Under the pieces are notes generated by a model, which was given only the letters and a program-made list of their open reading frames with translations, was not told the DNA's origin and made no database searches. Made by a program: the position numbers and the translations under genes. A stretch of DNA of 64,000 bases. Source: Akkermansia sp. RCC_12PD. GTDB taxonomy: Bacteria > Verrucomicrobiota > Verrucomicrobiia > Verrucomicrobiales > Akkermansiaceae. The DNA is taken from NCBI RefSeq assembly GCF_036417355.1, contig NZ_CP143889.1, positions 2,170,001 through 2,234,000 on the forward strand, in the 5' to 3' direction. Shown in pieces: positions 1 to 64,000 of the stretch; within the stretch, counting starts at the first letter, position 1, and each line of letters starts with the position of its first letter.

Positions 1-365
1 AGTTCATCATGGGCATGCCGGAGGGCTACCAGACCGTGCTTGGCGACGGCGGAAGCGGCCTGTCCGGAGGCCAGCGCCAGCGCGTGGCGATTGCCCGCGC
101 GTTTTTGAAAGACGCCCCGATCCTGATTCTTGACGAAGCCACCGCCTCCCTTGACGCGGAAAGCGAGGCCCAGATCCAGCATGAACTGGACCGGCTGGTG
201 GAAGGCAGAACGGCGCTGATCGTAGCCCACCGCTTCAGCTCCATCCGGGTGGCGACGCGCATTCTGGTGTTTGAGGATGGCCGCATCGTCGGGGACGGCA
301 CCCATGAGCAATTATATGCCTCCTGCCCCCTGTACCGGGAACTGTACGACCGCCAGTCCCTGTAA
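1..365 (+). CDS. ABC exporter ATP-binding domain, C-terminal part (5' end outside window)
   Basis: This is the last ~120 residues of an ABC transporter nucleotide-binding domain, open from the window edge in the frame starting at base 3. Visible motifs in order are the ABC signature LSGGQRQR, Walker [13 protein letters not shown], and the H-loop histidine in IVAHRFSS. The ending, with a 'GTHEQL' motif followed by a short tail, is typical of type IV exporters (MsbA/multidrug type), where the ATPase is fused behind six membrane helices. Walker A and the membrane domain lie outside the window, so the substrate cannot be inferred. A gap of about 150 bases without a convincing gene follows before the mutase gene. 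Confidence 0.9.
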
Positions 366-515
366 AGGGACTGCGGCGGAAGGGCCGGTTTTGCGGGAAG
401 AAAGGGCCGGGCTTCCCTCCCGGCGGCTGGCCGGAGGAAATATGGCTGTTTTTTCTCAAGGCATGGAGGAAAGAGCTATTGTCAAACAGGATGCATGATG
501 TAGTATTCCGCCAGC

Positions 516-2456
516 ATGAATACATTGGACGAATCTCTGACGAACGCCGTGAAAGAGGGTAGGCTTTTGGAATCTTCCCTGACCAACATCCGCCTTCTTC
601 TGGCGGGAACGAGGTCTCCCGTGGCGCGCCAGGCCGTGGAGGAGTTGGCCGCCGCCGGACAATGGCAGGAACTGAATGACCGTTTTTACAAAACCCTGGC
701 TTTCGGCACGGGGGGGCTCCGCGGCCGCACCATCGGTAATGTGGTCACGACTGCGGAAGAGGGGAAGGGCGGCGTGAACGGCCGTCCGGAATATCCCTGT
801 GTGGGAACGGCCTGCATGAACTACTTCAACGTGGGGCGTGCGATGCGCGGCCTGATCATCTATGTGAAAAAACACGTGGAGGCTACGGAGCCGGGAAGAA
901 AGCCCCGGCTGGTCATCGGGCACGATACGCGCCATTTCTCCCGTGACTTTGCCGAATTCTGCGCCGGAATCGGCACGGACCTGGGCTGTGACGTTTATCT
1001 GTTCGACAGCCCCCGCGCCACGCCGGAAATCTCCTTTGCCATCCGTGAACTGAATGCGGACTCCGGCGTCGTGCTGACCGCCAGTCACAACCCCTCCCAC
1101 GACAACGGCTTCAAGGCCTATTTCAGCGACGGCGCCCAGCTTGTCCCCCCGCATGACAAGGCGGTGATTACGGAAGTGAACGCCCTGACCTCGGAAGAAT
1201 ACGAACCCCTGCCGGAAAACCGGAGGGGAGAACTCCACGTGCTGGACTCCTCCTTTGACCGCATTTACATGGACAGGCTGAAATCCGTGCTTCTGCGCCC
1301 GGAACTCTTCGCCAAAGGAGGCGCCAAAATCGTTTACTCCAACCTGCACGGCACGGGCGGCCACATCATCGTTCCGCTGCTGAAGGAATTGGGCTGCAAT
1401 GTGCAGACCGTGGCGGCGCAGGACGTACAGGACGGACGTTTCCCGACCGTGGCTTCCCCGAACCCGGAAAATCCGCCGGCACTGGCCATGGCCATTGAAC
1501 AGGCGGACGCTTCCGGAGCGGACATCGTCATCGCTACGGACCCGGATGCGGACCGCATGGGCGTGGCCGTGCGTGGGGAAGACGGAAAAATGCACCTTCT
1601 GACGGGCAACCAGATCGGCTCCCTGCTGGCGTGGTACCGCTGCATGAGCATGTCGGAACTCGGCATCATCAATGACTCCAATCGTTCCCGCGCCGTCATG
1701 GTGAAAACATTCGTCACCACCGGGCTGCAGGACGCCATCGGCCACCACTTCGGGTATGAAGTGGTCAACGTACTCACGGGGTTCAAATACATTGCCCAGA
1801 AGCTTGGGAAATACGAGGAAGCCATCCCGGCGGAAAAACGCAGGGACTACCGCAGGATGAGCGAGGAGCAGACGCGGGCCCTGCGTCTGCAATACAGCCG
1901 CTACTTCGTTTTCGGCGGGGAGGAAAGCTACGGTTACCTGGCCCAGGACTTTGTGCGCGACAAGGATGCCAACTCCGCCGCCATCATCTTTGCGGAACTG
2001 GCCGCTTATGCGGAAAGCGCCGGAAAGAGCCTGCTGGAACTCCTGCATGAGCTCTTTGAAAAATTCGGCGTCTATCTGGAAATGGGCAAATCCCTGGTCA
2101 TGGAAGGTGCGGACGGTGCCGCCAAAATTGCGGCCCTCTCCGCATCCTACTCCGCCAATCCTCCCGCGGAACTGGACGGCGTTGCCGTCAGCGGCATCCG
2201 TGACTTTTCCAAGGGGGACATGGTGGACGTGGAAGGCGATCCCATCCCTGCGGAAAAGATGATCTTTGTGGACCTGGCGGACGGCCGCAGCTTTGCGGTA
2301 CGCCCTTCCGGCACGGAACCCAAGATCAAATACTACCTCTTCGGCCACGGGAAGCCGGGTGAGCCCGTGAAGGAGGCGCTGCCCAAGGTCCAGGCCTCTC
2401 TGGACTCCCTGTGGGCGGCCGTGGAAAAGGATGCCCGCACCCGTTCCGACAGCTAA
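516..2456 (+). CDS. phosphoglucomutase/phosphomannomutase (alpha-D-phosphohexomutase family)
   Basis: A 646-residue cytoplasmic enzyme that interconverts hexose 1- and 6-phosphates, feeding nucleotide-sugar and glycogen metabolism. All four family motifs are present in order: the catalytic phosphoserine loop TASHNPSHDNGFKAYF, the metal-binding loop DPDADRMGVAV, the sugar-binding loop GGEESYGYL, and the phosphate-binding loop RPSGTEPKIKYYL near the C terminus. The length is somewhat above the usual 550-600 residues and fits the PgcA/PGM2-like subgroup. The ATG at 516 is used because it begins the conserved N-terminal helical region. A strong hairpin follows the stop codon, so the gene appears to end its own transcript. 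Specificity for glucose or mannose phosphate cannot be read from the motifs. Confidence 0.93.
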   Translation: MNTLDESLTNAVKEGRLLESSLTNIRLLLAGTRSPVARQAVEELAAAGQWQELNDRFYKTLAFGTGGLRGRTIGNVVTTAEEGKGGVNGRPEYPCVGTACMNYFNVGRAMRGLIIYVKKHVEATEPGRKPRLVIGHDTRHFSRDFAEFCAGIGTDLGCDVYLFDSPRATPEISFAIRELNADSGVVLTASHNPSHDNGFKAYFSDGAQLVPPHDKAVITEVNALTSEEYEPLPENRRGELHVLDSSFDRIYMDRLKSVLLRPELFAKGGAKIVYSNLHGTGGHIIVPLLKELGCNVQTVAAQDVQDGRFPTVASPNPENPPALAMAIEQADASGADIVIATDPDADRMGVAVRGEDGKMHLLTGNQIGSLLAWYRCMSMSELGIINDSNRSRAVMVKTFVTTGLQDAIGHHFGYEVVNVLTGFKYIAQKLGKYEEAIPAEKRRDYRRMSEEQTRALRLQYSRYFVFGGEESYGYLAQDFVRDKDANSAAIIFAELAAYAESAGKSLLELLHELFEKFGVYLEMGKSLVMEGADGAAKIAALSASYSANPPAELDGVAVSGIRDFSKGDMVDVEGDPIPAEKMIFVDLADGRSFAVRPSGTEPKIKYYLFGHGKPGEPVKEALPKVQASLDSLWAAVEKDARTRSDS

Positions 2457-2467
2457 ATATTGTTAAC

Positions 2468-2509
2468 AAATTCGCCCCGGCTACTACGCAATGTGGACGG
2501 GGCGAATTT
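2468..2509 (+). terminator. Rho-independent-like hairpin after the hexomutase gene
   Basis: A perfect 12-base-pair inverted repeat (AAATTCGCCCCG at 2468-2479 and its complement at 2498-2509) with an 18-base loop lies 11 bases after the mutase stop and is followed by a T-rich stretch. It would also fold ahead of the downstream lipoprotein gene. Confidence 0.75.
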
Positions 2510-2553
2510 ATTTTCTTGCCAAAGGAGGCGGATTTGAGCAGTTTATAGTCCTT

Positions 2554-3099
2554 ATGACATTTGCGGTTCAAAAACCCCTCTGCCTGGTTTCCGCTCTGTT
2601 TGCCGGGCTTATACTCTCCTCCTGCTCCTCTTCCCAACAACAAGTTGAAGCTCCTGCGCGCCTTCCCGCCTACAGCTTCGTTCCCGGGAAGACGGCCGTT
2701 CTCCACAACGGAAAAGCTATTCCCCCCAGGAATGCCCCCGTCCAGGTGAAACGGGCCATCGCAGCAGCCAACTCTCTAGTCAATAAACCCTACCGGATGG
2801 GGGGCGGCCACAGGAAGCACTATGATACTCATTACGACTGTTCCGGCAGCACCTCTTTTGTCTTGAAAGAAGCCGGCCTCCTGACTTCCACCCGCCATTC
2901 CAAGCTGTTCCTTAATTACGGGCAGAAAGGGTCCGGGGACTGGATCTCCGTTTATGCCAAGAACGGGCACGTTTTTCTGGTCATCTGCGGCCTCCGGTTT
3001 GACACTTCCGGCAGCGGCAGGCGCGGCGAAGGCCCGCGCTGGAGGGTGGACGGCCGGAACACCAGGAACTTCCTGGTGCGCCATCCTACGGGACTTTAA
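2554..3099 (+). CDS. NlpC/P60-like cell-wall lipoprotein
   Basis: A small lipoprotein of about 181 residues. From the ATG at 2554 the N terminus is a hydrophobic signal with the lipobox LSSC, so lipidation and envelope location are expected; the reading frame is open further upstream but those extra residues would overlap the terminator hairpin. The C-terminal half resembles the NlpC/P60 papain-like fold: a cysteine in HYDCSGSTSF and a histidine in NGHVFLVI in the usual order. This predicts cleavage of peptide stems in peptidoglycan. The third polar residue of the triad was not identified. It sits just upstream of ftsA, a plausible place for a wall-remodelling protein, but it has its own spacing and may be transcribed separately. 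Confidence 0.7.
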   Translation: MTFAVQKPLCLVSALFAGLILSSCSSSQQQVEAPARLPAYSFVPGKTAVLHNGKAIPPRNAPVQVKRAIAAANSLVNKPYRMGGGHRKHYDTHYDCSGSTSFVLKEAGLLTSTRHSKLFLNYGQKGSGDWISVYAKNGHVFLVICGLRFDTSGSGRRGEGPRWRVDGRNTRNFLVRHPTGL

Positions 3100-3213
3100 C
3101 CCGTCCTCTGCGGTTTCAGGCCGTGTTTTTTGTGTATGTTCGCACGGGCTTTCTTGATCAATGAAGCCTGATGTGCTATCAGGTGTGAGGACGTTGATAG
3201 TTCCTTGACTTTC

Positions 3214-4425
3214 ATGGCTAAGACAAAAATTCACGTAGGGCTTGAAATAGGTACGAGCAAAACCTGCATGGTCGTGGGCGAAGTGAAGCCGGACGCGACC
3301 GTGACGATCATCGGCGTGGGTGAAGTTCCTAGCGAGGGGGTGGTGCGCGGAGAAATAGAAGACACCTCCAAGGTCATCCAGTGCGTTTACGACGCCTGGA
3401 ACATGGCCCAGGACCATGCGGATGTGGACATCATGACCGTTTACCTCTCCGTGACGGGGGCCCACATCGTGGGACAGAACAACCGCGGCACCTTCCGCCT
3501 GCCTCCGGATGAAAGCATCATTTCCCAGGAGCACATGGACGAGGTGACGGAAATCGCCCGCGACGTAGCCCTGGGACCGGAACAATTCGTCCTGCACCGC
3601 GTGCCGGGCCTCTTCTCCGTGGACGGGCAGGAAAACCTGACCAATCCCGCCGGACTGACCGGCAGGACGCTGGACATTGACTGCCACATCATTCACGGCA
3701 TCAAATCCCGCATCACCAACTCCTTCCGCTGCGTCAGAGAAGTGCCTCTGGACATTGCGGACGTGGTCTTTGCGCCCATCGCTACGGCCCAGTTCGTGCT
3801 CAACAGGCAGGTGAAGCAGGCGGGTGCGCTCCTGATAGACATGGGGGCGGGCACCACGGACTATGTGCTGTATCTGGACGGCCAGCTCGTGGCCTCCGGC
3901 TGCGTGCCGCTGGGCGGGGACCATATCTCCAACGACATCACCCTGATGACCGGCATTCCCCTTCCGCAGGCGGAACTGCTGAAAAAGACGGAGGGTGACG
4001 CCAACAGCTTCTCCGGAAAAACCAATGAAATGGTGCGCGTGCGCGGGGAAGGCGGCATGAAGGACGCCGCGGTTGAACGCAACGTGCTCAATGAAATCAT
4101 ACGTTCCCGCCTGCTGGAAATCTTCAATCTGGTCAAATCCTCCCTGCCCAAGGACACCTTCAAGGGCAACCGCTGCCACGGAGTCTATCTGTGCGGAGGC
4201 GCCAGCCTGATGCGCGGCGTGGGCGAACTCGCCTCCCACGTATTCGGCGTGGCGATCAGCCGCCCAACGCTGTCCAAAAACGGAGCCCCCTCCTACCTGG
4301 ACGACCCGCGGTATTGCACGGCCATCGGCCTGATCCGCTACGCCCAGATTCTGGACGCGGAGCTGCCGCCGCAGCGGAGCTGGCTGGGCCGCCTCTTCGG
4401 CCTCTTCTCCAAGGAACGCTCCTGA
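3214..4425 (+). CDS. ftsA: cell division protein FtsA
   Basis: An actin-like ATPase of 403 residues that tethers FtsZ filaments to the membrane. Actin-fold motifs are visible: phosphate-1 GLEIGTSKTCMVV, phosphate-2 LLIDMGAGTTDYVLY and the adenosine loop GVYLCGGASLMRGV. The protein ends in a short amphipathic stretch (RSWLGRLFGLFSKERS), the expected membrane-targeting helix. The ATG at 3214 is preferred over a TTG three codons earlier. The gene is followed after 21 bases by ftsZ, the classic order, and the two are probably co-transcribed. Confidence 0.93.
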   Translation: MAKTKIHVGLEIGTSKTCMVVGEVKPDATVTIIGVGEVPSEGVVRGEIEDTSKVIQCVYDAWNMAQDHADVDIMTVYLSVTGAHIVGQNNRGTFRLPPDESIISQEHMDEVTEIARDVALGPEQFVLHRVPGLFSVDGQENLTNPAGLTGRTLDIDCHIIHGIKSRITNSFRCVREVPLDIADVVFAPIATAQFVLNRQVKQAGALLIDMGAGTTDYVLYLDGQLVASGCVPLGGDHISNDITLMTGIPLPQAELLKKTEGDANSFSGKTNEMVRVRGEGGMKDAAVERNVLNEIIRSRLLEIFNLVKSSLPKDTFKGNRCHGVYLCGGASLMRGVGELASHVFGVAISRPTLSKNGAPSYLDDPRYCTAIGLIRYAQILDAELPPQRSWLGRLFGLFSKERS

Positions 4426-4446
4426 CACCCCCACATCCCTATCACC

Positions 4447-5886
4447 ATGCTGGACTTTTCTACACGGGAACCGGCCGCGCGGTCCGGAAAAACCTGCCTC
4501 TTCGGTGCAGGTTCCGCAGGCACCAAGGTCATGGAGGAAGTGCTGGCCCTGGCGCCGCAGACCTCCTCCGTATGCGCCATGAATCTGGACGCACGCCTGC
4601 TGAACGCCTCCTCCGTCCCCTGCAAGATTCATCTGGGCGCCAGAATCACCCGGGGGCTGGGATCGGGCGGGGACGCCTCCGTGGGCGCCCAGGCGGCGCG
4701 GGAAAGTGAATCCGCCATCCTGCGGGCCCTGGAAGGCTGCGACCTGGCCGTCATCGCCGCCGGGCTTGGCGGCGGTACGGGGTCCGGCGTGGCTCCGGAA
4801 GTCGCACGGCTTGCCAAGGAACAGGGCGCCTATGTCGTCAGCGTCGTTATCCGTCCTTTCGGTTTTGAGGGGGAACGCCGTTCCTCCCTTGCGGATGAAG
4901 CGCTGGCCCGGCTGGCCCTGTACTCGGACATGGTGCTGCGCTTTGACAACGACGCCATGGAAAGCCTGATTGATTCCGACAAGGGAGTGCTGGAAGCCTT
5001 CTCCGTCGTCAACGCCCTCATGGCGCGCGCCGTGCTGATCGTACCCTCCCTTCTCGACTCCTCCGGGAGCCTGCTCCAGGTTGGTCTGGACGACCTGCTG
5101 TGCGTGGCCGGAGCGGGGAAAGGCATCTGTTCCTTCGGCGTGGCGGAATCTTCCGTGAACGCCCCTGTGGAGGAAATACTGGCGCAGGTGAAAAATTCCC
5201 CCCTCTTTCTGGAAAAGCGCCTGAGTGCGGTGGACGATGTTCTGGTGCTGGTCCGCGGCGGAGCTTCCCTGACCCTCCAGCGTCTGGAAATGCTGGTGAA
5301 CGGCATGGCGGAAATGCTGGGCGGTTCCGTGCGCCTCCATATCGGCGCGAGCGTGGCGGACGGCATGGATGACCGTCTGGCATTGACCGTACTGGGTGTC
5401 GTGCCGGCGGAAAAAACGGCGTCCCGCCCCGTTCCGCCCCTGAAGCCGGAAACGGCGGCACCTGTGGAACCGGAATTGGTGCCGGAGGAAAGTCTTTTTG
5501 CGGGGGCCGGGAAAACCATTCAGCCTTCTTTCCCCGCGGCGATGCCGGAACCCGAACCGGAGCGGCCCGTTCCCTCCGTCAAGAGCAATGAGCACGAACT
5601 GGAAGAGGAACTGGTGCCGGTAAGGTCGGTCCTCCCGGCGCCGGGTGCCGTCCCGCCGCCGGAAAGCCCCCTGGTGGAGGAAAAAGGCGGGACGGATGAA
5701 AAACCGGAGGAAGAACCGGAACCCGCTCCCGACATCAAGGGGCTGGAGGAAGGCGCTTCCCCCGCGGAGGGCGAGGAAGAACGCGCCGGGCACGGCTTGT
5801 TCGCCCGCGTGCGCCCCCTCATTCTGGACGGGGAAGACCTGGACCTTCCCCCGGCGCTGAGAAAAAGGAAACCGGACCAGAACTGA
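4447..5886 (+). CDS. ftsZ: cell division protein FtsZ, divergent
   Basis: A tubulin-like GTPase of 479 residues forming the division ring. The GTP-binding signature reads GLGGGTGSGVAPEVA, T2 reads NLDARLL and T5 reads RPFGFEGERR. T1, normally glycine-rich, is LFGAGSAGTKVMEEV, and the T7 catalytic loop (NxDFxD in most FtsZ) aligns here as QVGLDD, keeping only the second Asp. Residues from about 325 to 460 form a long Pro/Glu-rich linker, ending in DLDLPPALRKRK, which matches the C-terminal peptide that binds FtsA. The stop codon overlaps the next start by one base (TGATG), suggesting translational coupling. Divergent FtsZ is known in Verrucomicrobiota; the loop alignment is by eye. Confidence 0.9.
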   Translation: MLDFSTREPAARSGKTCLFGAGSAGTKVMEEVLALAPQTSSVCAMNLDARLLNASSVPCKIHLGARITRGLGSGGDASVGAQAARESESAILRALEGCDLAVIAAGLGGGTGSGVAPEVARLAKEQGAYVVSVVIRPFGFEGERRSSLADEALARLALYSDMVLRFDNDAMESLIDSDKGVLEAFSVVNALMARAVLIVPSLLDSSGSLLQVGLDDLLCVAGAGKGICSFGVAESSVNAPVEEILAQVKNSPLFLEKRLSAVDDVLVLVRGGASLTLQRLEMLVNGMAEMLGGSVRLHIGASVADGMDDRLALTVLGVVPAEKTASRPVPPLKPETAAPVEPELVPEESLFAGAGKTIQPSFPAAMPEPEPERPVPSVKSNEHELEEELVPVRSVLPAPGAVPPPESPLVEEKGGTDEKPEEEPEPAPDIKGLEEGASPAEGEEERAGHGLFARVRPLILDGEDLDLPPALRKRKPDQN

Positions 5887-7253
5887 TGCCTTCTCCCCGC
5901 GCGTCCAGGTTGTGGTTTTGGGCGATAATTCTCGCCTCCCTCCTGTATGTGGCTCTGCTCAGTTGGTGGAGTCCGTTCACGTCCGATACGTACCACCATG
6001 CCCTCACGGGCATGGAACACCGTTTTTCCTTCACTCTGGTCTGGGAACGCTGTGTGGATTCCTACATGACCTGGAATCCCAGGATAGGGGAATATCTGGC
6101 ATTTGCGGTGGCGACGGCCGGCAAATGGCTCTTTATCCTGCTCAATCCCCTGGTGCAGGTCGGTCTGGCGCTGATGATGTTCTACCTGGCTGCCGGGCGG
6201 AGGGTGAACCCCCGCTCCTGGCCGGGCGTGCGGCTGTTCGGACTGGGCCTGCTCCTGCTGTTCACCTGTACGGCCCGTCCCGGCGTCACCATTTACTGGC
6301 TCTCCGGGGCAACCAACTATTCCTGGGCCGCCGCCCTGTGGCTGGGATTCCTGTGCCTGTACCGCGGTCTGGCGGAAACGGAAAACCAAGCGCCGTCCGG
6401 CTGGCGCAGGTGGGCGGCCGTGCTGGTTCTGGGATTCCTGGCGGGCATGACTAATGAAAACAACATCCCCGGGACGTGGCTCCTGCTGGGAATCTTGTTC
6501 CTCTTCGTCCGCGTGGTCCGGAGGAAAAAACTGCCGCTGTGGTTTTATGGAGGCCTTGCGGCGCACGTGGCGGGTTCGTGCTGCATGCTGTTCGCCCCCG
6601 GAGTCTCGGCCCGGATGAACTCCGCCGCGCCCGGCTGCGCCGTGCCTCTCTCCGGCATTCCGGACAGGCTGGAATCCGTTCCCGTCCTGCTTGCCAGAAT
6701 GCATGAATACCTGGCGCTTCCCCTCTTGCTGGGCCTGGCTGCGGCCTGGATACTGTGGAAACATTCCGGCAGGGACCGGAAGGCGTTTCTTCCGTGGAGA
6801 ACGGAAATGGGAACGGCAGCGGCCTGTATAGTGACGGCATATGCCATGGCGCTCTCCTTCTGTGCCGCCGTGATTCCGGCGGACCATGCCATGTTCTCTG
6901 CAACCGTGTTGTTCGGTACGGGCGTCATGGCACTGATCCATGTCTGGTACGGCCTTCCCGGCGCTGTTCCCCGTCCGCGGATATTCATTGTCTTCTTTCT
7001 GGTCTTCTCCAGCGCATGCGTTGCCTCCACGCTGTACGACCACCTGCTGATGTACCGCCAGCACCGGGAACGCGTCAACATGATTCTGAAACAAAAAAAA
7101 GCCGGAATCCGGGACCTTTCCGTTCCGCCTTTCTCCCGTCCGTCGCCCTGGTGTTCCTTCATCTTCTGGGTGGATTTGTCCGAATCGCCGGAGGACTATG
7201 TTAACCGTGGCGCGGCCTCCTACTATGGAATCCGGAGTATCAGGACAAAATAA
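5886..7253 (+). CDS. polytopic membrane protein, DUF6056-like
   Basis: A 455-residue protein with roughly nine to ten hydrophobic segments spread over its length. Conserved-looking short motifs such as WNPRIGEYLAF in the first extracellular loop and MTNENNIPGTW around residue 190 resemble the DUF6056 family, integral membrane proteins related to GT-C glycosyltransferases of the surface polysaccharide type. No catalytic function can be assigned. Its start overlaps the ftsZ stop by one base, so it is probably translated from the ftsA-ftsZ transcript; whether it has anything to do with division is unknown. Confidence 0.6.
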   Translation: MPSPRASRLWFWAIILASLLYVALLSWWSPFTSDTYHHALTGMEHRFSFTLVWERCVDSYMTWNPRIGEYLAFAVATAGKWLFILLNPLVQVGLALMMFYLAAGRRVNPRSWPGVRLFGLGLLLLFTCTARPGVTIYWLSGATNYSWAAALWLGFLCLYRGLAETENQAPSGWRRWAAVLVLGFLAGMTNENNIPGTWLLLGILFLFVRVVRRKKLPLWFYGGLAAHVAGSCCMLFAPGVSARMNSAAPGCAVPLSGIPDRLESVPVLLARMHEYLALPLLLGLAAAWILWKHSGRDRKAFLPWRTEMGTAAACIVTAYAMALSFCAAVIPADHAMFSATVLFGTGVMALIHVWYGLPGAVPRPRIFIVFFLVFSSACVASTLYDHLLMYRQHRERVNMILKQKKAGIRDLSVPPFSRPSPWCSFIFWVDLSESPEDYVNRGAASYYGIRSIRTK

Positions 7254-7740
7254 AAGGGGAATAACTTCCTGCCTGTCTTCCTTTCTTCCGGTTGTTTTTT
7301 CCCTGCGACAAGGTACGGGTTGTGGAGCGTGGAAATGTGCGGGCCGCCCGGATGGAAACGGCCTGAAACTGGGAGGAAAAGAAAAAATGAAATACGGAAG
7401 CTGAATGGAAAATATCCCGTTGGGGGAAGCGCGGATGCGGAAAAAGTCAAATTGAGAGGCTGGTGGAGAGGCAAGGAAAAGCGGATTTACATCCGGCAGG
7501 AAAAAAGACTTTATGGAAACGGTGATTGCTTTTTGGCGGGAAACAGGTAGGCCGTGGAAGAACAAAACCTTCAGCCGGAATTCGGCCATGAGGAAACAAA
7601 CGGTTGAATGGACTGGATAGCAAGGCGGAATACTTGGACGGAATCTTTGTGCAGAAATCATCGCGAACATAATCACGTCAGGGAAATGCGGTTTTCTTCT
7701 TTCTGCTGTCCGCTCTGATGGATATTCCAACGCTTGCCCA
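7254..7740. other. intergenic stretch before the CRISPR array, no gene seen
   Basis: About 490 bases between the membrane protein gene and the leader-distal end of the CRISPR array. Short open frames exist on both strands but none has a recognisable product, convincing ribosome-binding site or consistent codon use. I see no cas gene remnant, insertion sequence or structured RNA here. Confidence 0.5.
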
Positions 7741-8511
7741 AACGGTTTAGTCGCACCTCATGTGAGGTGCGACAAAAGCCTTGTTGCTCCGGTCATGCGT
7801 CAGCCCGGTTTCAATCCACGCACCTCGTGTGAGGTGCGACAGTCATGGGACATCAAGATTTTTGATTACTGGTGGTTTCAATCCACGCACCTCGTGTGAG
7901 GTGCGACTAGTGGACGTGGTCGAAAATCTGGTCGCATTGGACGTTTCAATCCACGCACCTCGTGTGAGGTGCGACCCGACAGCCAAAAATGGATCATCGA
8001 CCCCAGCACAGTTTCAATCCACGCACCTCGTGTGAGGTGCGACTGTCCATGATGCCGGGATACCGGTACAATATCAAGTTTCAATCCACGCACCTCGTGT
8101 GAGGTGCGACTCGCCTACCAAAGATGGATTGGCCGTACCATCAGGTTTCAATCCACGCACCTCGTGTGAGGTGCGACACATGTATTCGCCATTAAGCTGG
8201 TTGTAGTAGGCGTTTCAATCCACGCACCTCGTGTGAGGTGCGACCGCCTATCTCTCCGAGATTCTTAAACTTCTCTGGTTTCAATCCACGCACCTCGTGT
8301 GAGGTGCGACCTTGTGTCATACTTGCTATTGAGTGAGTTATGAAGTTTCAATCCACGCACCTCGTGTGAGGTGCGACGTCAATCTTTCTCCTTGTAATAT
8401 CCCACAAAAGAGTTTCAATCCACGCACCTCGTGTGAGGTGCGACAAACTTATTTTTAGACTGTTTCAAAAATCGTTTTGTTTCAATCCACGCACCTCGTG
8501 TGAGGTGCGAC
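7741..8511 (-). CRISPR. CRISPR array, type I-C-like repeat, 11 exact repeats plus one degenerate repeat
   Basis: Eleven identical 33-base repeats start at 7808, 7875, 7943, 8011, 8078, 8145, 8212, 8278, 8345, 8412 and 8479, separated by spacers of 33-35 bases. A twelfth, degenerate repeat occupies 7741-7773: its right 22 bases match with one change but its left 11 have diverged. On the minus strand the repeat begins GTCGCACCTCACACGAGG and ends GGATTGAAAC, the pattern of type I-C (Dvulg) repeats, with an internal palindrome able to form the crRNA stem. Both the GAAAC end and the decayed repeat on the left indicate transcription leftward, with the leader to the right of 8511. No cas1, cas2, cas3 or cascade gene is in the window. 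Confidence 0.97.
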
Positions 8512-8821
8512 GGCAGGGGAGGTATCCGGCTGATGTTCAGGTGGGCAGAGGATGTTTTGCGCCAACCTGTTTATCAGAGGGATATTTCCAACCCGCCGTT
8601 TATTGTTTCCATGATGTCAATATGCAGTCCTCAATAACTTGTAGCAATCGCCGGTGTCCCGGGAATTTTCTGTGAGCTTGAGGTTGGCGCTGTCCGGCAG
8701 AAGGGAGGCGGGCATGTTCCTTCTTTCTGCCCTGGCATTCCAAGGTGGAAGGGAGTTTATCCGGAAAGCTCAAGCGCGTCCAGTTTCCTTTCCGGTGAAC
8801 AGGGAAGGAATGTTCTTTCCT
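8512..8821 (-). promoter_or_regulatory. probable CRISPR leader region; no gene
   Basis: About 310 bases between the first leader-proximal repeat and the end of the metallophosphoesterase gene. Given the inferred leftward transcription of the array, the part adjacent to 8511 should contain the leader and promoter. I could not pick out a confident -35/-10 pair. A weak 8-base-pair inverted repeat at 8761-8768 and 8788-8795 may help end the phosphoesterase transcript, but it lacks a T-run. Confidence 0.45.
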
Positions 8822-9799
8822 TTAATCCATCGGGATCCGGTAGGAAGGGAGTTTCTTGAATTCGTCGCTTTGCGGACCCTTGTCCGTGGTGCCGTTGTTG
8901 GGGGCGGCGTAGGTGTCCAGCGTCATGGAGTCCGGATGGATGGTCAGGATGTAGTAGGCCGTGATGCCGGAACGGTACTGGAGGGTCTTGACCCGGGATT
9001 TTGTGGGCAGCAGCAGCGGCAGAGGCAGCACCTTGTTCCCGGCGGGGGCGCAGATGAGGGAGGTCAGCCTGTGCTTCCTGTCCGGGGAGGTAATCGTGTA
9101 GAGGTCGTGGGCGTGCAGGTGTCCCGTGACGACAAAGCGCACGCCGGCTTCCCGGAGGTTGCGGTAAAAGATGTTCTGTTGTTCGGCGGCGCTGTCGTTG
9201 TAGCGGCCCCACAGGCATTCCCGGAATTGCATGGGCGTTTGCAGGGTCCGGTGAGTGAACACCAGGCAATGGCGGGGGACGGAGTTCGCCTTGTTCCTGT
9301 TTCTCTTGATCCACGCGCTGAAGTCCACAAGCTGGGCCGGAGTCAGGTCGATGTCCATGAAGTACAGGGAGGCATTCTTGTGGCGGATGCCGTAGTTGAG
9401 CTTTCTGGTCGCCAGTCCCTTGGCCTCCTGTTTGCGGGTGGGCAGGAAGAGTTCGCGGAATTGAACGGCGCGCCCGGGAATGGCTTCGTGGTTGCCGCGC
9501 AGGGCGTAGAAGGGAATGCCTTTTTCCTCCAACATTTTGTTGAGTTCCTTGCGTTTGGCAAGTCCCTTGACGGGTGCGCTTCCCTGAATGTCCGCCATGT
9601 CGCCCACCTGGATGACCATGTCCACCTGGTGCTTCAGGATCTCTCCGTAGAGGGTCTTGATGAAATTGACGGCCACGCCTTCGCTTCCTTCCATGCGAGG
9701 GGGCGCGTCGTGCGTATCTCCGATGATGGCGATTTTCCAAGGTTCTTCCGCCCACGCAATTTGAAGCAGAAAGATGAAGAACAGGGCAATGAATCTCAT
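8822..9799 (-). CDS. secreted calcineurin-like metallophosphoesterase
   Basis: A 325-residue protein with a clear cleavable signal peptide (MRFIALFFIFLLQIAWA), so export is expected. The dinuclear-metal phosphoesterase motifs appear in order: IIGDTHD, VGDMADI, ALRGNHEAI and, late in the protein, VTGHLHAHD. These supply the Asp, His and Asn ligands of the calcineurin-like fold, which hydrolyses phosphomono- or diesters. The natural substrate cannot be read from sequence. It is a lone gene between the CRISPR array and a long non-coding stretch. Confidence 0.85.
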   Translation of the reverse strand: MRFIALFFIFLLQIAWAEEPWKIAIIGDTHDAPPRMEGSEGVAVNFIKTLYGEILKHQVDMVIQVGDMADIQGSAPVKGLAKRKELNKMLEEKGIPFYALRGNHEAIPGRAVQFRELFLPTRKQEAKGLATRKLNYGIRHKNASLYFMDIDLTPAQLVDFSAWIKRNRNKANSVPRHCLVFTHRTLQTPMQFRECLWGRYNDSAAEQQNIFYRNLREAGVRFVVTGHLHAHDLYTITSPDRKHRLTSLICAPAGNKVLPLPLLLPTKSRVKTLQYRSGITAYYILTIHPDSMTLDTYAAPNNGTTDKGPQSDEFKKLPSYRIPMD

Positions 9800-10187
9800 G
9801 GCTTCCCCATTATTGTCAGGGATCTTCCTTCATGCCAGAAAAAAATCCCGGATGCGCCCTGCGGGTTTCATTCCCGTTCCTTTTGGAAAAGGAGGCGGCA
9901 AATCCCGTTTTCTTCCCCATCCGGCAGGGGAAGAGGGAAGGGAGCCGCATCCGGATATCATCCTGTGGAACGCCCCGGCTATGGACGGGCTGAAAAAAAC
10001 AATGGACGTCGCGGTTTCTCCCCTGCGCCAGTCGGCATACCGGGGCCACGGTCCCCAAGAGCCGGGGCAGGCGCGGCGGGTTCCGGGAGAGGACAGAAAG
10101 CCCGGTCTTTTTCCCGGCTCGGAATGAAGCCCCCGGCGGCACTGCAAAGACTCGGTCACGAAAACAGTACGTCATGGGAAAGGGAAT
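9800..10187. other. intergenic stretch, nothing identified
   Basis: About 390 bases upstream of the metallophosphoesterase gene and downstream of carboxynorspermidine dehydrogenase. G+C-rich with several short imperfect inverted repeats and short frames on both strands, none recognisable. The phosphoesterase promoter presumably lies near 9800-9900, but no box is convincing. Confidence 0.4.
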
Positions 10188-10223
10188 AAAAAGGACCGTC
10201 CCTGCCGTGAGGCGGAACGGTCC
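10188..10223 (-). terminator. Rho-independent terminator of the carboxynorspermidine dehydrogenase gene
   Basis: Read on the minus strand, GGACCGT (10217-10223) pairs with ACGGTCC (10193-10199) around a loop that itself can pair, followed by five T residues (10188-10192). It lies about 35 bases after the dehydrogenase stop codon. Confidence 0.8.
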
Positions 10224-10256
10224 TGAAAAGGGGAAGAAACCGGGAGACGGAGGGAG

Positions 10257-11480
10257 TTACTGGACTTGCAGGTTTTTCGCCTGTTCTTCCGTGAGTTCGA
10301 TGCAGTGCCAGGGCAGGCCGCGCTTGTTGAGCTCCTCCATGAACGGATCCGGGTCGTTCTGCTCCATGTTGAAGACTCCGGCTCCGGACCATTTGCCCGT
10401 GAGGATCATTTCCGCGCCGATCATGGCGGGAACTCCCGTGGTGTAGGAGATGGCCTGGGAGCCTACTTCCTCAAAGCATTTTTCGTGGTCGCAAATGTTG
10501 TAGATGTACACGGCCTTGAATTTGCCGTCCTTGACGCCGGTGATGACATTGCCGATGCAGGTTTTTCCCTTGGTCGTTTTGCCAAGGTCTCCGGGGTTCG
10601 GCAACACGGCTTTCAAGAATTGCAGCGGAATGATTTCCACGCCGTTGTACGTGACCGGGTCAATGCGGGTCAGGCCCACATTCTGCAGCACTTCCAGGTG
10701 CTTGAGGTAGTTCGGGGAAAAGGACATCCAGAATTGAGCCCGGCGGATGGTAGGGATGTGCTTGACCAGGCTTTCCATTTCTTCATGGTACATGCGGTAG
10801 ATTTCATAGGTGCCCACTTCCTGCGGGCAGTTGAAGCTCTGGTGCATGCTCATGGCGGGCGTTTCCCGGAAGGCTCCGTTTTCCCAGTGGCGGCAGGGGG
10901 CCGTCACCTCGCGGATGTTGATTTCCGGGTTGAAATTGGTGGCGAAGGCCTTGCCGTGGTCGCCGCCGTTGACGTCGATGATGTCCAGCGTGTGGATTTC
11001 ATCAAAATGGTGCTTGAGCGCCCAGGCCGTGAAGACGTTGGTCACACCCGGATCAAATCCGGAGCCGAGCAGGGCGAAGAGCCCGGCTTTGCGGAATTTG
11101 TCTTGGTACGCCCACTGCCAGGAGTATTCGAATTTGGCTACGTCCCGGGGTTCATAGTTGGCGGTGTCCAGATAGTTGACGCCGGTTTCCAGGCAGGCGT
11201 CCATCAGGGTGAGGTCCTGGTAGGGAAGGGCCACATTGATCAGCAATTGCGGCTTTACCTCCCGGATGAGGGCTACAGTGGAGGGTACGTCGTCCGCATC
11301 TACGGCATGGGTGGTGATGCTGATGCCCGTTCTGGCGCGCACGTCGTCCGCAATGGCGTCACATTTGCTTTTTGTGCGGGAAGCCAGGTGAATGTTCTGA
11401 AAAATTTCCGGCAGTTGAGCGCATTTATTGGCTACTACATGGCCTACGCCGCCTGCTCCGATGATTAAAACTGTATTCAT
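10257..11480 (-). CDS. carboxynorspermidine dehydrogenase (saccharopine dehydrogenase family)
   Basis: A 407-residue NAD(P)-dependent reductase. The N terminus from the ATG at 11480 is a Rossmann nucleotide-binding motif, VLIIGAGGVGHVVANK; an upstream in-frame TTG would add 22 residues unlike the family. Further features shared with the Lys1/CASDH family are LLINVALPYQDLTLMDACLETG and GSGFDPGVTNVFTAW. CASDH condenses a diamine with aspartate semialdehyde to carboxy-(nor)spermidine, the route to spermidine in many gut bacteria. An agmatine deiminase gene, which would supply the putrescine branch, is at 49236. A terminator follows; the decarboxylase partner is not in the window. Saccharopine dehydrogenase proper is the alternative but less likely. 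Confidence 0.85.
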   Translation of the reverse strand: MNTVLIIGAGGVGHVVANKCAQLPEIFQNIHLASRTKSKCDAIADDVRARTGISITTHAVDADDVPSTVALIREVKPQLLINVALPYQDLTLMDACLETGVNYLDTANYEPRDVAKFEYSWQWAYQDKFRKAGLFALLGSGFDPGVTNVFTAWALKHHFDEIHTLDIIDVNGGDHGKAFATNFNPEINIREVTAPCRHWENGAFRETPAMSMHQSFNCPQEVGTYEIYRMYHEEMESLVKHIPTIRRAQFWMSFSPNYLKHLEVLQNVGLTRIDPVTYNGVEIIPLQFLKAVLPNPGDLGKTTKGKTCIGNVITGVKDGKFKAVYIYNICDHEKCFEEVGSQAISYTTGVPAMIGAEMILTGKWSGAGVFNMEQNDPDPFMEELNKRGLPWHCIELTEEQAKNLQVQ

Positions 11481-11693
11481 GACAGGTCCAGTACATAAGG
11501 GAAAAGAGGCTGAAAGGCAATCCCGGAATTGGTGCAATAGTGTCACTCCCCCCGTGTTGCCGGAAGAGCGGATTCTCCCGCAAGCCGTCTTTCGTTTTAC
11601 AAAAGGGAGAATGTTGAATTTTGGATATTTTTAAAAATGATTGGGATAAAGGGTGGCATCCGGCAGGCACCGTCTTAATGTGAAATCCTAGCC

Positions 11694-11976
11694 ATGGCCA
11701 GATGCCTTCTGCCGATAGTTGTTGCCGATTGCACCCTGTTTTGCCGTGGAAGGATGGCTGACCGGTATGGACGCTGCCAGAAAGAAAGTTGCCGAACAGT
11801 ATGGCATGGCGGGATTTCCGGTCCGTAGTGTTTGCGGATGCTTCCGGCAAGTCTTTCGGCGTTTTGTGGGGAAATGCCCAGGGAAGACGTTATAAAAGCC
11901 ATGCAGAACAAGGAAGCCCTCCAGGCGGCGGAAATCTGCGTTGCGAAGGCTTCCACGGATGAGCCAGGTCGCGGCG
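11694..11976 (+). pseudogene. decayed partial duplicate of the downstream thioredoxin-like gene
   Basis: This stretch matches the start of the gene at 12147 closely, beginning with an aligned ATG and the same ...ATAGTTGTTGCC sequence. The copy lacks the 195 bases lying between two GCCGAACAG repeats of the intact gene (12249 and 12444), so the CPPC active site is gone. It also carries a one-base insertion near 11821, a two-base loss near 11868 and a 12-base loss near 11908. Similarity stops after about 11976. The non-coding stretch just upstream (about 11630-11642) also matches that upstream of 12147 (about 12085), so the duplication included the promoter side. Confidence 0.85.
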
Positions 11977-12146
11977 TGGAATGTTTCCCGATTCCTTCCT
12001 ATGGGAAATAAGGATGGCGTTTGATGGCCGTATTTGGTCCATCTGTCATTTTCACCGGATATGATGCGCCATTTTGGTTGTTTTCTAAAAATGATTGAAC
12101 GGGAGATTGACGGCGTGTGTCCGACCCTTCAATATTGATTGTAGCT

Positions 12147-13112
12147 ATGATTAGACAAATTCTGCCAATAGTTGTTGCCGCCTGCATCGCACCCTGCTTT
12201 GCCGCGGAGGGATGGCTGACCGATATGGACGCCGCCAAAAAGGAAGCTGCCGAACAGAAGAAGGACTTGATGATCGAGTTCACCGGTTCCGACTGGTGTC
12301 CGCCCTGCATGCAGCTCCGCGCCAATGTGTTCAGCAAGCCTGATTTCCAGAAGGAAGCTCAAAAGAACTTTGTGCTGCTGGAACTGGATTATCCGCGCGG
12401 CAAGGAACAGTCCGCTGAAATGAAGGCGGCCAATCAGAAGCTTGCCGAACAGTACGGCGTGACGGGATTTCCGACCGTAGTATTTGCGGATGCTTCCGGC
12501 AAGCCCTTTGGAGGCTTTGTTGGCGGAAGGCCCAGGGAAGACGTCGTGAAAGCCATGCAGGACGCCCTGAAGAATAAGGAAGCCCTCCAGGCGGCGGAAG
12601 CCAGCGTTGCGAAGGCTTCCACGGATGAAGCCAAGGTTGCTGCGCTAATGGAAGTTCTTAAGCTGGCCCCCAAAGAGTATGTGGACAATTTCTACGGTGA
12701 CGTGAAAGCGGAAATCAAGAAGCTGGACAAGGACGACAAGTCCGGTCTGAAAGCTGCGGATGCCCACGCCGACCAGCTCAAGAAGGAACGGAAGGAAGTG
12801 CAGGATTACCTGGCCGGCAAAATGACGGCCAATACCACGCCCGCCGAAGCTCTTCAGGTAGTGAAGTCCTATCCCGACCGCGACAAACTTCTTCCGGAAA
12901 CCCAGCAGGAATTGCTGATGATGGAATTCGGCACTTTCCTGAATTCTACAGGTGATGTGGACGGCGCCGTACTGATTCTGGACAAGGTCGCGGAATTGAA
13001 GCCTGGTACGGAAGCGGGCCAGCAGGCCCCCCGCATCAAGGCTGGAATCCTTGCCAACAAGGACCGGATCAAGGCTCAGATTGAAGCTGCTAAAAAAGCT
13101 CAGAACAAGTAG
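12147..13112 (+). CDS. secreted thioredoxin-fold protein with CPPC motif
   Basis: A 321-residue protein. The ATG at 12147 is chosen over a GTG ten codons earlier because it begins a signal peptide (about residues 1-19, ending CFAAE) and aligns with the ATG of the decayed copy upstream. Residues 40-130 form a thioredoxin-like domain with FTGSDWCPPCMQL and the cis-proline region GVTGFPTVVF. CPPC rather than CGPC suggests a periplasmic reductase or isomerase of the Thioredoxin_7 type. The rest is a charged, mainly helical C-terminal region with no recognised motif. A strong terminator follows. Confidence 0.85.
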   Translation: MIRQILPIVVAACIAPCFAAEGWLTDMDAAKKEAAEQKKDLMIEFTGSDWCPPCMQLRANVFSKPDFQKEAQKNFVLLELDYPRGKEQSAEMKAANQKLAEQYGVTGFPTVVFADASGKPFGGFVGGRPREDVVKAMQDALKNKEALQAAEASVAKASTDEAKVAALMEVLKLAPKEYVDNFYGDVKAEIKKLDKDDKSGLKAADAHADQLKKERKEVQDYLAGKMTANTTPAEALQVVKSYPDRDKLLPETQQELLMMEFGTFLNSTGDVDGAVLILDKVAELKPGTEAGQQAPRIKAGILANKDRIKAQIEAAKKAQNK

Positions 13113-13148
13113 CTGACACTGTTTTTTCCCTCCTGATACGGGGGAGTG

Positions 13149-13186
13149 CCCCGCAACGGCCCGCATGGCCATTGCGGGGTTTTTTA
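13149..13186 (+). terminator. Rho-independent terminator of the thioredoxin-like gene
   Basis: CCCCGCAA (13149-13156) pairs with TTGCGGGG (13172-13179), with GGCC/GGCC pairing available inside the loop, followed directly by six T residues. Confidence 0.9.
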
Positions 13187-13327
13187 TGCTTGCGGAAGCC
13201 ATTTGCGTGAACAAGTGCGGAAGAAACCTGCGCTGCCTGAGGAAATGTTGTTCCGTACGTTCCTTTGATGGTTTTTGCAGGAACGGGAAGCAGCTCGAAG
13301 GACGGCCCATGAGTCTTCCTATAGAAT

Positions 13328-13359
13328 AAAAGCCGGCCCCGGATGATACCGGGACCGAC
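13328..13359 (-). terminator. terminator of the fucosidase gene
   Basis: Read leftward, an 11-base stem with minor mismatches (13349-13359 with 13332-13342) and a six-base loop is followed by TTTT, about 40 bases past the fucosidase stop. Confidence 0.75.
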
Positions 13360-13395
13360 TTGTTGCCTTGTCTGTTTCCTGATGTAAAAGAGAGG

Positions 13396-15528
13396 TTATT
13401 GAAGCTTGATGACGGTATCCCATTTGTCCCAGGACATGCCTTCGGGAAGCGTGATTTTGTACTGGCCGTCTTCCTTCTCCAGCTTGGCTTTCTTTCCGTT
13501 GAACTTGCCGTCCACGATTATTGTCGCCTTAGTGAATTTCTCACCCGTATCCTTGATGAACAGGTGTTCGGAACCTTTCAGTTCTTTTCCTTTCTGCGCA
13601 ATCAGGGGGCTGACGTGGAGGTAAACGGTTTTTTTGCCGTTGCGGTTCATTTTGTAGCAGCTTCCGCCCCAGGGCATATCCTTGTAGGGGCCGCCGCGCG
13701 TGCCGTAGATAGCCTCACGGTAGGGGGCGATCCACTTGCCCATGGCCAGGAAGGTATCGGCCTGTTCGGGGACGAAGGTGCCCAGCGGAGTCGGCCCGAT
13801 GTTGTAAAGCAGGTTTCCGTCCTTGACTGTGTTGTTGATCAGGAATTTGATGGATTCTTCCAGTGGCTTGACTTTGGCTTTGGAGGTGTAGGACCAGTTG
13901 CCTGTCCAGCGGGTGCCGGGAATGTCGGCCACTGTCATGCAGCTTTCCCAGGGAGTTTTGTCATTGAACGGTCCCAGCTTGCATTCCGGAGTCAGAAAAT
14001 CGCCTTTCAGGTCTTCCGCCAGGGGACCCTTGTTGCCTCCTCTGGTGCCGTTCATGCGGTTGTTGATCAGAATGTCGGGCTGGTATTGCTTGATGCGGCG
14101 GATCATGGTGCGGGGATCCCACTGGTTGAGGGAGCTGTTGCCCAGGTTGTCGAACCAGATGATGTCCACCTGCCCGTAGCGGGTAAGCAGTTCGCTGATT
14201 TGTCCGAAGTAATATTCCAGATAGCGGTAATGCTGGTTGGTCAGGTAATAGGGGTTGTACCAGTCCCGTCCGGAGTAGTAGAAGCCTAGTTTAAGCCCGG
14301 CCGCATGCACCGCCGCTGCAAATTGGCCCACAATGTCCTTGCCGTAAGGGGTATTGGTGATGGTAAACGTATCGTAGGCAGAGGGGAAGTTGCAGAAACT
14401 GTCGTGGTGCTTGCTCGTCAGCACGGCATATTTCATGCCGCTCTTCCTGGCGACGGATATCCATTTTTTGGGGTCATATTGTTTGGGATTGAAACGGCGG
14501 TAAGTGGAATCGTATTCGAAATCCATGACGTTTTTCTTGCCGCTGTTGCTGTCAAAGGGACGGGCGGCATTGCGTTCCCAACTGATTTCCCGTTCCAGCA
14601 ATGAGGAAGGGTTCCAGTGGATGAACATGCCAAATTTGGCGTCTCGGAACCATTGGAGCTGTTCTTCATTGGCCTTGAAGTCGAAGAGCCGGTTAATGGC
14701 TTCATTGACCAGGTCGCGGTCCTTGACCGGGGAGAAGATGTTTTTCTCCGGAGTGAAGACCACCAAGCCCTCGGCCATGGGCTGAAGCCGGAAATTGGGT
14801 ACGGGCGCCTTCTCCTTGTCCCCCAGCCAGAGATTGAGTTTCAGCGCCCTGGCTGCGTTGCCTATTTCGTAGGCTTTCTGGCCCCCCGCTTCCTCCATGA
14901 TCTCGTCGGGCAGTTCCTTTTTGAAAACGGCTTGAACAAAAGGCTGGTTTACATAGATTTTCCCGTTTTCCCGGAAGGGCCGGATATCTTCAGGAAGAGG
15001 CACCCGTTCGTTATTGACCATGGCGTAGGGTGAACCGTGGAGCTGGCCGGTTTCCACGGTGAAATAGACGGCGTCTTTGAGTTTTTCCGACAGCTCTTTC
15101 TGAAGGGCATCCACATTTTCCTGGTAGGTGTTGGCGGAATCAAAGCGGTTATTGATGCTTTCCGCCTGTTTTTCCGTGATCACCGGACCTATCCACGGAC
15201 TGGCAATGGCGTCTTTCGTGCCGCTGCCCACGATGATGCGGAAGTACTGGCCTGCGTCCTTGTCCGTCAGCGTGTACGATTCCTTGTCCTTTCCCTGCTG
15301 GACAAGAATGGGTTTGCCGTTTCTCGAATCACTCCTTTCCCAGCGGATGACGGGACTGGCAGGTTCGTCGTCCGGGGTGCTGTAGCGGCTTTCCAACGTG
15401 GTTCCCGTTATTTCTTCCCCATTGATCCAGGCCCTGAGCCAGGGGGCCGTGTCTGCCGCCGCTGCCGCCAGGGAGGCGCCTGCAAACAAGGCCAGGAGGC
15501 AAAACAGATGATGTTTGAATTTAAACAT
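13396..15528 (-). CDS. secreted alpha-L-fucosidase, GH29
   Basis: A 710-residue glycoside hydrolase that removes terminal alpha-L-fucose, for example from mucin glycans. The ATG at 15528 begins a signal peptide ending near SLAAAAADT. Residues 30-290 are accessory: an Ig-like-looking segment around SYTLTDKDAGQYFRIIV and a stretch resembling copper-amine-oxidase N-terminal domains. The catalytic barrel starts near 295 (FGMFIHWNPSSLLEREISW) and includes VLTSKHHDSFC and the probable nucleophile Asp460 in VDIIWFDNLG, where GH29 enzymes carry theirs. The acid/base residue was not located. It is a single-gene unit with its own terminator, diverging from the peptide importer operon across 143 bases. 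Confidence 0.9.
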   Translation of the reverse strand: MFKFKHHLFCLLALFAGASLAAAAADTAPWLRAWINGEEITGTTLESRYSTPDDEPASPVIRWERSDSRNGKPILVQQGKDKESYTLTDKDAGQYFRIIVGSGTKDAIASPWIGPVITEKQAESINNRFDSANTYQENVDALQKELSEKLKDAVYFTVETGQLHGSPYAMVNNERVPLPEDIRPFRENGKIYVNQPFVQAVFKKELPDEIMEEAGGQKAYEIGNAARALKLNLWLGDKEKAPVPNFRLQPMAEGLVVFTPEKNIFSPVKDRDLVNEAINRLFDFKANEEQLQWFRDAKFGMFIHWNPSSLLEREISWERNAARPFDSNSGKKNVMDFEYDSTYRRFNPKQYDPKKWISVARKSGMKYAVLTSKHHDSFCNFPSAYDTFTITNTPYGKDIVGQFAAAVHAAGLKLGFYYSGRDWYNPYYLTNQHYRYLEYYFGQISELLTRYGQVDIIWFDNLGNSSLNQWDPRTMIRRIKQYQPDILINNRMNGTRGGNKGPLAEDLKGDFLTPECKLGPFNDKTPWESCMTVADIPGTRWTGNWSYTSKAKVKPLEESIKFLINNTVKDGNLLYNIGPTPLGTFVPEQADTFLAMGKWIAPYREAIYGTRGGPYKDMPWGGSCYKMNRNGKKTVYLHVSPLIAQKGKELKGSEHLFIKDTGEKFTKATIIVDGKFNGKKAKLEKEDGQYKITLPEGMSWDKWDTVIKLQ

Positions 15529-15671
15529 GGAAAAATGATAGGGGGATATTCGGGAAAAGCCAGTTTGGAGTGCAGACGACCAGGAAAAGACCAGAATCAC
15601 GTCAGCCCGCAAAGTGAATTTCTTTCAGGTGAAATCTTGCGTGGACAGCGGAAACCTGACAGAATCCGGCC

Positions 15672-17531
15672 ATGCGCCTGTTCATGATTTTCTGCGTGAT
15701 GTTCCTGCTTGCAGGATGCGACACGCATACCAGCGTGGAACGGGCGCAGGAAGACGGGATTCTGATTGTGGGTAATAACACGGAGCCCCAGAGTTTTGAT
15801 CCGCACGTAGCCACCTCCGTTTCCGACTTCAAGATCATCAATGCCGTGATGGAGGGGCTGCTGCGCGGGGATTCCCGGAAGGATTCCGTTTTTCATCCCG
15901 CCGTGGCGGAATCGTGGGCGCACAATCCGGAAGCGGACGTATGGCGGTTTTTCCTGCGGAAGGATGCCGTGTGGAGCGACGGGACTCCGCTGACGGCCCA
16001 TGACTTCGTGTATGCCTATCATCGCTTGTTGCATCCGGAATTCGGCGGCAGGTATGCGGATATGCTTTATCCCCTGAAGAATGCGGAGGCGTACAACAGG
16101 AATTTCCGCAGTCTGATTTTATGCGGTCCCGGCTCCGCATTTGCCGCGGAATACAGGCTGGATGCGGCCCTGATGGACTGCGTGGACTGGAAGAAGCTGG
16201 ACGGCATGGATGCCCCGGAACTGGAAGAACTGGCCCGGGAGCCGTTCCTGATGGAATGGCCCGCCGGAATGCCGGCGGGTGCCGCAAAACGGATGGCGGC
16301 CATCATGCTGGAAGACGTCCGCGCCGGACGCCCTGATTTGTGGGATGCCGCGCATGTGGGCGCGCGCGCCGTGGACGACCATACCCTGGAGCTGGCGATG
16401 CGCTCCCCGATGCCCCAGCTTCCCCTGCTGCTTTTGCACTGCACCTGGTTTCCGGTCCCCCGCCATGCAGTGGAGGCCCATGGAGGCATGCTGAGCCGGG
16501 CGGGGGCATGGACCAGGCCCGGAGCGGCCGTGGGCAACGGTCCTTTTGTGATGGCGGAGCACCGTTTCAATGACTATGTGGAGGTGAGGCGGAATCCCCG
16601 GTACCGGAATGCCGCGGCGGTCCGCCTGAACGGAGTCCGCTTTCTTCCCACCGTGAACGGATTTACGGAAACCCGCATGTTTTTCAACGGCAAGATGCAC
16701 GTGACCAACAACGTGCCGCCGGAGATGACGGCGTACGCACGGGAGCGCGGCGGCGCGGACTTCTGCCAGGACGATTATTACGTGACTATTTTTTACCGGC
16801 TGAATACCGGGCACGGGCCGTTGAAGGACGCCCGCGTGCGGAAGGCCCTTTCCATGGCCGTGGACAGGGAGGCGCTGGTGCGGGACGTGGTGTGCGGGGG
16901 AGGCCAGCCGTGCTTCGGCTTCACGCCGCACGGCGCGGGGTACAGCACGCCGCACGGCGTGGAATTCAATCCGGAAAAGGCGCGCGCCCTGCTGGCGGAG
17001 GCCGGGTTTCCCGGTGGGGAGGGATTCCCCCGGCTGGAATTGATGACTACTTCCCGCGAGGTGCAGAAGACGATGGCGGAGGCCATCCAGGGCATGTGGA
17101 AAAAACACTTGGGGATTCATGTGGAGATACGTTCCTGTGAATGGACCGCCTACAAATTCGCCCAAAATTCCATGCAGTATGATTTGAGTTCCTCCTCCTG
17201 GTCCGGGGATTACCTGGACCCGTCCAGTTTTCTGGATTTGTGGAGCGCCGCTTCCGGCAACAACAACACGGGCTGGTCACATCCGGAATATGAACGCCTG
17301 CTGGCGGAAAGCCGGGCCACGGGGGACCAGACAAAGCGCATGGCCCTGCTGGCCCGCGCGGAAGCCCTGATGCTGTCGGAATCCCCCGTGATTCCGCTGT
17401 ACTGGGCCAGGCGCTCCTACCTGAAGAGGCCGGAGGTGCAGGGCTGGCATCCCCTCCTGCTGGACAACCATTTGTTTGAAGATATCAGCCTGCGCGCCCC
17501 GCAGGCCGCAAGAAAGGGGGAACGGCCGTGA
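15672..17531 (+). CDS. oligopeptide ABC transporter substrate-binding lipoprotein (OppA-like)
   Basis: A 619-residue extracytoplasmic solute-binding protein of family SBP_bac_5. The N terminus is a lipoprotein signal with lipobox LAGC. The early family motif is present (NNTEPQSFDPHVATS), as is the later FTPHGAGYSTPHG segment, and the length is standard for OppA/DppA. It binds peptides and delivers them to the two permeases encoded immediately downstream; its stop overlaps the next GTG start by four bases. Confidence 0.9.
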   Translation: MRLFMIFCVMFLLAGCDTHTSVERAQEDGILIVGNNTEPQSFDPHVATSVSDFKIINAVMEGLLRGDSRKDSVFHPAVAESWAHNPEADVWRFFLRKDAVWSDGTPLTAHDFVYAYHRLLHPEFGGRYADMLYPLKNAEAYNRNFRSLILCGPGSAFAAEYRLDAALMDCVDWKKLDGMDAPELEELAREPFLMEWPAGMPAGAAKRMAAIMLEDVRAGRPDLWDAAHVGARAVDDHTLELAMRSPMPQLPLLLLHCTWFPVPRHAVEAHGGMLSRAGAWTRPGAAVGNGPFVMAEHRFNDYVEVRRNPRYRNAAAVRLNGVRFLPTVNGFTETRMFFNGKMHVTNNVPPEMTAYARERGGADFCQDDYYVTIFYRLNTGHGPLKDARVRKALSMAVDREALVRDVVCGGGQPCFGFTPHGAGYSTPHGVEFNPEKARALLAEAGFPGGEGFPRLELMTTSREVQKTMAEAIQGMWKKHLGIHVEIRSCEWTAYKFAQNSMQYDLSSSSWSGDYLDPSSFLDLWSAASGNNNTGWSHPEYERLLAESRATGDQTKRMALLARAEALMLSESPVIPLYWARRSYLKRPEVQGWHPLLLDNHLFEDISLRAPQAARKGERP

Positions 17532-18451
17532 CCAGGATGATCCTGAAACGCATGGGGCAGGGGATCCTGGTCCTCTTTGTGCTGGAAACGGTGACGTTTT
17601 TCCTGATCCGCATGCTCCCCGGCCACCCCTTCATGGGGGAAAAGAAGCTGCCCGAACACGTTCTGCACCAGTTGCAGGCCAGTTACGGGCTGGACCAGAG
17701 CGCCCTTGTCCAGTACGGGCGCTATTGGTGGAACATGCTGGCCCACGGCGACCTGGGGCCTTCCCTGGTGAAGGAGGGCATCAGCGTGGCGGACATGATC
17801 GGGCAGTCCTTCCCGGTTTCCCTCCATCTGGGCGTCCTCGGCATGGTGATTTCCATCATGGTGGGGATTCCCGCCGGCATTCTGGGCGCCCTGTATAAAA
17901 ACCGCTGGATTGACTGGTGGGTGATGCTGGTGTCCATGGCGGGCATCTGCGTTCCCGCCTTCGTCGTGGCTCCGCTGCTGGGCGTGGGGCTGGGTATGCA
18001 TGTGCCCGGCCTGAGCGTGGCGGGGTGGGACACCCCCGGCTGCGTGCTGCTGCCGGCTCTGACGCTGGGTCTCGTAAACGCCGCCTACCTCGCCCGGCTG
18101 ACGCGCGGCGGCATGCTTGAGGTTCTGAGCCAGGATTTCATCAGGACGGCCCGAGCCAAGGGAGCAGGGCCTTTCCGGGTAGTCTGGAAGCATGCCCTGC
18201 GTGGCGGCCTGATTCCGGCCATTTCCTATCTGGGGCCGGCTTTTGCCGCCATGATTACCGGCTCTTTCGTGGTGGAAACCTGCTTTCAGGTGCCCGGAAT
18301 GGGCCAGCACTTCGTGAACGCTACCACGGACCGGGATTATTTCCTCATCCAGGGGCTGGTGTTGTTTTACGGCATTCTGATCGTCGCGGCCAATCTGGCT
18401 GTAGACCTGGTTCAGATGGCCGTTAACCCGAGACTGAGAGTGGAGTCATGA
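17528..18451 (+). CDS. peptide ABC transporter permease (OppB-like)
   Basis: A 307-residue inner-membrane permease with about six hydrophobic segments. The N-terminal FFLIRMLPGHPF and the EAA-loop region LSQDFIRTARAKGAGPFRVVWKHAL are typical of OppB/DppB. Translation begins at a GTG that overlaps the oppA stop (GTGA), preceded by a good AAAGGGGGA ribosome-binding site; an ATG three codons on is the alternative. Confidence 0.9.
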   Translation: MTRMILKRMGQGILVLFVLETVTFFLIRMLPGHPFMGEKKLPEHVLHQLQASYGLDQSALVQYGRYWWNMLAHGDLGPSLVKEGISVADMIGQSFPVSLHLGVLGMVISIMVGIPAGILGALYKNRWIDWWVMLVSMAGICVPAFVVAPLLGVGLGMHVPGLSVAGWDTPGCVLLPALTLGLVNAAYLARLTRGGMLEVLSQDFIRTARAKGAGPFRVVWKHALRGGLIPAISYLGPAFAAMITGSFVVETCFQVPGMGQHFVNATTDRDYFLIQGLVLFYGILIVAANLAVDLVQMAVNPRLRVES

Positions 18452-19404
18452 AAAAAGAAAGCCTGAACGTGCCGGAGGAACAGGGTTCCTCTCTGTGGAA
18501 GGACGCTTTTCTGCGGCTTTCTAGAAACAGTGCGGCCATGTGCTCCCTGCTGGCCCTGGTCCTGATCGTGGCCTCCTGTTTTCTGGTGCCCCTGCTGCCG
18601 TGGCTTCCGCATCCCAATGTGCAGGACCTGTCGCGCATCGCGGAAGCCCCTTCCTGGGACCACTGGTTCGGCACGGACCAGCTGGGGCGGGATCTTCTGG
18701 CGCGCGTGCTGTACGGCGGCCGCATCTCCCTGCTGGTCGGCGTGGTCGCCACGGGCGTGTCCCTGGTCATCGGCGTGGCGTATGGCTTGGTTTCCGGCTA
18801 TGCCGGGGGCAGGCTGGATGCCCTGATGATGCGCCTGGTGGACGTGCTTTTCGCTCTGCCGTTCATTGTGCTGGTGATCATTTTCTCCCTCTCCGTGGAG
18901 GACCCTTCCCGGCAGCTCACGCAGTGGATATCCGACATTACCGGATGGTCCGTGGAAATGGTGAGCCCCATTACCGGGCTTATTCCGCTCTTCATTGCCA
19001 TCGGTGCGCTGGGGTGGCTTACGCTGGCGCGTATCGTCCGCACGCAGACTCTGGAATTGAAAGGGCGGGAATTTGTGGAGGCGGCCCGTTCCCTGGGCTT
19101 AGGGCATGTAAAAATCCTCTTCCGCCACATAGCTCCGAATTTGTTCGGCTCCGTGATCGTGTACACGACGCTGGCCGTACCGGGAATCATGCTGCTGGAA
19201 GCCGTCCTTTCCTTTCTGGGATTGGGCGTAAAGGCCCCCAATTCTTCCTGGGGCACGCTCATCAAGGAGGGAGCGGACCGGATGGAAGTGAGCCCGGAAC
19301 TGCTCCTGTTCCCGGCCCTGCTGTTCTCCGTGACCCTGCTGGCGCTGAATTTTCTGGGGGACGGACTGCGGGACGCGCTGGACCCGAAGTCCTCCAAGGA
19401 TTGA
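18448..19404 (+). CDS. peptide ABC transporter permease (OppC-like)
   Basis: A 318-residue permease with a cytoplasmic N terminus, six or so membrane segments, and the conserved HWFGTDQLGRDLLARVLYG motif of OppC/DppC. The EAA loop GREFVEAARSLGLGHVKILFRH contacts the ATPase. The start overlaps the oppB stop by four bases (ATGA). No OppD or OppF ATPase gene follows, so the ATPase must be encoded elsewhere. Confidence 0.9.
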   Translation: MKKESLNVPEEQGSSLWKDAFLRLSRNSAAMCSLLALVLIVASCFLVPLLPWLPHPNVQDLSRIAEAPSWDHWFGTDQLGRDLLARVLYGGRISLLVGVVATGVSLVIGVAYGLVSGYAGGRLDALMMRLVDVLFALPFIVLVIIFSLSVEDPSRQLTQWISDITGWSVEMVSPITGLIPLFIAIGALGWLTLARIVRTQTLELKGREFVEAARSLGLGHVKILFRHIAPNLFGSVIVYTTLAVPGIMLLEAVLSFLGLGVKAPNSSWGTLIKEGADRMEVSPELLLFPALLFSVTLLALNFLGDGLRDALDPKSSKD

Positions 19405-19416
19405 TTTTTTAAAAGA

Positions 19417-19779
19417 ATGAAAGTTGCTTTGACGATTGCGATGCTGGTCGTTTCCAACGTCTTCATGACGTGGGCATGGTACGGCCATTTGAAGAAGGGT
19501 TCCCCGGTGGACGACAAACCCCTGCTGCTCATTATCCTGATGAGCTGGGGGCTGGCGTTCTTTGAATATTGCTTTATGATTCCCGCCAACCGTATCGGCA
19601 ATGCGGGCGGCCTGAACGTGGCGCAGCTCAAAATTATGCAGGAGGTGATCACGCTGTGCGTCTTTGTGCCCTTCGCCCTGTTCTACATCGGGGAGAAATG
19701 GAAGTGGGATTACCTCTGGGCTTTCCTGTGCGTGCTGGGAGCTGTTTTCTTTGTCAATAGGGAGCGTTTGATGGGGTGA
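19417..19779 (+). CDS. DUF486 family small membrane protein (DMT-like)
   Basis: A 120-residue protein with four hydrophobic segments, starting 12 bases after oppC. Its sequence (FMTWAWYGHLK near the start, FFEYCFMIPANRIG in the middle and a C-terminal AFLCVLGAVFFVN) matches the DUF486 family, related to drug/metabolite transporters. No substrate is known. Close spacing suggests it is co-transcribed with the peptide importer, although a shared function is not implied. Confidence 0.8.
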   Translation: MKVALTIAMLVVSNVFMTWAWYGHLKKGSPVDDKPLLLIILMSWGLAFFEYCFMIPANRIGNAGGLNVAQLKIMQEVITLCVFVPFALFYIGEKWKWDYLWAFLCVLGAVFFVNRERLMG

Positions 19780-19830
19780 CAGACTTTTTCCCTTCGTATT
19801 TCATGTCCAAAGTGGTCTTACTCTTTGTAT

Positions 19831-20061
19831 ATGAAAATTAAAATAATAACTATTCTTGCAGCAATGGCCGCCGTCGTCCTGGCCGCGGGCTGCCACCATC
19901 ATGACCGCGACTATTACCGGCCCGGTCCCTCCCACCATTACAATCACAACAACCACGACAACGGCTGGCACAACAACCAGAACAGGCCCGGTCCCAGGCC
20001 GCGTCCGCATTACGCCGCCGTTCAGCGTACCACTTATCCTCACCTTTACCGTACCATCTGA
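19831..20061 (+). CDS. small histidine/asparagine-rich lipoprotein
   Basis: A 76-residue predicted lipoprotein. The ATG at 19831 begins a hydrophobic signal ending in the lipobox LAAGC. The mature part is very rich in His, Asn, Pro, Arg and Tyr, beginning with HHHDRDYY and containing HHYNHNNHDN. Such composition often binds transition metals, but this is inference; no family was recognised. It stands alone between the DUF486 gene and tyrS. Confidence 0.65.
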   Translation: MKIKIITILAAMAAVVLAAGCHHHDRDYYRPGPSHHYNHNNHDNGWHNNQNRPGPRPRPHYAAVQRTTYPHLYRTI

Positions 20062-21505
<1,444 letters not shown>

Positions 21506-21543
21506 GGGGGGGAATTCCCTCCTCTTTCATCATTCTTTTTTCC

Positions 21544-22530
21544 ATGCCGGGATTCCTTTCCAAATTGGACCGTTTCACCGTCGGCCTGGTGGTAAGCGTG
21601 AGCGCGGGGATTCTGGTTCCTTGTTCCGGCGTGTGGGATACCGTCTTCAGCCGCTTGAGCGATGCCGCCATCATCCTGCTCTTTTTCCTGTACGGAGCCA
21701 AGCTTTCCCGCCGCTCCGTGTGGGAGGGGCTGATGCACTGGCGGCTTCAGAGCCTGGTGGCCGCGAGCACTTTCGTGATCTTTCCCCTGCTGGGCATCCT
21801 GAGCATTCCCATGTGGAATGCCGTGCTGGGGCCCGACCTGTGCATGGGGATGCTCTACGTGTGCATGCTGCCTTCTACCGTCCAGTCCAGCATTGCGTTC
21901 ACCTCCATGGCGGGAGGCAATGTGGCGGCGGCCATTTGTTCCGCTTCTGTTTCCAGCCTGCTGGGGGTGTTTTTGACTCCTCTTCTCGTGGGGCTGGTAT
22001 GGTCGCGCGGCGGGTCGGACGGTGTGGACTTTTCTACCTTCCTGAACATTTGCTACATTATCCTGGTGCCGTTTGTGGCCGGGCAGGCCGCCCAGCGCTG
22101 GATAGGCAAATGGGTGGTGGCGCACAGGAACGTCACTTCCTGGACGGACCACAGCACGATCTGGCTGGTTATTTACACGGCGTTCAGCCATGCCATGATC
22201 AACGGCGTCTGGAAGAACCTGCCCTGGCTTTCCCTGGTGGAGGTGCTGGGGTTCTGCTCCGTTCTACTGGCGGTCGTTCTCTGGCTGACGGCTTTTCTTT
22301 CCCGCAGGCTCCGTTTTTCACGGGAAGACCGGATTGCGATCATCTTCTGCGGTTCCAAAAAAAGCCTAGCTACCGGCATCCCGATGATGAACGTGATTTT
22401 TGCCGGTTCCCCCATCGGTCTGCTGGTCATCCCCATCATGATTTTCCACCAGCTCCAGTTGATGGTTTGTTCCATCCTGGCCCGGAGGTGGGGCAGGGAC
22501 CTGGAGGACAAGAAGGACGGTTCCCTGTAG
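21544..22530 (+). CDS. bile acid:sodium symporter family transporter
   Basis: A 328-residue inner-membrane protein with about nine to ten hydrophobic segments. It resembles the SBF-like (PF13593, YfeH-type) branch, with FFLYGAKLSRRSVWEGL near residue 55, MLPSTVQSSIAFTSMAGGN in the core, and GSKKSLATGIPMMN near the C terminus. Members carry organic anions with sodium; bile acid itself is not implied. It starts 38 bases after tyrS on the same strand. Confidence 0.8.
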   Translation: MPGFLSKLDRFTVGLVVSVSAGILVPCSGVWDTVFSRLSDAAIILLFFLYGAKLSRRSVWEGLMHWRLQSLVAASTFVIFPLLGILSIPMWNAVLGPDLCMGMLYVCMLPSTVQSSIAFTSMAGGNVAAAICSASVSSLLGVFLTPLLVGLVWSRGGSDGVDFSTFLNICYIILVPFVAGQAAQRWIGKWVVAHRNVTSWTDHSTIWLVIYTAFSHAMINGVWKNLPWLSLVEVLGFCSVLLAVVLWLTAFLSRRLRFSREDRIAIIFCGSKKSLATGIPMMNVIFAGSPIGLLVIPIMIFHQLQLMVCSILARRWGRDLEDKKDGSL

Positions 22531-22752
22531 GCAGGGAGAGCCGGGATGCCGATCATGGAACGCGGAAGGCTTCTTTTCACGCAGGAGAAGGCTGTTTGCC
22601 GGAAACCATGCGCATGGAAAATCCACCCGGCATGATTAATGGCTCCTGGAACAGGAACGAGGACATCTCTTTTCCTCCCTCCCTGGCCGGAAATCCTGCC
22701 GGAATCGTGAATTCCCTGTTCCCGGCGTTTCCGTCTGGAAAAGGAGTGTGCG

Positions 22753-23109
22753 TCAATTCCCGGTAAGGCGCAGGATTCCGTCATTCTGGATGTCCCTGCC
22801 CGGAACGATGGCATGGCTTCCCCGTTCCGGGATTTTTGCCGTTACGGACCTGTTGCGGAATTTGTCCATGAAGCGGTGGAAGGATTCCATGTCTTCCGGG
22901 ACGATCTTGATTTCCGTATACGCGGGGTCGGCCAGCACTTCCGTAATGTCCACCCGGAAGGATCCCACTCCATTGCCGTCCGGAGTGTAGAATTCCAGGG
23001 ATTCCTCCGGGGAATGGGGGTGCATGAAGAACAGGAAGAACATGATGCCCAGCGCAATCAGAGTGACGACGGTCACCGGAAGATTTTTTCTGAACGGTCT
23101 GATATGCAT
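22753..23109 (-). CDS. small single-pass membrane protein of unknown function
   Basis: A 118-residue protein started at the ATG at 23109, which has a good AAAGGAG site eight bases upstream; an earlier in-frame ATG would add only eight residues and lacks one. Residues 12-28 form one membrane segment (VTVVTLIALGIMFFLFF); the rest is a soluble domain containing TPDGNGVGSFRVDITEVLADP. It is convergent with the transporter gene. I do not recognise the family. Confidence 0.6.
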   Translation of the reverse strand: MHIRPFRKNLPVTVVTLIALGIMFFLFFMHPHSPEESLEFYTPDGNGVGSFRVDITEVLADPAYTEIKIVPEDMESFHRFMDKFRNRSVTAKIPERGSHAIVPGRDIQNDGILRLTGN

Positions 23110-23298
23110 GTATTCTTCTCCTTTCTTTGGCAAGGTTATGGATTTTAAAGGGGCATGTCAACTCCTCCGGGCGGTTGCCATGACGCGGAAGGGAGGCGCG
23201 GTTTCTTCTTCCGCGGGGCACCGTTGCCGGGGGCGTGCCCTGAAAAAGGGTTGCGTCCGAGGGGCATTGTGGTAGCGTTTGCGTATAGACGGAGCCCT

Positions 23299-24480
23299 AT
23301 GATCCTCCCCGTAAAGATATTGTCCGCATTGGCCGGATTGAGCCTCGCCGGGGGCGTTCATGCGCGCGTCTGGACGAATGACCGTGGTGCGACGGTCACA
23401 GCCGCGCTGGTGGCCGTCCGTGATGCGGAGGTGGACTTGAAGCTGAAGGACGGCCGGGTGGTCGCCGTGCCCAGGAACATCTTTTCCGGGGCCGATCAGG
23501 AATATATCCAGGAGTGGGTGAAGTCCGGAGGAACCTTGCCGGATACGGATGTCGGAAACGCTCTCGAAACGGGAAAAGGGGACGTGTCCTATACGCGTCT
23601 GGAGCCGAATTGGAATGCGGACTGGCCCCAGAGAGCGGGTCTGGCCGGCTTTCTGCTCGTGAAAACCGTTCAGGAGACGGACGACCTGAGCATTTATGAG
23701 ACGGACCATTTCATTATTGAATCCCCCGGGCGGCTGGCCAAGCCGGAACAGGAGGCCCTTGCCCGGAGATTTGAATCCATTCTGCGAACTCTGGCGGCGG
23801 TCCCCCTGAATCTGACGGTGGCGCGCAAGCCCTCCCGCAAATATCTGGTCCGGGTGTGTTTCAGCGAGGAAGAGATGGAAAAGGTTCCCGGCCTCCGGAA
23901 CGGCAGGCTCAAATTTTCCCCCACCAGTTTTACGGCTCTGCTTCTGCGGGACAAAAAGGGCAATCCGGTCAACCCGGATGCGGTGGATCCCCGTTTTGCC
24001 GTTACCCACTGGGTGATGCAGTCTCTGGATGTGGAGCACTGGCTGGTGGACGGTTTTTCCGCCTATATGGCGTTTCTTCCCAGGGAAAAAGATGAAACCG
24101 TCTTCCGGAAGGTTCCCGGAAGGCTGGCGGCCATGCTGCCACGCAGCCTGCGTGCGGGACGGGATTCCCTCCCGGCGCTGGAGGACCTGCTGGCGCGGGA
24201 CTCCTCCCATTCCGCCTCCGGACATGACCAGACTCCAAAGGGAAAAGGCACGGAATACTGGGCCGATCTGCTGTGGACAGTTTATTGGTGCCATCTGGAA
24301 GGGGAGGGCAGGGCCGACAGGCTCAGGCGCTACCTCATGGCCTGGGATGCGGAAGAACAGGAAAAGGCCCGTGCCGTTCTGCTGGACGGCAAAAGTCCGG
24401 TGGAGGTGCAGAAGGACATGGCGGAAGCCTGGAAAAAGTTTGGCGTAAAGCTGAAATTTGCGCAGCCTTCCTCTCCCTAG
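23299..24480 (+). CDS. secreted protein with SHD1-like N-terminal domain
   Basis: A 393-residue protein. From the ATG at 23299 it has a signal peptide ending near GGVHA. Residues 22-75 (ARVWTNDRGATVTAALV through PRNIFSGADQEYI) match the SHD1 (SLA1 homology) domain, which is common in exported proteins of Planctomycetes and Verrucomicrobia. The remaining 300 residues have no motif I can name; HWVMQSLDVEHWLVDGFSAY recalls the active-site helix of some peptidase-like domains, but the metal-binding HExxH is absent. It is convergent with the vWA gene cluster. Confidence 0.6.
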   Translation: MILPVKILSALAGLSLAGGVHARVWTNDRGATVTAALVAVRDAEVDLKLKDGRVVAVPRNIFSGADQEYIQEWVKSGGTLPDTDVGNALETGKGDVSYTRLEPNWNADWPQRAGLAGFLLVKTVQETDDLSIYETDHFIIESPGRLAKPEQEALARRFESILRTLAAVPLNLTVARKPSRKYLVRVCFSEEEMEKVPGLRNGRLKFSPTSFTALLLRDKKGNPVNPDAVDPRFAVTHWVMQSLDVEHWLVDGFSAYMAFLPREKDETVFRKVPGRLAAMLPRSLRAGRDSLPALEDLLARDSSHSASGHDQTPKGKGTEYWADLLWTVYWCHLEGEGRADRLRRYLMAWDAEEQEKARAVLLDGKSPVEVQKDMAEAWKKFGVKLKFAQPSSP

Positions 24481-24561
24481 AGGAAGGCGCAGGATTCTCC
24501 GGCCCGTTGAGGCGGTGCGGGAAGAAAATCCCTGCGGAGAATGGGCGGGGCGTTGTTCCGT

Positions 24562-26760
24562 TTAAATGGTTCCGTTGAGTTTTCTGCCTATCCAGAACAG
24601 GGAGAGCAGAACGAGCAGGGCGGCCAGTGTGTAGGGATGGCACCAGATCAGGATGCGTTTTTCCATGGGAGGCGGCACGGGCAGATCCTTGATTTCCCGG
24701 ATAAGCTGCTGGATTTCTTCCGCTTTCACCATGCGGCCGCGCGTAATGGAAGTCATTTCCTCCATCAGAGCGGTATTGATGGGCTGTCCGATTTTTTCCA
24801 GCGTTTCATTCATGGTGATGACAGGCAGCATGACAGCTTTGTCAGGCTGGTCGGACGACGAAGCCGCCAGTATCCATTTGCCGGGACGGTTGATTTTGAC
24901 GGAGGCGGTGAAGGAACCCCAGGTGTGGTCCATGTTTTCCATCTGGACCCGGCTCGTTGTGCCTTCCGGTGCGGTGATGTCCAGGAACACTTCTCCGTTC
25001 TGAAGGGGTGCGCCCTGCTTGTCAGATACCATTGCCGTGACGGTCAGGGTATCTCCCAGGCGCGGTCGTTCCGGGTTGGGAATCAATCGGATCCGTTCTC
25101 CGGCGGCCATGTTGCGCTGGTAGCTCATCCAGCGCGCCACCTGGCTCCAGAACCGGTAATGGTATTTGTCCTCCACCCCGCGCCGCCAGCGCCAGGCAGA
25201 ATCCGTGCCCATGAACAGCACCTTCCCGTTTCCGTAGGACTGGGTGACGATCAGGGGTATGCGCCCGTAGGCATTCTTGTCTGCCGCGTGTACGGCCAGC
25301 ACGGTGGTGCCCGCCTTGGGGCGTTCCACGGGTGCGTACCAGTTGAAGCCCGGCAGGTTGCGCCAGACCTCCTCGTTTTCACTCTCCGTGTCCGCCAGCA
25401 TGGTCAGCAGGGAGCCGCGGCCTTCCGGCGTGAGAATGAGCGGGGACGGGCCTGCCTGGGTGGTGCCTTCCGGCTTGTTTGTGAGGAAGGTGACGGGAAT
25501 CAGGTCTGCCAGCTCCGATTGAAGAAGTTCCATTTGCTTGCCCTGGTATCCGGGCAGGAAAACAATGCCGCTGGCCTGCTGTTCCACCATCCCCTTGAGC
25601 AGTTTGGCCTGTTCCGGAGTCAGCCCTTTGCTCCCCATGCCCACGTCGCCGATGAAGATGACGTCGTATTGGGCCAGTTCCTCCATTTTCTCCGGGAATT
25701 TGACCAGGTACCCGGGGCCTTCTCCCATCTCCTTCAGTCCGGGGTGGAATAGAAGGGTGTGGACGTCCACGCCCGGATCGCGGTACAGGGCGTTGCGGAT
25801 GAAACGGTATTCCCAGCGCGGCAGCGTGTCGATCACCAGCACCTTGATGGACTCCCTGCGCCCGGCGATGCTGAAGGAGGAGGCGTTGTTGATACGCACC
25901 CGTTCCTGCGGCTGGATGGGAAGCTTGAGTTCCAGCGTTTCGGAACCTTCCTTTTCTATTTTCCACAGCACGGCGTCGGATACTTCCCCCTGCGCCGGGA
26001 TGGTGACCGTTCGGGTGACGGCCTTTCCGGTGTCTTTGGAAGACAGGGTAAGGGTTGCCCTGACTTCCCTGCCCAGAGTGCTTTTAATCGTGAAGGGGAT
26101 TTGCACCGTTTCCCCGATGATGCCGTAAGTGGGGGCTTTCACATCCTGGAGGGCCAGGTCCGGCAGGGGAACGGAGCTGCCGGCGGGGATGATGAACAGG
26201 GGGATGCCGCGCGAACGCATCCTCTGCGCCTGTGTCAGCACGGAGGAGGAAGCATTATGGCTGCCGTCCGTGAACATGACGACCGCGCGGAGGTTGTCGG
26301 AAGACTGCATGGCTTCCTCCAGCGGTTTGGCCAGATCCGTAGATGCCAGGGCGTAATCCTGGGAATCCGGGGCAGGCTGGACGCTGAACGGGGCATTTTC
26401 CACTACATGGGTTTCTTTCAGGGAATCCGTGCTATGGCCTTTGAGCAGTTCCCGGACATACGCAGAGCGGGCAACGACGTGCTGGGGGGTGATTTCCACG
26501 TCCTGGGTCTCCATGGAACCCGAACGGTCTTCCAGGATGGAGACCTTGGGCTTTTCCTTAGGCTCTGAAATGATGACCCATTCCGGCTGGAACAGCAGGA
26601 AGCATATGGCTCCCAGGATGACCAGGCGCAGTATTTCCAGTTTGAACGTCAGCGGGCGGGGATTGCGCTTGCAGGAAATGCGGCTCATCCATATTCCGGC
26701 CGCCATGACCAGAACGGCCGCGGCGACACTCAGGACGGTGGGTTGAAGGCTCAGGTTCAT
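24562..26760 (-). CDS. membrane protein with vWA and glutamine-amidotransferase-like domains
   Basis: A 732-residue protein with two membrane segments at the N terminus (about residues 8-25 and 42-62) and one at the C-terminal end. A von Willebrand factor A-like region follows (MIDAS-type DRSGSME; later VMFTDGSHN), then beta-rich repeats, then a segment resembling class I amidotransferase folds (YDVIFIGDVGMGSKGLTPEQ) without an obvious catalytic Cys. Such proteins are common in Planctomycetes and Verrucomicrobia next to BatA-like genes. The ATG at 26760 overlaps the stop of the upstream gene (ATGA), so translation is coupled. Function unknown; a role in envelope or stress physiology is inference. 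Confidence 0.65.
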   Translation of the reverse strand: MNLSLQPTVLSVAAAVLVMAAGIWMSRISCKRNPRPLTFKLEILRLVILGAICFLLFQPEWVIISEPKEKPKVSILEDRSGSMETQDVEITPQHVVARSAYVRELLKGHSTDSLKETHVVENAPFSVQPAPDSQDYALASTDLAKPLEEAMQSSDNLRAVVMFTDGSHNASSSVLTQAQRMRSRGIPLFIIPAGSSVPLPDLALQDVKAPTYGIIGETVQIPFTIKSTLGREVRATLTLSSKDTGKAVTRTVTIPAQGEVSDAVLWKIEKEGSETLELKLPIQPQERVRINNASSFSIAGRRESIKVLVIDTLPRWEYRFIRNALYRDPGVDVHTLLFHPGLKEMGEGPGYLVKFPEKMEELAQYDVIFIGDVGMGSKGLTPEQAKLLKGMVEQQASGIVFLPGYQGKQMELLQSELADLIPVTFLTNKPEGTTQAGPSPLILTPEGRGSLLTMLADTESENEEVWRNLPGFNWYAPVERPKAGTTVLAVHAADKNAYGRIPLIVTQSYGNGKVLFMGTDSAWRWRRGVEDKYHYRFWSQVARWMSYQRNMAAGERIRLIPNPERPRLGDTLTVTAMVSDKQGAPLQNGEVFLDITAPEGTTSRVQMENMDHTWGSFTASVKINRPGKWILAASSSDQPDKAVMLPVITMNETLEKIGQPINTALMEEMTSITRGRMVKAEEIQQLIREIKDLPVPPPMEKRILIWCHPYTLAALLVLLSLFWIGRKLNGTI

Positions 26761-28739
26761 AGGCGGTTGGCGGGGATGGGGCGTTTGGCCGTGCGCTTGG
26801 GCAGGCAAAGGAGGGCTTCCAGAAGCAGGCACCCCAGGGCGATCAGCAGGAACAGCTTCCAGGCTTCCTGCACCAGGGAGGGATTTTCAACGCCGCCCTG
26901 CGTGGCACTGATGGCGGCGTCCGGCAGGAGGATGTGGATTTTTTCATCCGTGATCTGGTCAGGATTGTCTTCCGACCACGGCCGGTTGACGGCATAGGTC
27001 TGCGCACCGAGGCGGTAAACGCCGGCTGTGTCCACGGGAGAACCGGAGGGATGGGAGCCCTGCGCGTCGTCCATGCGCATGGGAACATCCGTAGCAGACT
27101 GGGGCAGGGCGGGATCATTCACGCGCAGGGAAATGGCGGAGGAAAAGCGTTCCGCGCCGCGGTCCGCCATGCGCTGGAGAAGGGGGAGCAGCAGGTGGCC
27201 GTCCGCCAGATTGGACCAGGAATATTTGGGCAGGGTGGTCAGGAACAGGGCGGAACCTGCTCCGGCCCTGACCTGGCCCAGGGCACAGGTGCCGTCGTCC
27301 CAGGAGGCCAGAACGCGGTATTTGCCTGCCAGGGGTTTCCGGCGGATGGCGCGGAGGCGGTTGGCGGGGATGGAAGTCTGATCCGTGCCGTCCCGGAGGA
27401 AGCCGCGCTGGCGGTCCCAGGATTCCACGCGGAAATACTCGTCGGCCGGGGCCATTTCCATCGCCCCCCAGGAGACACCCAGGAACTGGCGGCGCGTGCC
27501 GTGGGCCGTATCGTCCGGAAGGAAGAGAACCAGGCCGCCTTCTTCAATGAAAGTCTTGAGCTTCTCTTCCATGTCCGCCCGCGGGGGGGGGCCGTGCCAG
27601 ATCACCAGGGCCTGGGAGGAAAGGTTGAGCTGTCCGGAACGCACGGTATTCGGCATGGTGGCCTTCCTTCCGGGAAGTCCCGGGGGGGCGGCCATCAAGG
27701 AGAGGATTTTGCCCGCTTCCCCGGAAGGTCCGTTGATCAGGATGTTTGCCAAGGGCTTGGGAGCGAAGGTGAAGAAGGAAATGTCGTCCCTGGAAAAATC
27801 GTCATGGGGCAGGGAAACGTAGCCGAAGCCGGATTCCTTGTCCTGCGGCAGGGGGATTTCCTTGCGGATGGTGGTTGTTTCCCCGGCCAGCTGGAGGGTA
27901 GAGGTAGTTACAGAGTTATTTACGGAAATGTTCACTGGAACTTCCTCCGGCTGGTTGGGATCGAAACCCTGCCGTAAAATCTCCATGTCCAGCACCAGCC
28001 TGCCGTTGTTGATCTGGGCCTGCGTGATTCTGATGCCTCGGTTGGTTTCCGGCCTGTCTCGCAGCGCCATGATACGGATAGAAGGAGGAATGGGAAGAGC
28101 CGCCAGCCTCTGGCGTACGCTGGACCATACCGGAGAATTGGGCCGCCAGGAGGACGATTGCATGTCTGAGGCAATCCAGATTTCCGTCTTTCCGGAGGCG
28201 GATTCCTCCAGATAGGGAATGGCCTTCTGGAGCAGGGAGGGGATGTCCGCTCCGCCGTCCGTCACTTTGCTGACGGTCAGGTCTGCCAGGGCGTCCGGTG
28301 CGGGAATCTGGGTAATGGTTTCAGTGGTGGAGTCAAGGAGGGACAGGCGGCAGCTTGACAGTTGGTCAAAGGTGGATTTCACCAGGGGCGGAACCGTGTC
28401 TCGCAGAGAATTGGTCTTGTCCGGCCGTGCATCCATGGAGGCGGAACGGTCCAGCACGAGGAGCACTTCATTCAGTCCGGAACTCCCCCAGCCAAAGAAG
28501 CTGCCGAGGAGGGGACGAGCAAACGCCGTCACAAGAGCCACCACGGCCAGCACGCGCAGGGCCAGAATCAGGTAATGCAGCAGCTTCTTGGTTCCACGGG
28601 TTTCCCTGGCCGCGCGAAGCAGGAATTCCATGGCCGCCCAGTGCACGGACCGGTGGCGCCAGCGGTTGACCAGATGGATGATGATGGGAATGGAGGCTGC
28701 GAAGAGAGTCCAGAGCAGCCACGGAGAGGTAAAGGACAT
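26757..28739 (-). CDS. BatA-domain/vWA membrane protein
   Basis: A 660-residue protein beginning with the BatA (aerotolerance N-terminal, PF07584) module: SPWLLWTLFAASIPIIIHL, a basic loop, and a second membrane segment. A vWA domain follows with the MIDAS motif LVLDRSASMD, then a long extracytoplasmic region with beta-rich and amidotransferase-like parts, and a final hydrophobic helix near the C terminus. It overlaps the next vWA gene by four bases, and the two probably act as a pair. In the Bat operon and MoxR-linked systems such proteins support envelope stress tolerance; no MoxR ATPase gene is in the window. Confidence 0.75.
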   Translation of the reverse strand: MSFTSPWLLWTLFAASIPIIIHLVNRWRHRSVHWAAMEFLLRAARETRGTKKLLHYLILALRVLAVVALVTAFARPLLGSFFGWGSSGLNEVLLVLDRSASMDARPDKTNSLRDTVPPLVKSTFDQLSSCRLSLLDSTTETITQIPAPDALADLTVSKVTDGGADIPSLLQKAIPYLEESASGKTEIWIASDMQSSSWRPNSPVWSSVRQRLAALPIPPSIRIMALRDRPETNRGIRITQAQINNGRLVLDMEILRQGFDPNQPEEVPVNISVNNSVTTSTLQLAGETTTIRKEIPLPQDKESGFGYVSLPHDDFSRDDISFFTFAPKPLANILINGPSGEAGKILSLMAAPPGLPGRKATMPNTVRSGQLNLSSQALVIWHGPPPRADMEEKLKTFIEEGGLVLFLPDDTAHGTRRQFLGVSWGAMEMAPADEYFRVESWDRQRGFLRDGTDQTSIPANRLRAIRRKPLAGKYRVLASWDDGTCALGQVRAGAGSALFLTTLPKYSWSNLADGHLLLPLLQRMADRGAERFSSAISLRVNDPALPQSATDVPMRMDDAQGSHPSGSPVDTAGVYRLGAQTYAVNRPWSEDNPDQITDEKIHILLPDAAISATQGGVENPSLVQEAWKLFLLIALGCLLLEALLCLPKRTAKRPIPANRL

Positions 28740-28774
28740 AGGAGGATAGGGGAGTTACGGGTTGAGGAACGGGT

Positions 28775-29719
28775 TCAGGTAGAAGGAGGAGCCGGCAGCA
28801 GCTGGCGCAAGATGTGCAAAGTCATTTCTCCGGTGCTTTTGAAGGAATCCACCCCCAGAATTTCCATGTTGTCTCTGGAGGTGTGCCACCAGTTGCCGTC
28901 CTGGAAATCGTCAATCAGGTTCAGCGTATCCATGCCCAGTTCCATGAAGGGGACGTGGTCGTCGATGATGCCGTAGGCGGAGACTCCCCATTCCACAGGA
29001 GAATAGCCCAGTTCGCGAATGGCGAGGGAATAAACCCGGTACATGGACTGGGGCGTCATGGCCGGAATCCTGATCTTTTTACCCTGCCGGCCCACCATGT
29101 CCAGGTTCACCATCCACTCCGGCAGCGGTCTCGGCAGAGAGGACGCATAAAATTTGGAGCCGTACAGGCCGTCATCGCTGTCAATGTGCTGGGAAAAGCT
29201 TTCCTCTCCGTCGAAAAACACCAGTTCCAGCTGTCCGGCGCGTGTCGGATCCCGGGAAAGGATGCGGGCCGTTTCCAGAATGGCGGCTGCGGCGGAAGCT
29301 CCATCATTGGCTCCGGTAAAGTCGGGAATGCCCGTTTTGGTGTCAATATGGCAGGTCAGCAGTCCGCGGACCGGAGTCTTGAAATCCGGATTTTTCCCAT
29401 AGCGGGCCCGCAGATTGACGAATTGGGTTTGTCCTTGCGGAGTAGGCGCTTCAAAAGCCTGTTCCACGCATTCCCAGCCATGCTTGGAAAGCTCCCTTTT
29501 CAGATAGTCCAGCTGCTTGCGGTAGCCGGGGGAAGACGGCCTTCTGTCTCCCATATCCGTAATCCGTGCGGCATGGTACATGCAATTACTGCCGAGGAAA
29601 TTGTCTGTCTCCTGCAATTGGGCGGGTATGGTCTCCTGATGGGCTTCCCGAGTTTTTTCAGGATTGCCGCACTGCACCAGCAGAGCCGTCAAGAAAATGA
29701 GTCCAATGCGGGGCATCAT
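28775..29719 (-). CDS. M28 family zinc peptidase lipoprotein
   Basis: A 314-residue protein. The ATG at 29719 (or the adjacent one at 29716) starts a lipoprotein signal with lipobox LVQC. The M28/glutaminyl-cyclase fold is indicated by the metal-binding residues in TCHIDTK, GANDGASAA and FFDGEESF, and by the late IIDDHVPFMELG. It probably acts as an aminopeptidase on the outer face of the envelope; glutaminyl-peptide cyclotransferase is an alternative within the family. It lies 24 bases downstream of parB and 35 bases upstream of the BatA gene, so the four leftward genes may form one transcript. Confidence 0.8.
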   Translation of the reverse strand: MMPRIGLIFLTALLVQCGNPEKTREAHQETIPAQLQETDNFLGSNCMYHAARITDMGDRRPSSPGYRKQLDYLKRELSKHGWECVEQAFEAPTPQGQTQFVNLRARYGKNPDFKTPVRGLLTCHIDTKTGIPDFTGANDGASAAAAILETARILSRDPTRAGQLELVFFDGEESFSQHIDSDDGLYGSKFYASSLPRPLPEWMVNLDMVGRQGKKIRIPAMTPQSMYRVYSLAIRELGYSPVEWGVSAYGIIDDHVPFMELGMDTLNLIDDFQDGNWWHTSRDNMEILGVDSFKSTGEMTLHILRQLLPAPPST

Positions 29720-29742
29720 GGAAGAAAAGGGGTGCGGGGTTA

Positions 29743-30624
29743 TCAGGAACCAGCCCATTCATCCTGGCCCAGAAGTTCCAGGATACGGGTGAATTCGGAC
29801 TTGCTGGAAAAAGTGATCTCGATGGAGCCTTTGCCTCCCTGTTCAGAAATGCTTACCGGTGTGCCGAACTGCTTGGCCAGCACCCCGGAAATTTTCTTGT
29901 ACTGTGGTGAAGAGGGCTTCCTGGGAGGAGCCGGATCAGGCGGGTTGAGAATCTTCTGAATGGCCTTTTCCGTCTGGCGGACAGTGTAGCCTTTGTTTAC
30001 GATGTCGCGGCCAAGCTGAATCTGCTGGTCCTGATTCTTCAGGGAAAGGAGCACTTTGGCATGTCCCACGCTGATGAAGGAATTGCCCAGCATGTCCTGG
30101 ACGGCCCGCGGCAGGTCCAGAAGGCGCATGCTGTTGGCTACGGCCGCGCGGGATTTGCCCACCCGTTTGGCGATGTCTCCCTGCTTCATCTTGAATTCCG
30201 CCTTGAGGCGCATATAGCCGGCGGCCTCTTCCAGCGGACTCAGGTTTTCGCGCTGAAGGTTTTCAATCAGCGCCAGTTCCAGCACGTCCTTGTCCGTAGC
30301 CTTCCGGATGATGGCGGGTACGGTGGAAAGCCCCAGAATCCCGGAAGCGCGCCAGCGCCGTTCCCCGGCGATCAGCTCATACTTGTTGTCATCCGTTTTG
30401 CGGACGATCAGGGGCTGGATGATGCCGTGTTCCTTGATGGAATCCACCAGTTCAGCCAACTGCTCTGGCGTGAAAATGGCGCGCGGCTGGAGCGAACTGG
30501 GGATGATGGAGGCATGGGACAACTGATGCACGACGTCTCCCGCCTGGGGAGTTGCCAAGGATTCACGAGACAGATTTTGATTGATGAGGGCGTCAAAGCC
30601 TTTCCCCAGAGCCGGTTTTGCCAT
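29743..30624 (-). CDS. parB: chromosome partitioning protein ParB
   Basis: A 293-residue DNA-binding CTPase that spreads from parS sites and works with ParA and SMC. The ATG at 30624 gives the typical start MAKPALGKGFDALI; longer in-frame readings are not conserved-looking. The ParB nuclease-like domain carries GERRWRAS (residues 87-94) and ENLQRENLSPLEEA, followed by the helix-turn-helix KQGDIAKRVGKSRAAVANSM. A proline-rich linker leads to a C-terminal dimerisation domain. parA, normally upstream, is not adjacent: a divergent unrelated gene begins at 30827. No parS-like 16-mer was noticed. Confidence 0.92.
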   Translation of the reverse strand: MAKPALGKGFDALINQNLSRESLATPQAGDVVHQLSHASIIPSSLQPRAIFTPEQLAELVDSIKEHGIIQPLIVRKTDDNKYELIAGERRWRASGILGLSTVPAIIRKATDKDVLELALIENLQRENLSPLEEAAGYMRLKAEFKMKQGDIAKRVGKSRAAVANSMRLLDLPRAVQDMLGNSFISVGHAKVLLSLKNQDQQIQLGRDIVNKGYTVRQTEKAIQKILNPPDPAPPRKPSSPQYKKISGVLAKQFGTPVSISEQGGKGSIEITFSSKSEFTRILELLGQDEWAGS

Positions 30625-30826
30625 AACTGGAAAAAGACTATCATGATCCGCCTCCGTTTTCAACAGGGGATTTGTCTTCCGTGGCAGGAAATTCGGAAAG
30701 CGGCCGTCCGGTGTGCGTTTGAGTGGCAGACATTTGGAAAGTTCAGGATTCGGTAAACGGTTTGGAATGGATGAAAAGGTGTGCCTTTTTCCTCTATGCC
30801 GGATGGCGTAAACCCTGAATAAAATC

Positions 30827-31144
30827 ATGAACCAACCGAGTGAAGAACAAAAACGGGCCGCCTTGGAAGCGGGAAGGGAAGGAATGAAAAAAGCCTACGA
30901 ACGCAGCCGGGAAATGTCCCATCTTTCGTGGTGGGAACGCCTTCTGTGGATCATCCTGGCCGGGGCGGCCGCTGCGGCTTCCTGCCTCCTGTCCGGCTGC
31001 GGCCATTCCGTGAAACTGGGGCCGGAAGGAGCGGTCATCTGCAAGGATGGAAGCTGCCTGACGATGTCCCATGGCGGTTTAACCTTTACGCAGGCCGTTT
31101 CCGATAAAGACGTTCCGCCTGTTGTGCAGGCGAAAAACAAATAA
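30827..31144 (+). CDS. small membrane/lipoprotein-like protein at the left edge of the tail-fibre island
   Basis: A 105-residue protein: a charged N-terminal 40 residues containing WWERLL, one hydrophobic segment (residues about 40-56) ending in a lipobox-like LSGC, and a short C-terminal domain with CKDGSCL. I do not recognise a function. A truncated relative lies at 35165-35275, at the other edge of the island; the two share the exact bases ggtgggaacgccttctgtg. In phage-derived regions such proteins sit near lysis or tail genes, but that link is inference. Confidence 0.6.
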   Translation: MNQPSEEQKRAALEAGREGMKKAYERSREMSHLSWWERLLWIILAGAAAAASCLLSGCGHSVKLGPEGAVICKDGSCLTMSHGGLTFTQAVSDKDVPPVVQAKNK

Positions 31145-31177
31145 GAAAACCGGCGGCCTTGTCCGGCGCAGTATATC

Positions 31178-31561
31178 ATGAAGAATGCCATTGAACTGGC
31201 GGAGGCCTATTACCGTGCCGCGGGCAGGACGGTCCTGCACATGGAAGAGGATGGTCTCCGCCAGGACGTCTACATCCGCACGCGCTGCCTCGTGCTCCTG
31301 GCACGCCGGGTGGATTCATCCGCTCCCGTGGCGCAAATCCTGAACCTGCATTTCCGGTTCCCGCGCCGGCGGTGCGACGCCTGGCATCTCCACTTCCTGT
31401 CGGGCGATGCGAGCCTCCTTTTGCAACATGAACGGGAAATCCTTTCCCTGCCATGGATTCTGACCCAGCACGGAAAACGCGGGGATGGCCGCCTGGTGAA
31501 GCTGTCTTCCTCCCGCTTCTGCCGGCTTCTTAAAGCATGTGGAAATGCGGTTTGTCATTGA
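31178..31561 (+). CDS. hypothetical protein
   Basis: A 127-residue basic, probably cytoplasmic protein with no signal peptide or membrane segment, starting 33 bases after the preceding gene and followed by a strong terminator at 31619. It has a Cys/His/Arg-rich middle (FRFPRRRCDAWHLHF). No family recognised. Confidence 0.5.
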   Translation: MKNAIELAEAYYRAAGRTVLHMEEDGLRQDVYIRTRCLVLLARRVDSSAPVAQILNLHFRFPRRRCDAWHLHFLSGDASLLLQHEREILSLPWILTQHGKRGDGRLVKLSSSRFCRLLKACGNAVCH

Positions 31562-31618
31562 ACAGGTTTCTTTCTGGAAGAACGTCGCAAAAGTAAAAAT
31601 GGGAGAGATATCTATATT

Positions 31619-31650
31619 AAATCCCGGCAAGCTGCAGCTTGCCGGGATTT
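31619..31650 (+). terminator. perfect hairpin terminator
   Basis: A perfect 14-base-pair stem (31619-31632 with 31637-31650) around TGCA. The stem ends in TTT and is followed by one more T. It ends the rightward pair 30827/31178; being symmetrical, it may also act on leftward transcripts from the tail-fibre genes. Confidence 0.85.
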
Positions 31651-31776
31651 TCGCATCGAGAGAAATGTTTCGGGTGGTCTCTCTCGTGGACTGGCCGGAG
31701 GTACAAGGCAGGATTGCGGGTTTTCAAGCCACCCTCTCCGGTTTTTCTTTCCTCCGGCTTTATCCATGTTTAGTCC

Positions 31777-32517
31777 TCATGGTGTAGTGCTTTTATCAAG
31801 CAGAGCGCGGGCCATGTACGATTCGGTCAGCAGTTCTGCTCCGGTGAGCTTGGACGTGCCTACGTTGGCAACGGCTACATTGGCGGCCATGCGGGCAACA
31901 TAGTCTTTCTGGTCATGCAGGCGAGTGTCAATGCCCGTGAAAAAAACTGGTTTGTCCGTGCAGGGCGTATTGCCGTCAAGAAGCGCCATGCTTAGTCCCG
32001 AGGCCATTGCCAGGCCATTCAACGTCTTGTCTTCACGTGCATAGGGAACAAGAGGACAGAGGCGCACCGCTTTGTCAAGTGCCCGTACAGCAGGAGAGGA
32101 CATCAGGATGCACCCTCCTCCGAAGGGACCGTCAAGAGTGCTGTGAGTGCCATAATCCACTCCTTGCAGGATCAGGGTATTGAGAGTTGCGGGATTGAGC
32201 ACCAGGGTATCGGCATCCAGCTTCAAGACATAGGGGGCTTCTGTTTCCCGGAGGCTGCGCCTGTATTCGGACAGCAATCCCCGCAAACAGGTGCGACCCC
32301 GCAAGTTGCCGCCCCGCTCCCAGTGGGTAGGGCGGTATTGAATTTGCGGATGGTTCTCCAGGTCCTGCTGCATGGAAGGAGGTATGGGGTGCCGGGCATC
32401 GTCGAGAATGGTGATTGGCGATGCGGTCCACGCCCGGCGAGCTGCGGTTACGGCATAGGGCAATGTGTGGGCATTGCCCGCATAAGTAACGATATGAATA
32501 TGGAGTAAGTGAGCCAT
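31777..32517 (-). CDS. glycosyltransferase-like protein linked to tail fibre
   Basis: A 246-residue protein started at the ATG at 32517. It begins with HIHIVTYAGNAHTLPYA, and the middle contains LKLDADTLVLN, a DxD-type nucleotide-sugar/metal site, followed by a loop with FGGGCILM, so a GT-A fold glycosyltransferase is the best reading. It lies five bases after the tail-fibre gene and was probably carried with it; modification of the fibre or of a surface glycan are both possible. The family is not firmly identified. Confidence 0.5.
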   Translation of the reverse strand: MAHLLHIHIVTYAGNAHTLPYAVTAARRAWTASPITILDDARHPIPPSMQQDLENHPQIQYRPTHWERGGNLRGRTCLRGLLSEYRRSLRETEAPYVLKLDADTLVLNPATLNTLILQGVDYGTHSTLDGPFGGGCILMSSPAVRALDKAVRLCPLVPYAREDKTLNGLAMASGLSMALLDGNTPCTDKPVFFTGIDTRLHDQKDYVARMAANVAVANVGTSKLTGAELLTESYMARALLDKSTTP

Positions 32518-32522
32518 AGGGA

Positions 32523-33338
32523 TTATTGAGTGGTGACGATTCTGTTGGAGAGCACGAGATTGCCGTCTTTTAATCCGGAAAACTTGATTGTATCCATGAA
32601 TTCTATGGGTGACGGTGATGATATGACACAGCGCGATGTGTTGATGCGCATCTCGTTGTCTGTAATGCTTACATATGTTGTACCCCATCTTCCATACTCC
32701 AGAGCAGGGGTTGTGATATTCACACACGTACCTACCTCGACCGTGCTTTCAGGGGTGGTAAGATAGAGTACGCCCACACCTGCCGTAATTCGGACGGCTG
32801 TTGCATGAATGTTGTCTTCACCAAACCAATATCCGTTTTGACTGACAAAACGGTTTGAAGCTACGCCATAATTGGGGACTTCTACATATCCGGATACGAC
32901 AAGGAGCGAATTGCCGACGGAGACATCCAGCACATCGCCAACCTGAACATGTGGCCCATTATCCGTGGTGGAGGCAGTAAGCACCGGATTGCCCGATTCA
33001 TCGCGGATATTGACCTGTCCTCGATAATGGGAGAGATCGGCACTTCCCGACGAAGAAAGCGTATTGCCAGCCATTGTAAGGTTGGAACCTAGGGAAATCA
33101 TCCCTTTTGATCCTCCGATGGAACTGACGGCGTACTGTGCAATATTGTCGGCGGTGAGGGTTGTTTTGATTTTATTTTCCAGAACGGCGACACGGGCTTT
33201 CAATGTGGATATATCGCTCTTGTCATTCCATTTTTCTCTTTCTTCCATTGTAATATGGGCAGTGGCATTTTTGGCATGGTCATTAAGACCTTCCTGTGTT
33301 GCCACGGGAATTCCGCTGATAGTAATGCTGTTGTTCAT
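32523..33338 (-). CDS. phage tail-fibre-like protein
   Basis: A 271-residue protein with the fibre N-terminal pattern HAKNATAHITMEEREKWNDK (residues 21-40), a short heptad-like segment (ISTLKARVAVLENKI), then a beta-rich, Gly/Ser/Thr/Val-rich shaft and tip without signal peptide. The 'H...HI..EER..WN' pattern is common in tail-fibre and tail-collar proteins and recurs in the broken rightward module at 34151. It is followed directly by the glycosyltransferase-like gene. No capsid, portal or terminase genes are nearby. Confidence 0.6.
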   Translation of the reverse strand: MNNSITISGIPVATQEGLNDHAKNATAHITMEEREKWNDKSDISTLKARVAVLENKIKTTLTADNIAQYAVSSIGGSKGMISLGSNLTMAGNTLSSSGSADLSHYRGQVNIRDESGNPVLTASTTDNGPHVQVGDVLDVSVGNSLLVVSGYVEVPNYGVASNRFVSQNGYWFGEDNIHATAVRITAGVGVLYLTTPESTVEVGTCVNITTPALEYGRWGTTYVSITDNEMRINTSRCVISSPSPIEFMDTIKFSGLKDGNLVLSNRIVTTQ

Positions 33339-33347
33339 GGTTTGATT

Positions 33348-33533
33348 TTAGTTGTGTGGAAATTGGAGAACATCAGCGCCGTCCCAGTCTTGAGGAAGAA
33401 TTTGCATGATCAGTATTTGAAAACATGCATCATCCAGGGTATTTTTCATTCTTACACGAAAGTCAGACGATATCAGTTGTCTCAGAAAATTTTTTGTTAT
33501 TTTCTTTAGAGTCAATGGCTCTGTCTGGATCAA
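33348..33533 (-). CDS. small ORF upstream of the tail fibre, possible remnant
   Basis: A 61-codon frame ending nine bases before the tail-fibre start and in the same direction. Its C-terminal part (MQILPQDWDGADVLQFP) looks protein-like, but the start is poor and the surrounding 33.3-33.7 kb is AT-rich with no other gene. It may be the end of a lost upstream tail gene. Low confidence. Confidence 0.25.
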   Translation of the reverse strand: MIQTEPLTLKKITKNFLRQLISSDFRVRMKNTLDDACFQILIMQILPQDWDGADVLQFPHN

Positions 33534-33713
33534 TCATGTTTATGTTTAAGAGTTCCTGTTGTTTGCCTGATGAAACGGGAATGTCTGTTTCCATTCCGAT
33601 AAAAGGTTGGAGCCATGTAGAAAAAATATCATCCTGCCTGCTGCGTTAAGGCTGTATGGTATCATTGGCAGGTATTGCATGGCATTTTTTGTGGTGTTCG
33701 GCTTGGTGTCCAT

Positions 33714-34148
33714 GTGAAAAAAAGTGAGTTGTTACCAACAGGAAAAGATTCATCACTGACTTGCAATAGTGGTGAAGAAGCATCCTTCTGGGAATGCATC
33801 AAGGTAGTTAAAGACGGGTTTATTCAGCTCCGACGCTTCACGCAGGATGATATTTCCCAGGAACAGGCAGAAAATTTCAATGAAGTGGTAGCCCGAGTTG
33901 CCGTTTTATCCGACGAATGGAAGGCGCTTCAAGTCTGGGCATATCTGGACCGGGTCATCAGCTCACCTGGACAGGAAGGAGAAACATTTCCGGAATCCAG
34001 GGATGCAGTTGCTCTGACCGTGGAAGCAGCCAACGTCCAGGGAGGATGGAGACTTTTCATCAGTCAGGATGATGCGGAGTTCATGATCATGGACGGGGCG
34101 GCAGTGGCGTTGTCCAACCACTTCACAACAATAAATGACAAGAAATAA
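33714..34148 (+). CDS. hypothetical protein paired with the broken tail fibre
   Basis: A soluble protein of about 145 residues if started at the GTG at 33714; a TTG at 33675 is also possible and no start has a strong ribosome-binding site. It is rich in acidic residues, with no signal or membrane segment. It lies two bases before the rightward fibre gene, so it probably belongs to the same phage module. Function unknown. Confidence 0.45.
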   Translation: MKKSELLPTGKDSSLTCNSGEEASFWECIKVVKDGFIQLRRFTQDDISQEQAENFNEVVARVAVLSDEWKALQVWAYLDRVISSPGQEGETFPESRDAVALTVEAANVQGGWRLFISQDDAEFMIMDGAAVALSNHFTTINDKK

Positions 34149-34150
34149 TC

Positions 34151-35141
34151 ATGAATAGCCTTAATACAGTAAACGGAGTTCTGGTGGCGGCACAGAGTGA
34201 CTTTGCCGGCCATGTAGAAGATAAGATGATCCATCTTGCGGAGGAGGAACGTACCGCTTGGAATGAAGCTGCTGCTATTCCGGAGGCCTCCAATACTTTC
34301 ACCGGTGACAATATACATTCCGGGACTGAAACGTTCGATAGTATCGTTAACATTAATCATGATATAATAACCAATGGTAAATCTCTTAATTTATTCCTGT
34401 ACCAACAGGCTTTATTATAAGGGATTTTCAAGCGAATAGAAATACAACGCTGGAGGATGTCGGCACGATGGGGGAAGTTATACAGTATAATTGCACCGGA
34501 AGTAAGCTGGCCAATACAACCACAATGAATGGGTGGAGCTCGATACCTTCACAATCTGTTGCAGATACTAGTGATGTATCTTTTTTCGCCTATAGCTCAA
34601 GATTCTCGTGGCAAACGGTACCATTTATAGCAATTTGTCTGTGCTACTCCGCGGAATCAACACTCCCGGCATGTTTTTATTTTTGTTGGGCGAGGGAGAA
34701 GGCAGTGACGAGGTGGTAGCGGACGTGTTAAGAAAATATTTTGTTAAAACTTTAACAATTAAAGATATACCGATAAGGTTGGCGTTTGTTGTCGTTACAG
34801 AAGATGGGAGACTTCGCGTCACGACGAGTGTAGAGGAGTACTATTTTCCATCAGCGCTTTATCACCTGTTTTTCGTATGTACCCATCATCCAAGAATAAA
34901 AATCGCTTTATCACTGATGGATAAAGACGGCTTCGGCAAAGACTACATGGAGACCTCGTCTGAATACGCAGGATTGCCGCCCAAGGTGTTCGACCTAGGG
35001 AATTGTTCGTACGTATCCCGGTTTGTTGGATACGCAACCTTGAAACAAGAGACCTTTGCCGGTAGCCTGATTCCGCTCATTTTACCCTTAAGAATCAACA
35101 GTAGTTACCTGATTAACAATTTAATTTCAAAAAATTCATGA
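34151..35141 (+). pseudogene. tail-fibre-like gene broken by two frameshifts
   Basis: The first frame (34151-34420) has the fibre pattern HVEDKMIHLAEEERTAWNE, like the leftward fibre gene at 32523. It stops at 34420, but coding-like sequence continues in a second frame from about 34400 (PVPTGFIIRDFQANRNTTLEDVG) to about 34605 and in a third from 34608 (VANGTIYSNLSVLLRG) to 35141. Each switch is repaired by adding one base, so two single-base deletions explain the pattern. The intact product would have had about 330 residues. Its AT-rich 3' part differs from the flanking chromosome. Confidence 0.6.
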
Positions 35142-35164
35142 AAAAAATAAAAATTCGGAAGAAC

Positions 35165-35275
35165 ATGAATATCAGTGAAAAACAAGCAGTCCTCAGAGGA
35201 AAGCAGGGCATGAAGAATGCCTATGAAAAAAACAAAACAAAAATTGGTCTGAAATGGTGGGAACGCCTTCTGTGA
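35165..35275 (+). pseudogene. truncated copy of the small membrane protein gene at 30827
   Basis: Thirty-six codons from ATG 35165 resemble residues 1-38 of the protein at 30827: a charged N terminus, GMKNAYEK against GMKKAYER, and WWERLL in both. The last 19 bases before divergence are identical in the two genes. The frame then hits TGA, so the membrane segment and C-terminal domain are absent. It marks the right edge of the tail-fibre island. Confidence 0.65.
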
Positions 35276-35407
35276 CTAAGCTTGGCGAGGGTGTCTACAG
35301 GTGGACCAGAAATACTGATGCATGTCCATCTTTTTCTACTCCTGCGGTCTCAACATAACATTTTTCCACATTGATATGGGGCTGTATTCCTTTCTGCAAG
35401 AAAAAGC

Positions 35408-35438
35408 AAACCCCTCAAGTTGTAAACTTGAGGGGTTT
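35408..35438 (-). terminator. terminator of the tRNA-Thr transcript
   Basis: A perfect 14-base-pair stem (35408-35421 with 35425-35438) with a three-base loop; read leftward it is followed by a T-rich stretch. It lies five bases beyond the tRNA 3' end. Confidence 0.85.
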
Positions 35439-35442
35439 ATAA

Positions 35443-35517
35443 TGGAGCCGCTTGTCGGATTTGAACCGACGACCGTCCGCTTACAAGGCGGGTGCTCTAC
35501 CACTGAGCTAAAGCGGC
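35443..35517 (-). tRNA. tRNA-Thr (anticodon TGT), CCA encoded
   Basis: Read leftward from 35517: the acceptor GCCGCTT pairs with AAGCGGC (35447-35453), the D arm contains AGCTCAGTGGTAGAGC, the anticodon loop is CTTGTAA with anticodon TGT, and the T arm contains the GGTTCAAATCC consensus. The 3' end reads T then CCA in the genome (35443-35446). It lies downstream of the parC-like gene on the same strand and ends in a strong terminator. Confidence 0.95.
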
Positions 35518-35610
35518 GCAATGAATGGATGCGCACATGTCTACAGAAGATGTCCCTCCCTGGCAAGCCGAAAATGGGCGGCAGAGGGAGCCTTCCGTAT
35601 TTTAAACGTG

Positions 35611-37752
35611 TCAGGCGTCAAACAGGGAGCCCTGCTCCAGGGGCGGTTCCGCGGATGAATCCGGGGCAGGGCGAGCCTGATCCTGAGGCCGGGGCTTTTC
35701 TACCGGAGCAGATACGTTTTCCGCAGGCTCCGGCACGCCGGCAGGTGCGGATGGTTCCTCTTCCGCGGTTTCGTTGCCGGCTTTTGCCGCAGGCATGATG
35801 CGGGAAACGCGTTCCACCGGATGCTTGGTGATGATGTTGCCCTGGGCGCCGCGGTTCTTGATCCGCATGTCCGCAAAATGGAAAGGTCTGATCAGGTTGC
35901 GGAGTTTCAAGACGGCTTTCAGATAAACGTTCACACTGATTTGTTCACTGTCCTGCTCCGTTTCATGCACGGAAAAGTGGAAGATGCGCGTTCCCTTCGT
36001 TCCGCGTGTCAGGGGATATTCCTTGTCTCTGGTGAACCCGCCTATCCGGAAGCGCTTGGCATAAACGGGGCCGTCTTTTCCATCCCGGTAAATCAGGTTG
36101 AAGACAGGGTCGTCACCCTTTTTGATGATGGAAATATAGAGGGGGTTCTTTCCGGCGAAGAATTTGTCCTGAATGCGCACGATTTTCAGGACGCCTGCAT
36201 TGTCTACAATCAGGACGTCGTCCAGCGTGGAGCACTTGCACACGGGATTTCCCTTCTTGACGCCGAAACCGGCAAAACCTTCTTCGTCAATATACAATGT
36301 TTCATTGGCCACGGCTACCTGGGCCCGGTTCACGGAGCCGAAGGAGGAGATTTCCGTCTTCCGGGGATAGGCCGCTCCGTATTTTTTGCGGAGGGATTCA
36401 AACCAGCGGATAGTGAATCTGGTAAGCTGGTTAAGGTTTTTCTGCGTCTGGTCGATGTCGGCCTCCAGCTGCTGAATGTGCTGGTCGGCCTTGAAGGCGT
36501 CGAATTTGGAGATGCGCTTGATTTTGATTTCCGTCAGCCGGATCAGGTCGTCCCTGGTAATGGGACTGCGCAGTTTCCTGGCGAAGGGCCGGAGTTCCCT
36601 GTCAATGGTATCCAGCACTTTCTCCCATGTCTCACAGTCCTCAATAGTCAGGTAAATGCGGTTTTCAATAAAAATCTTTTCCAGACTGGCCTGATGCCAT
36701 GCCGCATTAAGTTCCTGAAGGCGTATTTCCTGTTCCTGCCGCAGTGTTTCCTTGGTAGCATCCGTGTTGTAGCGCAGGATATCGCTGATGCGCATGAACC
36801 GGGGCTTGTCTTCCACAATGACGCACGCATTGGGAGAGACGCTGACCTCACACGCGGAGAAAGCGAACAGCGCCTTTTTGGTCTGTTCCGGATCAACTCC
36901 GGCGGGCAGGTGAATCAGAATATCCACATGCTGGGCCGTATTGTCTTCAATGCGGGCTATTTTGATTTTCCCCTTTTCCGCGGCGGAAACGATGCTGTCA
37001 ATCAGGATTTCCGTGGTGACGCCGAACGGGATTTCCGTGATGCGGAGAAGTTTTTTTGATTCTGTAAGAATGCGTGCCCGTATCCGTACCCGGCCCGTGC
37101 CGCGCTCCCCGTCGCGGTAATTGGTGGCGTCCATGATTCCCCCCGTGGGAAAATCCGGCAGAAGTTGGAATTCCTGTCCCCGCAGGTGGGCGATGGAAGC
37201 GTCAATCAATTCGTTGAAATTGTGGGGCAGAATTTTGCTGGAAAGGCCCACGGCAATACCTTCCGCACCCTGCGCGAGCAGAAGAGGGAATTTGACGGGC
37301 AGGCTCACGGGTTCCTTGTTTCTGCCGTCATAGGAAAGCTGCCATTCCGTGACCTTGGGGCTGAACACCACGTCGCGGGCAAAGGGCGTGAACCGGGCTT
37401 CAATGTACCGGGAAGCCGCCGCAGGGTCTCCCGTCAGAATGTTTCCCCAGTTTCCCTGGGTGTCGATGAGCAGGTTCTTCTGGCCCAGGCCTACCAGGGC
37501 GTCCGCGATGGACCTGTCCCCGTGCGGGTGGAATTTCATCGTATCGCCGACGATGTTGGCCACTTTGTTGTAGCGCCCGTCATCCAGCCGGTCCATGGCA
37601 TGCAGGATGCGGCGCTGGACGGGTTTGAATCCGTCATTGATTTTTGGCACGGCCCGTTCCAGAATAACGTAGGAGGCGTAATCCAGAAAGTAGTCGGCAT
37701 ACATGCCTTCCACGGACTGGCTCGCTGGTGCGATGTGGGCGGGTTGAGTCAC
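35611..37752 (-). CDS. DNA topoisomerase IV subunit A / gyrase A-like
   Basis: A 713-residue type IIA topoisomerase subunit. The breakage-reunion domain has YASYVILERAVPKINDGFKPVQRRILHAM, here split by the conserved arrangement seen near residue 30, then KFHPHGDRSI, and the catalytic Arg-Tyr pair in AAASRYIEARF. A coiled-coil tower and C-gate follow, then a short C-terminal domain ending in a Pro/Ala/Glu-rich tail. The C-terminal region lacks an obvious GyrA-box, favouring ParC over GyrA, so it probably decatenates chromosomes. The ATPase partner (ParE-like) is not in the window. Confidence 0.85.
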   Translation of the reverse strand: MTQPAHIAPASQSVEGMYADYFLDYASYVILERAVPKINDGFKPVQRRILHAMDRLDDGRYNKVANIVGDTMKFHPHGDRSIADALVGLGQKNLLIDTQGNWGNILTGDPAAASRYIEARFTPFARDVVFSPKVTEWQLSYDGRNKEPVSLPVKFPLLLAQGAEGIAVGLSSKILPHNFNELIDASIAHLRGQEFQLLPDFPTGGIMDATNYRDGERGTGRVRIRARILTESKKLLRITEIPFGVTTEILIDSIVSAAEKGKIKIARIEDNTAQHVDILIHLPAGVDPEQTKKALFAFSACEVSVSPNACVIVEDKPRFMRISDILRYNTDATKETLRQEQEIRLQELNAAWHQASLEKIFIENRIYLTIEDCETWEKVLDTIDRELRPFARKLRSPITRDDLIRLTEIKIKRISKFDAFKADQHIQQLEADIDQTQKNLNQLTRFTIRWFESLRKKYGAAYPRKTEISSFGSVNRAQVAVANETLYIDEEGFAGFGVKKGNPVCKCSTLDDVLIVDNAGVLKIVRIQDKFFAGKNPLYISIIKKGDDPVFNLIYRDGKDGPVYAKRFRIGGFTRDKEYPLTRGTKGTRIFHFSVHETEQDSEQISVNVYLKAVLKLRNLIRPFHFADMRIKNRGAQGNIITKHPVERVSRIMPAAKAGNETAEEEPSAPAGVPEPAENVSAPVEKPRPQDQARPAPDSSAEPPLEQGSLFDA

Positions 37753-37800
37753 GGCGAGGAATATTAAAGGATTTGTCCTGGAGGGGCAAGTGCGATCTCC

Positions 37801-37843
37801 GTAAAGAAAAATAACCGGCCTTCCTGAAAGAAGGGCCGGTTAT
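37801..37843 (-). terminator. terminator of the small HTH gene
   Basis: Read leftward, ATAACCGGCC (37834-37843) pairs with 37811-37820, extended by three pairs with a single bulge, followed by TTTT and more pyrimidines (37801-37810). It separates the HTH gene from the topoisomerase gene. Confidence 0.8.
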
Positions 37844-37869
37844 CGGTAGGATTAAATTGATGTAAAAGT

Positions 37870-38247
37870 TCAGGCTGATTTGGATGTAATCTTGTTCCTG
37901 AGGTCGTCTGCTTCAGCGCGGAGGGATTCAAGCTTGGCGGTTTGAGCTTCAAGTTCAGCTATTTCTTCCAGAACGGCTGCCAAGCGGCGCAAATCTGCAG
38001 GCTGTGCGGAAGAGAGGGGCTGGCTCTTGGCAACAGGAGCATTTTTGGTGCCGGGTTTGCGGCCTCTCTTCACCTTGGAGGCTTTAATCCAGCTGGAGAT
38101 AGTGACCGTGCTGATGCCGAATTTTGCGGCGGCTTCCTTTTGGGCACCTCTTTTATTTTGCGTTTTCCGTTCGGCGATAAAATCAAGAACGGCCTGCTTT
38201 TCCTCAGGCGTATAACGCCTACGGTTTTTTGTATTGTTGGAGTTCAT
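37870..38247 (-). CDS. small helix-turn-helix protein with coiled coil
   Basis: A 125-residue basic protein. Residues 10-60 form a transposase-type helix-turn-helix (RRYTPEEKQAVLDFIAERK, then AAAKFGISTVTISSWIKAS), as in the N-terminal domain of IS3-family transposases. A basic linker RGRKPGTKN resembling an AT-hook follows, then a C-terminal coiled coil (about 85-120). No catalytic transposase domain or inverted repeats are near, so it is more likely a domesticated DNA-binding protein than an insertion sequence. A possible leftward promoter lies near 38260-38300 in AT-rich DNA. Confidence 0.65.
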   Translation of the reverse strand: MNSNNTKNRRRYTPEEKQAVLDFIAERKTQNKRGAQKEAAAKFGISTVTISSWIKASKVKRGRKPGTKNAPVAKSQPLSSAQPADLRRLAAVLEEIAELEAQTAKLESLRAEADDLRNKITSKSA

Positions 38248-38640
38248 GGTATGACGAGTGGCATATATTTAATAAATGCAGCCTTTGCGATCAAGGAAAA
38301 ATAATATGTTTTTTGACATAATTTAAAAGACTGTTTGAAAAATTAAAGGATGATGTACGATTCAATCATGGTTTTCACATTTCCAGCCTTGTTTGTAACT
38401 AAAAAAATTAATGGTTCTTAATGTATCCATGAAAAAAATCTTGTTGATTGCACGGTTTTTCCCGGGCGGATATTTTTGGTCCGCTTCATGGTTTGTCGGC
38501 CCTGGAGAACCCGTGCATCCATGCTTCCGGAGGGCGTTTCAATGAATGTAACGGGGGGCGTTGGTTACGGATTTTGAGGTTGCAGGGCCAGGGCGGATCA
38601 TGTAAATTCAACCCAATCTCTCAGTATTTCCATTCCAATT
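38248..38640. other. AT-rich intergenic region with divergent promoters expected
   Basis: About 390 bases between two divergently transcribed genes. On the minus strand, TTGATC and TAAATA separated by 17 bases (about 38265-38296) could serve the HTH gene. No gene, repeat or RNA structure was identified; the right half is less AT-rich and must hold the promoter for the gene at 38641. Confidence 0.35.
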
Positions 38641-40950
38641 ATGACTGATCAGCCCGAATCTCAGCCGTCTCCTCAGGCGCCCATGCGCCGCCGTTTGGTG
38701 ACGGCCGCACCTGCAGCACAACCCAAAGTGAAATTCGCATCTCCCGCTGCGGAAGGCGTGGAAGTGGCCAAGCCGCGTTTTCTGACTCCGGAATTGCAGG
38801 CCAAACTGGCCCGGGAGCAGGAAGAAGCTGCGCGCCGTGCCGCGGAGCAGGCGGAAGCGGACAGGATAGCTGCGGAAAAAGTCGCTGCTGAACAGGAGGC
38901 CGCACGTATTGCCGCAGAAAAAGAAGCTGCCAGAATGGCAGCGGAAAAGGAAGCCGCCAGAGTCAAGGCGGAGCAGGAGGCTGCAGAGGCCGCGCGTATG
39001 GCAGCGGAAAAGGAGGCTGCCCGTTTGGCGGCGGAAGAGGAACGGGCCACGCTGGCAGCTGAACAGGCAAAACAGGAAGAAGCTTCCAAGCCCCTGGCTG
39101 ATCTTTCGGTGGATGCCCAGATACAGGATGCCCTTGCAAAGGTGGCGGAAGCCCAGAAGGCCCTTGCAGAAGCCCAGGCTGTGGCTTTGGCTCAGGCTGC
39201 CGGAGCGGCAAAGCCTAATATGGGAGTTACGGAATCCCGGGAGTCTGCCCCGGTCCCGGCAGCCGGAAGCGTTCCCAAACTGAAAGTTTTAAAAACACCT
39301 TCCGCCTCCGTTGAAACGTCGGAGACGCCCGCACCCGCCGCTCCGGATGCGGGAGCTCTTCCCAAGCTGAAGGTTTTAAAATCATCCGTGGCCTCTCCTC
39401 CGGCTTCTTCCGCCGTGGCCGCTCCGGCCTCTCGTCCGGTTCCGGCGGCGTCCGCGGCGCCTTCTCCCGGGACGCCCCTGCCGGGAGGAGGCATGCAGCC
39501 CCCTGCCGAAGGAGAAAACGCCAGGGAAATGGCTGCCTCCGTGGACAAGTCCAAATCCCTGCTTCGCGGGATCGTCTACGGCGTGTGCGCCCTGGTTCTG
39601 ATGGCTGGCGGCGTGGGGATTTACGCCTGGCAGACCAACGCCAAGAAGGATCAGGTAGAAGGTGAAAACGCCCAGTTGAACAAATTGGTGATGGAAGGCG
39701 CCAAGCTGGGGCGCAGCCGCCTGTTTGACTCCAGGAACCTCGGACGCGTGCCGGATGTGAAAGTCGTTCCCAATGAAGAGGACGCCGCACTGCTTCTGGA
39801 TAACGTGAGAGGCGTGAAGGGGCACCGGGACAACTGGCCCGGTGCGGCGCATCTGGTTTCCATCATGGCCCAGATGGATGACAACATTGCTCGGCAGGTG
39901 GTCGGGGACATGAAGAAAAACGTCCGCGACTACAGCAAGGAGAAATACGCCATGATGGTGACGCTGCTGGCCAAGTCCTCCAGCCCGGTCATGCGCGAGT
40001 TGCTCAAGGATTTGTACGACTCCATCAGCGACAGCAAGAACAAGAAGGTGCAGGACAAGCAGGCCGTGGTGCTCCAGTACATGCGCTTTTCCATGAAGCT
40101 GGACGACCTGGATGACGTCATGAAAATTCTGCAGCAGAAAAACGTTTCTTCAGACTTGGTCTCTTCCGCATTCCGTACGGCGCGCTATCTTATTGACGAG
40201 GCTCCGGAAGCCAAGCGCGTCGGGCTCTCCTCCAAGCTGCTGCGGTACCAGCAGGGCATGCCGGAGGAAAATCTCAAGATCCTTTACAGGCTTCTTGCCC
40301 GTACCGGAGACCCCAAGGTGCTGGACATGATGGAAAAAAGCTACAAGGAGGACCCCAAGAAGGCTCTGGTCATTGTCACGGCCTGGGGGGACTGGAATAC
40401 GGACGATGCCGTTCCCTATCTGTTCCGGGCATGGAAGGATGAGTCCCTGCACTCCCGCGTGCGCTCCCAGGCGCATGACTCCATTCTCCGCGTGCTGTCC
40501 GTGGACCGTGATCGCGACGACAACGCCACCATCAAGTTGTTCGAACCCCTGATTGCGGACGCCAAGACGAGCGATCGCCGCCGTTTCCTGGTTTCCGCGT
40601 TTAAGAGGCTGAGCAACAGGCCTTATGTCATTCGGCTGCTCGGCCGCATCAAACAGACGGCGGAAGAAAACAGCAATAAACTGGATTCCCGGCTGCGCTC
40701 TGCGGAAGAAGCCCTGATGAAGGCGGAGGCCAAATACAAGAATAATCCCAACGATGCGGCGGCCAAGGCTGATTATGAAGCCAAGAATAACGCGGCTAAT
40801 GATTTGGCCAATGAAAAGGCCGGTGAGGACAATGTCATTGCAGATGTAGAAAAGGCTCTGGAGAAAATCAAGAAGACGCCCGCTCCCGTCAAGCGCGCCG
40901 GCAAGGCGAAGGACGACGATGACGAGTCTTCCGTAATCAAGACAATGTAG
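38641..40950 (+). CDS. TolA-like Ala/Glu-rich membrane protein with large C-terminal domain
   Basis: A 769-residue protein. Residues 58-170 are a highly repetitive Ala/Glu/Lys/Arg helix (units like AAEKEAAR), as in TolA. Residues 170-300 are Pro/Ala/Ser-rich and contain two similar units, each ending PKLKVLK. A single membrane segment lies at about 306-328 (IVYGVCALVLMAGGVGIYAW). Residues 330-700 are helical, with HEAT-like character (armadillo-type repeats are a guess), and the tail is charged. With the long N-terminal region before the membrane segment, the topology is probably N-in, with the C-terminal domain outside. No function can be named. A strong terminator follows. Confidence 0.6.
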   Translation: MTDQPESQPSPQAPMRRRLVTAAPAAQPKVKFASPAAEGVEVAKPRFLTPELQAKLAREQEEAARRAAEQAEADRIAAEKVAAEQEAARIAAEKEAARMAAEKEAARVKAEQEAAEAARMAAEKEAARLAAEEERATLAAEQAKQEEASKPLADLSVDAQIQDALAKVAEAQKALAEAQAVALAQAAGAAKPNMGVTESRESAPVPAAGSVPKLKVLKTPSASVETSETPAPAAPDAGALPKLKVLKSSVASPPASSAVAAPASRPVPAASAAPSPGTPLPGGGMQPPAEGENAREMAASVDKSKSLLRGIVYGVCALVLMAGGVGIYAWQTNAKKDQVEGENAQLNKLVMEGAKLGRSRLFDSRNLGRVPDVKVVPNEEDAALLLDNVRGVKGHRDNWPGAAHLVSIMAQMDDNIARQVVGDMKKNVRDYSKEKYAMMVTLLAKSSSPVMRELLKDLYDSISDSKNKKVQDKQAVVLQYMRFSMKLDDLDDVMKILQQKNVSSDLVSSAFRTARYLIDEAPEAKRVGLSSKLLRYQQGMPEENLKILYRLLARTGDPKVLDMMEKSYKEDPKKALVIVTAWGDWNTDDAVPYLFRAWKDESLHSRVRSQAHDSILRVLSVDRDRDDNATIKLFEPLIADAKTSDRRRFLVSAFKRLSNRPYVIRLLGRIKQTAEENSNKLDSRLRSAEEALMKAEAKYKNNPNDAAAKADYEAKNNAANDLANEKAGEDNVIADVEKALEKIKKTPAPVKRAGKAKDDDDESSVIKTM

Positions 40951-40972
40951 ATCCAGTTTAAGACTGGTTTGG

Positions 40973-41007
40973 GAACCGGAAGGAAGCCTCCTTCCGGTTC
41001 TTTTTTT
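40973..41007 (+). terminator. Rho-independent terminator
   Basis: GAACCGGAAGGA (40973-40984) pairs perfectly with 40989-41000 around AGCC, followed by seven T residues. Confidence 0.93.
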
Positions 41008-41241
41008 CTCTTTTCCCGTGATTTGTTTCAGGAAACTCTTGTGAAAATTGCCCGTCGCGTGCCCGTTCCGTTTTTCTTCCGTCTGAGGCAGCCTGGAATC
41101 CGGAAATAAAGCTTGGACAGGGGCCGCTTTTCCTGTTCGTCCAGAGTGATGACGTTTGTTGCGGCTGGCGATGGGCAACCCCGGAAAAACCGGGTGTTCC
41201 GCGGAAGAAGACGGGAATTGTTTTTACAGAAAGCACCGGGG

Positions 41242-42492
41242 TTACATCAGCAATCCCGCCTGATAGACGACGGTAGCCGCCACAAAGCCCATCAGCGTGA
41301 GCCCAGTGAATTGAGCCAGGGCGAACCACCAGGTGCCGGCTTCGCGCTTGGCAACGGTTACGGTTCCTATGCAGGGCAGGGCAATCAGGCAGAAAATCAT
41401 GATGCTGATGCCCTGCAGCGGGGTATAGCTGGCTTTCAGCCGGGCGTTCAGGGTTTGCTGGGCTTCCGCACCGGAATCTCCGTCCTGCACGGCGTAGAGA
41501 ATCCCCATTTGCGTGACGAAAATCTCCTTGGCCGCGAAGGCTCCCAAAAGTGCGGAATTCACTTTCCAGTCAAATCCCGCCACCCTGGTGACGGGTTCCA
41601 TCCAGTGGCCTATTTGTCCGGCATAGGAATGCTCCATGGCTGCGGCCGCATTTTCCACAGTCCCCTCTTCCGGCCTGGGATATGTATTCAGGAACCACAG
41701 GATGATGGAAGCCCCGAGAATGAAGGTGCCCGCTTTCCTTACGTACATGAAGGCGCGCGACCACATGAGCAGGCCTACTTTCCGCAGGGAGGGGATGCGC
41801 AGCTTTTTCAAGCGATGGGGTGAGTCCCTCTGCACGGTCTTGAAAAAGGTGTTTTTCAGTAGCCGGGCGCATAAAAGGGCCAGCAGGATGCCGGCGGCAT
41901 AAATTCCAAATAGGACAGTGGCCTGCAGATGGGAAGGAAAGAGGGCGGAAACGAACATCATGTAGATGGGAAGCCGTCCCGCGCAGCTCATCATGGGAAG
42001 TATGGCGATGGTGACAAGGCGGTCATTGCGCCCCTCAATTCTTCTGGTGGAGAGAATGGCGGGAACCGAACATCCGAACCCAAGCAAAAGGGGGGCGAAG
42101 CTGCTGCCGTTCAGCCCCATGATTTTCATGATGCGGCTCATGAGGCGCGAGACCCTCATCATGTAGCCGCTGTTTTCCAGCACCGTAATGGCGCCGAACA
42201 GAAGAACCACATTGGGCAGGAAGGCCAGGACGCCGCCCACGCCTCCTACGACACCCTCTCCCAGCAGGGACTGCAAACCGGGCCACGGTTCCAGCAAGCG
42301 GCAGGCCCAGATGCTGAACATCTGTGTTCCCGTTTGGACCAGCCTGACGAGAGGGTCGCCGATGGCAAAGCTCAAAAAGAAAATGAGATAAACGAGGCCC
42401 AGGAAAATGAGCGCCCCCCATACCTTGTGCATCAGTATGGCGTCCAGTCTTGCTCTCCACATGTTGTCCCGGACGTCTTCCTCCCCTTCCAT
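41242..42492 (-). CDS. FeoB-like ferrous iron permease domain without G domain
   Basis: A 416-residue membrane protein matching the C-terminal transmembrane part of FeoB. It starts at the linker just before the first helix (RLDAILMHKVWGALIFLG). It carries the two Gate motifs, GFGCSVPAI and ALPCIGTVTV, and KEIFVTQMGIL typical of FeoB. Full FeoB has an N-terminal GTPase and spacer of about 270 residues; neither is present here nor in the adjacent upstream sequence, which encodes a zinc-ribbon protein. It may work with a separately encoded GTPase or be an iron-independent Gate-family relative. The start codon at 42492 is the first ATG in a clean frame. Confidence 0.75.
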   Translation of the reverse strand: MEGEEDVRDNMWRARLDAILMHKVWGALIFLGLVYLIFFLSFAIGDPLVRLVQTGTQMFSIWACRLLEPWPGLQSLLGEGVVGGVGGVLAFLPNVVLLFGAITVLENSGYMMRVSRLMSRIMKIMGLNGSSFAPLLLGFGCSVPAILSTRRIEGRNDRLVTIAILPMMSCAGRLPIYMMFVSALFPSHLQATVLFGIYAAGILLALLCARLLKNTFFKTVQRDSPHRLKKLRIPSLRKVGLLMWSRAFMYVRKAGTFILGASIILWFLNTYPRPEEGTVENAAAAMEHSYAGQIGHWMEPVTRVAGFDWKVNSALLGAFAAKEIFVTQMGILYAVQDGDSGAEAQQTLNARLKASYTPLQGISIMIFCLIALPCIGTVTVAKREAGTWWFALAQFTGLTLMGFVAATVVYQAGLLM

Positions 42493-42592
42493 AAATTACG
42501 GGGGTAACTTAGAGCCTCCTAAGTTGACAGGCAAGCATAAAAATCCGGAACGGAGTCGGACACTGGGACGGCGGCAGGCAATTCCGCAGGAA

Positions 42593-43087
42593 TCAGCGGC
42601 GTGTGGCGCCAGCCAGCCCCTGGATGAAAAGAACGGCCGCCGTACAACAAAAGATGATGGTAGGCAGCCACTGCAGCATGTACAGAGGGTCCGTAGAGTC
42701 ATTGCCGTAGGAAGGGAAGATAAAGGCAAGAACCAGGCAGGCCGTGGACAGCAGCCACGCCATCCAAGATGCGGCGGGGACGGTTCTGCCCGTTTTTCCG
42801 GCGGGCAATTGCTTGAGGATTTCTTCAACAGGCCTTCGCGTGTCCGGGTTTCGGTCGGAAGCGGGCGGAACGTTTTTTCTTTTGACGGGAGGCAGCGGAG
42901 CCGTCTTTTTTGCCGGGAGTTCCGGCCCCGACAGGGAAGCGGAAGTGGGGGCTTCCCCGAAGGGAAGCCCCGTTTTTACGTAAATCAACGCTCCACATGA
43001 GGCACAGTGCATGCCGGTTTTCGCGTCCAGATCGTCCGGGTGGGCGTATCCGTGCCCGCACAGGGCGCATGTAGCGGATTCTTTCAT
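42593..43087 (-). CDS. zinc-ribbon membrane protein, unknown function
   Basis: A 164-residue protein. Cysteines 7, 10, 28 and 31 form two CxxC pairs of a zinc ribbon; a proline-rich charged linker follows, then two membrane segments (about 107-125 and 140-158). No family recognised. It lies 19 bases downstream of the sulfatase gene and about 100 bases upstream of the FeoB-like gene on the same strand. Confidence 0.6.
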   Translation of the reverse strand: MKESATCALCGHGYAHPDDLDAKTGMHCASCGALIYVKTGLPFGEAPTSASLSGPELPAKKTAPLPPVKRKNVPPASDRNPDTRRPVEEILKQLPAGKTGRTVPAASWMAWLLSTACLVLAFIFPSYGNDSTDPLYMLQWLPTIIFCCTAAVLFIQGLAGATRR

Positions 43088-43106
43088 GATTCAGGCTGAA
43101 GGGCTG

Positions 43107-44687
43107 TTAGTCGTCCAGCGGAAGCAGATCCACCAGGTCGGCCTTGGTTTCCGGTCTTTGGCGGATTTCCTGCAGCTTGGCTTTCATCTGCTCGCAGATG
43201 TCCGGATGCTGCTCGGCCAGATTGTTGAGTTCCTTTGGGTCCTTTTCCAGGTCAAACAGGCTGCCGCCTTTCGGGGACTTGCTCATTTTCGCTCCCAGTC
43301 CGTTGAGCCCGTCGCGGATGGCTACGCCGGCGGGAATGAACTTCCATTTGCCGTGGCGGATGGCCAGCGCCTTGCCGGTGCTGTTGATGACGTGGTAATC
43401 GCGGCCCTTGGCGGATTTGCCCAGCAGGGCGGGCATCACGTTTTCAGAGTCGCGGAAGGAATTGGACTTGCCGGGTTCCAGGAGCTGTTCCAGGGAGGCG
43501 CCCAGGTCCATCTGGTTGAGCAGGGCCTTGCTCGTGGTTCCGGGTTTGATTACACTGGGCCATTTGACAATGAACGGAATGCGGGAACCGCCTTCCAGAA
43601 TGCTGTATTTTCCGGCGCGGAAAGGACCTGCCGGGGAGTGGGTGGCATTGTCCCGGATGGCGAAATCCTTGTAGCCGTCGTCCAGCACAGGGCCGTTGTC
43701 GCTGGAGAAAATCACCAAGGCGTCCTTTTCCAGGCCGGCTTTTTGCAGAGCTTCCGTGATGCGGCTCACGCATTCGTCCAGCTCCACGGTCACGTCACCG
43801 CGTACGCCGTGCTGGCTCTTGCCCACAAAGCGTTTTTCCGGGCAGCGCGGCACGTGGATGTCGTGCGTGGCGAACATCAGGAAAAACGGTTCCTTGGCCT
43901 TGGCGCTTTTCTGGATGTATTCAATGGCCTTGTCCGTGATCACATCAGCGTTTTCCTCATCCTTCCACAGGGCGCTTTTGCCGCCTTTCATGAAGCCGAT
44001 GCGACCGATGCCGTTGATGACAGCCTGGTTGTGCCCGTGACTCCACATGAGCTTGAGCTGGTCCTTGTTGTCTTTCCCGTTCGGAAGGCCGGGGAAGTTG
44101 TGCTGGTAGGACACTTCAATGGGATCGTTCGGGTCCAGATTGCGGACGTTGCCGTTTTCCAGAATCACGCAGGGAACGCGGTCGCCCGTGGCGGCGAAGA
44201 TGAAGCTTTCATCAAAACCGATTTCATTTGGGCTGGGGGCGATGTGCTTGTTCCAGTCAATCTTTTTTCCCTTTTCTCCCAGGCCCAGGTGCCACTTGCC
44301 TACCATGTAGGTCTTATAACCGTGGGATTGGAGCATCTTGGGTAGCGTGGGCTTCTTGGTGTCGATAATCAGGGCGGCGTCTCCGGGCAGAATGCCCGTG
44401 CCTTCCTTGCGCCAGGGATATTCCCCCGTAAACAGGGCATACCGGGAAGGTGTGCAGACGGAGGTGGTGGAATAGGCGTCCGTAAAGCGGACGCCCTGTT
44501 TGGCAAGCTTGTCTATGGCAGGGGTGGGAATCCCCTTGGCTCCATAACAGCCTATGTCTCCGTAACCAAGGTCGTCAGCGTAAATCATGACGATGGCTTT
44601 GGGAGGATTGATCTTGGATGCGGCCACGGCCGTGCAGGCGGTTGCCGCGGCCAGGGTCAGCATGAGGTGTATTGCGGGTTTGTACAT
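43107..44687 (-). CDS. exported type I sulfatase (family S1)
   Basis: A 526-residue sulfatase that would remove sulfate esters from glycans such as mucin O-glycans. It has a signal peptide (to about residue 22) and the metal-binding YADDLGYGD (residues 37-44). The activation motif is SVCTPSRYALFTGEYPWR, where Cys78 would be converted to formylglycine by a maturase encoded elsewhere. Later residues GKWHLGLGEK and FSSDNGP add the remaining metal and sulfate ligands. The S1 subfamily and the linkage it acts on cannot be told by eye. An AI-2E-type permease gene ends 20 bases upstream on the same strand. Confidence 0.9.
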   Translation of the reverse strand: MYKPAIHLMLTLAAATACTAVAASKINPPKAIVMIYADDLGYGDIGCYGAKGIPTPAIDKLAKQGVRFTDAYSTTSVCTPSRYALFTGEYPWRKEGTGILPGDAALIIDTKKPTLPKMLQSHGYKTYMVGKWHLGLGEKGKKIDWNKHIAPSPNEIGFDESFIFAATGDRVPCVILENGNVRNLDPNDPIEVSYQHNFPGLPNGKDNKDQLKLMWSHGHNQAVINGIGRIGFMKGGKSALWKDEENADVITDKAIEYIQKSAKAKEPFFLMFATHDIHVPRCPEKRFVGKSQHGVRGDVTVELDECVSRITEALQKAGLEKDALVIFSSDNGPVLDDGYKDFAIRDNATHSPAGPFRAGKYSILEGGSRIPFIVKWPSVIKPGTTSKALLNQMDLGASLEQLLEPGKSNSFRDSENVMPALLGKSAKGRDYHVINSTGKALAIRHGKWKFIPAGVAIRDGLNGLGAKMSKSPKGGSLFDLEKDPKELNNLAEQHPDICEQMKAKLQEIRQRPETKADLVDLLPLDD

Positions 44688-44706
44688 GGTTTGTTGTTGT
44701 GTGTTG

Positions 44707-46002
44707 TTAGGATAATGCAGGAGATTCTTCAGAAGGAGGTGAATGTGGCGGTGGAGGCGGTTCCGTCATGGGGCGCATGCTGGAATTCTGCCAGATGTAC
44801 CGCTTGTAAAGAACCTTAATGGCTGCCGTGAGGGGCACCGCCAGCAGGGCGCCGATCAGGCCGCCGAGGATAAGCGTCCAGATCAGCACGGAAAACATGA
44901 CGGTGAGCGGGTGGAGTTCCACGGAATCCCCCACGATTTTTGGCTGGATGATCCATCCGTCAAACTGGTTGACGGCCAGGAAAATGCCGGAAACGATCAG
45001 GACGTGCTGGAAATCCCCCCACGTGAACCAGGCCAGCAGTACCGCAGGAATAAAGGCGCTGATGATGCCCAGATACGGGATGATACCCAGCACGCAGACC
45101 GCCGCGCCGATGGTGACGGCATACGGCAGTCCGACCAGCTTCAGGCAAATGGCGATCAGGATGCCTTCAATGATGCTCACAAGCATCTGACCGCGGAAAA
45201 AGGAAATCAGGTAGCCGTTGATTTCCTCCATTGTGTCCACCACGTCCTTCCGGAATTTGGAAGCTTTGAGGGGAAGGATACTGGGCCATTTTTCTTTAAT
45301 TTTATCAGCTTCCAAAAGAAAATAAAAGGCAAAAATGGGCGTGATCAGGATACTGACCATGATCCCAATGGAACTGTACAGGACACGTCCGCCGGACGTG
45401 AGCCAGGTCATCAGTTTTTCCTGGTAGAAGGAGGAATTGATGGTCATGTAAGCCCCCAGTTTTTCGCGGGCCGTCTGGGCGTTCCTGAGCTCCTGCTCTT
45501 CCTCTTCCGCGTAATTGCCGGCGTTCAACTCTCTCAGGCTGGTTTTGTAAACGCTGTCTATGGTGCGGGAAATGAAGGGAATCTCAATCGTGGAATCAAT
45601 CAGCTCGGAGGTCTTGTTCCAGAGTTCCATCCGGTTGTCGATCAATTCATCCGTCTGCCGGATAAGCGGCGGCAGGATGGTAGCACCGAATCCCACCAGG
45701 ATGGCTAGAGCTGCACCCATAACCGTAATGACGGCCCAGGGCCGGGAAAACCGGCGGCGTACAAGCCAGGAGACGATGGGCTCCAGCAGATAGGCAATGA
45801 CGGCGGCGATCAGGATGGGAAGAAGAACGGGTTCCAGAAACCCCAGCAGCTTCACCACTTCAAAAATGACAAAGGCGGCGATGCCAAGCATCACCAGAAA
45901 GGAAACTCCCGTCAGGGCATACCAGCAGATTCTTCTCTGGAAAGGGGAAGGGATGCTGCGGGCGGCCGGACGATGGATGGAATTCTGATGCTGCTTGTTC
46001 AT
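44707..46002 (-). CDS. AI-2E family transporter
   Basis: A 431-residue membrane protein of the AI-2E/YdiK-PerM family with about eight hydrophobic segments and a large helical loop at about 115-215. Family traits include VLLPILIAAVIAYLLEPIV near the start and the late VGDSVELHPLTVMFSVLIWTLILGGLIGALLAVPL. Functions in the family range from autoinducer export to sodium/proton antiport, so the substrate is left open. A Pro-rich C-terminal tail is present. Confidence 0.85.
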   Translation of the reverse strand: MNKQHQNSIHRPAARSIPSPFQRRICWYALTGVSFLVMLGIAAFVIFEVVKLLGFLEPVLLPILIAAVIAYLLEPIVSWLVRRRFSRPWAVITVMGAALAILVGFGATILPPLIRQTDELIDNRMELWNKTSELIDSTIEIPFISRTIDSVYKTSLRELNAGNYAEEEEQELRNAQTAREKLGAYMTINSSFYQEKLMTWLTSGGRVLYSSIGIMVSILITPIFAFYFLLEADKIKEKWPSILPLKASKFRKDVVDTMEEINGYLISFFRGQMLVSIIEGILIAICLKLVGLPYAVTIGAAVCVLGIIPYLGIISAFIPAVLLAWFTWGDFQHVLIVSGIFLAVNQFDGWIIQPKIVGDSVELHPLTVMFSVLIWTLILGGLIGALLAVPLTAAIKVLYKRYIWQNSSMRPMTEPPPPPHSPPSEESPALS

Positions 46003-46041
46003 GCCGCGTGTAGAGAGAAAATGGCTGAAGGACGTGCCGGG

Positions 46042-47364
46042 TTACGCAGTGGGGGCATCCCCGGTTTTCCTGCCTGGCGCCGGAGAAGATTCGGACGGAT
46101 TTAGCGATGGGTTGGGAGACGTCTGCTGCGGTTCCGGCTGCTGCGATTGTTCCTGTTCTTTTTTTTCCTGTTGTTTCACATGGGCCTCGAATTCCTGTTC
46201 CGTGATTGCCTGGGGAGTGGGATGATAGTCCCCGGCGGGCGGTGCGGCCGGCACTTTCCAGTGAATATACACGAGTTTGTTTTTGCGCTGCACCAGGACG
46301 GAGGCCTGCGCTCCGCGTTGAGTGGTAACATACTCTACGAGGTCGGGATAGGGATTCTTTCGGCCATTGATGGAAACCAGGACATCGCCTGTTCTCAGAC
46401 CTGCGTTCCAGGCCGGGGACCACTCGGCCACAAAGGCCTTCATGGGGCCGTTCCCGTTCCGGTCCTGAATGAAGGTTCCCCCCATCAGGTTGAAGGAGGA
46501 AGGCCCGGGCATCGGGTGGCTGGTGGAGCTGAAATAAAGGGCGCATCCCGGTCCGTCCAGCCAGAACTGGCGGGAAATCAGCGCCCCGTAGCCCAGGATG
46601 ATGTCAATGTCATCCGGGATGCCCATCACCTCCGGATTGGCGAAACTCTCACAAAGAAGAATATTCTTCAACTCAAGCTGGCCAAGCTGGAAGGAGCTCA
46701 CATGCATGCACTCGTGGGCGTAAAATCCGCCCGCCGCCGGACTGTAGCCGGAATAAACACTCACAAAGGCATCCGGATAGGCCTGCTTGATGGCGTTCCA
46801 GCGTTTCTTGGAAATATAAACGGCGTGGGGTGCTCCCGTGTCCAGAATGATGCGGCGTCCGTGTTTGTCTGCAATTTGCGGATAATCGGCCCCCGGAATC
46901 AGGGCCAGCTTGTGCCAGGACCGTATTCTGGAAGGCAGTTTATTGAAAAAACGGTGGGAACGTTTGGGGTAATTAATGTTCCAGACATACTTCCTGATGC
47001 ATTCCCATCCCAGCAATCCGTCGTAGGGTGCCTGGTCCACCATTACCACATCCTGCTTTCTGGAAATGGGCTCTCCATTCTGCTTCAGGGAAATGGGGAC
47101 ATTGGCCGTCCGCATGGCTCCCCGGCCGCGCAGACGCGCGCCGATGGACTCTACCGCCGGTGAAAAAAGAAGTGAAGTCTGGACCGCCCCCGTATCCACC
47201 CCCATCATCAACTGGGTTGAGGAGCTCCATGCAAGGGCTACAGGAGTGCCGTCCAGCGGGTTGGCTGCGTCGATGGGCGGCGAACTGCTGTCCTGGATAG
47301 GCCGGTGCGATACGCAGGAAACGCATAGCATGGTTGCCAGAAGCATGATGGAGGAACGGAACAT
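46042..47364 (-). CDS. lipoprotein with two retropepsin-like DTGA domains and a PDZ domain
   Basis: A 440-residue protein. From ATG 47364 it has a lipoprotein signal with lipobox CVSC. Two DTGA active-site-type motifs occur, at about residues 57-60 (MGVDTGAVQTSL) and 175-178 (IILDTGAPHAVYI). Each is followed by a DGLLGWE- or IILGYGA-type strand as in retropepsin-like aspartyl peptidases, suggesting a tandem pair that could supply both catalytic Asp residues in one chain. A PDZ domain follows (GLRTGDVLVSINGR, about 330-390), and the tail is Gln/Glu/Pro-rich. It would act at the envelope, probably as a protease. It is downstream of, and in opposite direction to, the serpin gene across about 120 bases. 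Confidence 0.7.
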   Translation of the reverse strand: MFRSSIMLLATMLCVSCVSHRPIQDSSSPPIDAANPLDGTPVALAWSSSTQLMMGVDTGAVQTSLLFSPAVESIGARLRGRGAMRTANVPISLKQNGEPISRKQDVVMVDQAPYDGLLGWECIRKYVWNINYPKRSHRFFNKLPSRIRSWHKLALIPGADYPQIADKHGRRIILDTGAPHAVYISKKRWNAIKQAYPDAFVSVYSGYSPAAGGFYAHECMHVSSFQLGQLELKNILLCESFANPEVMGIPDDIDIILGYGALISRQFWLDGPGCALYFSSTSHPMPGPSSFNLMGGTFIQDRNGNGPMKAFVAEWSPAWNAGLRTGDVLVSINGRKNPYPDLVEYVTTQRGAQASVLVQRKNKLVYIHWKVPAAPPAGDYHPTPQAITEQEFEAHVKQQEKKEQEQSQQPEPQQTSPNPSLNPSESSPAPGRKTGDAPTA

Positions 47365-47487
47365 AAAGCATTCCATTCATAACAAAAACATCAGGGGCTG
47401 GCAAGGTTTCCTTCCTGCTTATGAAGCTTTTTGACGGCATCGGTCCGTAAGACTTGCAACAGGACGACAGTTTGATAGGGTAGGAAC

Positions 47488-48774
47488 ATGATATTCAGGA
47501 TATTGGCGTATGCGTTCCTTTTGGCGCCCTTGTCATGGGGAGAGGTTCCGGTGTCTCCGGCTCCCCCCGTTTCCGCCCCTCCGGAGCTGCGCCTGCTGCA
47601 GGCGTGTGTGGAAAAAGGCGGCGGCAGCGTCATGGTTTCTCCTTTTTCCCTGTATGAAGTTCTTCGTTATGCGCTTCCTGGGGCGGCGGGAGAGACGGAA
47701 AGGCAGATAGCGGCCGTATTGCCCGGAGACGGGGCAATCAGGAAGGACTGGACTTTTCTGTCGGAGGATTTTTCGCGGTTGCTGCGCTGTTATTCCGCCA
47801 ACCGCATTTTTGCAGACCGGACCGTAGAACTAAAAGACGCCTATAAAAAGGCCGTTGGGGCGGACGGTGCAGTTCTGGCTCCCTTCCATGAAAATACGGC
47901 GGCAGCCGTGCGGCAGGTGAACGCCTGGGCGGCAAGGAACACGGAAAACCGCATCAGGCATCTTCTGAATCCGCGGCAGATGAGTGACCGGACAGTGCTT
48001 GTGCTGGTGAACGCCATGTATTTGAGGGCGTTTTGGGACAGTAAATTTGAAGGAAAGGATACCAGGCCGCGGACTTTTTTCCGGGAAGACGGCACATCCT
48101 GCAAGGTGCCCATGATGAAACAGCAGGTTTTCATGGAAGGAGGATCTTGGCCGCGGCAGGGAGGAATGTATTATGAAAAGGACGGCGTGCGGGGGGCCTC
48201 CCTGTTTTTCGCCGGCGGAAAGGGTGCGCCCGTTTTCATGGCCGTCCTCCCTCCGGATGGACGCAGGCTGAAGCAATTCATAGCCGGGCTGGCGGCAGAG
48301 GAATGGAACGGCATCCTGTCCTCCTTGTCCGCCCGCCATGCCGTGGAAAAAATGCGGGAACCCGGCGCGCCTCCCCTGGAACAATATGCCAGATATCATC
48401 TGCGGCTGCCCCGTTTCTCCCAGTCTTCCCATACGCTCTCCATGAAGGAAGCTCTGGAGGCTTTGGGAATGAAAGACGCGTTTAACGAGCGCGCCGATTT
48501 TTCACGGATGGGGAGCTGCGCGGGACAGCCGTTGAAAATCCATGACGTGTATCAGAAGTGCGCGATCAGGGTGCGGGAGGAGGGGTTGGAGGCATCCGTT
48601 TCCTCCTCCGGGGCAATGGATCCTTTTGCCGGCCCTCCTCCCCGCGGCAAGGGGCCGGAGATAGAATTCAACCGTCCCTTCCTGTGGCTCGTTTACAGTC
48701 CGGAGGACAGGGCCGTGCTGTTCATAGGGACATATGAAGGACCGGAATACGAGAGGAAGGAAGGAAAGTCATGA
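47488..48774 (+). CDS. secreted serpin-family protease inhibitor
   Basis: A 428-residue protein with a signal peptide (to about residue 18, ending SWGE). The serpin fold is shown by VMVSPFSLYEVLRYALPGAAGETERQI, LVLVNAMYLRAFWDSKF, VFMAVLPP and the C-terminal PFLWLVYSPEDRAVLFIG. The reactive-loop hinge reads REEGLEASVSSSGAMDPFAG. Counting 17 residues from the hinge Glu puts P1 at the Phe of DPF, with Ala at P1', which would fit chymotrypsin- or cathepsin G-like targets; this count is by eye. P14 is Leu rather than the usual Thr, so inhibitory action is likely but not certain. Bacterial serpins occur in some gut species and may blunt host or rival proteases. Confidence 0.85.
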   Translation: MIFRILAYAFLLAPLSWGEVPVSPAPPVSAPPELRLLQACVEKGGGSVMVSPFSLYEVLRYALPGAAGETERQIAAVLPGDGAIRKDWTFLSEDFSRLLRCYSANRIFADRTVELKDAYKKAVGADGAVLAPFHENTAAAVRQVNAWAARNTENRIRHLLNPRQMSDRTVLVLVNAMYLRAFWDSKFEGKDTRPRTFFREDGTSCKVPMMKQQVFMEGGSWPRQGGMYYEKDGVRGASLFFAGGKGAPVFMAVLPPDGRRLKQFIAGLAAEEWNGILSSLSARHAVEKMREPGAPPLEQYARYHLRLPRFSQSSHTLSMKEALEALGMKDAFNERADFSRMGSCAGQPLKIHDVYQKCAIRVREEGLEASVSSSGAMDPFAGPPPRGKGPEIEFNRPFLWLVYSPEDRAVLFIGTYEGPEYERKEGKS

Positions 48775-48838
48775 AGTTTGCGTGCTCCCAAAAATCTTGA
48801 TTTTCGCAGGGGCCCGTATAGGGTGGAGCGGAGCCGTT

Positions 48839-49234
48839 ATGACGATCCCCACCTTTGAAGAGGCCGTGAGCCGCATTGTGCAGAAAGACCCGCGTTTTGC
48901 GGAAAGGGCGTATTTCTTTCTGAAGGAAGCCCTGGACTTCACCATGCAGCGTATAGAAGAGCAGGAAAACGGCGCGCAGCGCCACGTCAGCGGGCAGGAA
49001 CTGCTGGAGGGATTCCGGGACTATGCCCTGAGCCAGTTCGGCCCCATGGCTTCTACCGTGCTTAAGGAATGGGGAATACGGAACGGCGGTCATGTAGGGG
49101 AAATGGTCTTTTTATTGATTGAAGAGGATGTCTTCTCCAAACAGCCGGAAGATTCCCTGGACGACTTCAAGGGATTCATGAGTTTCCGCAAGGCGTTTGA
49201 AGAGCCTTACGAATTTCAGGAACAGACTAACTGA
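48839..49234 (+). CDS. Minf_1886 family protein
   Basis: A 131-residue cytoplasmic protein. The ATG at 48839 begins the conserved FEEAVSRIVQKDPRFAERAYFFLKEALDFT typical of this family, which is shared by Verrucomicrobia and Planctomycetes; further motifs are HVSGQELLEGFRDYA and WGIRNGGHVGEMVFLLIE. The function is unknown. It is placed two bases before the agmatine deiminase start, so co-transcription is likely. Confidence 0.8.
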   Translation: MTIPTFEEAVSRIVQKDPRFAERAYFFLKEALDFTMQRIEEQENGAQRHVSGQELLEGFRDYALSQFGPMASTVLKEWGIRNGGHVGEMVFLLIEEDVFSKQPEDSLDDFKGFMSFRKAFEEPYEFQEQTN

Positions 49235-49235
49235 C

Positions 49236-50303
49236 ATGTCGAACTCCGTGACAATGGAACCGGATGTACGCTGGCCTGCCGAATGGGAACCGCAGGATGC
49301 CGTCTGGCTGTCCTGGCCGCACCGCGGGGATTTGTGGCAGGGCGGCCTGGACGAATTGCAGCGGATGTACGGCCTTGTGGCCGCCACCATCGCTCCGCAT
49401 GCGCAGGTGTGCGTGAATGCGGCGGAGGCTCTGCATCCGGCCATCAGGCAGATTTTGCAGGAAGCCGGAGTGGAAGAGGAACATTTCCGCCTTTTCAACC
49501 ACCCCGCCAATGACGTTTGGTGCCGCGACCACGGCCCCATCTTTGTACAGGATGTGCGCGACGGTTCCCTGATGCTGGCTGACTGGCAGTTCAATGCATG
49601 GGGCGGCAAATTCGCTCCCTGGGATCTGGACAACGGCATTCCTTCCATGGTCGGCTCTTCCTTGGAGCTTCCCGTGCGCAGCTCCCGGATGATATTGGAA
49701 GGAGGAGCCATTGAAGGCAATGGAGACGGTCTGCTGATCACGACGGAAGCCGTCCTGTTGAATCCCAACCGCAATCCGGACTGGAGCCGCGCGGAGATTG
49801 AGGCGGAACTGCGGCGCATGCTGGGTGTGCACACGGTATTCTGGCTGGGCTCCGGCATTGAAGGGGACGATACAGACGGCCATATTGACGACATGGTGCG
49901 TTTCGTCGCACGGGATGCGGCGGTATCCATCGTGGAGCCGGACTCGTCCTCCCCCCATTACCGCGCTCTGGCGGAAAATAACGAACGTTTGCAGGACCTG
50001 AGATGTTTGGACGGCAGCCGGGTGGAAATCGTTCCCCTCCCCATGCCGGAACCGCTCAGGATGGAGGATTGGCGGCTGGAACAGCTTCCTGCCAGTTATG
50101 CCAATTTCCTCATCGTCAATGATGCCGTAGTGGTGCCCGTATTCAACCAGCCCCGGAATGACGACCGTGCGTTGGGCATTCTGCGGGAATGTTTCAGCGG
50201 AAAACAGGTAGTGGGCCTGGATGCCCGCAAGCTGGTCCTGGAAGGGGGCGCCATCCACTGCATCACGCAGCAGCAGCCCAAACCGCGGAAGGAGGCTCCA
50301 TGA
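49236..50303 (+). CDS. aguA: agmatine deiminase
   Basis: A 355-residue enzyme of the peptidyl-arginine-deiminase-like fold that converts agmatine to N-carbamoylputrescine and ammonia, a step to putrescine. The conserved WPAEWEPQDAVWLSWPH start, the NDVWCRDHGPIFV loop, the catalytic His/Asp in DGHIDDMVRFV and the C-terminal nucleophile Cys in GGAIHCITQQQP are all present. The ATG at 49236 is used. It overlaps the FAD dehydrogenase gene by four bases. N-carbamoylputrescine amidase (aguB), the usual partner, is not in the window. Confidence 0.92.
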   Translation: MSNSVTMEPDVRWPAEWEPQDAVWLSWPHRGDLWQGGLDELQRMYGLVAATIAPHAQVCVNAAEALHPAIRQILQEAGVEEEHFRLFNHPANDVWCRDHGPIFVQDVRDGSLMLADWQFNAWGGKFAPWDLDNGIPSMVGSSLELPVRSSRMILEGGAIEGNGDGLLITTEAVLLNPNRNPDWSRAEIEAELRRMLGVHTVFWLGSGIEGDDTDGHIDDMVRFVARDAAVSIVEPDSSSPHYRALAENNERLQDLRCLDGSRVEIVPLPMPEPLRMEDWRLEQLPASYANFLIVNDAVVVPVFNQPRNDDRALGILRECFSGKQVVGLDARKLVLEGGAIHCITQQQPKPRKEAP

Positions 50304-51892
50304 GTGGAGACGGCGTCGTCATGGTGGATGTGATCCTGCCAATGGAAAAGGCGGGGGATGAAAAGGCGCGCCGCGCCGCCGCGGCTGCCAGGCTGGGCAT
50401 TTCTCCTTCGCGCATCCGGGAACTTCGCCTGGTGAAGGAATCCATTGATTCCCGGCAGAAGAAAATCCTGTTCCAGTTGCGGCTGCTGGCAGGCGTGGAT
50501 GAGCCGTTGCCGCCGGAACACTTGCCTTCCCGGGATTACCCCCCTGTCAGGGGCGCCGCTCCAGTGGCGTTGATCGTGGGATTTGGCCCTGCCGGAATGT
50601 TTGCCGCCCTGCGCTGTCTGGAACTGGGCGTCAAGCCCGTGGTGCTGGAACGGGGAAAAGACGTCTCCTCCCGTCGGTTTGATTTGGCGCCCATCATGAG
50701 GCAGGGCCGGGTGATTGAGGACTCCAACTACTGTTTCGGGGAGGGGGGAGCAGGCACGTTTTCTGACGGCAAGCTGTTTACCCGCGCCACCAAGCGCGGC
50801 CCCGTGCGGGATGTCTATGAGACATTTGTGGCTCATGGCGCTCCGCGGCAAATCCTGACGGACGCCCATCCCCACATAGGCTCCAACCTGCTGCCTAATG
50901 TTGTCAAGGCCATCCGGAAATCCATTCTCCAGGCGGGCGGGGAGATCCACTTCAACGCCAGGGTGGAGCATTTGCTCCGTTCCGCAGACGGCCGCCGCGT
51001 GCGTGGAGTTGCTTGTGCGGACGGCCGGGAATTTGAAGCAAACGCCGTTCTGCTGGCTACCGGGCACAGTGCCCGCGATGTGTACCGCATGCTTTTGGCG
51101 GACGGACTTGTCCTGGAGCAGAAACCATTTGCCGTCGGCGTGCGCATTGAGCATCCGCAGGCGTTTGTGGATGCCAGGCAGTACCATTTGAATCCGGGTC
51201 AAAAGCGGCCGGAGCAGCTCCCGGCGGCGCGCTATTCCGTTACCGCTACCATTCAGGACCGGGGCGTCCACTCCTTCTGTATGTGTCCCGGCGGATTCAT
51301 CGTTCCGGCTGCCACGGAAAATGATGAAGTGGTGGTCAATGGCATGTCCCTGGCCCGGCGAGACTCTCCCTTTGCCAATTCCGGCTTTGTCGTCAGCGTG
51401 CATCCGGAAGATACGGAATTTTTCCACAGGGAGCACGGCGTGCTGGCGGGCGTAGCCTACCAGAAAGCTCTGGAGACGGCTTCTTGCCATGCGGGCGGCG
51501 GCATGCAGAAGGCTCCCGCCCAGAAAGTGCCTGACTTTCTGAAAGGGCGCATGTCTTCTTCCCTTCTTCCAACCAGCTACCATCCGGGCATTGTGCCTCA
51601 TCCCCTTCATGAACTGCTCCCGGCGGAAATCGTCTGGCGCATGAGGGAAGGGCTGCGGATGTTTGATCATAAATGGCGCGGATTTGCGGGAGAATCCGCG
51701 CAGCTGATAGGCTGTGAAACCCGTACCAGTTCTCCCGTGCGCATTCCCCGTGATGAACGTACGCTGGAACATCCCGGACTGGAAAGGCTGTATCCGTGCG
51801 GGGAGGGCGCCGGTTATGCTGGAGGCATTGTCTCCGCCGCTCTGGACGGTCGCCGTTGCGCGGAAGCCCTGGCGCAGCAGGTGCAGGGTTGA
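50300..51892 (+). CDS. FAD-dependent dehydrogenase (COG2509-like)
   Basis: A 530-residue flavoprotein. It starts with a short helical domain (residues 1-80), followed by the FAD-binding Rossmann motif ALIVGFGPAGMFAALRCLELG, GKDVSSRRFDLAPIM, and FGEGGAGTFSDGKL, all characteristic of this uncharacterised NAD(P)/FAD dehydrogenase family. The C terminus carries the second FAD motif (YPCGEGAGYAGGIVSAALDGRRCAEAL). The ATG at 50300 overlaps the aguA stop (ATGA) with a GGAGG site before it, so translation is coupled. The natural substrate is unknown; a role in polyamine metabolism is only suggested by the coupling. Confidence 0.85.
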   Translation: MSGDGVVMVDVILPMEKAGDEKARRAAAAARLGISPSRIRELRLVKESIDSRQKKILFQLRLLAGVDEPLPPEHLPSRDYPPVRGAAPVALIVGFGPAGMFAALRCLELGVKPVVLERGKDVSSRRFDLAPIMRQGRVIEDSNYCFGEGGAGTFSDGKLFTRATKRGPVRDVYETFVAHGAPRQILTDAHPHIGSNLLPNVVKAIRKSILQAGGEIHFNARVEHLLRSADGRRVRGVACADGREFEANAVLLATGHSARDVYRMLLADGLVLEQKPFAVGVRIEHPQAFVDARQYHLNPGQKRPEQLPAARYSVTATIQDRGVHSFCMCPGGFIVPAATENDEVVVNGMSLARRDSPFANSGFVVSVHPEDTEFFHREHGVLAGVAYQKALETASCHAGGGMQKAPAQKVPDFLKGRMSSSLLPTSYHPGIVPHPLHELLPAEIVWRMREGLRMFDHKWRGFAGESAQLIGCETRTSSPVRIPRDERTLEHPGLERLYPCGEGAGYAGGIVSAALDGRRCAEALAQQVQG

Positions 51893-52200
51893 ATTGTTTC
51901 TGCGGAAAGTACGTCCGGATGATGTGGAAAAAACACGTATTTCTTTTATAATACTTATGTAATGAGCATCTTATGCGGCGTATTCCTTACCTGCTTTCCC
52001 GCCATGGCTGGCAGACGGTATTCGGCCCCTCAGGAAATGCGGGATATCATGGGAAAGTCTCTTTGAAGGCAGCTTGCTGGAAGATGGTTCTTTTTAAAAA
52101 AATCCCGGAGAGGGAGGTGTAGAAGCGTAAAATAAAAAAGAAAAAGGTAAGGTGGCAGGTTTCCGAACGATTGGATCGTTACGGTGTCCAAGTATGAATC
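51893..52200. other. intergenic region, possible promoter
   Basis: About 310 bases without a gene. A TATAAT hexamer at 51947-51952 could be a -10 box for a rightward transcript, but the spacing to any -35-like sequence is poor. Nothing else was recognised. Confidence 0.35.
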
Positions 52201-52770
52201 ATGAAGACATTCCGAACTCCCCTCTTATTGTGCTGTGTGCTGGCGTTATTGCCCTGCATGTCTCAGGATGTGGCGGCTCTGGCTATGCCTAATGTGGATC
52301 TGGAAACGCAGGAAGGAAGAAAAATGGAGGATGAACGGGCGGCCATACGCAAATTCTTCGTGCTCTTTTATCTGTCTGCCATTATTCCCGTGATGGAAAA
52401 TCAGGGACGCATCAGGAAGGAGGAGGACATCTACCCTCTCATGCTGAAGGTATTTCCGGAGAAGGAATTGAAAGCGTGCCCCGAAAAACTTCAGAAGCTG
52501 ATGAATGACAAAATACAGGGTGTAAAGGACATGCTGGCGGGCAAGAAGCAGATGAAGCCGGAACCCTTTGATCCGGAGGAGCCTGAAATAGTCGCTTTTC
52601 TGGCGGTATACGGCATGGAAGACCTGGACCAGCAGATCATGAACTGGATGGGGAGGCAGATAGGCTCCGAAAGTGACGGAAAGCTGGAATCCGTCATCCA
52701 GGCATTCCGGCACTTGAAAGACGGGGTGGAATCCGGAAAAATAGTGATGCCGGAAAAAGTGGAGGAATAA
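52201..52770 (+). CDS. secreted hypothetical protein
   Basis: A 189-residue protein with a signal peptide (MKTFRTPLLLCCVLALLPCMS, then QDVAALA). The mature part is helical and charged, containing RRAAIRKFFVLF-like and VMENQGRIRKEEDIYPL segments, with no motif I can name. It is the last chromosomal-type gene before the Rhs-associated region. Confidence 0.6.
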   Translation: MKTFRTPLLLCCVLALLPCMSQDVAALAMPNVDLETQEGRKMEDERAAIRKFFVLFYLSAIIPVMENQGRIRKEEDIYPLMLKVFPEKELKACPEKLQKLMNDKIQGVKDMLAGKKQMKPEPFDPEEPEIVAFLAVYGMEDLDQQIMNWMGRQIGSESDGKLESVIQAFRHLKDGVESGKIVMPEKVEE

Positions 52771-53131
52771 AAATGTGCCGCAAACCGGAAAACGGCATCA
52801 GAACCGGGGTGCTTTCCTGTTAAAACGCGGTGCCGTGGCGGATGCCCAATAATGCAAACCGGAAGGTGGGGAAGGAATCCTGTTGTTCGCAGGCAAGGAG
52901 GCATGTATTGTAGTTTTATAAAAATGTTCCGGTGGCGGTTTTTCCCCTCGATTTTCCGGGTCCATGTTTCTCCACCTTTTTTATCCTTTTTCGGGTGTAC
53001 TGTCACGCCTTGAGTTTTCTTCTTTTCAGGAAAATCCGTTGGTTCATGGAATAGGGCGGCAGGCTCGCTCCCTCTCCACCCCCATCCTGCCGGGGATGAT
53101 CACCACGTGAAGAAGATACGCGCTCAGTAGC
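52771..53131. other. intergenic region with the glycosyltransferase 3'-flank repeat
   Basis: About 360 bases between convergent genes. The right part (about 52975-53131) is related to 56625-56784, beyond the other glycosyltransferase copy. The left part has no recognisable feature. Confidence 0.5.
52975..53131 (-). repeat. 3' flank repeat of glycosyltransferase, copy at 53.0 kb
   Basis: About 160 bases just after the stop of the glycosyltransferase at 53132 resemble the stretch after the other copy: ctgtcacgc, gagttttct and ggttcatggaatagggt-like segments occur in the same order. Similarity is lower than in the gene. The repeat extends the duplicated unit beyond the coding region. Confidence 0.7.
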
Positions 53132-54163
53132 TTAAAGTTCTTCGATCACGTCAAACACCTGCCGCCAGCTTTCCAGGGAAGCCTCCAGCCCGCCCAACGC
53201 CAGCCCGCGCTCCCGCGCCGCGGCGGCCATGTCCTCCTGGTAGTGGGGCTCCCACGCCATCTTCGTCGCGAAGGCGATGAAGTCGCCGGGGCTTTCGCAC
53301 AGCCACCCGGTGCGCCCGTGTTCGATCATCTGCTCCCAGCCGCCCCGCTTGTCCACGATCAGCACGCTGCCGCTGGCCATCGCCTCAAAGCCCACGCGCG
53401 GCCAGTTCTCCGTCGTGTCCGTCGGTTGCAGCACGATGTGGCAGCGGCGGTAGAACTCCTGCTGGGTGAGCGATTTCTGGTCGTGGAAGGTCTCCACCCA
53501 GTCGGGAGGCTTGCCGGTTTTACCCTCGCTGCGCGCGTCGAAGCCGAGGAAGGTTCCGCGTTTGGGTACGGGGGAGGCGAAGTGTTCGTAGATAAGCCAC
53601 GTGTCCTTGCTGAACTTGTCTTCGTCCTGCCGGGAGATGTGCCCGGCCCCGAACCAGTCGGCAGGCCTGTCGGCGACGTAGGGAAAGGCGGAGGAGTCGA
53701 AGTACGGGCGGAAGGTCATGAAACGGATGGACGGATCGCCGTTCAACGCTCTGAGGCGGGGCATTACGCTTTGCCGGACCTGGTCGTTCTGGTAGAGAAA
53801 GAGGGCGATGTCCCCCCGGCTCATGGCTTCCTTCTCCTTGCCGAAGAGCCAGGTCATGCAGTTCACAAAGACGGTCCGGCGCGTCCTCTTGCGAATCTCG
53901 GGCAGCGCGGCGAGGAAGTCTTCATTGCAGAAGCTGATGACGGGCGCGTCTTCCGGAATGGCAGCCCAGTCGTAGGCGTCGTGGATAACGTGGCGGCGCT
54001 CCGTCATCTCGCCATAGAGAACGGCCTTGCGGACGTTCTTTTGGGTGGGAATGAAGTGGAGCGTTACCCCCAGTGCCTCCCAAACCCTGACCTGATGATA
54101 CAGCTCCGCCCCCGCCCCGCCATAGAGGGAAGGAAAACCGACGATGTAGAGGGCTACTGACAT
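53132..54163 (-). CDS. glycosyltransferase (GT4-like), distal copy
   Basis: A 343-residue GT-B-type glycosyltransferase. The N-terminal loop IVGFPSLYGGAGAELYHQV (beta-strand, then Gly-rich turn) and the C-terminal donor site ENWPRVGFEAMASGSVLIVDKRGG-type region, with the conserved E(x)7E spacing, are typical. It is about 92% identical to the copy at 56785, with about 29 changes by hand count. It is G+C-rich, unlike the AT-rich cassettes it borders. It may glycosylate a surface molecule or the Rhs product; the sugar is unknown. Confidence 0.75.
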   Translation of the reverse strand: MSVALYIVGFPSLYGGAGAELYHQVRVWEALGVTLHFIPTQKNVRKAVLYGEMTERRHVIHDAYDWAAIPEDAPVISFCNEDFLAALPEIRKRTRRTVFVNCMTWLFGKEKEAMSRGDIALFLYQNDQVRQSVMPRLRALNGDPSIRFMTFRPYFDSSAFPYVADRPADWFGAGHISRQDEDKFSKDTWLIYEHFASPVPKRGTFLGFDARSEGKTGKPPDWVETFHDQKSLTQQEFYRRCHIVLQPTDTTENWPRVGFEAMASGSVLIVDKRGGWEQMIEHGRTGWLCESPGDFIAFATKMAWEPHYQEDMAAAARERGLALGGLEASLESWRQVFDVIEEL

Positions 54164-54342
54164 TAAAGGAAAAGTCTCTGCTTATATTCCTACACATCTT
54201 GCATGTCCTGTACCGCAGAAGCCCCTGCACCTATTTATTCAGCATGGTCGAGACTTCTATGAAAATTGCGTACTCTTTAAACAAACATTTAGAAAAAAGA
54301 AGCTTTGATTTGTCTAATGACAGGTAGGCCAGAAGAAATGAG

Positions 54343-54720
54343 TCAATTGTTTTTGGGCTGTCTGAATTGGGCAATTAACTGACGTTTAAAATCTAAAATA
54401 ACTAAATCATTCTCGTTTATATCGATTGCCCAACACGCCAAAGAAGAAGCGTGTACCATTCCTACGAGTACCCATTCATGTGATTGATATTGGTAGATGT
54501 ATATATCTTCTTTGATGACACCCGACGCTCTGTCATGGGCGAACGCAAGATATCGTCTATCCTTGCTGTATATCATTCTTATAGTACCGAATTTCCCTGC
54601 AAAAGATTGCTTTATTGCTTCTTCGTTGGGAGCACTCTCAACGAGGTTGATTTTATCTTCTTTTGCCATGGAGAAAAAAGTAAATGTTAATGTCAAATAT
54701 ATTAAAAATCCGGTGCGCAT
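54343..54720 (-). CDS. small secreted protein, immunity-like
   Basis: A 125-residue protein with a signal peptide (MRTGFLIYLTLTFTFFSMA) and a soluble mature part with beta-rich character. It is AT-rich and has no family I recognise. Its place behind the Rhs gene, in a run with a membrane protein and a tip-like fragment, makes an immunity or lone immunity role plausible; this rests on context only. Confidence 0.5.
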   Translation of the reverse strand: MRTGFLIYLTLTFTFFSMAKEDKINLVESAPNEEAIKQSFAGKFGTIRMIYSKDRRYLAFAHDRASGVIKEDIYIYQYQSHEWVLVGMVHASSLACWAIDINENDLVILDFKRQLIAQFRQPKNN

Positions 54721-54808
54721 AATACTCCGCAGTCTTGTTGATAAAGATTGAGTAATCCCAATTTATGTCTAATGTTTCGTCCTTTGAGCATTTTTCGCTT
54801 TCTTCTAC

Positions 54809-55438
54809 TCAATTATCTTCTCTTTTACTTTGTACATTAAAGTAAATATTTCTCGTTCGGCAACGTTCTATACCTTTGAGAGTTAAATGTGTAATAAGCG
54901 TATAATTGATAGCAAGATATATTATAAAAATCTCTGATGATGCATGAAGGACATTATTGAGGTTTTTACTTCCAGAAAGGTAAATAAATGCCATCAAACA
55001 CATACCCGTCTGAAAAAGAAAAAATAATATAGAAAGAGCCCGTCTGCAAAAGAAACATATTCTCGCACTCATTTTATAAGTGATTAATTTTTTCAAGGAA
55101 CAAATTTTACCAAGACAATTTCCAGTTGAACATTGTGAATTAACGATCAATGGTGGTGATTTTTTAATTTTTGACAGCATTTTTTCATACTGATAAAATA
55201 GCTCTCTGGATGCAAAATACCAAGTCGGAAAAATAGAAGCTAAAAGCAGGACTACAACAACTAAAACCTGATCATCTTTAGGTGTTGAATAAAGAAAATC
55301 AAATAATTCAGTATTTTCTATAATGTAAAAATATGACGCGGCATATACGTTTACCAGAATAATAGGTATAGCTAAGCAGCATCCTAAGAAGATAAATACC
55401 ATAAACGTTTCAAAAAACGGAAGCAACCATTTTTTCAT
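54809..55438 (-). CDS. multi-pass membrane protein, candidate immunity protein
   Basis: A 209-residue protein with four hydrophobic segments (about 9-34, 56-74, 130-150 and 170-185), separated by a Cys-containing cytoplasmic-looking loop (SQCSTGNCLGKICS). AT-rich codon use differs from the glycosyltransferases. It starts 36 bases after a start-less tip-like frame (55475). Membrane-spanning immunity proteins commonly protect against membrane-active toxins, so pairing with that fragment is plausible. Confidence 0.5.
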   Translation of the reverse strand: MKKWLLPFFETFMVFIFLGCCLAIPIILVNVYAASYFYIIENTELFDFLYSTPKDDQVLVVVVLLLASIFPTWYFASRELFYQYEKMLSKIKKSPPLIVNSQCSTGNCLGKICSLKKLITYKMSARICFFCRRALSILFFLFQTGMCLMAFIYLSGSKNLNNVLHASSEIFIIYLAINYTLITHLTLKGIERCRTRNIYFNVQSKREDN

Positions 55439-55474
55439 TTCATTGCCCTTAGATTGATGATTTAATTGGATTTC

Positions 55475-55690
55475 TTATTCGAAACATTCATATTTTCTGT
55501 TTAGTCTTTCCATGGCATCATCTCCTTGATCTCCTAGTTCAATTAGAAATGTACCTCCCTCTGAAGAAATACTAGTAGCCGCCTTATTTGCGGCGGTAGT
55601 CAATTCCTCGGTAAGTGGAGAACTGAGCTGCGAGTTGGCTATTTTTCCACAAATACCGCCGAAGAAACAACCGCATTTTGTAGATATATA
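55475..55690 (-). pseudogene. start-less tip-like fragment
   Basis: A frame of about 72 codons bounded by stop codons at both ends (TAA at 55691-55693 and at 55475-55477), without any ATG at its beginning. It reads as credible protein, rich in Cys at its start (CGCFFGGICGK) and ending MERLNRKYECFE. Displaced Rhs toxin tips lack start codons because they were once fused to an Rhs core. It lies directly upstream of the membrane protein gene. Alternative frames here give only short, unlikely peptides. Confidence 0.45.
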
Positions 55691-55708
55691 TTATTACGCC
55701 CTTTTTCT

Positions 55709-56215
55709 TTAAAGCTTACTTGGTACTTTGAAAATATATGGTTTTTTATCTGATTTACCTTCTTCAGAATTACTTTTTAAGATAATGTGGTCTTTCTTCC
55801 AATCATAGACCTCCCAAGAAACGCGGTCGTTATTACTTTCCGGGGTTTGATATATCTTTTTCAGATAAGGCTCCTTATCCAATAGTTGATAAATTGTAAG
55901 TATATTTTCTTTAGAAGCGAAATTATTACAGATAACAAAATGTGTATTATCTAAAGAAGACAAATAAATTGTAAAGCTTCTAATGTTGTTTTCAAGGACA
56001 AGTTGAAATGAGTCATCAGTTTTAGAAAATATTACGTACCCTTCATATAATTTTTCATTTGTATAACTGTCTAATGATTCTATCTTTTTAAGATAGAACA
56101 AAGAATCTGATAGTCCAATCTTTTTATTACTCGTCAATAATTCATGTGTAAATGTAGAACAATATGAATTATGAGATAATAAAACAAAAAAAACGATAAT
56201 AGAAATGAACTTCAT
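55709..56215 (-). CDS. secreted protein, candidate periplasmic immunity protein
   Basis: A 168-residue protein with a signal peptide (MKFISIIVFFVLLSHNSYC, then STFTHE), so it should be exported. It begins six bases after the stop of the ORF at 56222, indicating a two-gene unit. AT-rich. An exported immunity protein makes sense if the partner acts outside the cytoplasm. No family recognised; assignment rests on position and signal peptide. Confidence 0.5.
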   Translation of the reverse strand: MKFISIIVFFVLLSHNSYCSTFTHELLTSNKKIGLSDSLFYLKKIESLDSYTNEKLYEGYVIFSKTDDSFQLVLENNIRSFTIYLSSLDNTHFVICNNFASKENILTIYQLLDKEPYLKKIYQTPESNNDRVSWEVYDWKKDHIILKSNSEEGKSDKKPYIFKVPSKL

Positions 56216-56221
56216 AAATCT

Positions 56222-56620
56222 TTATGCGTAATGACTACGGTCAGGGATCATATCCATTGTTAGTTCCGAAAAGGAAGATGGACAAGGCTCGCAATAAGGA
56301 ACCTCAATAATAATTACGCCTTTTGTCGTTATATTCCTCCTGCTTTTTTCCGGATCCCAAATATCAATCCAATCACCAGGGCCTGCTTTTTTGGGATGTT
56401 TTTTATTAAACGCTTCTACATCGGAAACCGTACCCATAAAAGCGGACTCTCCTTTAGGCCAAACAATGACTTTAGCTCCAAATGGAAGAGCCCATTTATC
56501 AGAACGTTTAGGGAATTGTTTCTTTCCAAAATGGCCGATAGCTATATCGTGCGGCTGAAGAATATTATTACGTGTGCCAACTCGGTCAGAAGACAAAATC
56601 CCCTGTGGGTTGTTGTTCAT
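56222..56620 (-). CDS. displaced Rhs-tip-like ORF, possible 3D/DPBB fold
   Basis: A 132-residue protein without signal peptide. The middle, from DIAIGHFGKKQFPKRSDK through ALPFGAKVIVWPKGE to GPGDWIDIWDPEKS, has the spacing of the 3D/double-psi beta-barrel fold: an alanine-rich strand, G-K/T-V-x-V, then an Asp in SDVEAF and the DWIDIW ending. That fold occurs in peptidoglycan-cleaving enzymes. The similarity is by eye and weak. It is AT-rich, starts next to the 3' flank of a glycosyltransferase copy, and its partner (55709) is secreted, as expected for a displaced toxin tip with immunity. Confidence 0.45.
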   Translation of the reverse strand: MNNNPQGILSSDRVGTRNNILQPHDIAIGHFGKKQFPKRSDKWALPFGAKVIVWPKGESAFMGTVSDVEAFNKKHPKKAGPGDWIDIWDPEKSRRNITTKGVIIIEVPYCEPCPSSFSELTMDMIPDRSHYA

Positions 56621-56624
56621 CTAC

Positions 56625-56784
56625 CTTTTATACCCTTTTTCAGGGGTGCTGTCACGCTTGGAGTTTTCTCTTTTCCTGGAATCTCGTCGGTTCATGGAAT
56701 AGGGTTCCAAAACCTGATCCTTCTTCATCCCATCCAGCCGGATAATTACTACGTGAAGAAGGAAGCGCCCCCCAACAACAGCCT
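56625..56784 (-). repeat. 3' flank repeat of glycosyltransferase, copy at 56.7 kb
   Basis: About 160 bases after the stop of the glycosyltransferase at 56785, related to 52975-53131 (shared order of ctgtcacgc, gagttttct and ggttcatggaatagg). It ends within a few bases of the displaced tip-like ORF at 56620. Confidence 0.7.
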
Positions 56785-57813
56785 TCAGAGCTCTTCGATC
56801 ACGTCAAACACCTGCCGCCAGCTTTCCTGGGAAGCCTCCAGCCCGCCCAACGCCAGCCCGCGCTCCCGCGCCGCGGCGGCCATGTCCTCCCGGTAGTGGG
56901 GCTCCCACGCCATCTTTGTTGCGCAGGCGATGAAGTCGCCGGGGCTTTCGCACAGCCACCCGGTGCGCCCGTGCTCGATCATCTGCTCCCAGCCGCCCCG
57001 CTTGTCCACAATCAGCACGCTGCCGCTCGCCATGGCTTCAAAGCCGATGCGAGGCCAGTTCTCCGTCGTGTCCGTCGGTTGCAGCACGATGTGGCAGCGG
57101 CGGTAGAACTCCTGCTGGGAGAGCGATTTCTGGTCGTGGAAGCTCTCCACCCAGTCGGGGGGCTTGCCGGTTTTAGCCGCGCTACGGGCGTCGAAGCCAA
57201 GGAAGGTTCCGCGTTTGGGTACGGGGGAGGCGAAGTGTTCGTAGATGCGCCACGTATCCTTGCTGAACTTGTCTTCGTCCTGCCGGGAGATATGCCCGGC
57301 TCCGAACCAGTCGGACGCCCTGTCGGCGACGTAAGGAAAGGCGGAGGAGTCGAAGTACGGGCGGAAGGTGATGAAGCTGATGGCAGGATCGTCGTTGATG
57401 GCTCGGAGGCGGGGCGCCATGCTTTGCCTGACCTTGTCGTTCTGGTAGAGGAACAGAGCGATGTCTCCCCGGCTCATGGCTTCCTTCTCCTTGCCGAAGA
57501 GCCAGGTCATGCAGTTCACAAAGACGGTCCGGCGCGTCCGTCTGCGAATCTCGGGCAGCGCGGTGAGGAAGTCTTCATTGCAGAAGCTGATGACGGGCGC
57601 GTCTTCCGGAATGGCAGCCCAGTCGTAGGCGTCGTGGATCACGTGGCCGCGCTCCGTCATCTCGCCATAGAGCGCGGCCTTCCGGACGTTTTTTTGGGTG
57701 GGGATAAAGTGGAGCACCACCCCCAGCGTTTCCCAAGCTCTGACCTGATGATACAGCTCCGCTCCCGCCCCGCCATAGAGGGAAGGAAAACCGACGATGT
57801 AGAGAACCGTCAT
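56785..57813 (-). CDS. glycosyltransferase (GT4-like), Rhs-proximal copy
   Basis: A 342-residue duplicate of the protein at 53132, keeping all recognisable glycosyltransferase features (IVGFPSLYGGAGAELYHQV near the start, ENWPRIGFEAMASGS near residue 250). Similarity to the other copy begins at the start codon and continues about 160 bases past the stop; the sequences upstream of the two starts are unrelated. It is G+C-rich between AT-rich neighbours, and lies 132 bases downstream of the probable immunity gene for the current Rhs tip. Confidence 0.75.
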   Translation of the reverse strand: MTVLYIVGFPSLYGGAGAELYHQVRAWETLGVVLHFIPTQKNVRKAALYGEMTERGHVIHDAYDWAAIPEDAPVISFCNEDFLTALPEIRRRTRRTVFVNCMTWLFGKEKEAMSRGDIALFLYQNDKVRQSMAPRLRAINDDPAISFITFRPYFDSSAFPYVADRASDWFGAGHISRQDEDKFSKDTWRIYEHFASPVPKRGTFLGFDARSAAKTGKPPDWVESFHDQKSLSQQEFYRRCHIVLQPTDTTENWPRIGFEAMASGSVLIVDKRGGWEQMIEHGRTGWLCESPGDFIACATKMAWEPHYREDMAAAARERGLALGGLEASQESWRQVFDVIEEL

Positions 57814-57945
57814 AGTTGAGCGTAGAATCCCAGAAGCGTGAATCTTCTCATCAATATAAACTTATTGGCGAATTATGTCTGAAGTGCTCCGGGAGCTTAA
57901 TACCATATGGTCTAATCGATTTATTCTATATCTGATGTATATTAG

Positions 57946-58935
57946 TTACGGAAGCGCATGAATCCATTCTTTGGTAGATGAGTGAATTAATATTTGGGAT
58001 GTGTTTTCCGGTAAAATGTGGCGGCGTTTTGTTGTATCAAAATACATAGCATCTTGATCATTTTTACATTCGATAATATAACCGTTACCTTTCGATTCAC
58101 TGTATTTCAACCTGCGTCCAGGTTGAAAATCATACAAGACGTACCGTTCAATGTCTTCTGCCCAATCTTTCATCAGACCGGAAGGATACATTTCTTGCTG
58201 AGATTGAGAGCCGGCATACCATTTAGTGAACATAATATTTCGAAATAGTTTCCGCCCTTTTTCTTCTTCTCTTGCCGTATGAAAGTTTTTGTCCTCAAAA
58301 GAACCCAATAACAATCCCCCATAATATCTCAATTCTCTATAAAAAGGCAACATGTATTGAAATGATCTTTGATCGTTCATGATACTTGCAATATATGAGG
58401 CCCGAGCAAATAAACTAAATGCATATCTCTCTATTATTTTATTCGGAACTTTCCAAAGAGGAGTGGCAATAAGTTTTGTACGACGGTATAGAGACATCAA
58501 ATGCCGAAGAGTACATACCTCAATATGAATATTACTCCCGCAACAAGAAAGACGTGCCCTTAGGATACTTAAATTGATGGGAGGTATATCACATTTGCTT
58601 TTATTATCTGCTGAGCGTGGAACAATAGAAAAAAATCTCTTGCATACTCGTCCAATAATATTCATATCCGCAAAACCGAATAAAACGACGCTCAAAGGAA
58701 GAAACGCAAGATTGTTGTTGGGATCATCTTCTCTTCCACCTTTGAGAATAAATCCCCTCTCTGACAGGCAATTCTCATAGCTTCTCCAAAGTACTAGCCA
58801 GCCTTTGAGGGATTTGGATTTAATTGATGAGATTTCGAAAATAAAATCTGGAGTGCGGAGACAAGAATTCTGAAATTCTTTACTATACGGAGAAATGGAA
58901 ATTTCAAATCCAAAATACTTATGCCGTTTGTCCAT
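57946..58935 (-). CDS. candidate immunity protein of the current Rhs tip
   Basis: A 329-residue, basic, mostly soluble protein. The ATG at 58935 (MDKRHKYFGFEIS) is 11 bases after the rhs stop; an earlier in-frame ATG would overlap rhs and add Cys-rich residues from another frame. AT-rich, like the rhs tip. It contains a Trp-rich segment (KGWLVLWRSYENC) but no motif I can name. Rhs toxin genes are normally followed directly by their immunity gene, which is the sole basis for this call; it is long for an immunity protein. Confidence 0.55.
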   Translation of the reverse strand: MDKRHKYFGFEISISPYSKEFQNSCLRTPDFIFEISSIKSKSLKGWLVLWRSYENCLSERGFILKGGREDDPNNNLAFLPLSVVLFGFADMNIIGRVCKRFFSIVPRSADNKSKCDIPPINLSILRARLSCCGSNIHIEVCTLRHLMSLYRRTKLIATPLWKVPNKIIERYAFSLFARASYIASIMNDQRSFQYMLPFYRELRYYGGLLLGSFEDKNFHTAREEEKGRKLFRNIMFTKWYAGSQSQQEMYPSGLMKDWAEDIERYVLYDFQPGRRLKYSESKGNGYIIECKNDQDAMYFDTTKRRHILPENTSQILIHSSTKEWIHALP

Positions 58936-58946
58936 AGTATTATTAT

Positions 58947-61900
58947 TTAGTCGAATATAGAAAATATTCCTGCCACAGCAACTATTGCAACACATGCAAC
59001 AGCCTGGGCTGGAGCTGTTGCAATAATCGCTGCTCCAATAGCAACGGTACCAACAACAACAGCCGCTCCAACAGCAACTTCCTCTATAGATAAGCTACTT
59101 GGTTCCAATTCACGCTCAGAGTTCCTTTCTGGTTGCAAGATAATTTCTTTAGGCTTTGGCGTACCTGAACAGCAACACCAAAAACGATCGAATTCTTTTC
59201 CTAAATTTTGAGGAGAGATATAATCTTCTGTGGCTGATGACATATGTTCTGGCATAAACCACGCTCCTGGTGTTACGCAATAGCATTTGTAATGATATGA
59301 ACCTTTACATTTTCCTTTATATCGGCATTTTGTAGGACTTACTGTTGAACCTTCAGGGCATCCTGGTTTCTGTGAAGAAAGACCAATCCAATCTATGTAT
59401 ATCCCAACATGATTGAATAGGTATCCATATAGATTAACGCCTCCCTTTTCCATCAGAGGATCTTTATTAATCCACCTGCCGTCAGTGGGATTATAGTACC
59501 TGAAATTGTACTGCACAAGTCCCGTTTCTTCATCGAAGTACTCGCTGGCGAACCGGAACGGATTCATCTCTGCGGCATTGCCTTCCATCTTCACGGTCGA
59601 GCCGTAAGGGCCGTATTCATACAACGCGCGGCGGCCTGCCTGGATGCCGAAGAGTGCCGTCGTGTTCTTCAAGGCGTCGTGCGTGTAGAAAAGGTCTTCC
59701 ACGTAGGTTCCCGTTTCATCGAAGACGCTCATCGCCAGCACGCGCGTTGCGATCGGTTCCATGGGATCCCACAGGTAAGTTTTCCTCAAAATGGGGGCCA
59801 CGGTTTCCGAAACGTTCATGGCATCCAGTTCCGCAATTTGTAGGTAGCCGTTATAGATGAATCTCTTCTTTGACATCAGGGTTTCTCCCTCATAGACAGC
59901 TTTCTCGACGCGCCTGTTCAAGTAGTCGTACCGGCATTCAACGCGTTTGCTGCCCTGCGTAAAGCTCGTGGCCTGGTTCAGGGCATTGTAAACAACGGTC
60001 CATTCTCCGGTGGCGGTTTGCAGTTTGGTCTGATTGCCGTCGGCATCGTAGGTCGGCGCGAAGGGAGGCTCCGTACCTTCGGCGATGGCCGTGTACTGGT
60101 TAAGCTGGTTCGTTGTGTACGCCGTGGCGGGAACATCCGTACCCTCGTGTGCCGTCTTGCGGTTGCCGATGTTATCGTAATCGTAGGCGAAGGTACCTCC
60201 CCGGCTCATCGCGTCGGCAATGAGTTCGTTTCTGTCGTTGTAGCTGTAAGTGTGTGTGAGGTCGGGCGCGGGCGCGTTGAAGTAATCTTTTTTCATCGTG
60301 GGGCGGCCCAGTTCGTCGTAGGCGTAGTCGGTTTTGGCCGGGTAATTTTGGCCGCCGGGGCGCAGGTAGTCGATTTTCACCGGGAGGTCGCGCTTGTCTT
60401 CGCGCGTGTACCACCGTTTCAAGGTGTTCGGGTAGTCGAGGGTGTCCAGAAGGCCGTTCTCGGCGTTGTAGCCGTAGGTGAAGGGTTTCGCGACGGCGTT
60501 CAACGAGACGGTCGAGAGCCGCCCGGAGGTGTCGAAGCTCCACGCGGTTTGCAGGGCGGTGCTTGCCGCATAGTTCAGATTGTATCCCGATGGCCGCCCC
60601 AGAGAGTCGCGCTGGAAATGGAGAGCGCTTGCTACAAGGCCGGATGTGGTTTCCGATTCCGTTTCATTATATGGGGTGTAAGCGATGGTGCGCGTGCCGG
60701 AGTCGTCCGCAATCTGCGTGAGCAGGTTCAGGTGGTTGTATGTGTAGCCGATGGCGGGCGTGGCGTCGTTATGGCTGACGGAGACGAGGCTGCCCGTCTG
60801 AGGGTCGTAGGCATAGGTCGTCGTCAGAGGGGTGCCTTCTTTGTCTACGGTCCGGGCCTGGCGTTTTTCCGCCAGCCTGTTCCAGTTGTCGTAGGCGTAG
60901 CTTTCACCGTGGCCGTCGGCGTAGGTTTTTGCGGTGACCAGGCCCGTAGCGTCGTCGTAGCTCCATGTCGTCACGTCTCCGTCCGTCCGTTCGCGGGGGT
61001 CGGCAGTGATGTCTTCCTCATCTGCCCGGAACGTAGTCAGAGTCACGAGCCTGTCGGCCTCGTCATAGGCAAAGGCGGAAGGCTGGATTCCCGTGCCGTA
61101 TTCGGCGGTCTTGCGTCCGCGCAGATCGTAGGCGGAACACGTCGTTTTGCCCAGCGCGTTGGTGATACGGGAGGGTTGCGCAGTGGCCGGGTCATAGGCT
61201 GTCGTGGTCGTATTCCCGGCAGCATCGGTGACGGACGTTTCCCTTCCGGCGATATCATAATGTACGGTGGTGGCATTGCCCCGGGCGTCCGTATGGGTTT
61301 CTGTCCTGCCCGTTGCCGTGTAGGAGCGCGAGGAAGTCGTGACGATGCCCGCATGGTCTTTCCTGGACAGGGCATAACCGTCCACAACGACCGTTTCGGC
61401 GACGATGGATGAAGTCGGCGTTTGTGTTTTGGCCGTCCGTTTGGAAGGCGCCGTGTATTCCGTCCATTGCACAGTGTCGTTGCCCCGGGGATCCGTGGCA
61501 ATGCTTTTTTGTGCAAGAGAAGCAGATAAGGCGGAGAGGAGCGCCGCCGTACGTTGCGCAAAGGAATCTCCCTGGCTGTTGTAGTTGGTTGTGGCGATGA
61601 TGCGGTAGACGCCGTCCGCACGTTGCTCCCGGGAATAGGCGTATTCGGTGATGAGCGAGTTGGAGGGCGTAGGAGCTTCCTCCAGTTTCAACGTCGTTTT
61701 GACGAGGTTTCCAAAATCGTCATACTCATAGAGGACGGGGGCCATGCCTTCCACTTCCTGCCGGAGGAGTTGGTTCTTTTCATCAAAGGTGTGCCTTTTG
61801 TGGATGAGACCGCCGTTGGCGTTGGCTTGCGAGATTCGTATGACCTGATTCCAACCGTTGGTAACGGATTGCTCTTTGAGTAACGCTTCTCCCGCCTTCT

Positions 61901-64000
61901 GGGGGAGCGTCGTACTTCGAACTACTCCTTCCTCCGTGGCTTCGGTGGTGTATTGTACATCCCGCTGCCCGATTCCGTGCCGTCGCAGGACGGTTCCGTC
62001 GGGGTGTTTCTGGGTGATGAGCGTCGCTCCGGTGGGAGTCGTCATGGTTTCCGTCAATCCGTCTTCACTGTAGGCATGCGTCGTTTCCCGGCCCAGGATA
62101 TCGGTCTCGCGGGTCAAGCGGCCCAATAGGTCGTAGGCACGGCTTTGCGTGGCGCTCATCGGCCCCACGTCTTTACGGATCGAGGTGATTTTGCCGAGTG
62201 CGTCGCGCGTGTAGCTGGTGATGGTTTCCGGAGTCACGACGGTCGCGCCGTCAATCACTTCGGAGCGTATTTCTTCCACGAGCTGCCGCGCGGTGTTGTA
62301 TGAGTAAGTCGTCAAGACACCGTCTTCGTCCTTTTCCCACAACGGGCCGCAGCACATCATCGCGCGTTCGGTTACGCGACCGTTGGCCCGGGTGCGCTTC
62401 GTCCAGCGGTTTTCAGCGTCGTATTCGTAGGTGGCGGCGTCGGTCATCGCCCACGTGCCGTCTGTCAGCAGGGCGTACTGTTCGTAGCGCATGTTGTTGC
62501 CCTGTTCGGAGACGTAGGTGACCTTGCGCGTGCTGTGGCCGGGCACGGGTTCCCCGGCAACCCGCGTTTCAGCGGTGACCCGGTAGAGGGCTTCATACTG
62601 ATCGGTCGGCTCGTAGGCGTAGTGCGTTTGCACGCCGTCGATGCCCTGGGTCATCTTCAGGCGGCCCCGGGCGTGGACGTTCGAGGCCGTGCCGAGCCAG
62701 GTTTCTTTCACTTCGAGGCGTTCGCCTTCCGCTCCGAGGGCGGTAGTGTGTTTTTCGACGCGACGCACGTGGTCGGCCTCCGTGTACACGTAGTTTGTTT
62801 CCCACAGGTCGAGGGCCGCGGCCGTCAGGGTCGCGCGCTGGGTGAGGATGTCCGGGTCGGCCTGGGTGTTGTCGCGGTAGGTGGTGTAGGTGGCCTTGTC
62901 GCCGCCTCCCGCCCACGGGACGCTGGAGACGACTTCGCGCCCGAATTGGTCGTAGGACCAGGTTTTCACGCTGCCGTCGGGAGCGGTTTCTTTCGCCTTT
63001 TTGCCCATGCCGTTGTAGGCGTAGGTGGTTTCGCGAGCGTAGGGAGTGCCGTAGCCCTCGATGCGGCTCATGCAGAGGTTGCCGTTGCGCGTGACGGCGT
63101 AGGTTTCGCAGACGCGCGAGATGGGCGTGCCGTGTTCCCCTCGCTGGATGGTGGTGATGAGTTTCCACGTATCGGGAGAAACGACCTGCTTTTCTTTCAG
63201 GGTGTAAACAGCGTCGTCTCCTTCTCCCTGTGCCATGTTCCAGGCTCCGTCCGTTCCCTGCCAGTAGCGGGTGGTGTAGGGCATGCGGCCCGCGGTCTGT
63301 TCGGTGACGGCGAGTTTGCCCGTCGCCGCGTCTCCCGAAATCGTGAAGGTCTTAAATGGGCTACCCGTGACGGGGTAGAGGCCGGTCGTGCTGTTTTTGG
63401 CTCCCACCTGTTCGGGGAGGTAGAGGGCGATGCGGTAGCCGGTGGACGTAATGTCTTCGATGTTCGCGAGTCCGTCCCACAGGTTCCAGATTTGGCGGAT
63501 GGAGCCGTCGGCGGCGCGCACGATGTCGAGTTTGCCGTCGAATTCTTCTTTAGTGTAGGAAGCGCCGTTTTTGGCGGTGTAGCCGGTGGCGTATTTCAGC
63601 GAGGAGGCCGCACCCGCCGAGTAGCTGACGGTGTGGCCCGCGTTCGAGCGCACGCTGAGGCTGTAGTCTACGATGCTCCGTGCCGATCCGATCGTTTGCC
63701 GGAACGAGGCGGAGCCGCCCCGTTTGGCCGATCCGCCGATGGGACCCACGCTGCTGCTTCCCGCACTGCCGCCGCTGCCCGCCGCGTAGCTGAAGTAGTT
63801 GATCTTCGTCCCTCCGCTTTGGAGCTGGAAGGCGGTGTTTGGGCCGATGCCCGCGGACGGAGCCGCGGTGATTTCGTTCGCCATCGGGTGCCAATAATTT
63901 AACGCGCGCGGCGACCAGAGTTCCGGGGAGAAGGTGCGCCCGACGATTTCAAGGAGCCCCTGAGGAAGGCCCGTCATGCCCCGGAAGGAACCGAAGTTCG
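58947..64000 (-). CDS. Rhs/YD-repeat polymorphic toxin protein (5' end outside window)
   Basis: At least 1684 residues, open to the right edge of the window. Most is a G+C-rich shell of YD repeats (for example YDQFGREVV, YDYDNIGNRKT). The Rhs core boundary is NFRYYNPTDGRWINKDP and GGVNLYGYLFN, ending YIDWIGL at about 59379. Beyond this, about 143 residues form an AT-rich variable tip. It has a Cys-rich part (KCRYKGKCKGSYHYKCYC) and a final hydrophobic Val/Ala/Gly segment of about 45 residues. Rhs shells encapsulate such tips and release them by self-cleavage, usually to kill rivals. The tip's activity is not recognised; the hydrophobic end suggests a membrane target. No type VI secretion genes are visible in the window. 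Confidence 0.88.
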   Translation of the reverse strand, partial: NFGSFRGMTGLPQGLLEIVGRTFSPELWSPRALNYWHPMANEITAAPSAGIGPNTAFQLQSGGTKINYFSYAAGSGGSAGSSSVGPIGGSAKRGGSASFRQTIGSARSIVDYSLSVRSNAGHTVSYSAGAASSLKYATGYTAKNGASYTKEEFDGKLDIVRAADGSIRQIWNLWDGLANIEDITSTGYRIALYLPEQVGAKNSTTGLYPVTGSPFKTFTISGDAATGKLAVTEQTAGRMPYTTRYWQGTDGAWNMAQGEGDDAVYTLKEKQVVSPDTWKLITTIQRGEHGTPISRVCETYAVTRNGNLCMSRIEGYGTPYARETTYAYNGMGKKAKETAPDGSVKTWSYDQFGREVVSSVPWAGGGDKATYTTYRDNTQADPDILTQRATLTAAALDLWETNYVYTEADHVRRVEKHTTALGAEGERLEVKETWLGTASNVHARGRLKMTQGIDGVQTHYAYEPTDQYEALYRVTAETRVAGEPVPGHSTRKVTYVSEQGNNMRYEQYALLTDGTWAMTDAATYEYDAENRWTKRTRANGRVTERAMMCCGPLWEKDEDGVLTTYSYNTARQLVEEIRSEVIDGATVVTPETITSYTRDALGKITSIRKDVGPMSATQSRAYDLLGRLTRETDILGRETTHAYSEDGLTETMTTPTGATLITQKHPDGTVLRRHGIGQRDVQYTTEATEEGVVRSTTLPQKAGEALLKEQSVTNGWNQVIRISQANANGGLIHKRHTFDEKNQLLRQEVEGMAPVLYEYDDFGNLVKTTLKLEEAPTPSNSLITEYAYSREQRADGVYRIIATTNYNSQGDSFAQRTAALLSALSASLAQKSIATDPRGNDTVQWTEYTAPSKRTAKTQTPTSSIVAETVVVDGYALSRKDHAGIVTTSSRSYTATGRTETHTDARGNATTVHYDIAGRETSVTDAAGNTTTTAYDPATAQPSRITNALGKTTCSAYDLRGRKTAEYGTGIQPSAFAYDEADRLVTLTTFRADEEDITADPRERTDGDVTTWSYDDATGLVTAKTYADGHGESYAYDNWNRLAEKRQARTVDKEGTPLTTTYAYDPQTGSLVSVSHNDATPAIGYTYNHLNLLTQIADDSGTRTIAYTPYNETESETTSGLVASALHFQRDSLGRPSGYNLNYAASTALQTAWSFDTSGRLSTVSLNAVAKPFTYGYNAENGLLDTLDYPNTLKRWYTREDKRDLPVKIDYLRPGGQNYPAKTDYAYDELGRPTMKKDYFNAPAPDLTHTYSYNDRNELIADAMSRGGTFAYDYDNIGNRKTAHEGTDVPATAYTTNQLNQYTAIAEGTEPPFAPTYDADGNQTKLQTATGEWTVVYNALNQATSFTQGSKRVECRYDYLNRRVEKAVYEGETLMSKKRFIYNGYLQIAELDAMNVSETVAPILRKTYLWDPMEPIATRVLAMSVFDETGTYVEDLFYTHDALKNTTALFGIQAGRRALYEYGPYGSTVKMEGNAAEMNPFRFASEYFDEETGLVQYNFRYYNPTDGRWINKDPLMEKGGVNLYGYLFNHVGIYIDWIGLSSQKPGCPEGSTVSPTKCRYKGKCKGSYHYKCYCVTPGAWFMPEHMSSATEDYISPQNLGKEFDRFWCCCSGTPKPKEIILQPERNSERELEPSSLSIEEVAVGAAVVVGTVAIGAAIIATAPAQAVACVAIVAVAGIFSIFD

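Follow-up and report, generated by a model that had tools for sequence, protein, structure and literature searches.

The serpin gene described here lies in a stretch of 64,000 nucleotides from Akkermansia sp. RCC_12PD (the window), whose source genome is designated G000; other G numbers denote further genomes of the genus, 76 genomes having been searched. In the translated open reading frame the gene runs from an ATG at 47488 to a TGA at 48772–48774, and by sequence its product is a genuine serpin that belongs to an already known kind. The Pfam profile PF00079 (Serpin) matches residues 35–417 with an E-value of 3.7e-62 and a score of 211 bits, the cut-off being 27; at positions 9–368 of the 370 in the profile this is a full-length family match, which bears out the serpin that the preliminary description had placed here. 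The same profile search finds no other Pfam domain in the protein. The window serpin is matched by 194 distinct PDB sequences at E ≤ 0.001, the best 60 of the 194 all being serpins with PAI-1 at the top (5.2e-27). An AlphaFold model built from a five-row alignment is poor (pLDDT 43.9) and superimposes on solved serpins with a TM of about 0.4 and an rmsd of 14–23 Å; the 50 matches listed for it by Foldseek are all serpins, the best with an E-value of 3e-14. Within G000, a single contig of 3,168,262 bases (3.17 Mb), the gene is the sole PF00079 match. A scan for promoters and terminators over 47300–48900 returned nothing scoring above shuffles.

Table 1. Features of the serpin locus, in window coordinates
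Feature	Position	Strand	Basis
Serpin coding sequence, 428 aa	47488..48774	+	Open reading frame, PF00079 and PDB serpin matches
Likely Sec-type signal peptide, residues 1–18 (cleavage site approximate)	47488..47541	+	Hydropathy; no lipobox by a simple pattern
Reactive centre loop P17–P1 (E364–F380), hinge EEGLEAS, bait MDPF	48577..48627	+	Hinge counting; orthologue conservation
Predicted scissile bond, P1 Phe380 / P1′ Ala381	48625..48630	+	Hinge counting, orthologues, loop comparison
Rest of P′ side, GPPPRGKGPEIE	48631..48666	+	Orthologue and loop comparison
Apparently imported tract with serpin, about 1.5 kb	47296..48813	.	Informative sites and identity matrices
Aspartyl-protease-like protein with PDZ domain, divergent neighbour	46042..47376	−	PF13650, PF17820
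Minf_1886 family protein, next gene downstream	48839..49234	+	TIGR04138

The N-terminus, MIFRILAYAFLLAPLSWG, presents Arg4 and then a hydrophobic core, residues 5–15 forming the most hydrophobic 11-mer among starts 1–380 in a hydropathy scan of the window serpin (KD 2.27), and a simple pattern for the lipobox has no match there. Given a Gram-negative cell and an export signal, the periplasm is the likely default destination of the protein. The preliminary description had called it secreted, which is supported as far as export by a likely signal peptide. On the left, the divergent aspartyl-protease-like gene has its first ~80 bp inside the apparently imported tract, and the strings DTG and LLG are visible in its translation. 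On the right, the DNA of the Minf_1886 gene is also present in five genomes that lack the serpin body. Upstream of that gene, 48791–48825 holds the palindrome AAAATCTTGATTTT followed by GTATAGGGTG, and the palindrome too recurs in those five genomes.

The reactive centre loop reads E364-E-G-L-E-A-S-V-S-S-S-G-A-M-D-P-F380 / A381-G-P-P-P-R-G-K-G-P-E-I-E and then passes into FNRPF. Counting from the hinge puts P17 at E364, P15 at G366, P14 at L367, P1 at F380 (codon 48625–48627) and P1′ at A381. From P17 to the residue preceding FNRPF the loop measures 30 residues, other loops measuring 24–39, with 17 of 60 at 30 or more. The P17–P1 segment of 17 residues carries, across the loops of its clade, Gly at P15, Ala at P12, Ser at P9 and Ser or Thr at P8, and the inward positions from P14 to P2 read L-A-V/A-S/T-G/D-M-P, all small or hydrophobic except for the Asp at P6 in G009 and G010. 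The P17–P9 consensus of inhibitory serpins, ExGTEAAAA in passages of PMC8233489, is matched in part by the EEGLEASVS of the window: P17 E, P15 G, P13 E and P12 A are kept, while P14 has changed from T to L and P11–P9 read S-V-S.

When the protein is aligned with PDB serpins by HMMER, the hinge is matched consistently, but gaps fall in the loop and P1 is not placed: the Arg-Met of PAI-1, which we take to be its P1–P1′, falls opposite Arg386-Gly387, and the Arg-Ser of antithrombin falls opposite Pro383-Pro384. The P1 obtained by counting is preferred on two grounds: the P side has to be accommodated in sheet A, and the conserved residue is Phe rather than Arg. The Phe/Ala bond proposed in the preliminary description is thus supported by the hinge count and by orthologue conservation rather than by structure, the gapped PDB alignments lending Phe380 no support. 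A trypsin-like P1 at Arg386, prompted by the PAI-1 alignment, was tried and rejected: three of the five intact orthologues have Leu at this position, and such a P1 would stretch the P side to 23 residues. According to passages of PMC5127057, siropins are cleaved two and five bonds off their predicted P1–P1′ bond, so a P1 placed by counting is itself a prediction.

Intact orthologues occur in 5 of the 76 genomes of the genus, namely G000, G004 (81% identical), G044 (77%), and G010 and G009 (74% each). In all five, M377, P379, F380, A381 and G382 are invariant and residue 378 is D or E, giving M-[DE]-P-F/A-G, and the frameshifted copy in G011 likewise reads MDPFAG. Pairwise dN/dS, obtained by a counting method without a significance test, is 0.20–0.25 over the whole gene and 0.12–0.29 over the 30 codons of the loop in nine of the ten pairs; the tenth, G009–G010, is nearly identical and, at 0.73 on a dS of 0.019, too similar to judge. 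Agmatine deiminase, encoded two genes away, has a dN/dS of 0.11–0.17, below the gene-wide figure for the serpin, so the constraint on the serpin is moderate. Low loop dN/dS together with the invariant bait residues indicates that the bait is maintained under that moderate constraint rather than diversified.

Loops for comparison came from 107 matches, amounting to 73 different open reading frames; once four rows without a readable loop had been dropped and identical loops collapsed, 5 loops of the window clade and 60 others were left (56 within the genus and 4 beyond it), which are sampled loci and not all serpins of the genus. By the same counting, Phe stands at P1 in none of the 60. At P14 the 60 have Thr in 51 cases, Val in 5, and Ile, Ala, Phe and Pro in one each, and never the Leu that occupies this position in all five distinct loops of the window clade. 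The hinge is therefore atypical at P14, a point that the preliminary description had not remarked on. The same description had singled out the Pro-rich P′ stretch as unusual; with Pro after P1 in 55 of the 60 other loops, a Pro-bearing P′ side is ordinary, and three or more Pro are found in 21 of the 60 and four or more, four being the number in the window loop, in 6. In the tree, the window clade splits from the other rows at 100/100 on a stem of 1.84 changes per column. The other Akkermansia serpins, at least one PF00079 match being present in 57 of the 76 genomes, share family and genus with the window serpin and are about 25–35% identical to it in the longer matches; they differ in a mostly canonical hinge of the GTEAAA type and in a P1 of Gly, Arg, Lys, Ser or another residue, with no Phe among the 60 loops.

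Two side observations arose from this set. The pattern PF[AG][AG] also appears in 3 of the 60 other loops, those of distant serpins of the genus (L043, L026 and L091, from G002, G012 and G057), one residue nearer the hinge; 2 of 5000 shuffles reach as high a recurrence, and the pattern was picked post hoc, which makes it a lead only. The loci L078, L081, L084 and L087 (in G002, G016, G022 and G017) are adjoining serpin genes in arrays with widely differing loops. Species with such arrays reach 12–13 PF00079 matches per genome, counted as matches and not genes; contamination in G002 is 6%, and this assembly includes contigs that are near duplicates.

Substitutions at P14 can turn serpins into substrates. 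If the P14 Leu hinders loop insertion, the window protein might be a serpin whose inhibition is lost or reduced and which is simply cut, serving as a bait, binding or storage protein. Both the exclusive Leu of the clade and its long stem would suit such a protein. Set against them, a hydrophobic P14 (V or I) recurs in 6 of the 60 other loops, of whatever inhibitory status, the small residues from P12 to P8 are kept, and the near-invariance from P4 to P2′ is not something that a non-inhibitory loop obviously needs; we consider this explanation unlikely.

The reading that we favour, and regard as probable, is an exported suicide inhibitor of the chymotrypsin type, directed against proteases of external origin. 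Three features suit it: inward loop residues that are mostly small or hydrophobic, a bait open to a chymotrypsin-like enzyme, and a sequence that is in other respects that of a standard serpin. Counting against it are the Leu at P14 and the want of an intact copy in seven of 12 closely related genomes. A chymotrypsin-like protease would attack the Phe380–Ala381 bond, whose surroundings, MDPF/AG, resemble the AAPF type of chymotrypsin and cathepsin G substrate; the cleaved loop would then insert into sheet A and trap the enzyme covalently. The target would come from the host pancreas, mast cells or neutrophils, or from other gut microbes, and host or digestive proteases may reasonably be inferred as targets. 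The serpin would act either within the periplasm or once released, in a manner comparable to the protection proposed for E. coli by its ecotin.

Conceivably, the serpin could instead regulate one of the cell's own periplasmic proteases. The source genome has four matches to the trypsin family (PF00089), and the serpin gene lies head-to-head with a protease-like gene. That neighbour, however, is of the aspartyl type, not a usual serpin target. Each of the 12 close genomes, G000 included, likewise has 4–5 PF00089 matches (5 in G011), serpin or not, although these are counts only and not orthology, and none of the 12 has a match to the S8 family (PF00082). As far as a search of the cell's own proteases by these two profiles goes, the lack of PF00082 and the equal PF00089 counts in relatives without an intact serpin make an outside enzyme the better guess, and self-regulation appears distinctly improbable.

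Several known inhibitors bear comparison with the proposed one. The siropins of Eubacterium siraeum, miropin of Tannerella forsythia and the serpin of Bifidobacterium longum belong to group T and, like the window serpin, come from host-associated bacteria; this host association is the likeness meant, the tree of the window serpin having been built without group T reference sequences. Siropins act on neutrophil elastase and proteinase 3 and leave chymotrypsin uninhibited, according to passages of PMC5127057; the window loop is set apart by its P1 Phe, as placed by counting, and its P14 Leu. A bacterial serpin that inhibits chymotrypsin and forms a covalent complex with it is described in part of PMC8201313, namely thermopin of Thermobifida fusca. 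Thermopin belongs to group U and to a moderate thermophile, whereas the window serpin comes from a gut organism. Ecotin, whose fold is unrelated to serpins, works as is proposed for the window serpin without being a member of the family, and offers a precedent for a periplasmic shield. In passages of the review PMC9904509, ecotin is a periplasmic E. coli protein that blocks serine proteases of the host, chymotrypsin and cathepsin G among them; it is 16 kDa in size, dimeric and reversible in action, and is named a member of the serpin superfamily.

The serpin gene behaves as an optional trait that, on comparison of genomes, has been repeatedly lost among sister species. The close group consists of 12 genomes including G000, the other eleven being 84–94% identical to it in agmatine deiminase and the next 76% or less. 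Five of the 12 have an intact serpin; in the other seven the gene is reduced to a short remnant site, partly deleted or frameshifted. In G008 an in-frame deletion of about residues 268–380 has removed P1. G011 carries a frameshift, possibly an assembly error since this genome seems to be a single metagenome assembly. In G001, G046, G005, G006 and G007, 201–247 bases (anchor to anchor) replace the serpin between the same two neighbours; G005 is presumably the type strain of A. muciniphila. For G001, G005, G006 and G007, four of the five, the best local alignment to the serpin begins exactly at its ATG, with scores against the maxima of 200 shuffles of 46/35, 44/41, 71/37 and 74/43, respectively, G005 being barely above. 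G046 alone gives no alignment from the serpin ATG, and its score of 48 elsewhere is equalled in 1 of 200 shuffles. G006 and G007, 99% identical at the remnant, are not independent cases. On a species tree built from agmatine deiminase together with some 1.5 kb of DNA downstream of it, a tree with inner nodes that are in part weakly supported, four distinct lesions can be told apart: those of G001/G046, of G005–G007, of G008 and of G011.

So widespread a decay, affecting 7 of 12 close genomes, is what would be expected of a passenger gene on its way out and devoid of current function. Yet the intact copies keep a dN/dS near 0.2 with a nearly invariant bait, and the intact copy of G000 sits inside an apparently imported tract; this explanation strikes us as very improbable.

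The evidence for import lies in the flanks of the gene. Informative sites were those at which G001 and G046, the sisters of G000, agree and differ from a state shared by G004 and G011. G000 shares the state of the sisters at 37 of 42 such sites in 46905–47272, that of G004/G011 at 32 of 39 in 47296–47486, and once more that of the sisters at 48 of 50 in 48825–49195. The left switch, between 47272 and 47296, is well supported; the evidence for the right one, between 48813 and 48825, consists of four sites at 48807–48813 where G000 is G004/G011-like. Sites within the serpin gene compare G000 with the remnant of the sisters only and are not reliable, and the informative import flank is short, comprising 87 coding and 111 intergenic bp. 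Identities switch in the same manner: across the coding part, 47290–47376, G000 is 97–98% identical to G004/G011 and 77–78% to the sisters, as against 84–85% and 93–94%, respectively, in 46600–47280. Over 39.5–52 kb, G000 is mostly 85–95% identical to G001 and G046 and, outside a sulfatase stretch, about 70–87% identical to G004. In 47290–47376, G004 is 99, 92 and 89% identical to G011, G044 and G010, versus 97, 93 and 92% outside; because G004 thus keeps about its usual relations there, import into G000 is more likely than transfer out of it. Trees point the same way, the serpin tree placing G000 with G004/G011 (96/89) and the neighbouring DNA placing it with G001/G046 (85/82), as does dS, which between G000 and G004 is lower for the serpin (0.42) than for agmatine deiminase (0.69) and between G004 and G044 is higher (0.52 vs. 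0.28). Together, these comparisons make it appear that G000 regained its serpin by homologous recombination from a G004/G011-like species. Since the serpin DNA is 85% and the intergenic stretch 77% identical between G000 and G004, the donor would be a relative of the G004 lineage and not G004 itself, or the import is old.

Recombination between Akkermansia phylogroups has been published (PMC5648452, in part of its text). A second recombination tract is seen at 43101–44500, over a sulfatase gene (43107–44687), in which G000 is 90–94% identical to G004 and G011 and 86–89% to the sisters. With this tract present, the serpin tract is not singular in the approximately 17 kb examined.

Akkermansia is a much-studied mucus dweller and a next-generation probiotic. 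The most interesting part of the present case is the apparent combination of repeated serpin loss with gene-sized re-import; what appears new is the pattern of loss and remnants in the 12 close genomes, together with the import tract. The conserved Phe bait yields a concrete prediction of the kind of protease resisted, and the presence or absence of the serpin among closely related species provides ready-made comparisons. Should the type strain of A. muciniphila indeed retain nothing but a remnant, results obtained with it would not represent the genus in this respect. More tentatively, one might picture the chymotrypsin-directed serpin as a switchable host-adaptation trait of the close A. muciniphila relatives, repeatedly lost, its bait kept wherever it is retained, and restored here by a barely gene-sized tract, such that strains would differ in their resistance to one specific gut protease; we rate this broader picture as possible but doubtful.

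Neither Akkermansia nor Verrucomicrobia is mentioned in the main text of a phylogeny of serpins from 2021 (PMC8233489), a review from 2019 (PMC6718151) or a review of gut serpins (PMC8201313), and the word serpin is absent from those parts of the 39-isolate Akkermansia genome paper (PMC5648452) that were available. Within the open-licence literature, the matches listed include, by titles and abstract starts, no paper on a serpin of Akkermansia itself, and no paper joining Verrucomicrobia with prokaryotic or bacterial serpins was found; the serpin that accompanies Akkermansia in PMC10079265 belongs, by the portion of that paper at hand, to the host. Scans of viral contigs gave no relative. Serpin-like stretches of 26–29% identity are present in L098 (6150–7211) and L099 (5001–5678), two "Bacteriophage sp." contigs from human faeces whose records are marked UNVERIFIED and are unannotated.
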